Shown here one piece after another: positions 1 to 27,263 of a DNA stretch of 27,263 nt. Both the position numbers and the translations under genes were made by a program. The DNA is from a virus. Below the pieces are notes generated by a model that saw nothing but the letters and a program-made list of their open reading frames with translations, had not been told where the DNA came from and did not search any database. Numbering within the stretch: the first letter of the stretch is position 1; each line of letters begins with the position of its first letter. The stretch spans positions 1-27,263 of the IMG/VR virus record IMGVR_UViG_3300034071_001522. One strand, written 5' to 3'.

Positions 1-27
1 ACATTTGACAAACTGTTCTTCGCTCAT
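1..27 (-). CDS. Start of a gene running off the left edge (partial)
   Basis: Only the first nine codons are inside the window, reading MSEEQFVKC. The ATG follows the stop of the upstream 52-aa gene by eight bases and continues the string of small, closely packed minus-strand genes. A GAG a few bases upstream is a weak ribosome site. Function cannot be judged from nine residues. Confidence 0.45.
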
Positions 28-35
28 TAATTGTC

Positions 36-194
36 TCACAATTTAACTTTTATTCCCAAAAGTTCTTTTGCATGTTCAATTGCTTCTTCAATTGCTTCTA
101 AGTATGCAAGCTTGCGTTCATCAGATTCTTTATTTTTAATAAGAGTTAAGACAAAAAGAATCTTCTTTAGCTTATTTGTTTCTTCATCGGTCAT
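36..194 (-). CDS. Hypothetical 52-aa helical protein
   Basis: A 52-codon frame opens with an ATG that overlaps the stop of the upstream gene in an ATGA, the commonest junction in this genome. The product (begins MTDEETNKLKKILF, ends KELLGIKVKL) is rich in Glu, Lys, Leu and Ala and looks like one or two amphipathic helices, without cysteines or a clear membrane segment. I do not recognise a family. Its place at the end of a run of small overlapping genes behind an early promoter at 623-651 suggests an early accessory protein. Confidence comes from the junction and the protein-like composition, not from homology. Confidence 0.6.
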   Translation of the reverse strand: MTDEETNKLKKILFVLTLIKNKESDERKLAYLEAIEEAIEHAKELLGIKVKL

Positions 195-370
195 TTCTTA
201 TATTCCTTTGGATCACCCATCAATTCGTCATAAGTGTCATCAATAATTGGATCGAGTAAATCTGACTCTAACTGTTCATAAATGCTATCATACAAGTCTT
301 CGCCTTCTGGAACATCAATAAGATACGTCTTCCATCCAGCAACTTTTACATCGACAAGATATTTTGTCAT
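191..370 (-). CDS. Hypothetical 59-aa acidic protein
   Basis: The 59-codon frame begins MTKYLVDVKVAGWKTYLIDV and is strongly acidic in its second half (ESDLLDPIIDDTYDELMGD). Its ATG overlaps the stop of the 85-aa gene upstream (ATGA) and its own stop overlaps the next start (ATGA), so the three genes are translationally coupled. The alternating hydrophobic N-terminus suggests a small beta-sheet followed by acidic helices. No family recognised. It would be transcribed from the early promoter at 623-651. Confidence 0.65.
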   Translation of the reverse strand: MTKYLVDVKVAGWKTYLIDVPEGEDLYDSIYEQLESDLLDPIIDDTYDELMGDPKEYKK

Positions 371-624
371 GGTACAATAACCTCATAGGTCTGATCAAAA
401 ATAGCAGGAGCGCAAGGATAAAACTCACCAGCAATTCCCTTAATAATATAATCTCCAACACGTGCTGTCATAATGCCTTCAAGTGTAAGAATTTTAATCT
501 TTGTTGGTTCGAAATTATCATCACGAAGAATAAGTAAACCACCACACCAATCTGATAATACTCCAGCATTATCCTCTGTTAGTTGATGTGCTTCTACATC
601 AACTGGCTTCTTACGAACTTTCAT
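367..624 (-). CDS. Conserved phage protein of unknown function, 85 aa
   Basis: The start chosen is the ATG giving MKVRKKPVDVEAHQL, preceded by a GGAG site. The product ends with the pattern TLEGIMTARVGDYIIKGIAGEFYPCAPAIFDQTYE, which I recognise as the hallmark of a small protein widespread in phages and prophages (basic VEA-type start, then 'GDYIIKG..GEFYPC.P.IF...Y'). Its biochemical role is unknown. Length is normal for the family. The odd feature is that its start codon shares two bases with the -10 box of the promoter at 623-651, so transcripts from that promoter should begin inside the gene; expression would need read-through from the primase side. Confidence 0.85.
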   Translation of the reverse strand: MKVRKKPVDVEAHQLTEDNAGVLSDWCGGLLILRDDNFEPTKIKILTLEGIMTARVGDYIIKGIAGEFYPCAPAIFDQTYEVIVP

Positions 625-651
625 TATATATTCTCCATTGTTAAAAGTCAA
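623..651 (-). promoter_or_regulatory. Sigma70-type early promoter overlapping a start codon
   Basis: On the minus strand TTGACT (646-651) is followed after 17 bases by TATAAT (623-628). Four other promoters in the window share TTGACTT and the 17-base spacer. The -10 box shares its last two bases with the ATG of the 85-aa gene, and that gene's GGAG lies in the spacer. The predicted transcript start is near 616, so this promoter best fits the 59-aa and 52-aa genes. Confidence 0.75.
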
Positions 652-655
652 GTTT

Positions 656-663
656 TATAAATA
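656..663 (+). promoter_or_regulatory. T4-type late promoter of the GIY-YIG gene
   Basis: An exact TATAAATA, the T4 late promoter core recognised by the phage sigma gp55 in T4 itself, lies 60 bases before the GIY-YIG start on the plus strand. The -35 box of the divergent minus-strand early promoter ends five bases away (651). Transcription would start about at 668-670, at the first base of the leader hairpin. Confidence 0.75.
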
Positions 664-667
664 AAGT

Positions 668-697
668 GTAGGTCACGAGACTGCAATCTCTACCTAC
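668..697 (+). promoter_or_regulatory. Two-stem leader hairpin of the GIY-YIG gene
   Basis: Outer stem GTAGGT (668-673) pairs with ACCTAC (692-697). Inside, a CAC/T internal loop separates it from GAGA (677-680) paired with TCTC (687-690) around a six-base loop. The HNH leader at 17844-17874 has the same architecture with different stem sequences. The hairpin should sit at the very 5' end of a late transcript and ends 25 bases before the start codon. Confidence 0.7.
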
Positions 698-722
698 TCT
701 ACCGCTAAAGAGGAGCGACAGC

Positions 723-1244
723 ATGAATATTTATTACGTATACGCCTACCTAAGATCATCAGATAATACTCCATATTACATTGGTAAGGGAAAAGATAAA
801 AGAGCTTTCTCCAAACAACATGGTGTTTCTGTTCCAAAAGACAAATCCAAAATTGTATTCTTAGAGAGCAATTTAACAGAAATTGGCGCCTTAGCATTAG
901 AACGCAGATATATCAGATGGTATGGCAGAAAAGATTTAAACAATGGTGTTCTCCATAATAAAACTGAAGGAGGAGATATGCCGCCTGTCAGATCCGGTCC
1001 TGTGGGTCCATATGGTCCGTATAGCATAGAAGATCGTATTAAAAAATACGCTTCTAGAAGAGGCAAAAATCCTGCTCACTCGCTTCGAATGAAAGGAAGA
1101 CCTGCTTGGAACAAAGGCGTAAAAACTGGCCCTCGTGGTCCTATGTCCGAAGAACATAAAGCAAAAATCTCAGCATCAAAGAAATCTAAACTCTCTTCCA
1201 CTGATTCAACCTTAATTGTGCCGGTAAATCACGATAGGTGTTAG
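723..1244 (+). CDS. GIY-YIG homing endonuclease, Seg-like, with NUMOD3 motif
   Basis: A site-specific DNA endonuclease of the free-standing phage type that spreads its own gene by cutting uninserted relatives. The GIY-YIG core is clear: YYVYAY (4-9), YYIGKG (18-23), catalytic-type Arg27, and E53/E60 in the helix carrying the metal-binding Glu. Around 118-155 a NUMOD3-type DNA-binding motif reads AWNKG then [18 protein letters not shown] lies before the ATG. It is one of only two plus-strand genes. Its last 59 bases overlap, antisense, the 3' end of primase, so its tail after KISASKKSK is simply the complement of primase codons. That suggests the original C-terminus was lost or joined at insertion. 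Its leader matches that of the HNH gene. Confidence 0.92.
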
Positions 1245-2208
1245 TTTTGATAATATGTTCAATAAATTCAGAACTCATACCAGATAAAACCATATCGTTA
1301 ATATCTTTTTGATCTAAATTATCGGGCCAAATACACACAGAGTAACCATTAAGAATAGCCTTTTCCATTTTCTTAACGGTCTCTTTAGAATATTTCTCGT
1401 TGTCGTAAACGATCGTTAATCTACTCTTATCAAAGTCTTTGATAGCACTAACGAGATCACCTCCAGCAGTAGCAATACTGTTAGGAACAAACATACTGTC
1501 AATCGGACCTTCAAGGACAGGAATAATTCTGTTACGATCAACAGTGTCCAAGCCATAAAGTTTAGGTATTGCTTCATTAAGAACAATTGTAATATATTTA
1601 AGTCCTGAAGCCCCCAACGTACGCCCTTGGTAGGCATGAACAGTTTTATTACTGTCAAGAAAAGGGATAAGAAGCCTTGTCTCATCTCGAGCCAGAGACT
1701 CAGCTGAAAACTTGTTGGCAACCAAATTATTAGTAAAATGCTTAAAATTAGGACATGCAAATAACTTGGCGTGATAGGCATTAGGTATCTTTCTTGCAAC
1801 TACGAATTTCTTGATAGGATCAAAAGGCGAAAGCTGAGAAACTTTCTTCAATCCTTTTAATGGCCCGGAGGTCATATATACTGGCTTACGCATTTTCTCG
1901 ACGAACTTCTCGTAATCGTCTTGTTCCGGCGTTTTCTTACCAGCCAACTTTTCTAACTGATACTCATTATATAGGTTGACATCCATCATCTTAATAAAGT
2001 TTGGAATGCCCAATGTCGCATTACAGTTGTGACAATGAAACAACATCTTACCTTCTTTATGATAGATGTATCCTCGAGCTTTATTTTGGTGTGTTTCTGA
2101 ATCCCCGCAAATAGGACAGCGGAAATTGTATAGGTTTGGTCCCTTACGTTTAAATTTCTCTAATCGTGAAGAAACAATACCGATATACTTGTGGGATAAC
2201 CAATCCAT
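1186..2208 (-). CDS. 61: DNA primase, T4 gp61 family
   Basis: Synthesises the RNA primers for lagging-strand replication with the gp41 helicase. At 340 aa it is very close to T4 gp61. The N-terminal zinc ribbon is intact: CPIC (Cys31, Cys34) and CHNC (Cys59, Cys62). A TOPRIM-like catalytic part follows: [11 protein letters not shown] supplies the conserved Glu and LTIVYDNE the acidic strand, with [14 protein letters not shown] downstream. GGAG sits six bases before the ATG. The C-terminus ends ...LNQWKRV, like other phage gp61 proteins, so the convergent GIY-YIG gene has not damaged it despite a 59-base overlap. A weak sigma70-like promoter lies just upstream (2238-2265). Confidence 0.93.
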
Positions 2209-2237
2209 AATATCTCCATATCAAACCCTCATATATG

Positions 2238-2265
2238 ATTATACCGGTATTTTTCAAAAAGGCAA
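2238..2265 (-). promoter_or_regulatory. Possible weak promoter before primase
   Basis: TATAAT (2238-2243) is preceded after 16 bases by TTGCCT (2260-2265) on the minus strand. The -10 is perfect but the -35 departs from the TTGACTT shared by the other five promoters, so this is a weaker call. It sits in the only real gap around here and could give primase its own start. Confidence 0.45.
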
Positions 2266-2266
2266 A

Positions 2267-2656
2267 TTAATTTTTTAGAAGAAGTTTGGCTACATCGCCC
2301 CAATTTGCGAGAACGAAAGCAGCGAGAGCAAATCCGCCGCCATACACCCACATCATTCTTTCTAGATCGTTCATCTTCTTAGAAAACTTATCAAAAGATT
2401 CATCTAGTTTTTCTATGATTTTTGCGTCTTCTTTTTCGATATGTTCATAAATCTTTTCTTCACGCTCGTCAAATTCATCTCTTCTTTTTTCTAGAATAAT
2501 TTCTAGGCTATCGGTAATCTTTTCTTGTTGAGACAAACGTAATTCATGAACTGCTATCATTTTATTAAGATCAGCAGAAATGTCTGTTAGCTTAGAGATA
2601 GCATCTTCTAGTTTAGTTTGTTTCGCTTCTAGATTGTTGCAAGCCTTCTCATCCAT
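2267..2656 (-). CDS. Coiled-coil protein with C-terminal membrane anchor
   Basis: The 129-aa product has a long heptad-like region (about 8-100, rich in Glu, Lys and Leu) ending in one hydrophobic segment, about residues 102-121 (MMWVYGGGFALAAFVLANW), and a short basic tail. It is therefore a C-tail-anchored coiled coil. The stretch KLTDISADLNKMIAVHELRL is familiar from similar small proteins of marine T4-like phages (a DUF7201-type family; I am moderately sure of the name). Its start overlaps the stop of the metallopeptidase in TAATG. A role at the inner membrane, possibly in lysis, is a guess from topology and its neighbour. Confidence 0.8.
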   Translation of the reverse strand: MDEKACNNLEAKQTKLEDAISKLTDISADLNKMIAVHELRLSQQEKITDSLEIILEKRRDEFDEREEKIYEHIEKEDAKIIEKLDESFDKFSKKMNDLERMMWVYGGGFALAAFVLANWGDVAKLLLKN

Positions 2657-3222
2657 TAGTTCTGATCTTTCCTTGTTTCTGCTCTACGTTCTCTTTTGAA
2701 AGCAGCCTTAAGACCAACAATGTCTCTTAGCTTTTTCTTTTGATGTAGGGCTGACATAGGGTTAAACTTTTTGTTTCCTCTATCAAAATCAATCAATGGA
2801 CTATATGTCTGTATACCTGCACCTGGTCCGCCTGAACCCATGACATTGGCAGGTATAAGAGATTCTGTCTCTTTGAGATTTGGAGGAGTTGCTTTTTGAT
2901 TGAATACGCTAGGGTAGGTTGTGTTAAATTTTCTCATTATTCTTCCTGCTATAGCGTTGGCTTCATCTTCTCTAAACTGTTCACCTTTTTTGCCCATCTG
3001 TGTTTGCTTAACATGAATAAGCTCATGAGCAATAGTGCGCATAATATCGCCAGGATGACGTTCTGTTATACGAACATATATTTCATCGCCTTTAGAGTGA
3101 CCGAAGGCTGCTTTTGTATTTTCTTTATTACCAACAAAATGTATTTTTGGTAAGGTTGAAAGGCTTATTTCTTTTGCCGCAAACTTAACAAAGTCGTTTA
3201 ATTGTTTTATAACGGATTGCAT
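2656..3222 (-). CDS. Zinc metallopeptidase-like protein (HExxH)
   Basis: A 188-aa protein with a zincin motif IAHELIHVKQ (about 63-72): two His and the Glu of HExxH are present. A downstream EDEANAIAGRIMRKF (about 85-99) places a Glu in an EANA setting that can serve as third zinc ligand, as in gluzincins. Upstream, RHPGDIMRT precedes the helix as in a family common in T4-like marine phages. The last 90 residues are Gly/Pro-rich then very basic. Substrate unknown; it lies at the end of the virion block, so processing of virion or cell-envelope proteins is possible. No signal peptide is visible. Start and stop both overlap neighbours in TAATG. Confidence 0.85.
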   Translation of the reverse strand: MQSVIKQLNDFVKFAAKEISLSTLPKIHFVGNKENTKAAFGHSKGDEIYVRITERHPGDIMRTIAHELIHVKQTQMGKKGEQFREDEANAIAGRIMRKFNTTYPSVFNQKATPPNLKETESLIPANVMGSGGPGAGIQTYSPLIDFDRGNKKFNPMSALHQKKKLRDIVGLKAAFKRERRAETRKDQN

Positions 3223-3611
3223 TAAACTTTCCTTAGTTTTGCGACAATAACTTCATCCATTTCAATTAAATCAGTATCGATTATATTCTCATCATTTATA
3301 TTATAAATTTTTTCTGGTAATATTTCTAATAATATTAAAAAAGGTTTTATGTATTTCATTTGAGGTTTCATTCTCAAATATAATATTCTACATAAAACCT
3401 CTGGACCAAAACAATTATTAAGAACGATAATGTGATTTAATATTAATCGTTCTTTTAAATCGCCATATTCAGTATATCTAGTAATTAATTTTTTAATATA
3501 CTTCAACCTATTAAGATCTTCAACGAAGTCTTCGGTGGAAGCGTATTTCACATTATCATAGTGAGAAGCACAATATAGTAAAAAGTTTTTATCTGTCAGT
3601 TTTTCAATCAT
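3222..3611 (-). CDS. Conserved T4-like phage protein of unknown function, 129 aa
   Basis: The product begins MIEKLTDKNFLLYCASHYDN and contains FVEDLNRLKYIKKLITRY and LKERLILNHIIVLNN. I recognise this pattern as a conserved all-helical protein of T4-like marine phages (a DUF7207-type family), without known activity. Between the preceding stop (TAA) and its ATG there are two bases, and upstream there is no Shine-Dalgarno, only T- and A-rich sequence. It probably relies on re-initiation by ribosomes finishing the 90-aa gene. Codons are even more AT-rich than the neighbours. Confidence 0.85.
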   Translation of the reverse strand: MIEKLTDKNFLLYCASHYDNVKYASTEDFVEDLNRLKYIKKLITRYTEYGDLKERLILNHIIVLNNCFGPEVLCRILYLRMKPQMKYIKPFLILLEILPEKIYNINDENIIDTDLIEMDEVIVAKLRKV

Positions 3612-3613
3612 TA

Positions 3614-3886
3614 TTAAAAATTAAAAAGTTCTGCTCTTTTCCATACATCATTAGCTACGCACACATAGATGTAAGTGGAATCATAACGTATCATACCAGG
3701 GCTTCCATTTGATGCGCCAATCGGCGGCGCACTATTTGATATTTGCAGATTGGCAGCAAAAATGTTCACATTCACCGTGCGTACGCTTGGCGCACCGGCA
3801 GGGTCTCGGAGGACTAAGACCCTGTCGGTTGGTGCAACATTAGCAGCTGTAGGTATCTGTGAAACCTTTACGCTGTTATCTGTCAT
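3614..3886 (-). CDS. Small virion-type protein, 90 aa
   Basis: The sequence reads TDRVLVLRDPAGAPSVRTVNVNIFAANL, then a closing segment GSPGMIRYDSTYIYVCVANDVWKRAEL. I have seen this 'G.IRYD..YIYVC.ANN.WKR' ending in many marine phage structural and fibre proteins, where it forms a small beta-rich module. An AGGA lies eight to nine bases before the ATG. It follows the 241-aa virion protein with a four-base gap and is presumably co-expressed with it late. The exact place in the particle is not evident. Confidence 0.75.
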   Translation of the reverse strand: MTDNSVKVSQIPTAANVAPTDRVLVLRDPAGAPSVRTVNVNIFAANLQISNSAPPIGASNGSPGMIRYDSTYIYVCVANDVWKRAELFNF

Positions 3887-3889
3887 TTA

Positions 3890-4615
3890 TTAGGTTCCTG
3901 GGAAGAAGCTGTCGTCAGTTGAAGCATCGTTAGCTGTAGCGGCTGTACCGTAAGCAGCAGTCTGAGCGCCAAGAGATCCCATGGCTACTAGGTTTTCGTA
4001 ATGAACACGACCAGCACGTCCTCCGGCAGTAACAACCATGTAAGTAGTAGTTGTATTGCCAGCAGCTGATCCACCAGTAGCATTAGTGATGAATAGGTTT
4101 GAAGTTGGGATAACTGGATTACCCTGACCAGTTCCAGTGAAACCGAAACCAGCAGTGTTAAGAGTTAGAACAACTGCACCACCAGTAGCATTTGTAGTCA
4201 TATTGAAAGTAGCATTACCACCAGCAACTGGTGACTTAACTACTAGAATGTCGTTGTTGTTATAACCTACGCCAGTGTTTGCATAAACTGCAGAAACAGC
4301 TGGACCAGTGCCTGCTCTACGTAGGTTCCAACCAGCGTGAGCAACTTTTTCTGATGATGTGTTGGCAACTTCTGGTGCAGAAACACCAAATACGCCAACA
4401 GCAGCGCCAGAAAGGAATGCGCTTGATGTTGCATTATTGAACATAGCAACATCGGTTGCTGCTCTTGAACCGGCAGATGTATTGCCGAAATGAGCGTTGG
4501 CGCCACCACCAGCTTTTACTGCTGTATAGGTTCCGATTGGAGCGCCTGTTGATGTTTCGACAGTAGTGCTGCTATTAGCAGTAACTGACTGATCGTTTCT
4601 ACCCCATTGTGCCAT
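3890..4615 (-). CDS. Virion structural protein, glycine/threonine-rich, 241 aa
   Basis: The product starts MAQWGRNDQSVTANSST and is rich in Gly, Ala, Thr and Asn in beta-forming patterns. It contains HAGWNLRRAGTGPA and, near the end, GGRAGRVHYENLVAMGSL, followed by an acidic tail ending DDSFFPGT. These landmarks match an abundant small structural protein of T4-like marine phages. It lacks a signal peptide or membrane segment. A very strong site (AGGAGG) and the AATAAATA late-type box at 4645-4652 suggest high late expression, as for a decoration or fibre protein. The middle insert (about 100-200) is repetitive in composition. Confidence 0.8.
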   Translation of the reverse strand: MAQWGRNDQSVTANSSTTVETSTGAPIGTYTAVKAGGGANAHFGNTSAGSRAATDVAMFNNATSSAFLSGAAVGVFGVSAPEVANTSSEKVAHAGWNLRRAGTGPAVSAVYANTGVGYNNNDILVVKSPVAGGNATFNMTTNATGGAVVLTLNTAGFGFTGTGQGNPVIPTSNLFITNATGGSAAGNTTTTYMVVTAGGRAGRVHYENLVAMGSLGAQTAAYGTAATANDASTDDSFFPGT

Positions 4616-4644
4616 TTATTATTCCTCCTAAAAGAATTTTATTT

Positions 4645-4652
4645 TATTTATT
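4645..4652 (-). promoter_or_regulatory. Late-type promoter box before the 241-aa virion gene
   Basis: AATAAATA on the minus strand, fitting the NATAAATA late core described for marine T4-like phages, overlaps the stop of the 77-aa gene. It lies 30 bases before the ATG of the virion gene. The box before the 579-aa gene (6643-6650) has nearly the same downstream sequence. Confidence 0.55.
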
Positions 4653-4881
4653 CGTTATCTAAATTAGCCATATCTGAAAGATATTGCGATTTGGTATTGA
4701 AGAGTTTTTCTAAAGTTCCATCTTTCTTGACCTTATAATGATCAACAAAATCTGGATTATGATAAACTACTTCTTCTTTTGGTTTAACTCTAAGATCTTC
4801 AAATCTCATATACCATCCACCAGTTTTTTGTTTAACTGGTTTTTCTTTGATGATAATGTTATTAGCGGTATAAATGCCCAT
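4648..4881 (-). CDS. Hypothetical 77-aa protein in the virion block
   Basis: The product begins MGIYTANNIIIKEKPVKQKT and ends SQYLSDMANLDNE. It is mixed basic/acidic with several aromatic residues (GGWYMRFEDLRVKP, VVYHNPDFVDHYKV). Start and upstream stop overlap as TAATG, with AAAGG before the ATG, so it is coupled to the 579-aa gene. No family is recognised. The DNA of its last codons doubles as the late-type box for the next gene. Confidence 0.75.
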   Translation of the reverse strand: MGIYTANNIIIKEKPVKQKTGGWYMRFEDLRVKPKEEVVYHNPDFVDHYKVKKDGTLEKLFNTKSQYLSDMANLDNE

Positions 4882-6620
4882 TAGACCTTTAGTCCTTCTG
4901 CGCTATCATGCATTTTATTAACAGCTGTCTGACGATCAGCTGGCTTTAGACTCTGAAGATGAGAAGTAATTTTTCTTCCCATTGCTGGTGTAATCTTTGA
5001 CTTTGAACCATCATTGTGAGTAAAGTCAACAACGTTACCAGCAGCAGCACGACCTGCTTCTACCTGAATATGCTTACGTGGATCACGTTCAGTTGTTTCA
5101 GGTGTTGGGTTCTTTCTTGGACGACCTTCTTGAAGAGTTTCTTCTTTGACAGACTTTGCTGCTTTCTCGGATGCACGCTTTTCTGCCCACTTCTGAGTTT
5201 CAGTCTTACCATCAGCATCTTTAGGACCAGAAAAGAATTTCTTTTTCTTTTCTCCTGGCCAGTTCTGGTAACCCTGAGATTTCTTATCAGCTTCTTGAAC
5301 TGTTTCTTCCTTTAATTTCTTCTTTCCATCTTCTGTAGAAGTCCCAGTAACATCGTTCTGTGACATTTTGTCTGAAGTAGAATCTGCCCCGGTAGCGACT
5401 TCAGGTCTATTTGGTGCTACAGAGGCTTCAAGAAAAAAAGAGTTAATATGGTCGATTTCTGCCTGTGAGAAAGTAACTTCTTCCTTAACTCTTGTTGGCT
5501 TGCCATTCATAGTGACATCGCCTGAACCTTGAACTGATGAATCAGTCTTAGGAGCAGTTGGCTTTGGCATAGAAGTTTTCTTTTCAGGTGTAGATGTTAC
5601 ATCACCACCGCCCTGATATGAAGGATCGTTTGGATCAGCCTTTACGCCTTCTTCCATCTTACCAGCTGCTTTAGCTGCACGGAAACGTGAACCCCAAACT
5701 TCATCCTTTGGAGACTCAACCTTGCCGTCCTTATCATAATCTTTCTTAGCCTTCTTAGCAGCTTCAAACATGTTTGCTGGAGCTTGATCCTGCAGTTTTA
5801 AGAATGCCGAAATTAGTGGGTTGTTTTCTTCTGACATTTTCTTTTTCTTTCCTGATTCAGTTTCTGTTTTGGGTGTTAAATCTGTTGGTCTTTTTGGTGG
5901 TAGTGGAACATTATCTACTTTAGGCTCTACACTAGTTTGTTGAGCCGCAGGAACATATTTTTCACCAGCAACATTTGTTTGAAACTTCTTGCCCTGATAT
6001 TCAAACTGACCTGTTGAGGGATGTCCGGCTGTAGTAGCCTTTTCTCTTGCAGTCTTAAATGCTTGTGAGAACGACATTGGTTTTGCTGTTGACTTAGGTG
6101 CAGCCTTTACATCAATGTCAGGTAATTTTGTTGGCGTCTTATCTGCTGGAGCAGATGTTGGTGTTGATGAAGCAGGAGTAGCTGGTGCTTCTGGTTTCTT
6201 ATTCAAAGTGTCCAAATTATCGTCAAATTTTTGAGCTTTATCTTTCAACCAATCGCCAGCTTGACCTGCCTTTTCTTTAGCCCAACCAGCAGCTTTTACA
6301 GCAGCATCTTGAACTTCTGGTCTAGAAGCAGCATATCCTAGGGCGAGACCGGCGAGACCACCTCTAACACCAACTTTTAAACGTGATGGTCCTTTTGCAA
6401 CAGGTGTTGTCGGCGCTGCAGCTTTTGGTGCAGCTGTAGATTTAGGAGTAGTTGGTTTTGGTGCAGCTTTTGGAGCTTCTGGAGCTTCTGGTTCAGGTGC
6501 AGATCCTTTGTAACTAGCTTCGTCTGACCAATCAGTGGTAGATTTTGCCTTCTGAGCTTCGTTAATTTTACTCTGAACTTCAGCAAGAGCTTCTTGGATT
6601 GTTTTTGGTTTGTCAGTCAT
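4881..6620 (-). CDS. Large modular Pro/Lys/Thr-rich virion-associated protein
   Basis: This 579-aa protein is mostly disordered, Ala/Pro/Lys/Thr-rich linker joined to short recognisable modules. Residues 1-18 contain ALAE (L-x-E); about 82-98 is a glycine-rich hydrophobic patch. At 183-222, SFSQAFKTAREK...QFEYQGKKFQTNVAGE repeats the module that opens the M15 peptidase (24260-24922). About 290-310, KDYDKDGKVESPKDEVWG resembles a calcium-binding loop but lacks Glu at position 12. FFLEAS (395-400) is another L-x-E site. The C-terminus, PRKHIQVEAGRAAAGNVVDF on, is compact and basic. I read it as a head-associated scaffold or cargo protein; the function is not established. Confidence 0.75.
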   Translation of the reverse strand: MTDKPKTIQEALAEVQSKINEAQKAKSTTDWSDEASYKGSAPEPEAPEAPKAAPKPTTPKSTAAPKAAAPTTPVAKGPSRLKVGVRGGLAGLALGYAASRPEVQDAAVKAAGWAKEKAGQAGDWLKDKAQKFDDNLDTLNKKPEAPATPASSTPTSAPADKTPTKLPDIDVKAAPKSTAKPMSFSQAFKTAREKATTAGHPSTGQFEYQGKKFQTNVAGEKYVPAAQQTSVEPKVDNVPLPPKRPTDLTPKTETESGKKKKMSEENNPLISAFLKLQDQAPANMFEAAKKAKKDYDKDGKVESPKDEVWGSRFRAAKAAGKMEEGVKADPNDPSYQGGGDVTSTPEKKTSMPKPTAPKTDSSVQGSGDVTMNGKPTRVKEEVTFSQAEIDHINSFFLEASVAPNRPEVATGADSTSDKMSQNDVTGTSTEDGKKKLKEETVQEADKKSQGYQNWPGEKKKKFFSGPKDADGKTETQKWAEKRASEKAAKSVKEETLQEGRPRKNPTPETTERDPRKHIQVEAGRAAAGNVVDFTHNDGSKSKITPAMGRKITSHLQSLKPADRQTAVNKMHDSAEGLKV

Positions 6621-6641
6621 CTTTTCCTCTTAGAATTTTTA

Positions 6642-8018
6642 TTATTTATTTTCGTAATCTTTTGCAATCTTTTCGCCGTTATCAACGTCAAGATTTATTT
6701 TTCTTTGATCCGGATTAATGACTAATACATTGTCGCCATAATCATAAACTTTTGTTTTACCATCTTCTGGATTGAATTTTTTATCAACCATAGCTTTTCT
6801 AGCTTCATCAATAACATTCTTGATAGTTGCTAGTCTTGAAGTTTTTTCTTTAGTTGACTTAGGATCTGCGTCTTTTCTACCAACGTATTCAATTGACTTA
6901 CGATCGCCTTTGCGTGGCATATTTTCAATTTGTTTACGTTCGTTTTCTTCTTTCATTGCATGCTTCTTATGAGCCTTTGCATGACCACGGCTTATTCCAG
7001 GACGAACTAAATGCGAAACTGTATAATCAATATCATGAGGAACGCTTGCACCAGATACAGGTGGTAGTTTTGGTTTTGGTGCAGTAGTAGTTGTAGCTGT
7101 TTCTGGTGTTTTAGATGCTGGTTCTGCCGGCATTGTTTTAGGTGTAGTCTCTGTTGCTGGTTTTGTATCAGCAGGAACATCAATTTTAGGCAACACTGCA
7201 ATTTTTGGTTTTGTATCAGTGGCAGGTGTTGTTGCAGGTTCAGTAGCCGGAGTAGGAGCAACCTTTGGTTTTTCCTCTGGCTTTGGTTCTGTCTTAGGAG
7301 CAGTCTCTGGCTTTGGTTCTGTCTTAGGGGCAACTTCTGCTGGTTTTGTTTCTGGTTTAGGTCTTGTTTCGGCTGGCTTTGGCGGAGCTACCTTAAACCC
7401 TTTCATTCTTTCAAATGAAGTTGCAGCATCGACACCTGGAGTTTCGGGATGAGGAATCAACCCGCCTTTATGTTGTTCTTTATATCTAGCAGAAACATAA
7501 GGAGCCAGTAATCCACCAGCCATAGCTTCTGGTCCTAATAGAACACCTGCTGCTCTACCAATTACTGCTTTGGCCCCTGCTTTAACAATTGGTGCCGCTG
7601 CTTTGGCAATTGGTGCTGCTGCCTTTGGCATTGCTCTTGATAGAACTTCAGGTTCTTTAACTACTTTAGCCTGTAGTTCTTGTAGATCTTCTTCAGTAAC
7701 TCTATTAATGCCTGCTTTTTCCTTAGCAATACTTCTTTGACGTGAAGCGTTTTCAGGAGCTTGTGAATGACTTCCTTCGCCAGCTGGTGGCTTAATATGA
7801 GGAGTTGCTGTTCTTATTGACTTGAATTCATTGCCCTGATATTTGTCTGTACCAAGAGTTCCAACAACTTCATCAAGAGGTTTGGTTGTTCTATCAGCGA
7901 AAGAAGACTCTGCTTCACCCTTTACAACCTTACGAATAGAATGTTCTAGGCTACTCTTTTCGCCCTTTACACCCTTACCTTCACGGATTTCTCTGATGAT
8001 GTGTTCTAGACTTTTCAT
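6642..8018 (-). CDS. Pro/Lys/Glu-rich virion-associated protein with N-terminal repeat
   Basis: The 458-aa product opens with two copies of a short helical unit, SLEHIIREIREGKG and SLEHSIRKVVKGE, containing I-x-E sites of the kind the T4 head protease cuts. A small hydrophobic Ala/Gly segment lies about 155-185, then a PKPET-type repeat region (about 215-320) encoded by 30-bp direct repeats. The C-terminus carries RKGDRKSIEYVGRKDADPKS and RLATIKNVIDEARK, found in proteins of marine T4-like phages. It resembles the next gene in design, and both follow Dps, so I infer an internal head or scaffold-associated protein. AAGG precedes the ATG. Confidence 0.75.
   Translation of the reverse strand: MKSLEHIIREIREGKGVKGEKSSLEHSIRKVVKGEAESSFADRTTKPLDEVVGTLGTDKYQGNEFKSIRTATPHIKPPAGEGSHSQAPENASRQRSIAKEKAGINRVTEEDLQELQAKVVKEPEVLSRAMPKAAAPIAKAAAPIVKAGAKAVIGRAAGVLLGPEAMAGGLLAPYVSARYKEQHKGGLIPHPETPGVDAATSFERMKGFKVAPPKPAETRPKPETKPAEVAPKTEPKPETAPKTEPKPEEKPKVAPTPATEPATTPATDTKPKIAVLPKIDVPADTKPATETTPKTMPAEPASKTPETATTTTAPKPKLPPVSGASVPHDIDYTVSHLVRPGISRGHAKAHKKHAMKEENERKQIENMPRKGDRKSIEYVGRKDADPKSTKEKTSRLATIKNVIDEARKAMVDKKFNPEDGKTKVYDYGDNVLVINPDQRKINLDVDNGEKIAKDYENK
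6643..6650 (-). promoter_or_regulatory. Late-type promoter box before the 579-aa gene
   Basis: AATAAATA on the minus strand overlaps the stop of the 458-aa gene and lies 23 bases before the 579-aa start. Like the box at 4645-4652 it is followed by an A-rich run, ATTCT and a GAGG/GGAGG site, so the two look like one duplicated or conserved control element. Confidence 0.5.
7275..7328. repeat. 30-bp tandem repeat encoding the PKTEPKPETA unit
   Basis: CTCTGGCTTTGGTTCTGTCT plus TAGG occurs at 7275-7298 and again at 7305-7328, a period of 30 bases or ten codons. It encodes back-to-back PKTEPKPETA units in the 458-aa protein, with further decayed copies on both sides. This is repeat expansion of a disordered linker. 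Confidence 0.8.
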
Positions 8019-8021
8019 TTG

Positions 8022-8468
8022 TTATGCCTTTATGAACGATCTTAGCATCCAACCATGCTTCTGGTGAGCAGTTAGACGATCCTGTAATATGTTTGATACA
8101 GCGTAATGTTTATGCTTTTCACACAATTCATATGCAGCAGTAAGAGAAGCAATAACTCTTTCATTATCAGAAGCAAGTTTGCTAATCATAACTAGACCAT
8201 CAGGAATATTGTTTGCTTCCTCAATAGTTGTTAGCTCTAGAAATCTTTTCATAGAACCAGGAGAAAAGGCATCAAATGTTCTAATAGATTCGGCAATGAC
8301 ATCAACAGCGTCATTTACTTCTGAATACAATTCGCCAAAGAACTTATGGTATTCAGAGAAATGTGGACCTGTTACATTCCAATGATAACCCTGAACCTTT
8401 ACGCTGAATACGTAAGTGTCTGCTAATGCAACCTTCAATGCGTCGTATGGTTCGATCTTACCAATCAT
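8022..8468 (-). CDS. Dps-like ferritin (DNA-binding/iron-storing protein from starved cells family)
   Basis: Dps proteins form 12-subunit shells that oxidise and store iron and protect DNA from peroxide. The 148-aa length fits. The signature YHWNVTGPHFSEYHKFF leads into DAVDVIAESIR; H29, H41, D56 and E60 have precisely the 12-15-4 spacing of the ferroxidase ligands of known Dps proteins (H31, H43, D58, E62 in the Listeria protein), so the iron site looks complete. No long basic N-terminal DNA-binding tail is seen. It lies between virion-type genes with a two-base gap from the LysM gene and is presumably made late. Packaging with the DNA, or protection of replicated DNA, are both possible. Confidence 0.93.
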   Translation of the reverse strand: MIGKIEPYDALKVALADTYVFSVKVQGYHWNVTGPHFSEYHKFFGELYSEVNDAVDVIAESIRTFDAFSPGSMKRFLELTTIEEANNIPDGLVMISKLASDNERVIASLTAAYELCEKHKHYAVSNILQDRLTAHQKHGWMLRSFIKA

Positions 8469-8470
8469 GA

Positions 8471-10606
8471 TTATTCCTCAGTCTCTTCGCAATTCCAGGC
8501 TCTTCTTGACCAATAATTAGCACTGGTTTTATTTGTTAGATTACCCTGACCTGAAGATCTTGCGCAATATGATTTCTTACGAGCAGGCTGATCTTTTTTG
8601 ATAGACATGCTTTTGTCACCGAAGTTTACCTTCTGCGCCTTACCATCGCCATCAGGATCAACGAAAACTTTTGATTTCTTAACATCGCCAGCCATTGGCT
8701 TATTCAAAGGAACTTTCTTTCCCTTATATGTGGCTTCTGAAATCGCTTCTTTAATTTTCTTTTTAGTTGAACCTGATTCAGTTTCTGGTCTTGATGGTGG
8801 TGTTGGAACGCTACCAGTAAATAGCTTAGATCCAGCGGCAATCTTGTTTTCGCTATCAAACTTATTCTTGCTTGCTAGATCTGAAACTGATTGACCTGTT
8901 CTTGAAGCAATACCAGAAAGAGTATCACCAGCTTTTACAGTGTAATCGCCAACCTTACCCTTGTAATAGTCAGGAGCCTTAGTTGTAATTGCTCCGCCCT
9001 TAACAGGCTCAATGTTCTTTGTGCTTCCCATACCAGGAGTTACGTTTGGCTTAGTAATTCCTAGTGACTTCTGTCGAGCAAATTCATCTTCGCCCTTGTT
9101 CAATGGCTTGGCGTCAGCAACCAATCCAATAGCTGCACCAACTGGTCCAGCAAACTTAGCTACTTTACTTAGAACGTTTACTGCTTTGCCAGCGCCTGCA
9201 GGAATCTGAACTGGTGCAGCTGGCTTTACTTTAGCCTTACCAGCATCGCTCATTCCTGATGATAGTTTATATCCGCCACTCTTTTCCATCCCACCAGATG
9301 TTGCACTAACAGTAGTTGGTCTTGAAGAAGAACCGAAACTGGCTGATGGCTTTGGAGCAGATGCTGGAGCAGAAGCTGTCTTTGGTGCTGGTTGATTGGC
9401 AGAAACACGCTGTGGTGTTAATGTTTTTGCTGTTGCCTGAGTTGAACCAGAGGTCATTGATCTCACGCCTCTTGGTGTAGTTGGCGACGAAGGATTGATA
9501 TGAGTTCCCATTGGACCAGAACGATTAAAACCCTGATTACCAATAGTGCTTGTCTGCTGAGTTGTCTGATATCTACTGAGTCTTTTAGGACCCATATCAG
9601 CAGCAGTTGGAGCAGGAGCAGTTGTTGCCTGCATTGCAGCTTCTTTAATCTTTACAACGTTGCCAGTTTTCTTTGCAGCCTGTTTTCTAATTATTTTTGT
9701 TTTAATATCAGGATCTATTCCATGTGCACCAGCGTCTACGTCTATGTGCTTTCCATCTTTATGAATACGTGCAGTTGTTCCATGATAAGAAACTTTATCA
9801 TCGGCTTCCCAATCAAATGGATGTTTAGCCCAGTTACGCATCAAATCTTGAGCGCCAGCTTTATGCGGACCTTCGATGCCACGCTTCTGTAAATTTTTCA
9901 CAGCAAACTTAGTATGAATAACATCGCCTTCTTCAAGGCATTCTCTTACAACACGCTTGATAAGCTGACCAGGAGTTTCTTTCTTATAAATGTCTACCAA
10001 TTCATTGCTCCCTATAAATCTTGAAGCCGGATCGTCTGGATTTTTGGAATGCTTCTCAGCATTTTCTTCCAGTCCAGCTTTATCTAATTTCTTATAATAA
10101 TCTGGCTTTTCGCCGAGGTGGGCTAAAGCAATTCTTTTGGCATCAGCTGAATGGGTTGTGTGTTCTTTCTCAACCTTAATGCCTGCTTTAAGAGCCTTGT
10201 CAATTGACTCAACTGAAACCCCGTGCTTATCAGCAAGTTGGGCAGGAGTCATGACTGGCTTGTTTAATTCTTCTTCCTTAACTGGAACGCAATTAGGAAC
10301 GGTCTTACCATTTTTCTTCTTCATGCCAATGGCTTCATAGCCCTTCCAGCATGCTTTCTTTAGGTCTTCATCAAGCTGGGCAGCAAAACCATCAGCGATA
10401 AATGAATTTACTCGGTCAAATGCAAATGAATCCGGAGTTCCGCCAAAGGCTTCGTTCCAGATTGAATAACCTCTACGATACACTTCTTCTAGTATATCCG
10501 TGGAGATGCCTGAATTTGAGGATTTTTTATAAAGAGATAATTTGGCCTTGTCAGTGAGTACGACAGACTCGCCTAGCTGAGTTTCAAATGTAGTAAACTT
10601 TTTCAT
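8471..10606 (-). CDS. Large virion-associated protein with LysM domain
   Basis: A 711-aa modular protein. Residues 1-13 (MKKFTTFETQLGE) resemble a capsid-targeting peptide ending in L-x-E. About 30-85 (SGISTDILEEVYRRGYSIWN...FAFDRVNSFI) is a conserved phage helical module. About 120-175 (KHGVSVESIDKALKAGIKVEKEH...HLGEKPDYYKKL) matches DUF5661. A Ser/Thr/Pro/Ala-rich linker follows, then LysM at 554-597 (DYTVKAGDTLSGIASRTGQS). The end (645-705: VNFGDKSMSIKKDQPARKKS...YWSRRAW) is a module frequent in phage structural proteins, after a DPDGDGKA calcium-like loop. LysM usually binds peptidoglycan or acts as an assembly module. A late promoter and leader hairpin lie upstream. Confidence 0.85.
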   Translation of the reverse strand: MKKFTTFETQLGESVVLTDKAKLSLYKKSSNSGISTDILEEVYRRGYSIWNEAFGGTPDSFAFDRVNSFIADGFAAQLDEDLKKACWKGYEAIGMKKKNGKTVPNCVPVKEEELNKPVMTPAQLADKHGVSVESIDKALKAGIKVEKEHTTHSADAKRIALAHLGEKPDYYKKLDKAGLEENAEKHSKNPDDPASRFIGSNELVDIYKKETPGQLIKRVVRECLEEGDVIHTKFAVKNLQKRGIEGPHKAGAQDLMRNWAKHPFDWEADDKVSYHGTTARIHKDGKHIDVDAGAHGIDPDIKTKIIRKQAAKKTGNVVKIKEAAMQATTAPAPTAADMGPKRLSRYQTTQQTSTIGNQGFNRSGPMGTHINPSSPTTPRGVRSMTSGSTQATAKTLTPQRVSANQPAPKTASAPASAPKPSASFGSSSRPTTVSATSGGMEKSGGYKLSSGMSDAGKAKVKPAAPVQIPAGAGKAVNVLSKVAKFAGPVGAAIGLVADAKPLNKGEDEFARQKSLGITKPNVTPGMGSTKNIEPVKGGAITTKAPDYYKGKVGDYTVKAGDTLSGIASRTGQSVSDLASKNKFDSENKIAAGSKLFTGSVPTPPSRPETESGSTKKKIKEAISEATYKGKKVPLNKPMAGDVKKSKVFVDPDGDGKAQKVNFGDKSMSIKKDQPARKKSYCARSSGQGNLTNKTSANYWSRRAWNCEETEE

Positions 10607-10636
10607 CTGGAGTTTCCCTTGGGCTTTCCTTATATA

Positions 10637-10668
10637 TGCGAGGTCTGGCGTACCCTTTTATACTCGCA
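10637..10668 (-). promoter_or_regulatory. Leader hairpin of the LysM-protein gene
   Basis: TGCGAG (10663-10668, minus sense) pairs with CTCGCA (10637-10642) around 20 bases. It follows the late box at 10678-10685 by nine bases, so it would sit near the 5' end of the late transcript. It lacks the CAC internal loop of the homing-endonuclease leaders. Confidence 0.5.
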
Positions 10669-10677
10669 CTGACTGTT

Positions 10678-10685
10678 TATTTATA
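10678..10685 (-). promoter_or_regulatory. T4-type late promoter before the LysM-protein gene
   Basis: An exact TATAAATA on the minus strand lies 71 bases upstream of the 711-aa gene, in the 86-base gap behind the 437-aa structural gene. Apart from this box and the hairpin the gap holds nothing else recognisable. Confidence 0.75.
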
Positions 10686-10692
10686 AAAAATA

Positions 10693-12006
10693 TTATCTTG
10701 AGATCTCTTCCCAGTCCATAGAAGCGTATATATCAGCGCCTGCAGAATCTGTTGCAGCAACTAATGTTAACTCATAAGGAGAGGAAGTAAGTCCATTTCT
10801 TTCCAGCTGAAACTTAAATAGTGCTTCTTTTAAAATATCAACAGGACTTGAACCCTGATTAGAACCAGTGGTCCATCCGGAAGCCAAAATTCTACCGTCC
10901 GCAAAACTTGTTCCTGTAAGATTATATTCAACAGCAGAATCAGTTCCTGCGCTATTCCAAGTTCCACCAGTACTTGTGCCTGATGCTACAACTCGCCAAT
11001 TATAATTAGCATTATTAGTAATACCCATTAATGATAGCGCAGTAAGAATAACAATAGCATCAAGTCTATTAGGAGAAGCCTTCAATCTAATTGAGATAAC
11101 TGGATAGTATGTATTAACTGTTGTCAAATCTCTTGGCGTCCCAATAGCAGTTCCAACAGCTTGTTGAAGACCTCTTAGTTCATATCCGCCTTCAGAAATA
11201 ACAGTGGAACATACTTGTTTTAGAGTTGTATTACTTGCAGTTACGCCTGTATTCTTTATTTCATATCTCAAAGGTAGAGAAGCTGTAGTCATATATGTTG
11301 ACGTGATATAATTAGCATGGTGAAATGAATGACAGTGAATTATTCTACCATCAATAATAAAACCGCATCTTACTGTTCCCAAACCAAGCCATTCAATATC
11401 AATAAACATAATCTGCGATTTTGATAAATCTAAAGTGATACCAGATGGACTCGAAGTATCAGCGCCTAATAGAGTATCATAATTCCAATTAGACTGCGCT
11501 ACTCTCGTTTCTTGCATTACTCCTGATGATAAAGACCTTTCAACCAAATATGCTGTATTATTTGCCACCTCAAGATAAATGCCATTGTTGGCGCCATAAT
11601 AACCTACACGCTGACGAACATTAGTCTTAGGCTGCATGACAAATGTTTGTAAAATTTGTAAAGACTTGCCTGGTTGATAAGAGAAAACCTTAGTTGTCTC
11701 ACGAATGATTTCTGCATTGTTGGCGGTTGTTAAATTAAGATTTACAAGACCTTCATTTTCAGAAAACGCATAAGTTCCACCAGCAGTATTAGAAGTGGTC
11801 CATAGATTGTTGTCACGATAACGGTGAGAAGAATCAAAAAGAGTTAGTGGGCTTGATACTCTGGCTCTACCAAAAGCATCAACAGCAGTTCCTGTTGGGT
11901 TTGCTGGTCCAACTTGATTACCATATTGATCGGCGAGCATAACAACTTCAAATAATGTTTTATTATCAGGCAAATATTGATGTGTATCTTTACGAAACTG
12001 TGCCAT
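10693..12006 (-). CDS. Virion structural protein, 437 aa
   Basis: The product begins MAQFRKDTHQYLPDNKTLFE and contains FGRARVSSPLTLFDSSHRYRD, a landmark of a structural protein shared by many marine myophages. The rest is beta-rich with many Thr, Asn and Gly, including LQTFVMQPKTNVRQRVGYYG, FIDIEWLGLGTVRCGFIIDG and a closing MDWEEISR. No signal peptide, membrane span or catalytic motif is visible. Start overlaps the nucleotidyltransferase stop (TAATG) with only a weak AGAAAG upstream, so translation is probably coupled. Fibre or baseplate-associated roles are possible; the sequence does not decide. Confidence 0.8.
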   Translation of the reverse strand: MAQFRKDTHQYLPDNKTLFEVVMLADQYGNQVGPANPTGTAVDAFGRARVSSPLTLFDSSHRYRDNNLWTTSNTAGGTYAFSENEGLVNLNLTTANNAEIIRETTKVFSYQPGKSLQILQTFVMQPKTNVRQRVGYYGANNGIYLEVANNTAYLVERSLSSGVMQETRVAQSNWNYDTLLGADTSSPSGITLDLSKSQIMFIDIEWLGLGTVRCGFIIDGRIIHCHSFHHANYITSTYMTTASLPLRYEIKNTGVTASNTTLKQVCSTVISEGGYELRGLQQAVGTAIGTPRDLTTVNTYYPVISIRLKASPNRLDAIVILTALSLMGITNNANYNWRVVASGTSTGGTWNSAGTDSAVEYNLTGTSFADGRILASGWTTGSNQGSSPVDILKEALFKFQLERNGLTSSPYELTLVAATDSAGADIYASMDWEEISR

Positions 12007-12929
12007 TATTTTTTCTTTCTAGATTTTAAGAAGTCGCCATTTTCATCAGAGTTCCAATACTCTAATGATTTATCTCTAGTAACAGTGCGTGGATTAAACT
12101 CTTTAAACCCAATCAAATTATATTGACTGTCTTTCATCATTTTCATCAAAGCGCCGTTTTGTTGATCTTTTGCTAAAGCATTGGCACCAATATATTGTTG
12201 CAAAGGATCGTTCTGAACTGCTGGATTACCAGAAACATCACCAAACCCTCTTACCATTTCGCCACCAGCAACTGTTTCTTCTTTTAGTTTTTTCTTAGTT
12301 GGTTTTACTGGTTTCTCTGGTGGTTTAGCATTACGAATATCATTCATAAGCGAAGCTGCTTGCTCGTCAGTCATATGACTTGGTGCGCCTGCACGGAATC
12401 CTTCAAAATTATTATTTCTTGCGTGAACTCTTTGACCAGTTCCAGATACACCTTCAATTCCTTCAGCGTCTGGATCTCTACCACCAGCTGAATGAACTGT
12501 AATGTTCATATCAGTGCCATAATGACCATGTGCACCTTCAACGCCTTTATATTGATTTAGCAATTTATCAAACTGATCAACTCTATCTTGACCAACTACA
12601 ACATGTAAGTTTCTCACACCTTTACCATAAAGATTAGAAACTTGATTCATGATATTAGGGCGTTCAGGAGAAGAAGTTGATACATTGGCTCCGGGAAATG
12701 CCAATTTAGCATGTCTTAGCTTTTGTTCAGCAGTTAATGGGTTCTTATCACCATCATGCGAATGAGATAAAACAATGCTATGACCTGCATCTAAATTTTT
12801 AGCAAGATCTGTAACATGATTGACAACTCGTTCATGACCAATCGTTGGCGGATTGGCTCTCATGAACGTCATTACATGAGTTGAACGATCGGATTCAATT
12901 AAAAAATTACTGAAGTTGATCTTCTGCAT
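12006..12929 (-). CDS. HIGH-superfamily nucleotidyltransferase with capsid-targeting-like N-terminus
   Basis: Residues 20-33 read MTFMRANPPTIGHE, the nucleotide-binding motif of cytidylyltransferase/NMN-adenylyltransferase-like enzymes, and SGTGQR (162-167) corresponds to their second signature (ISxTxxR). These enzymes join a nucleotide to a small phosphorylated substrate; which one is not evident. The first 12 residues, MQKINFSNFLIE, fit the F-x-x-F-L-x-E pattern of the two genes before it. KPPEKPVKPTKKKLKEE (about 205-220) is a basic linker; a short domain ends the protein. It overlaps the ligase-like gene by 23 bases. Related proteins occur in many T4-like phages. Confidence 0.85.
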   Translation of the reverse strand: MQKINFSNFLIESDRSTHVMTFMRANPPTIGHERVVNHVTDLAKNLDAGHSIVLSHSHDGDKNPLTAEQKLRHAKLAFPGANVSTSSPERPNIMNQVSNLYGKGVRNLHVVVGQDRVDQFDKLLNQYKGVEGAHGHYGTDMNITVHSAGGRDPDAEGIEGVSGTGQRVHARNNNFEGFRAGAPSHMTDEQAASLMNDIRNAKPPEKPVKPTKKKLKEETVAGGEMVRGFGDVSGNPAVQNDPLQQYIGANALAKDQQNGALMKMMKDSQYNLIGFKEFNPRTVTRDKSLEYWNSDENGDFLKSRKKK

Positions 12930-14136
12930 TTGCTACCTGCTGTTTCTGGAATGCGCCCTTCAAGAAATTTAGGCGATTGAATTCTCTTCTGTTATTAAAT
13001 TTAGAAGCATTGCCTTTCTTATCAACAACAACTGTTCCTTCTGGTCCAGTGTGTTCACCAGCAACACTATGTTCGTATGGAGAGTTCTTTGCTAGAACAT
13101 TAGTCAATACATTCTTAGCGTCTTGCAAATGCCCATGAACCTTCAATAACTTATCGAAATGATCTCTGTTGTTACTAATATGAGAAAGTAATTCACCATG
13201 CGCCTGTATTCTTTTTTGTTTGGCTGCATCTGTCTTAACTTTCTCAAGATCTTTCTGATGACGAGCAGTCAAATGATCCATATATCCTTGAACAGAAGCA
13301 TTACCACCAGTTCTAATCATATTATTAACATGAGCTTCTAGTTGTTCACCATGCCCAGCAATAGCATCCATAGCTTCTGGTTTCATAGAAGCATAAGCTC
13401 TTTTTGCTTTATCCATATGATTAAGGAATGCTTTTTGTTCTTCAGGAGAATAGTTAGCTGGATTAACATCTATAGTAGGATCAATATTATTAACGTCAGG
13501 ATGATCTTTAAACTTAGCACGTGTCTTAGCATCAAGTGGTTGAGCTGACATACTTTGTAAACCACCACGACCAGTATATTTTGTATGAACAACTACACCT
13601 AATTTCTTTTTCATATTTCTGCCTTCAGGCGAATTACTTGGTGCAGAATATGTAAGAGTGTTAGGTGTTACAGAAGTTTTACCACCCCTTGAGACTGCAT
13701 CTCCTTCTGTATGCATAAGATCGCCTTGATAAACTCCGCCTTCTTTTGGCATAACACCGGGAAGATGCTTCAACGCATGTTTTAGTTTCTCGACCAATCC
13801 AGGAGCATGTCCATGATTCTTTTCAATATCTTCATCGGTGAAATTAATCTTTGGGTTTTTGTTAAACGCAGACTTTGATGCTACGAAAAACTGCCCAGTT
13901 TCTGGGTGCTGACCAAATACAATTGACGGAGCGCCATCGTATTTTGTAGAAGCATGCAAAGGAGATCTTTTACCAAGTAACATGTCATGCATACCACGAA
14001 GATGTTCATCGGCAGCAGCAACTCCCTCATGACCGCCATGAATAACATAATCTTCAATATGACGAAGATGCTTTAATGGCTTGCCTTCTGGAGCAGCTGC
14101 TTGTTCTAAAAGAAATGTTTTGAAATCTATTCTCAT
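12907..14136 (-). CDS. Ligase-like (covalent nucleotidyltransferase) head-cargo candidate
   Basis: The 409-aa product resembles the phage family DUF6267. I see ligase-type motifs in the right order: ASTKYDGAP with K65-x-D67-G68 (motif I, nucleotidyl-lysine), FVASKSAF (about 84-91, motif Ia-like), GVYQGDL (134-140, motif III-like), LGVVVHTKY (179-187, motif IIIa-like), PEGTVVV with E366 (motif IV) and K379 in NASKF (motif V). This predicts an enzyme adenylated or guanylated on Lys65, such as a DNA or RNA ligase. A helical insert (about 220-345) separates motifs IIIa and IV, unusual for small ligases. MRIDFKTFLLE at the N-terminus resembles a capsid-targeting peptide. Activity is inferred. Confidence 0.75.
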   Translation of the reverse strand: MRIDFKTFLLEQAAAPEGKPLKHLRHIEDYVIHGGHEGVAAADEHLRGMHDMLLGKRSPLHASTKYDGAPSIVFGQHPETGQFFVASKSAFNKNPKINFTDEDIEKNHGHAPGLVEKLKHALKHLPGVMPKEGGVYQGDLMHTEGDAVSRGGKTSVTPNTLTYSAPSNSPEGRNMKKKLGVVVHTKYTGRGGLQSMSAQPLDAKTRAKFKDHPDVNNIDPTIDVNPANYSPEEQKAFLNHMDKAKRAYASMKPEAMDAIAGHGEQLEAHVNNMIRTGGNASVQGYMDHLTARHQKDLEKVKTDAAKQKRIQAHGELLSHISNNRDHFDKLLKVHGHLQDAKNVLTNVLAKNSPYEHSVAGEHTGPEGTVVVDKKGNASKFNNRREFNRLNFLKGAFQKQQVANAEDQLQ

Positions 14137-15467
14137 ATTCCTGAATCCTGATATCCGCCGTGGGTTCTGTCAACGTATGCTTGATAATGTCTTGGTCCAT
14201 CGCCCCTATACTCGCCAAATCCTCCTGATGATGGTCTTTGAACTGGTGTCTGTGAAATAGGAGCAGCTTCAACAGGAGCAACTTGCGTTTTAGTAGTTTT
14301 TCTTTTTGCTGATATTATTTTTGCTGCTGTTGATATAGGAGAATTAGATTGTTCTGTAGGTTGACCTGCAATTTTTTTATTTACTTTCAAACTTTCAAAT
14401 TTAGCATTTGCCTGTGTTGATGACCATGGACCATGTGTTGATCTATGTTCCACAGAAAGAAGATGTCTACCTAAATGATCGTATACATGCATTCTCGATC
14501 CTCTTACTTCAGAATGAAACGATTTTGCATTTCTCAAAGCAACAACATTTGGATGTTCGTCAATTGGAACAGATTTACCGCCCTTTTCACCAACAACATA
14601 ATGATAACTTGCGTCAGGAGAGGCTTTCATAAAATGACTAAGATGTTCTCTTTGTTGTGCTAAAGTTGCACCGTCAAATGCTTCTTTATGATGTGCGAGA
14701 ACTGCTTGTCTTGTAGTTTGATACGTTTGATTTATTCTATCATAAAGGGCTTTCTTTTCTGGGTCAACATCTTGTGGTTTATTTCTTTTATCTACACTTC
14801 TTCTTAGGTCAGAAAGTTGAGATATTGTTCTATCACCAATGCCTGAAACTTTTCTGCCAGCTTTCCAAATCTCATCGAATTTAGTTGGTATATGTTTTTC
14901 TGGATCTTCTTTGCCCAGCTTATCAATTGCTCCAGTTCCGTTATTACTTGCAGTTCCTGGAGTAAGTTTCAATGACGCAAAATGTAAGTCTTTATTTGGC
15001 CCCTGACCATGAGAGTGTGGTTGATCCAATCTAACTCCAATATCTGGCGGATTTTTTGCCTGACTTACTTTTCTTCCTATGAGTTTATCAATGCCTCTAT
15101 TAGTATGATGAACTTCAATAATATTTTCTGGGTTTATACCTTCGGCTGCAAGAGATTTTAAATAAGCATTAGCAGAATTTTTCGCCCCTTCTCTTACCTT
15201 CTGTTGTTTTTCCGGAGATAATTTAGCCATAGCTGTTTCATGGGACGCTTGAATAGCATTTATTCTTTTAATATTTTCAGCATGTTCAGGATTATTTGGA
15301 TCCATTCTTTGCGCCGAAGCAGAATTATTATGAACATGAAGGGCGGTCAATGTTTCATAAGCCATTCCCAAAGCATCATTTTTGCCGTTCGCATCGTCAT
15401 ATTCGTCGTCTGCATCTTTTTTTGATTTTTTACTTGCTTCTGTCAAAAATGCTGAAAATTGTAACAT
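14133..15467 (-). CDS. PD-(D/E)XK nuclease-like head-cargo candidate
   Basis: I start at the ATG giving MLQFSAFLTEASKK because GGAG lies seven bases upstream; an in-frame TTG twelve bases earlier is less likely. Length 444 aa. The N-terminus fits F-x-x-F-L-x-E. The nuclease-like core is GMAYETL (E38), NPPDIGV (D142) and HFASLKL (S165-x-K167) followed by GTASNNGTGAIDKLG; D...(S)xK with a following small-residue loop is the pattern of several phage PD-(D/E)XK families with Ser or Thr replacing the middle acid. The C-terminal half is His-rich (SVEHRSTHGPWSS) and ends basic. It is the first gene behind the late promoter at 15499. Nuclease function is inferred. Confidence 0.7.
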   Translation of the reverse strand: MLQFSAFLTEASKKSKKDADDEYDDANGKNDALGMAYETLTALHVHNNSASAQRMDPNNPEHAENIKRINAIQASHETAMAKLSPEKQQKVREGAKNSANAYLKSLAAEGINPENIIEVHHTNRGIDKLIGRKVSQAKNPPDIGVRLDQPHSHGQGPNKDLHFASLKLTPGTASNNGTGAIDKLGKEDPEKHIPTKFDEIWKAGRKVSGIGDRTISQLSDLRRSVDKRNKPQDVDPEKKALYDRINQTYQTTRQAVLAHHKEAFDGATLAQQREHLSHFMKASPDASYHYVVGEKGGKSVPIDEHPNVVALRNAKSFHSEVRGSRMHVYDHLGRHLLSVEHRSTHGPWSSTQANAKFESLKVNKKIAGQPTEQSNSPISTAAKIISAKRKTTKTQVAPVEAAPISQTPVQRPSSGGFGEYRGDGPRHYQAYVDRTHGGYQDSGI

Positions 15468-15498
15468 AGAGAGCTCCAAAAATTAAGATATTTTATCA

Positions 15499-15506
15499 TA
15501 TTTATA
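15499..15506 (-). promoter_or_regulatory. T4-type late promoter of the head-cargo/virion block
   Basis: An exact TATAAATA on the minus strand lies 31 bases before the ATG at 15467 and directly after the tandem terminators. It marks the switch from replication genes to virion genes. Confidence 0.8.
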
Positions 15507-15511
15507 ATACG

Positions 15512-15540
15512 AAAAAGGGCAAGCCTTTTCAGACTCGCCC
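15512..15540 (-). terminator. Second of two tandem intrinsic terminators
   Basis: On the minus strand a 9-bp stem with two G-T pairs (15532-15540 with 15517-15525) around a six-base loop is followed by five T. It lies between the first terminator and the late promoter, insulating the virion block from early read-through. Confidence 0.7.
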
Positions 15541-15554
15541 CGAGAAATACCTAC

Positions 15555-15582
15555 AAAAAAGAGGGTAGGCGAACCTACCCTC
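15555..15582 (-). terminator. Strong intrinsic terminator with TTCG tetraloop
   Basis: GAGGGTAGG (15574-15582, minus sense) pairs perfectly with CCTACCCTC (15561-15569) around TTCG, then six T (15555-15560). This is a textbook rho-independent terminator for the helicase operon. Confidence 0.92.
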
Positions 15583-15687
15583 CGAATTTCTTCTAGCGCA
15601 ATATGTGTCGGGTGGAACCCCACCATTTACTCCCGACTATTCCGTGGCCCTTCTATTGTGGCTCGTGCCGCTGATGCTCAAGGCATC
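15583..15687 (-). ncRNA. Structured GC-rich intergenic RNA candidate
   Basis: This gene-free stretch is clearly richer in G+C than its surroundings and holds nested inverted repeats: GATGC/GCATC (15673-15687), GTCGGG/CCCGAC (15608-15613 with 15631-15636) enclosing GGTGG/CCACC, and GGC/GCC near 15660-15669. It ends at the strong terminator at 15555-15582. A late-like ACTAAATA at 15708-15715 could start a short transcript. It may equally be the folded 3' tail of the helicase operon message. I could not fit it to a tRNA: no proper T-loop and anticodon arm together. Confidence 0.35.
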
Positions 15688-15879
15688 CTACATATTTTTG
15701 CTACTTTTATTTAGTATAAATGATGGTGTAAAACCAGAAAAACCTCCGCCAAGATTCAAAAATTTCATATATTTTTTGGCTTCATTCTGATCTGTAAAGC
15801 TCTTGATCTGATACCCTGTCAATCTTTCCTCAACAACGTAAGAATTTTCAACCTTCACAACCTTATAATCAAGCGCCAT
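15688..15879 (-). CDS. Conserved small phage protein, 63 aa
   Basis: The product reads DYKVVKVENSYVVEERLTGYQIKSF, then AKKYMKFLNLGGGFSGFTPSFIL. The alternating N-terminus suggests a three-stranded sheet, followed by a helix and a 'FLN.GGGF.G.TP.F' ending that I know from many small T4-like phage proteins of unknown function. AAGGAG lies seven bases before the ATG, and the gene overlaps the Bfd-like stop by 11 bases. It is the last gene before the tandem terminators. Confidence 0.8.
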   Translation of the reverse strand: MALDYKVVKVENSYVVEERLTGYQIKSFTDQNEAKKYMKFLNLGGGFSGFTPSFILNKSSKNM

Positions 15880-16054
15880 CAGTCATCTCCTTAATACATC
15901 TACGGATTTCGTTGGTAATCAGATCTTTACAATAAGCACATTCTGGCGTCCAGGCAAGCATATTTAACACCTGCTGTTCGTTTGGCTCTGTAACATAATT
16001 CAGGACAGCCTTAATGTCAGCAGTGTCAATATAGTTACAAGAACAAACTATCAA
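15869..16054 (-). CDS. Bfd-like [2Fe-2S] ferredoxin (bacterioferritin-associated type)
   Basis: Bfd delivers electrons to bacterioferritin so that stored iron is released as Fe(II). Here 61 aa carry C4-x-C6, then 32 residues, then C39-x2-C42, the C-x-C...C-x-x-C ligand set of the BFD [2Fe-2S] fold (31 residues between in E. coli Bfd, from memory); length also fits. The start is TTG: a stop codon lies directly upstream in frame, a G-rich site sits six bases before, and the protein then begins MIVCSC just as family members do. It sits between helicase-operon genes. With the phage Dps it could mobilise iron; a redox or regulatory role is the alternative. Confidence 0.85.
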   Translation of the reverse strand: MIVCSCNYIDTADIKAVLNYVTEPNEQQVLNMLAWTPECAYCKDLITNEIRRCIKEMTDGA

Positions 16055-16258
16055 TTATTCCCCCTGTGATTGTGAAACTGCACGATGATAATATCTTTCA
16101 AATATTTCAAGACGATCTTTCTCAGAATAGGCATCAGGTATTGGGTAGCCCTTTACCTTCTGCCATACATGTTCTGCCATTTCTAATGTAACTTCTTTGT
16201 CACTTAAAGCCGTCGAACTTACTTCGGTCGAACTTTGATTTTGGTCTTCCTCGTTCAT
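16055..16258 (-). CDS. Hypothetical 67-aa protein overlapping the helicase 3' end
   Basis: The frame starts inside the gp41 gene, 59 bases before its stop, at an ATG preceded by a perfect GGAGG site. That site and the ATG decide the start over the internal Met27, which has no good site. The first 20 residues are Ser/Glu/Gln-rich; the rest, AEHVWQKVKGYPIPDAYSEKDRLEIFERYYHRA, looks like a folded helical domain. No family recognised. It is followed directly by the TTG start of the Bfd-like gene. The extra N-terminal residues are read from helicase codons in another frame. Confidence 0.75.
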   Translation of the reverse strand: MNEEDQNQSSTEVSSTALSDKEVTLEMAEHVWQKVKGYPIPDAYSEKDRLEIFERYYHRAVSQSQGE

Positions 16259-17606
16259 TTTCTTCCTCCATGAACTTGCCCTTATCCATCACTGGGCGAT
16301 CATCAACCAATCCATCTTGACCAGATTGTTCCACATCGTATAGTCGCATTTTGCTGCGATCAATGCCAAGCACAAACCTACGATTACTCCCAGGGTCATT
16401 GTAACGATTTTTGAGCTGTTTAACCATGATCTGGTTGAGACTTTCAAGTTCTTCGGAACTGATGAGTGCAAACATAAAATCAGCTGTGGCTGGTAGTCCA
16501 AAGGATTCCGATGTATCTTCCAGTCCCACGTCTGAGTTCGAATAGCCTCCTCGAGTTGTTTGAGTTGCCGAGACGATAGGGACGTTGTACTCAACTGCCA
16601 ACCCTCGTAACTCTTCTGCGATTGCTTTGATAAGGGTATAAGAATTGACGTTGGCTCCATGCTTAATCCTCGATGATAAACAAATATTCAGATAATCAAT
16701 ATAGATAATATCTGGTTCAAAGTTCTTCTTAATACGTAATTCGTTAAGAAGATGACGGAAGTTAGCAGAACCTGCACAAGCAGTTGGATACTCTTTTACA
16801 ATTAACTTACCAGTGAACTTTTCTTTTAGTCTGTTAATCTTAGTATCATATGACTGCTTGGGCAATAGTTCCAATTCATCAACGGCAGTGTCTAGAAGAT
16901 TTGCGTCGATACGTTCAGCGATGCGTTCTTCTGCCATTTCGAGCGTGATGTACAGGACGTTAAGCCCTTTGGCAAGGTTTGCTGCTGCGCAATGACACAT
17001 GAAGAGGGACTTACCAACGCCAGTACCGGCAAGGGCGATGTTGAGAGTTTTGTTAGGGAGACCGCCGTTTGTAATTGTGTTGAAGTAGTCAAGATCGAAA
17101 GGAACTCTCTTCTCTTTACGATGGTAGAATTCGTATCTCTCATCACTGTCAGCCAAAAAATCATGACCAATGTGGGTATCAAAAGAGACGCCGAGAGCGT
17201 CAGTAAGAATTGACGGTATACTGCCTTTGGAGATAGATCCATTTTTTTCATCCATTATTTGTATGGACCGCATGATCGCCAGATACAATGCCTTATCTTG
17301 GCAAAACTTCTCTGTTTGATCTAGTAGCCAGTCCAGTTTTGTATTAGAATCATGTTCAAGACTCGAGACAATTTCTTTAGCAATCTTGAACGTTTGTTCG
17401 TTTAGACCTTCTTTATTAGACAGGTCAATGGCTAACGCCTCAATAGAAGGAAATGAATTATACTTCTTTACATAATCATCAATTAGGTCAAATACGACCT
17501 TTTCGTTATAATCCTGAAAATAATCTGGCTTCAGGAATGGTATTACTTTACGACCGTAGTCATCATTGAACAATAAATTAGATAGAATTGTTCTTTCAAT
17601 ACTCAT
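16200..17606 (-). CDS. 41: Replicative DNA helicase, T4 gp41 / DnaB family
   Basis: A hexameric 5'-3' helicase that unwinds the fork and works with the gp61 primase. At 468 aa it matches T4 gp41. The N-terminal domain (about 1-150) starts MSIERTILSNLLFND; the RecA-like motor has Walker A AGTGVGKS (193-200), ITLEMAEERIAER, and Walker B DIIYIDYLNIC (about 299-309), then SATQTTRGGYS and QLKNRYNDPGSNRRF (motif 4 with the finger Arg region). The C-terminus is basic and polar (GRPKSKFDRSKFDGFK). A G-rich site lies unusually far (about 12 bases) before the ATG. It is read from the early promoter at 17803-17831. Confidence 0.95.
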   Translation of the reverse strand: MSIERTILSNLLFNDDYGRKVIPFLKPDYFQDYNEKVVFDLIDDYVKKYNSFPSIEALAIDLSNKEGLNEQTFKIAKEIVSSLEHDSNTKLDWLLDQTEKFCQDKALYLAIMRSIQIMDEKNGSISKGSIPSILTDALGVSFDTHIGHDFLADSDERYEFYHRKEKRVPFDLDYFNTITNGGLPNKTLNIALAGTGVGKSLFMCHCAAANLAKGLNVLYITLEMAEERIAERIDANLLDTAVDELELLPKQSYDTKINRLKEKFTGKLIVKEYPTACAGSANFRHLLNELRIKKNFEPDIIYIDYLNICLSSRIKHGANVNSYTLIKAIAEELRGLAVEYNVPIVSATQTTRGGYSNSDVGLEDTSESFGLPATADFMFALISSEELESLNQIMVKQLKNRYNDPGSNRRFVLGIDRSKMRLYDVEQSGQDGLVDDRPVMDKGKFMEEENERGRPKSKFDRSKFDGFK

Positions 17607-17615
17607 GAATATTTA

Positions 17616-17786
17616 TTACTCCCCTTCTGCCTCGTCATCATCACACTGTCCCAGAAACAGCTTTCTTGCGTAATAGTATCCATCCCAGTTGTCTACGCCA
17701 GCAGCATCTAGACAATCAAGAAAATCAGCAGCCCTTCTTAGACCTTCATATTCAGATTTTGCGATAGTTACAGTTTCTTCACTCAT
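17616..17786 (-). CDS. Hypothetical 56-aa acidic protein before the helicase
   Basis: The ATG chosen gives MSEETVTIAKSEYEGLRRAA and has a perfect AGGAGG site; an upstream in-frame start lacks one. Features: a heptad-like helix with SEYEGLRRAADFLDCL, a segment AAGVDNWDGYYYARKL, and an acidic tail DDDEAEGE. Similar short proteins occur widely in phages without known function. It is the first gene of the helicase operon, about 20 bases after the -10 box. Confidence 0.75.
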   Translation of the reverse strand: MSEETVTIAKSEYEGLRRAADFLDCLDAAGVDNWDGYYYARKLFLGQCDDDEAEGE

Positions 17787-17802
17787 TGATTTCCTCCTGA
17801 TC

Positions 17803-17831
17803 ATCATAAACTAAACAAAACATCAAGTCAA
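17803..17831 (-). promoter_or_regulatory. Early promoter of the helicase operon
   Basis: TTGACTT with the -35 hexamer at 17826-17831, a 17-base spacer and TATGAT (17803-17808) on the minus strand. The last base of the -35 hexamer is shared with the first base of the plus-strand late-like box of the HNH gene. Confidence 0.75.
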
Positions 17832-17838
17832 CTAAATA
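17831..17838 (+). promoter_or_regulatory. Late-like promoter box of the HNH gene
   Basis: ACTAAATA matches six of eight bases of TATAAATA and stands five bases before the leader hairpin, where the GIY-YIG gene has an exact late box four bases before its hairpin. Position rather than sequence supports this call. Confidence 0.45.
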
Positions 17839-17843
17839 TTATT

Positions 17844-17874
17844 GCCCATCACGATGCTACCAACATCCATGGGC
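17844..17874 (+). promoter_or_regulatory. Two-stem leader hairpin of the HNH gene
   Basis: Outer stem GCCCAT (17844-17849) pairs with ATGGGC (17869-17874). Inside, a CAC/C internal loop precedes GATG (17853-17856) paired with CATC (17864-17867) around seven bases. It has the same layout as the leader at 668-697 with other stem bases. TCTA follows, as there. Confidence 0.7.
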
Positions 17875-17898
17875 TCTATACCTAATCGGAGGCACAGC

Positions 17899-18501
17899 AT
17901 GGATATTTATCGTAAAATTTGGATCAAACATAATGGTCCTATCCCAAAAGACATCGACGGCAGAACATTCGAAGTCCATCATTTGGACGGCAATCGCAAA
18001 AATAATGACATCTCAAATCTAGTTTGTGTATCTATTCAAGAACACTACGATATACATTTGTCACAAGGAGATTATGCTGCTTGTATTCTCATTGCTAAGA
18101 GAATAAACACTTCACCACAACTGCTATCAGAGTTAGCAACAAAAAACAATCTAGAAAGATCTAAACGACCAGGTTTTGTTAGTGTGTTTGCCAAAAGACC
18201 AGACGGTTCTTCTGTTGCTTCTGACCAGGCATCGAATCCTGAATGGAATAGTCCATTCTCTAAAAGACCAGACGGTTCTTCTGTTGCTTCTGATCTAGTA
18301 TCAAAAGGAAAACATCACTTACTCAAAAGAAATGATGGTTCTTCATTGACAAAAGACAGAGTAACAAACGGAACTAATCCATTTTTAAAACAGTTTAGGA
18401 AAACTGTCGTCTGTCCTCATTGCGGAAAAACAGGTGACAATAGCATCATGAAAAGATGGCACTTCGACAAATGTCGTTACAAAGATTCTTCGTCTTCGTA
18501 G
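17899..18501 (+). CDS. HNH homing endonuclease with repeated DNA-binding motifs and zinc finger
   Basis: The start is the ATG giving MDIYRKIWIKHNGPIP, with CGGAGG before it; an upstream ATG has no site and would cut through the leader hairpin. Length 200 aa. The HNH nuclease core is FEVHHLDGNRKNNDISNLVCVSIQEHYDIH (about 24-53; His27/His28, Asn40, His49/His53). Then come three units of KRPDGSSVASD type (two nearly identical in DNA), probably DNA-contacting, and a C-terminal finger CPHCGK...HFDKC. It lies antisense between the helicase operon promoter and UvsX, overlapping the uvsX 3' end by 25 bases. Confidence 0.9.
   Translation: MDIYRKIWIKHNGPIPKDIDGRTFEVHHLDGNRKNNDISNLVCVSIQEHYDIHLSQGDYAACILIAKRINTSPQLLSELATKNNLERSKRPGFVSVFAKRPDGSSVASDQASNPEWNSPFSKRPDGSSVASDLVSKGKHHLLKRNDGSSLTKDRVTNGTNPFLKQFRKTVVCPHCGKTGDNSIMKRWHFDKCRYKDSSSS
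18193..18293 (+). repeat. 32-bp exact direct repeat inside the HNH gene
   Basis: The same 32 bases (starting AAAAGACCAGACGGTTCTTC) occur at 18193-18224 and 18262-18293, 69 bases or 23 codons apart in frame. They encode the KRPDGSSVASD unit; a third copy around 18324-18360 has diverged. The identity at DNA level suggests a recent duplication of the target-recognition unit. Confidence 0.9.
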
Positions 18502-19526
18502 ACGAGGGATCCTTCAGTGTCAAGTGAATACTTGCGTTTAATGAATGCAGCGAAGTCAGTCTCTTGGAACATTGTCATCCAAAATTCCTTACTGTCCACG
18601 ATATCACCTGCTCGGAAGTTCTTTCCATCCACTTCCCCAGTTGCACGATCCACCTTGGCATACCAGCCCACTTTTGGTTTAGCCACATAACCGCCTTCGA
18701 GGGCAATATCGAGCAAACCGCTCCAACGATTAATGCCGCCCTCATAATTAACAGTAATTGGAATTTTAGACTTTTCACGTACGTAACGAGACTTCTCCAC
18801 GTTGATAACAAAGTGGTAACCTGCAATTTCAGTGCCATCTTTATCCTGCTGTCTACCTAGAATCCAGATATTGTCTGCGCCGTAATAAGCACCAGTTCCA
18901 CCACCAACAACTGCCTTGGGGAACATACCAATTTCCATGTAAGTATGATTAACTGCTACGAGAGGAATATCCTTCAACGTAAGGTGCGGAGTAATCATAC
19001 GGAACAATGACTTCAGCTGCTTAGCACGAGACATATCCGCAACAGACTTTTCATTCATCGCATCTTCAACTTCTTTCTTAGAAGCAAGATTACCGATAGA
19101 ATCAATAATGATTAGAACCTGATCGTCACGAGTAATTTCCTTCAACTGCTTCATGAGATCAAACTTCAGTTCTTCAACGTCAGTAATTGGCGTATGAACA
19201 ACAGAGTCAAGAGGAATCTTAAACTTATTAAAGTATGACTGCGGGGTGCCAAACTCGGAATCGTAGAATAGAATAACTCCATCCGGATACTTCTTCAAAT
19301 AGGCAGAAGCCAATAGCAAAGCAAATCCAGTCTTGAAGTGCTTCGATGGACCAGCCAACATTGTGAGTCCAGGAGTAATACCACCATCAATAGAGCCAGC
19401 GAGTGCTACGTTAATCATAGGCACCGAAGTCTGGATCATATCCTTCTTGGTATAAATCTTAGAGTCAGTTAATGTAGATGTATAATCTATAGTGCTATTC
19501 TTAATCAAACGCTCTTTCAGTGACAT
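18477..19526 (-). CDS. uvsX: RecA-like recombinase UvsX
   Basis: Strand-exchange ATPase that drives T4-type recombination-dependent replication and repair. I start at MSLKERLIKNS, with GGAG six bases upstream, rather than at the earlier in-frame start. Length 349 aa, somewhat below T4 UvsX. Walker A reads AGPSKHFKTG (58-67), the UvsX form; Walker B LIIIDSIGNLASKKEVED (about 137-154) and VAVNHTYMEIGMFPKAVVGGG (about 190-210) cover the DNA-binding loop region. The C-terminus is acidic (EGSLVYEDEESL). It has its own early promoter (19554-19582). Its last 25 bases are shared, antisense, with the HNH gene. Confidence 0.95.
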   Translation of the reverse strand: MSLKERLIKNSTIDYTSTLTDSKIYTKKDMIQTSVPMINVALAGSIDGGITPGLTMLAGPSKHFKTGFALLLASAYLKKYPDGVILFYDSEFGTPQSYFNKFKIPLDSVVHTPITDVEELKFDLMKQLKEITRDDQVLIIIDSIGNLASKKEVEDAMNEKSVADMSRAKQLKSLFRMITPHLTLKDIPLVAVNHTYMEIGMFPKAVVGGGTGAYYGADNIWILGRQQDKDGTEIAGYHFVINVEKSRYVREKSKIPITVNYEGGINRWSGLLDIALEGGYVAKPKVGWYAKVDRATGEVDGKNFRAGDIVDSKEFWMTMFQETDFAAFIKRKYSLDTEGSLVYEDEESL

Positions 19527-19553
19527 GTATCTCTCCGTATATATCATATCATT

Positions 19554-19582
19554 AGTATACTATGTATTTTTGTATAAGTCAA
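19554..19582 (-). promoter_or_regulatory. Early promoter of uvsX
   Basis: TTGACTT with -35 at 19577-19582, 17-base spacer and TATACT (19554-19559) on the minus strand, about 28 bases before the uvsX ATG. The -35 hexamer overlaps the stop codon of the 88-aa gene. Confidence 0.75.
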
Positions 19583-19845
19583 CTCTTAATATATGCATCC
19601 ATCTTTTTTATAAATGCATCAATGTTTTTTACTCGATCAGCCCCAGCCCATTTAATAATATCTTTGTCAGGATTCTTTTTTAGATTTAATAGAAGTGGCA
19701 TAATCATCTTACGTAGACCCTCTAGTTTTACTTGAGTGTTTCCTAGCTGATCTTGTAATTCTAATTCTCCTGCCTTCAGTTCATCTTCAGAAGTAAACCC
19801 GAAGTCAAATTCGAAGTCAAAATCGTTTTCTGGTGTATCGGTCAT
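19579..19845 (-). CDS. Small acidic protein coupled to DNA polymerase, 88 aa
   Basis: The start is MTDTPENDFDFEFDFGFT, overlapping the polymerase stop as ATGA with AGAGGA upstream. The first 25 residues are strikingly Asp/Glu/Phe-rich; then comes a helix (LELQDQLGNTQVKLEGLRKMI) and a closing MPLLLNLKKNPDKDIIKWAGADRVKNIDAF. I recognise this 'FDFGF ... I.PLL.NL..NP.K.YI.WP.R...I..F' arrangement from genes next to gp43 in other T4-like phages. Its role is unknown; the acidic, aromatic N-terminus could mimic DNA or bind a replication partner. Confidence 0.8.
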   Translation of the reverse strand: MTDTPENDFDFEFDFGFTSEDELKAGELELQDQLGNTQVKLEGLRKMIMPLLLNLKKNPDKDIIKWAGADRVKNIDAFIKKMDAYIKS

Positions 19846-22322
19846 GCGAAAAATTCCTCTAGTGTTGATTTTTGTTCTGTTGTCCAATTAATAACATCAG
19901 TGATAGAATTAAGCGGTTCTAGGAACGATTTATTAAATTGAGTCTCACGATCAATGTACTTATCTAGATGAATCAGTTCTTTAGGAAGTTCGTCGGGAAC
20001 AGCAATTACTGATTCTTGAAGCGGATTGGGAGTTTTCAAATAAGCAAATCTAATCTTATCACCGTCTGAGATCCTAGGAACATTTCTCAATTTATTTTTA
20101 TCAAGAATATGATTGAATATCAATGCGCCTTTGACGTGAATTGGTGTTCCCTTTTTATAAAGGATAGACTTGTCGATATACTTATACATGCCTTTCACTC
20201 CACGAGGAAAGGCAACATCTTCAAAAGGCAATGTTAAAAACTCTTCACGGAACTTCTTAATAAACTCGTGAAGTTCCTCTTGAGTTCCGTTCATAATAAT
20301 GCTTAGAGCTTTTTTAATGTTCTCTCGACACGCTTTTGGAGTGCTTGAACGTACCGCCTCAATACCTTGGAGCTTGAGCTTGGGTTCAGCATATTGTACG
20401 CCTTCAACATTCCAAGCGTTGAGGATATACATTTTCTTGCCACGCCAAATACCTTTGTTTGCAATTGTTTCCCTCTTCATTTTCATTTTTTGTTGATAAG
20501 CGTTCATATAAACAGCAAGTTCATCATAACACTTATCAAGATAAGGCTGAATTTTTTGTTCGCAGAATTGATCAATCGCTGCAACAATTTTCAATTCATC
20601 ATCAGTATCTAGGTGCGCTACCAAAGCATCCATTTCAACATAGATAGAATCTGTGTCGGATGCAATAACAAAATCTATATCTGCCACATTATGATTATTA
20701 AGAAGTTTATTCATATACCAGTTCATCTTCTTTTCTATCCAACGAATAGATAACTGACCGGACATAGTAATTGCTTCGGAATGATCAAAGCTGAACCAAC
20801 GGAAGAACTGATTAGCCAACGCACCGTAAGCTGAGTTTAGCTGGATTTTTTTGGCCATTTGCATGTTGTGATAGCGAGCAACTAATTTCTCGTCCTCCGA
20901 GTTAGGATTATTCTCATAACGCTGCTTTGCTTCAATCATCAACTTCTTATATTTGGTGCGGTCATTATACATGCGCTCCATCAATGCAGGTAAGAAACCT
21001 TGTTCGTCTTTGCGATACAAACAACCATTAGCTGCATGAGAATATTCTTTATTGAATTTATCAATTTCAAAAGTTCCACGCAATAATTCATCAACGGAAG
21101 GAAACGGAACTTTGGTCATGAATGTTTCTGGGCTGATATTATACTGCATAATCAAATGCGGATATAGACTATTCAAGTCAAAAGAAACAACCCATTTACT
21201 TAATCCAATCTTTGGTTCCTTAACGTGACCCCCGATTAGAGATCCTTCCATAATCTGTCGCTTTAATGGAGGAATGACAACATTTTTCTCCAGAAGATAA
21301 TTATGAATAATAATATCCCATGGCCGCACAGTTGTCATAACGTCAGGATAATTAACCTTGGCGTCATAAGACAATGCCATGGTTTGTTCAAGAAACTTTA
21401 ACTTATCTTCTAGACGATCAACAAGAACACAATCGTGAATATTATATTCAATAAACTTTTGGTAGTTATTTTTGTAGAGCTCAAGAAGGTTACCATATTC
21501 CGAGTAGTCAATCTTCTTTTCGCCAAGTTCAACCTGAGCAATAAAGTCCAGTTTATATGACTCTTGGTTACCAAACATAAATTTGCGATATAATTGGTAA
21601 TAATCAAGAACGGATATTCCAGCAGGATTATAAGACTGGTTTTCCTTCCCTCTGAACTCGACAATCTTTTCATCGAGAATACGCCATGGCGATAGGCGTT
21701 TAGCTTCTTTTTCATTAAAAAGATTTTTGATACGATTAACAGTATACGGAATATCAAAGAACTCAATATTCCATCCCGTGATGACATCTATATCTAACCC
21801 TTCCCAGCATTCGAGGAACTTTTGTATGAGTTCGTATTCGTCTTTACACTTTACGTAGAAAGTGTTATCATCATCAGTGTGAAAATCTCCGCAACCAAAA
21901 ACATAATTACGGTTGCGACTTCGCAAGGTAATAGCAGTAATTGGTTTATCGGCTCTCTGAATATCAGGAAATCCCTCGTCGGCAGCACACTCAATATCAA
22001 TAGTAGCAATATTAACAAGTTTTGGATCATAATCGATATCGCCTTTAAAGGTATCAAAGATATACAGATATGGGAATGTTGTTAGACCATAGATTTCCAT
22101 ATTAGAAACCTGATCATAACGATTAATAAAATCTCTGGCTTCGGTGATTGAATCAAATTCTAATTTTTCAACTGGCTTACCATCAAGAGTCTTATATTTA
22201 CCGCCATTCTTTGTGATAAACAAATACGGTTTATAATTTACAACATCAGTATATCTTAAACCTTTATCAAATCCTCGCACATACATGCGATTTCCACGTT
22301 GAAACACATTCGTATAAAACAT
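19842..22322 (-). CDS. 43: Family B DNA polymerase, T4 gp43
   Basis: The replicative polymerase with 3'-5' proofreading, 826 aa (T4: 898). Exonuclease motifs: IDIE (D109, E111), TGWNIEFFDIPY (about 182-193), YNIHDCVLVDRL (D297). Polymerase motifs: A DLNSLYP (382-388), B KKIQLNSAYG (491-500), C ASDTDSIYVEM with DTDS at 556-559. All catalytic acids are present. The tail STLEEFFA resembles the clamp-binding end of T4 polymerase. GGAGG lies close before the ATG. No classical promoter was found in the 78 bases upstream, which begin with the FtsH terminator, so it may depend on read-through or on a phage-specific middle promoter. Confidence 0.97.
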   Translation of the reverse strand: MFYTNVFQRGNRMYVRGFDKGLRYTDVVNYKPYLFITKNGGKYKTLDGKPVEKLEFDSITEARDFINRYDQVSNMEIYGLTTFPYLYIFDTFKGDIDYDPKLVNIATIDIECAADEGFPDIQRADKPITAITLRSRNRNYVFGCGDFHTDDDNTFYVKCKDEYELIQKFLECWEGLDIDVITGWNIEFFDIPYTVNRIKNLFNEKEAKRLSPWRILDEKIVEFRGKENQSYNPAGISVLDYYQLYRKFMFGNQESYKLDFIAQVELGEKKIDYSEYGNLLELYKNNYQKFIEYNIHDCVLVDRLEDKLKFLEQTMALSYDAKVNYPDVMTTVRPWDIIIHNYLLEKNVVIPPLKRQIMEGSLIGGHVKEPKIGLSKWVVSFDLNSLYPHLIMQYNISPETFMTKVPFPSVDELLRGTFEIDKFNKEYSHAANGCLYRKDEQGFLPALMERMYNDRTKYKKLMIEAKQRYENNPNSEDEKLVARYHNMQMAKKIQLNSAYGALANQFFRWFSFDHSEAITMSGQLSIRWIEKKMNWYMNKLLNNHNVADIDFVIASDTDSIYVEMDALVAHLDTDDELKIVAAIDQFCEQKIQPYLDKCYDELAVYMNAYQQKMKMKRETIANKGIWRGKKMYILNAWNVEGVQYAEPKLKLQGIEAVRSSTPKACRENIKKALSIIMNGTQEELHEFIKKFREEFLTLPFEDVAFPRGVKGMYKYIDKSILYKKGTPIHVKGALIFNHILDKNKLRNVPRISDGDKIRFAYLKTPNPLQESVIAVPDELPKELIHLDKYIDRETQFNKSFLEPLNSITDVINWTTEQKSTLEEFFA

Positions 22323-22385
22323 TAATCCTCCAATAAGCGCAATCCGGACTTAATTGTCCCACAGATGCAACATATATTATAATAT

Positions 22386-22413
22386 AAAAAGCTGAGGGAG
22401 TCAATCCCTCAGC
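22386..22413 (-). terminator. Intrinsic terminator containing the FtsH stop codon
   Basis: On the minus strand GCTGAGGGA (22405-22413) pairs with TCCCTCAGC (22391-22399) around TTGAC, then five T and an AT-rich run. The TGA stop of ftsH lies in the loop, so the last codons form the upstream arm. Confidence 0.88.
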
Positions 22414-24197
22414 GGTACTTTTCCATCTAACAGATCAACAATTTCTTGACCTGATAGAGTCTCGTATTCAAGCAATCCCTTTGCTAGCGTATCAAGCTGC
22501 TTTCTATGCTTCTTAAGAATAGACATAGCAGTATAATATGCATCATCAAGAATACTTCTTACTTCATCGTCAATTTGTTTCTGAGTTTGTTCAGCAACCT
22601 TTGGACCATGAAATACATCTGAGTTTGGATCAGTGTATGCTACTTTACCAAGATGCTTAGAGAAACCAAACTGTGTGACCATAGCACGAGCAATTCTTGA
22701 TGCTTGCTGAATATCAGCAGCTGCACCAGAAGTTACATTGTCATCGCCGAAAACTAATTCTTCAGCTGCACGTCCACCCATTGCCATTGCTAAATGAGCA
22801 ATCATTTCTTTACGAGACTGCGAGATTTGATCACGTTCTGGCAGAGACTGAACCATGCCCAAAGCACGACCACGTGGAATGATTGTTGCCTTATGAATCG
22901 GAACAGAACCTTCCATCTTAAGAGATACAAGAGCATGTCCACCTTCATGATAGGCAGTCATCTTCTTTTCTTCTTCAGACATAACAAGAGTGCGACGTTC
23001 TGCTCCCATAAGAATCTTATCACGAGCATCTTCAAATTCTAGAGCAGTAACAATTCGCTTTGAACGTCGTGCTGCTAGTAGTGCTGCTTCATTGATAAGA
23101 TTTGCTAGATCAGCGCCAGAGAAACCTGGAGTGCCACGAGCAATTACTTTAAGATCGACATCCGCCCCCAAAGGAACATTACGAGAGTGGACTTTAAGAA
23201 TTTTCTCACGTCCTGTAATGTCCGGGTTGGATACAGTAATCTGTCGATCAAAACGGCCAGGACGAAGAAGGGCAGGATCAAGCACATCCACACGGTTTGT
23301 GGCTGCAACAATAATGATACCTTCGTTGTCATTGAATCCATCCATTTCAACAAGTAGAGAGTTAAGCGTTTGTTCACGTTCATCATTACCACCATTCATT
23401 CCTGAATTACGATTACGACCAACAGCGTCAATTTCGTCGATAAAGATAATACATGGAGCATTTTTCTTTGCCTGTTCAAACATATCACGCACACGAGATG
23501 CGCCGACGCCAACAAACATTTCAACGAAATCAGAACCAGATAGGTGAAAGAATGGAACGCCTGCCTCGCCTGCTACTGCCTTAGCAAGTAGAGTCTTACC
23601 AGTTCCTGGAGGTCCAACAAGTAGAACGCCCTTTGGAATCTTACCACCAAGGCGTTCGAACTTAGTAGGATCTTCAAGAAACTCTACAACTTCCTGTAGA
23701 TCTTCCTTTGCTTCATCAACGCCAGCAACATCTTCAAATGTTATTTTGATGTCTTCTGGATCGAGAAGTTTTGCTTTAGACTTACCCATTCCCATTGCGC
23801 CGCCCATTCCACGACCAGCACCACGACGAGAAATCCAAAGCCAAAGAGCAAAGAATAGAAGAATTGGAGCAAGATTGATAAACAAATTAGTAAAGAATCC
23901 ACCTTCGTTTGGTGGTTCTGCATTAATTTGAATTTTCTTATTATCTATTTTCTGTAAGAATGTACTTACAGAAGGAACGTAAGTATTAAACTGTCTGTTA
24001 TCAATAAAATGTCCAGTAACTTCGTTGCCCGAAATAGTCAAATCGTGCACTCGATTCTCGTCAAGTTGAGCAACGAGCTCGCTGAAACTAATTTGTCTTG
24101 AGTGAGTTCTTGTAGATGCTGTATCATTCCAGATAGCAAACATCGTCAACGATGCTAAGATCACGAGAACCCAAGGAGTTAGCTTTCTCCAATCCAT
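22401..24197 (-). CDS. ftsH: FtsH-type membrane AAA+ zinc protease
   Basis: An ATP-driven protease of the inner membrane that degrades membrane and regulatory proteins. All parts are present in 598 aa: TM1 (about 7-24), a periplasmic domain, TM2 (about 102-123), Walker A GPPGTGKT (195-202), Walker B IIFIDE (250-255), the [13 protein letters not shown] pore loop and second region of homology, zinc motif HEGGH (417-421) and third ligand D495 in AAADIQ. The C-terminus stops just past the last helix, shorter than typical bacterial copies. HEGGH with [18 protein letters not shown] resembles alphaproteobacterial FtsH, suggesting acquisition from a host. It has its own early promoter and terminator. 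Confidence 0.96.
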
Positions 24198-24211
24198 GAT
24201 ATTACCTTTCT

Positions 24212-24239
24212 ACTATATAACCGCAATTAATTATATAGT
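24212..24239. promoter_or_regulatory. Inverted repeat over the ftsH promoter (possible operator)
   Basis: ACTATATAA (24212-24220) and TTATATAGT (24231-24239) form a perfect 9-bp inverted repeat with ten bases between. The right arm contains most of the -10 box of the ftsH promoter, and the left arm lies in the first transcribed bases. No other promoter in the window has such a repeat. Confidence 0.5.
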
Positions 24240-24258
24240 GTTCCTTAATATAAGTCAA
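24230..24258 (-). promoter_or_regulatory. Early promoter of ftsH
   Basis: TTGACTT with -35 at 24253-24258, 17-base spacer and a perfect TATAAT (24230-24235) on the minus strand, 33 bases before the ftsH ATG. It is the closest of the set to the sigma70 consensus. Confidence 0.82.
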
Positions 24259-24259
24259 A

Positions 24260-24922
24260 TTATTCAACTCGAGCAGCTTGGAAATGCATCCCGTCTGGTC
24301 TTGACCATGGCCCTCCCCAAACCCAACCTTCTTCTTTAAATGCTTTGACAATTAGAGAGTTCTCTGTGAAAGAATACTTATTGTATCCTGGTTTCTTACC
24401 AAGCATATTATAAGGCGCTGCTATGTCAATAGCAAGTCCATAAGCATGTGTAGATAGAGAATGGCCGCCACGCATGTTACGAATATTCCACGATCCAGAG
24501 AAAATGTGTAGCTGTTGAGCTTTAATCTTATCGTAGTCTCTACCATTCTCGTCCCACACATACGTAAGAACACGAACAAGAGAGTCAGAACAAATCTTAT
24601 TCATCCAGGTCTTAGTAATTTTAATATCATCCATCCACATAGTGTATGGTAGATTAACCTGAACCATGTGTTTCTTAAAGGTTCCGCCATAATCAGGAAC
24701 ACCAAATTTCTTGCGTAGTTCTGATTGTAGAGGCCAGACGTTTTTCTTGAGTTTAGATACGGTAGGAACGTTCGCTTCTTTGACGGTGTTAGTAACTGTT
24801 ACGAACTTTGTTTCATCTGCTTCTTTTACTGCAACATCGGTAGTGTATAATTTACCGTCATGAATAAATGTTTCTTTGCCAGCTTTCCTCGCAGCAGCAA
24901 ATGCTTCTTTGAATGTAGCCAT
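24260..24922 (-). CDS. M15-type peptidase (endolysin-like) with virion-type N-terminal module
   Basis: A zinc DD/LD-peptidase fold: GGHSLSTHAYGLAIDIAAP (about 151-169) gives the S-x-H-x6-D zinc site and PDGMHFQ (about 208-214) the third His, with a Trp-rich GWVWGGPWSRPD before it. Such enzymes cut peptide stems of peptidoglycan. There is no signal peptide. The first 30 residues, TFKEAFAAARKAGKETFIHDGKLYTT, repeat a module in the 579-aa virion-type protein, so the enzyme may be carried in the particle rather than being a simple late endolysin. Length 220 aa; AGGAG precedes the ATG. It lies between Hsp20 and FtsH, behind a hairpin that could reduce its transcription early. Confidence 0.9.
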   Translation of the reverse strand: MATFKEAFAAARKAGKETFIHDGKLYTTDVAVKEADETKFVTVTNTVKEANVPTVSKLKKNVWPLQSELRKKFGVPDYGGTFKKHMVQVNLPYTMWMDDIKITKTWMNKICSDSLVRVLTYVWDENGRDYDKIKAQQLHIFSGSWNIRNMRGGHSLSTHAYGLAIDIAAPYNMLGKKPGYNKYSFTENSLIVKAFKEEGWVWGGPWSRPDGMHFQAARVE

Positions 24923-24943
24923 AATATTCTCCTAATAATGAAA

Positions 24944-24963
24944 GGGAGAGCCGAAGCTCTCCC
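24944..24963 (-). terminator. Hairpin between hsp20 and the M15 gene, probable partial terminator
   Basis: GGGAGAGC (24956-24963, minus sense) pairs with GCTCTCCC (24944-24951) around TTCG. The following bases (TTTCATTATT) are T-rich but broken, so termination may be partial, reducing the M15 transcript relative to hsp20. Confidence 0.65.
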
Positions 24964-24974
24964 TTATTTAGAAG

Positions 24975-25421
24975 TTATTTGATGTCTACTTTCTTCGGCT
25001 TCTTTTCCTCAGGAACAACGTTCTCTAGGAAGATCTTTAGCATACCATTAACATATTCAGCGTTCTTCACTTCAACAGTATCAGCAAGAGTAAACTTGCG
25101 AGTAAACACTCTATCTGCTATACCTTTAAAAAGATACTGAACAGGATTATCGATAGGATCGATCTCATCGACAGTAAATCCACCCTTTACTACAAGAGTG
25201 TTGTTTGCTAATTCAATGTCGAGATTATGCTTACCGAAACCAGCCAATGCGAGTTCAATAGTATAGTTGTTGTCATCCACCTTTACAATATTATATGGAG
25301 GCCAGTGGGTTGCTTTTGCGTAGGTTTCTTGGGCGGTAGCTAAGTTCTTTAGCATGCGATCGGCGCCAACAAACCACTTATCGATATTACCTGTGTTGAA
25401 TGAAAATACATCATTAGTCAT
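24975..25421 (-). CDS. Small heat shock protein, Hsp20/IbpA family
   Basis: An ATP-independent chaperone that holds unfolding proteins. The 148-aa product has the alpha-crystallin domain from YNIVKVDDNNYTIELALAGF (about 43-62) through LDIELANNTLVVKGGF to the class A signature DRVFTRKFTLADTVEVKNAEYVNGMLKI (about 103-130), and a basic tail (EEKKPKKVDIK). It lacks an obvious C-terminal I-x-I; VDIK is a weak stand-in. T4-like phages of marine bacteria often carry one. It has an early promoter (25479-25507), AGGAG before the ATG and a hairpin behind it, so high early expression is likely. Confidence 0.95.
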   Translation of the reverse strand: MTNDVFSFNTGNIDKWFVGADRMLKNLATAQETYAKATHWPPYNIVKVDDNNYTIELALAGFGKHNLDIELANNTLVVKGGFTVDEIDPIDNPVQYLFKGIADRVFTRKFTLADTVEVKNAEYVNGMLKIFLENVVPEEKKPKKVDIK

Positions 25422-25478
25422 TTTTATTCTCCTATTAAGCGAGTTTACTTTTGTATCCCTTACGGCGATACTTTACAT

Positions 25479-25507
25479 AATATAATATACATTGCACAAA
25501 AAGTCAA
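25479..25507 (-). promoter_or_regulatory. Early promoter of hsp20
   Basis: TTGACTT with -35 at 25502-25507, 17-base spacer and TATATT (25479-25484) on the minus strand. It leaves a leader of about 50 bases before the hsp20 ATG, the longest in the set, in a region without other signals I can name. Confidence 0.72.
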
Positions 25508-25510
25508 GGG

Positions 25511-25753
25511 TTATTTGCGCATATATTCACCACCATTCCATGTTCGACCTTCTGGCCAATACTGATGGCCATCTTTTGGCCAATTGTAAGGATTTTCTTT
25601 TACGTTAGGCGGTTCGATGTTATCATAATCTTCATGACGAATTCTATCTTTATAGTAATGTCTATAACGTCTATGATCCATTTTTCTTCCAGGTTTATCG
25701 CTTGATGCGCAAGTAATACCAAACCCTGGATGTTTTCTATAAGATCTACTCAT
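25511..25753 (-). CDS. Small basic protein, MSRSYRK type, 80 aa
   Basis: I start at MSRSYRKHPGFGITCASSD, which has a perfect AGGAGG six bases upstream; an earlier in-frame start lacks one. The N-terminus MSRSYRK is a common opening of small basic phage/prophage proteins of unknown function. Then follow RRYRHYYKDRIRHEDYDN and a Trp/Tyr/Pro-rich end (NPYNWPKDGHQYWPEGRTWNGG). The charge suggests nucleic-acid binding, but there is no known motif. It is the last gene before the hsp20 promoter. Confidence 0.75.
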   Translation of the reverse strand: MSRSYRKHPGFGITCASSDKPGRKMDHRRYRHYYKDRIRHEDYDNIEPPNVKENPYNWPKDGHQYWPEGRTWNGGEYMRK

Positions 25754-25763
25754 AAGACACCTC

Positions 25764-25985
25764 CTAATGAAGTTTCTTGCCGAATGTTTCTTTTGCAACC
25801 ACATATACTGACATATTATATCTGTCCATAATAAAGATGGGAGTCATGTTAGCCGCTTTATATTCATCAGCAGCCTTTAAAACTGTTCTAATACCAGATT
25901 CTTCGTCTTCGGGAATATATTGAACTGCTTCTCTCATAACCTCTTCAGAAACTTGAATCATATTATCGAGATTAGGTTTTCTCAT
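25764..25985 (-). CDS. Hypothetical 73-aa protein
   Basis: Reads MRKPNLDNMIQVSEEVMREA, then EDEESGIRTVLKAADEYKAANMTPIFIMDRYNMSVYVVAKETFGK. It is helical with a short hydrophobic strand pair near the C-terminus. No family recognised. The start overlaps the upstream stop by 14 bases with only a weak AAGAAAG site; Met9 could be the true start. Confidence 0.65.
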   Translation of the reverse strand: MRKPNLDNMIQVSEEVMREAVQYIPEDEESGIRTVLKAADEYKAANMTPIFIMDRYNMSVYVVAKETFGKKLH

Positions 25986-26322
25986 TATTATCTTTCTTAA
26001 AATAAGACATATACTGTGTGGCAGAATACATAAATGTTTTATAACTAAAAACTGTCAAATAAAATACGTTTCTATACCATTCATAAACTGGATTTCTTGC
26101 CAGTACATCCTTATCTTTTTCTTTTTTCTTCTTATGCTTTTTGTCTAATAATTGTTTATTATTTATAACAAACGCATAAAATTCCATGTTCTTTTCGACC
26201 ATTTCTTCACCAACTATCAATAACTGTTCAGTTGGCATCAGCTTTTTCATTCTTTTGTAAAACTTTTTTCTTCTTTTTGCCGCATGATACTGATCTAACA
26301 GAATTTCATCCAGTTCATTCAT
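25972..26322 (-). CDS. Hypothetical basic 116-aa protein
   Basis: The N-terminal half is very basic (AAKRRKKFYKRMKKLM; LDKKHKKKKEKDKD) and the C-terminal third is aromatic-rich (YEWYRNVFYLTVFSYKTFMYSATQYMSYF), perhaps membrane-associated though not a clean span. Start and upstream stop overlap as ATGA without a good ribosome site, pointing to coupling with the phosphoribosyltransferase. No family recognised. Confidence 0.65.
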   Translation of the reverse strand: MNELDEILLDQYHAAKRRKKFYKRMKKLMPTEQLLIVGEEMVEKNMEFYAFVINNKQLLDKKHKKKKEKDKDVLARNPVYEWYRNVFYLTVFSYKTFMYSATQYMSYFKKDNNEKT

Positions 26323-26684
26323 ATAATATCCATGGTAAAAACTGCTCTAATATAATGCTGTGGGTCAAACGGGATACGATTGCGAGCAAATACAACGAAT
26401 CCTAGATCATCACCAGTCATTACTTCCTTCATTGATTTGCCTGTAGTGTATACATCATCAACAACCAAACGTAATGGATGCCCAGGAGTAATATACTTTT
26501 CTAAGGCTTGCGCCAGTTTAGTGCCACCACGAGGAATACCGTAAACACTACCAAATCTAGTACGCTCATTGATGATCCTTGCTATACAATCCCAGTCTGC
26601 ATCTGATAATGCATCGCACTCGATTTTCCAGTTTAACTCATGACCAGCGTGGGAAATAAACTTTCCTTCTTGAAATAGATTCAT
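26319..26684 (-). CDS. Phosphoribosyltransferase-like protein
   Basis: The PRPP-binding motif of type I phosphoribosyltransferases is clear: LRLVVDDVYTTGKSM (about 71-85) with two Asp and TTGKS. The preceding SVYGIPRGGTKLAQAL (about 47-62) is the expected loop around the PRPP/pyrophosphate site. At 121 aa it is shorter than orotate or adenine enzymes, so it is a minimal member; the base it uses, if any, is unknown. Similar short forms occur in many T4-like phages, probably for nucleotide salvage. ATGA overlaps link it to both neighbours. Confidence 0.85.
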   Translation of the reverse strand: MNLFQEGKFISHAGHELNWKIECDALSDADWDCIARIINERTRFGSVYGIPRGGTKLAQALEKYITPGHPLRLVVDDVYTTGKSMKEVMTGDDLGFVVFARNRIPFDPQHYIRAVFTMDII

Positions 26685-26935
26685 GTTTTATTCCGTTTCT
26701 TCTTAAACAAATACCACTGGAGCCTAATAAACCCAATGACTCTGTTTATATAGTCTATCAGATAAACATCACGCTTGTTATTGAGCAACCATAATCTATC
26801 ATAATCTGCCTGTAGAGCAGAGATTAGATAAGCAGCCTTGCGAGGAACAGACATACATTGAACATGATTGTTCTTTTCAATCCAGTCTGCTAACTCGTGT
26901 AGTTGCTTAATTATTTCGTCGTGGTCATTCATCAT
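26681..26935 (-). CDS. Hypothetical 84-aa helical protein
   Basis: Starts MMNDHDEIIKQLHELADWIE; either of two adjacent ATGs could be used, with GGGG just upstream. The sequence is helical, has two Cys-free ends around one Cys, and finishes with an aromatic, basic tail (GFIRLQWYLFKKKRNK) that might touch the membrane. No family recognised. It overlaps both neighbours in ATGA and belongs to the same transcription unit. Confidence 0.7.
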   Translation of the reverse strand: MMNDHDEIIKQLHELADWIEKNNHVQCMSVPRKAAYLISALQADYDRLWLLNNKRDVYLIDYINRVIGFIRLQWYLFKKKRNKT

Positions 26936-27108
26936 GCACCCCAGTAAATTACTTCTTCTATTTTACGTCCATATAAAATACCACCATCATTATAACCACG
27001 TATTCTAAGAAGAATTTTTAAGTCGGAAGAAAACATAGTGTAGTCAAGAAAACCATACTCTCTCATAAGCAGTTCGAATGTAGGATTGGCCCATTCTTCG
27101 TCATTCAT
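26932..27108 (-). CDS. Hypothetical 58-aa protein
   Basis: A 58-codon frame from ATG to TGA, beginning MNDEEWANPTFELLMREYGF and ending EEVIYWGA. It overlaps the next start (ATGA) and the upstream stop by eight bases, the same coupling as its neighbours. The composition is protein-like, with aromatic and acidic residues. No family recognised. Confidence 0.65.
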   Translation of the reverse strand: MNDEEWANPTFELLMREYGFLDYTMFSSDLKILLRIRGYNDGGILYGRKIEEVIYWGA

Positions 27109-27263
27109 CTATTCTCTCGCCTACTTCATTGACATAGAAACCAGCACGGACTTCTAATTCATCCTGTGTTTGTTTATAGAACTTGAACACATGATTACAA
27201 TACCATCTGTCCCAGTCTCCACCGTCAAACTTTTGTTCTTTCAAATAATCATCAAACAGTTTG
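27101..27263 (-). CDS. C-terminal part of a gene entering from the right edge (partial)
   Basis: An open frame runs from the window edge for 53 codons to TGA and overlaps the 58-aa gene by eight bases. The visible part reads KLFDDYLKEQKFDGGDWDRW, then YCNHVFKFYKQTQDELEVRAGFY and ends VGERIDE. Aromatic and acidic residues suggest a soluble small protein. Its start lies outside the window; no family recognised. Confidence 0.65.
   Translation of the reverse strand, partial: KLFDDYLKEQKFDGGDWDRWYCNHVFKFYKQTQDELEVRAGFYVNEVGERIDE

Follow-up and report, generated by a model that had tools for sequence, protein, structure and literature searches.

Two homing endonuclease genes, one of the GIY-YIG and one of the HNH type, begin with the same compact element in the analysed window, which is the whole 27,263-nucleotide stretch of a virus record. 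Sequence comparison strongly supports a start cassette of about 80 bp, portable and sharply bounded, that holds two covarying hairpins and is linked to several endonuclease families. The pairing in the hairpins appears to fit the antisense strand best, and we see about an even chance that the element is a portable late-expression cassette whose structured antisense RNA restrains translation of the endonuclease.

The source of the window is a T4-like phage. Genes for DNA polymerase, a DnaB-type helicase, primase and UvsX are found on the minus strand, and the two endonuclease genes, both matching homing endonuclease families (GIY-YIG or HNH), are set among these replication genes on the plus strand. 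The GIY-YIG gene is opposite to its flanking genes, overlaps the primase gene (1186-2208, minus strand) with its 3' end and has no Pfam match at E 0.01. The HNH gene is located between uvsX and a small ORF followed by the helicase gene, all on the minus strand. This small ORF (17616-17786, minus strand) matches phage RecBCD nuclease inhibitor families (phrog_6234, 1.3e-15). A 598-aa AAA protease is encoded at 22401-24197 (minus strand) with best match phrog_30773, whose function is not assigned; it presumably resembles FtsH, which we take to be unusual in a phage. Megablast of window positions 600-1500 against cultured phages returned no match.

The coordinates and pairing of the two leaders (668-697 and 17844-17874) were exact in the initial annotation. 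The GIY-YIG leader reads GTAGGT-CAC-GAGA-CTGCAA-TCTC-T-ACCTAC, followed by TCTA, the Shine-Dalgarno (SD) site GAGGAG, ACAGC and ATGAATATTTAT; the HNH leader reads GCCCAT-CAC-GATG-CTACCAA-CATC-C-ATGGGC, followed by TCTA, the SD site GGAGG, ACAGC and ATGGATATTTAT. Scans of both strands of the window found CAC hairpins with a 6-bp outer stem at these two leaders only, and the same holds for CAC hairpins with an inner stem starting GA. Chance similarity was rejected, as the resemblance is far beyond chance in the window scan and in shuffles. A covariance model of the family also matched the window at the two leaders only (E 2.6e-19 and 1.1e-14), with scores that are high by construction because both are in its training set.

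That annotation described one hairpin with a CAC versus one-pyrimidine internal loop. A second hairpin, around the SD site, had been overlooked, and the loop is really C-R-C, in which R mostly pairs with the opposite base; its variants among 207 leaders are CGC/C (167), CAC/C (22), CAC/T (15), CAC/G (2) and CGC/T (1). The two hairpins are called P1 and P2 on the gene strand, and P1' and P2' on the antisense strand.

Table 1. Features of the two start cassettes in the window; promoter boxes and antisense RNAs are predictions.
Feature	Position	Strand	Remark
Sense late-promoter box TATAAATA, GIY-YIG gene	656..663	+	P1 starts 4 nt further on; predicted +1 near G668
P1' hairpin of predicted antisense RNA (hairpin of the initial annotation)	668..697	-	Outer stem 6 bp, G-Y-G/R internal loop, inner stem 4-5 bp
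P2' hairpin of predicted antisense RNA	699..721	-	8 bp, 714-721 with 699-706
SD site GAGGAG, GIY-YIG gene	710..715	+
Conserved CAGC	719..722	+	Complement of 722 is predicted antisense +1 (G), from spacing only
GIY-YIG homing endonuclease gene, 173 aa	723..1244	+	phrog_314 homing endonuclease, 6.6e-7
Antisense late-promoter box ATAAATA (TATTTAT on plus strand)	728..734	-	Motif; within first codons of gene
Sense late-promoter box CTAAATA, HNH gene	17832..17838	+	5 nt ahead of P1
P1' hairpin of second predicted antisense RNA	17844..17874	-
P2' hairpin of second predicted antisense RNA	17876..17897	-	17890-17897 with 17876-17883
SD site GGAGG, HNH gene	17888..17892	+
HNH homing endonuclease gene, 200 aa	17899..18501	+	HNH_3, 2.3e-14
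Antisense late-promoter box ATAAATA (TATTTAT on plus strand), HNH copy	17904..17910	-	Motif

The leader family and its genes

The two leaders belong to a large and apparently undescribed RNA family. About 200 distinct leaders, not all of them independent events since some are related, were present among the matches listed from IMG/VR phage contigs, with as many as 13 on a single contig. The genes that follow are nearly always of the GIY-YIG or HNH homing endonuclease type and comprise several unrelated kinds, in support of the earlier proposal of a portable 5' element that was joined to unrelated mobile nuclease genes and kept compensating stem changes. From a protein search of IMG/VR, the best 80 of at least 152 GIY-YIG relatives and the best 80 of at least 256 HNH relatives were kept. 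Among these, 77 of 80 GIY-YIG loci have the leader upstream, as do 65 of the 79 HNH loci whose flank is long enough; counting each distinct upstream sequence once, the figures are 50 of 53 and 33 of 43. A short GIY-YIG query gave no match.

Pattern scans blind to the gene were also performed. The pattern made of ATAAATA, TCGCG and ACTCTAA occurs in at least 110 distinct places, nearly all ahead of endonuclease-like ORFs as judged by eye. The hairpin core alone was found in at least 107 distinct places with enough flank. Among the matches listed, the sense box is present in 106 of these 107 places, a TATTTA-like box in 106, CAGC in 104, and an ORF of at least 80 codons starting in the leader in 99; 96 of the 107 have an ORF with a GIY-YIG or HNH motif, and seven more are nuclease-like by eye. 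The other four are a 297-aa ORF in L608 and short ORFs in L288, L383 and L389. The L608 ORF (MNIYTIRSSIEQYL...) is without a GIY-YIG or HNH motif. An SD-based pattern scan gave at least 119 loci, four of which carry the leader by script (L177, L218, L252 and L254).

A covariance model built from 64 leaders was run on 18 IMG/VR contigs and 10 cultured phage records. Matches were found in 17 of the 18 contigs, a fraction that is not a prevalence because the contigs were picked from loci already in hand, and in two of the ten cultured records, with 1 to 13 per matching record. The fetched surroundings contain 98 model matches, including one partial match and some near-duplicates, and a script found the start codon for 96. 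By motif, 87 of these 96 ORFs are of GIY-YIG or HNH type; the other nine comprise five rows (four proteins) that are NUMOD3-repeat-like, three that are nuclease-like by eye and one truncated HNH. When 85 proteins were scanned, 53 matched phrog_314 (homing endonuclease) and 23 phrog_12324 (intron-like DNA endonuclease). Pfam names 27 NUMOD3, 20 HNH_3 and few GIY-YIG domains in the model-found proteins, and the GIY-YIG labels therefore rest on motifs and PHROGs.

Some loci depart from an intact endonuclease gene. The NUMOD3-repeat-like proteins with the cassette (L524:1164-1589, L525:1507-1962, L551:1639-2136 and L554:1573-2037) look to be without a nuclease domain and have a common N-terminus, M-x-I-Y-x-P-I-x3-LG-x2-P. 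In L288, L296, L383 and L491 the leader is followed by a seemingly deleted or truncated endonuclease gene, so that the cassette persists beyond the gene; in L491, closely related to the window HNH site, a 27-codon remnant is left. Eight loci, L086-L093, carry the window HNH gene with an apparent large internal deletion (284-nt match, residues 1-200).

The search of other phages with a covariance model, which the initial annotation had proposed, yielded further covarying examples, found outside T4 and four other classic T4-like phages. With the antisense model (R2) and the stricter filters of the search tool, the element is present in four of 21 cultured phage records: Variovorax V45v66, Rhizobium RHph_I1_18, Pseudoalteromonas XG4 and, weakly and twice, Rhizobium LG08. 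The same filters gave no R2 match in the other 17, including T4, Aeh1, Aeromonas 25, KVP40 and S-PM2. Both LG08 matches overlap the starts of genes annotated as HNH endonuclease, and these copies have the ATG inside the P2' loop. TATTTAT lies 12 nt from CAGC in RHph_I1_18, and no clear antisense ATAAATA was found in the Variovorax, Pseudoalteromonas and LG08 copies. R2 had no match in 18 of 25 contigs, including all 10 taken from the SD-based pattern scan; three of the 25 were also searched with model R1.

With Rfam 15, searched to E=1, nothing matched at a leader in the window, L034, L055, L080, L101 and L138, and among the papers listed by literature searches none showed a description of such a leader. 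Elsewhere in L034 (2441-2503, minus strand) there is a match to the ROSE_3 thermoregulator below its curated threshold (34.9 of 43 bits, E=0.0013). A cellular origin was rejected: a pattern limited to one common variant gave 49 matches in 84,980 bacterial and archaeal genomes, of which a single one has the complete cassette as judged by eye. This one, L702, is a 3.5-kb contig filed under an Erysipelotrichaceae genome bin and is probably a misplaced phage contig.

Strand of the conserved pairing

Across the 64 leaders, 89.0% of the cells are paired versus 64.3% after shuffling, and double changes occur at all 16 pairs versus 12.6 after shuffling. Copies within a genome are slightly more alike (identity 0.630 vs 0.570 for P1 and 0.666 vs 0.592 for P2), and the outer stem is GTAGTT in 11 of the 13 copies of G003. 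Copy-specific diversification within genomes was thus not seen. Since P1 stem sequences are often common within a genome, there is no sign of selection for copy-specific pairing.

The element had been taken for a leader RNA of the gene strand, which the pairing data do not support; they point to the antisense strand. The odd pairs in the hairpins are mostly A·C on the gene strand, and these become G·U on the opposite strand. For P1, with the geometry set by Watson-Crick pairs only in 207 leaders (121 distinct P1 cores), the gene strand has 47 A·C versus 2 G·U in the outer stem, the R-Y pair and the first three inner pairs, the R-Y pair alone contributing 22 and 1. The fourth and last inner pair runs the other way, with 20 G·U and 14 A·C, and is often not formed. 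P2 has 100 A·C versus 4 G·U on the gene strand in 167/168 distinct tails; in the version used for shuffling, the A·C:G·U ratio is 95:11 observed and 12786:5774 pooled over 200 shuffles. The model-found set has the same direction, with 32 versus 2 for P1 without the last inner pair, 59 versus 10 for P2, and 3 versus 11 for the last inner pair.

Because of this A·C excess the reverse strand was aligned, with nine odd leaders omitted and 82 rows kept. With both strands read from this one alignment (A4), 97.4% of the cells are paired antisense versus 87.2% sense, and shuffles reach 79.3%. The antisense reading has 172 G·U versus 14 A·C; 81 of the G·U come from one invariant pair, without which the counts are 91:14, and then 55 rows have more G·U, four more A·C and 23 equal numbers. 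The conserved TCTA and CAGC, hard to explain on the gene strand, form the foot of P2' when read antisense, where 81 of 82 rows have a G·U. Leaving out both the invariant and the last inner pair, the G·U:A·C ratio is 27:1 in P1 and 59:5 in P2', in comparison with means of 101:79 and 77:31 in column-matched shuffles, of which none of 300 reached either observed ratio. Slid-register controls gave up to 4.7:1 in P1 and 183:21 (8.7:1) in one P2' slide; composition alone favours G·U in some slid registers, and the ratio by itself is therefore not the whole proof. A bias tied to the contig strand was rejected, as the effect is alike for endonucleases on either contig strand (78:7 and 94:7), although contig orientation is arbitrary.

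Folding was compared on both strands. Unguided RNAalifold of the antisense alignment predicts exactly P2' and P1', with 8 and 11 pairs, one nucleotide apart, at -20.7 kcal/mol and with 16 of the 19 pairs doubly changed. On the sense alignment A1 only P1 is predicted (10 pairs). These two consensus folds use different row sets; the comparison of strands on one alignment is that of 97.4% versus 87.2%. In single folds of 198 leaders, two hairpins are formed by 187 sense and 196 antisense sequences. The antisense fold is more stable in 185 of the 198 (mean -16.8 vs -12.8 kcal/mol), and -1.9 of the mean difference of -4.0 kcal/mol, about half, comes from composition. Both window copies fold into P2' and P1' on the antisense strand, at -19.0 and -23.8 kcal/mol (z -1.7 and -3.1). 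On the sense strand only the GIY-YIG leader forms the motif, and the HNH leader with its first codons does not. Each of the five copies in cultured phages scored better with the antisense than with the sense model (61.7/56.0, 50.9/49.0, 45.9/39.2, 33.1/30.4 and 31.2/30.2 bits), the two models differing in training rows and the Variovorax copy being in the antisense training set.

Cassette borders and the predicted antisense RNA

The cassette extends from the late-promoter box ATAAATA to the reverse box TATTTAT just past the ATG. The sense box is outside both hairpins, with a spacer to P1 of 5 nt in 137 of 207 leaders, 3 nt in 37 and 4 nt in 21. The reverse box is found near CAGC in 192 of 206 leaders (TATTTA 173, TACTTA 11, TATATA 7, TATCTA 1), and the gap from CAGC is 5 nt in 136 and 6 nt in 38 of these 192. 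The ATG ends 0, 1 or 2 nt ahead of the box in 11, 12 and 167 of the 192, with two unplaced, and the box is thus kept as DNA in all three reading frames relative to the ATG. ATATTTAT behaves like a reversed late-promoter box, not like coding sequence; conservation of an M-x-I-Y peptide as its sole reason was rejected because the box is kept in three frames. Also rejected was a closing helix between the two boxes, for which 180 leaders show no convincing covariation: CTAAATA with TATTTAT (12) and ATAAATA with TACTTAT (10) are uncompensated, and compensated variants are two single leaders, ATAAGTA/TACTTAT and GTAAATA/TATTTAC. No position beyond the boxes exceeds 0.52 bit of conservation in 79 leaders; these rows were selected for having boxes, so only their flanks are informative. 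ATAAATA alone is no commoner in the window than by chance (9 found vs 8.95 expected). Single minus-strand copies precede ORFs of the same strand by 20-75 nt at 4645, 6643, 10678 and 15499; one further copy is 4 nt before the helicase ATG and one is inside an ORF. We infer that both boxes of the cassette act as promoters.

In the mechanism we propose, the late promoter would read into the gene and a second late promoter would read back out of its first codons. The outward promoter would produce a short RNA of about 60 nt, consisting of a 5'-G, the P2' hairpin, an A and the P1' hairpin, and complementary to the 5' untranslated region. By its position such an RNA is complementary to the translation start region, with the complement of the SD region within P2' and part of it in the P2' loop, as in the GIY-YIG copy. 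Pairing with the endonuclease mRNA would keep translation low even in the late phase, as a self-limiting brake like the antisense control of transposases. The brake would move with the nuclease because the cassette is inside the homing unit. The predicted antisense strand has a stable fold both in the alignment and in single folds. A scan of window 560-860 that excludes interrupted stems found no intrinsic terminator past P1', so the predicted RNA may not end there; many contig leaders have a U-rich tail after P1', which the Variovorax copy lacks. More tentatively, and in our view doubtfully, the cassette may be a successful unit of bidirectional late promoter and antisense RNA, fused to many unrelated nuclease families, that forms a common antisense network restraining all resident endonucleases together; copies in one genome would then have loops and flanks in common.

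The outward promoter might instead serve a flanking gene that was cut from its operon by the insertion, with the P2'-P1' leader stabilising or insulating the late mRNA of this neighbour. Insertions can displace promoters, according to the review PMC2988022. Crude ORF calls in 89 cases place a 5' neighbour pointing away from the endonuclease in 55, and in 43 the genes on both sides run opposite to it. No endonuclease separates primase from the following gene in the related contig L405 (primase 61% identical), where the two overlap by ATGA. The cassette is often adjoined by sigma-70-like promoters that read towards the neighbour; scores of at least 10 occur in 14 of 54 cases with an outward neighbour and 4 of 29 otherwise (1.3% in shuffles). 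The window has two such promoters on the minus strand, each reading towards its neighbouring gene: TTGACT-17-TATAAT at 623-651, adjoining the GIY-YIG cassette and overlapping the ATG of that gene, and TTGACT-17-TATGAT at 17803-17831, adjoining the HNH cassette. However, both neighbours are parallel to the endonuclease in 21 of the 89 cases, and there TATTTAT is kept in each of the 20 distinct leaders scored, with a pairing bias of the same direction. Whichever of the four orientations the neighbours have, the bias and TATTTAT are present (numbers being small for some), and this speaks against a role for the neighbour only. Moreover, it is the structure that is conserved, not a promoter alone, and at the start of the endonuclease, and we regard this explanation as rather unlikely.

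It is also unlikely that P1 and a weaker P2 act in an endonuclease mRNA starting at the foot of P1, where they would stabilise the 5' end, set the timing or bind a protein. The nearly universal sense box, ending 3-5 nt before P1 in 195 of 207 leaders, conforms to such a role, as do the outer stem of P1, which pairs at 97.6% even on the sense strand, the two hairpins in the sense folds of 187 of the 198 leaders and the SD site, mostly in the P2 loop. The exceptions nevertheless go the wrong way, with the A·C excess at the R-Y pair (22 vs 1) and in P2 (100 vs 4) described above; P2 is not predicted on the sense alignment, and the window HNH leader does not form the motif. A small RNA riding with the endonucleases, which acts in trans on other mRNAs (for example through a CCUU loop) or is a decoy for a phage or host protein, would fit the similar P2' regions of copies within a genome (identity 0.666) and their number of up to 13 per contig. 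We consider it very unlikely, because its position exactly over the ribosome-binding site of the endonuclease would be a coincidence and 103 of the 107 core-only places, among the matches listed, have an endonuclease-like ORF. Strand asymmetry alone cannot tell RNA from single-stranded DNA, and G·T is also tolerated in DNA hairpins; a bottom-strand DNA hairpin in recombination or replication is highly improbable all the same, as it explains neither why two promoter-like boxes stand at nearly fixed distances nor why the element is tied to a start codon.

Known systems and biological meaning

The antisense brake proposed here has a counterpart in IS10 RNA-OUT, where a promoter near the start of the gene of a mobile element reads out across the translation start region, as the candidate outward promoter in the endonuclease cassette would. 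Control of the RNA-OUT type is, as far as we know, transposon-specific.

In T4-like phages, T4-type endonucleases (I-TevI/II/III, segB, mobE), whether free-standing or intron-borne, have late promoters and RNA hairpins where their genes begin (PMC2988022); the SD site is paired in read-through transcripts, late transcripts lack the sequence needed for the hairpin, and expression is confined to the late phase. In contrast to these systems, the SD site of the cassette is mostly in the P2 loop and not in a read-through-only stem, the promoter is outside both hairpins so that late transcripts are not deprived of them, and one architecture, with pairing that fits the antisense strand, is common to several families. 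The segD-like endonuclease gene seg43(25) of Aeromonas phage 25 has a very stable predicted hairpin just upstream of the ribosome-binding site (PMC2988022), in a position like that of the cassette hairpin. CfrI of cyanophage S-PM2, an antisense RNA of about 225 nt that links an endonuclease gene with psbA (PMC2984593), resembles the predicted RNA in being antisense at a homing endonuclease gene of a T4-like phage. Under strict filters, the cassette model had no match in T4, Aeh1, Aeromonas phage 25 or S-PM2.

The modes of control described for phage homing endonucleases vary between genes. The present family adds an RNA that Rfam 15 did not recognise among the leaders searched; since it overlaps a gene's 5' end on the opposite strand, annotation would readily pass over it. 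The test of G·U versus A·C by strand is applicable to any hairpin overlapping a gene start. A common antisense network, if true, would amount to RNA-based immunity and dosage control shared among selfish genes; to our knowledge no such system is known for homing endonucleases. If unrelated endonucleases do carry one portable RNA cassette, selfish phage genes would share control parts, and experiments could address how they keep harm to the host phage low.
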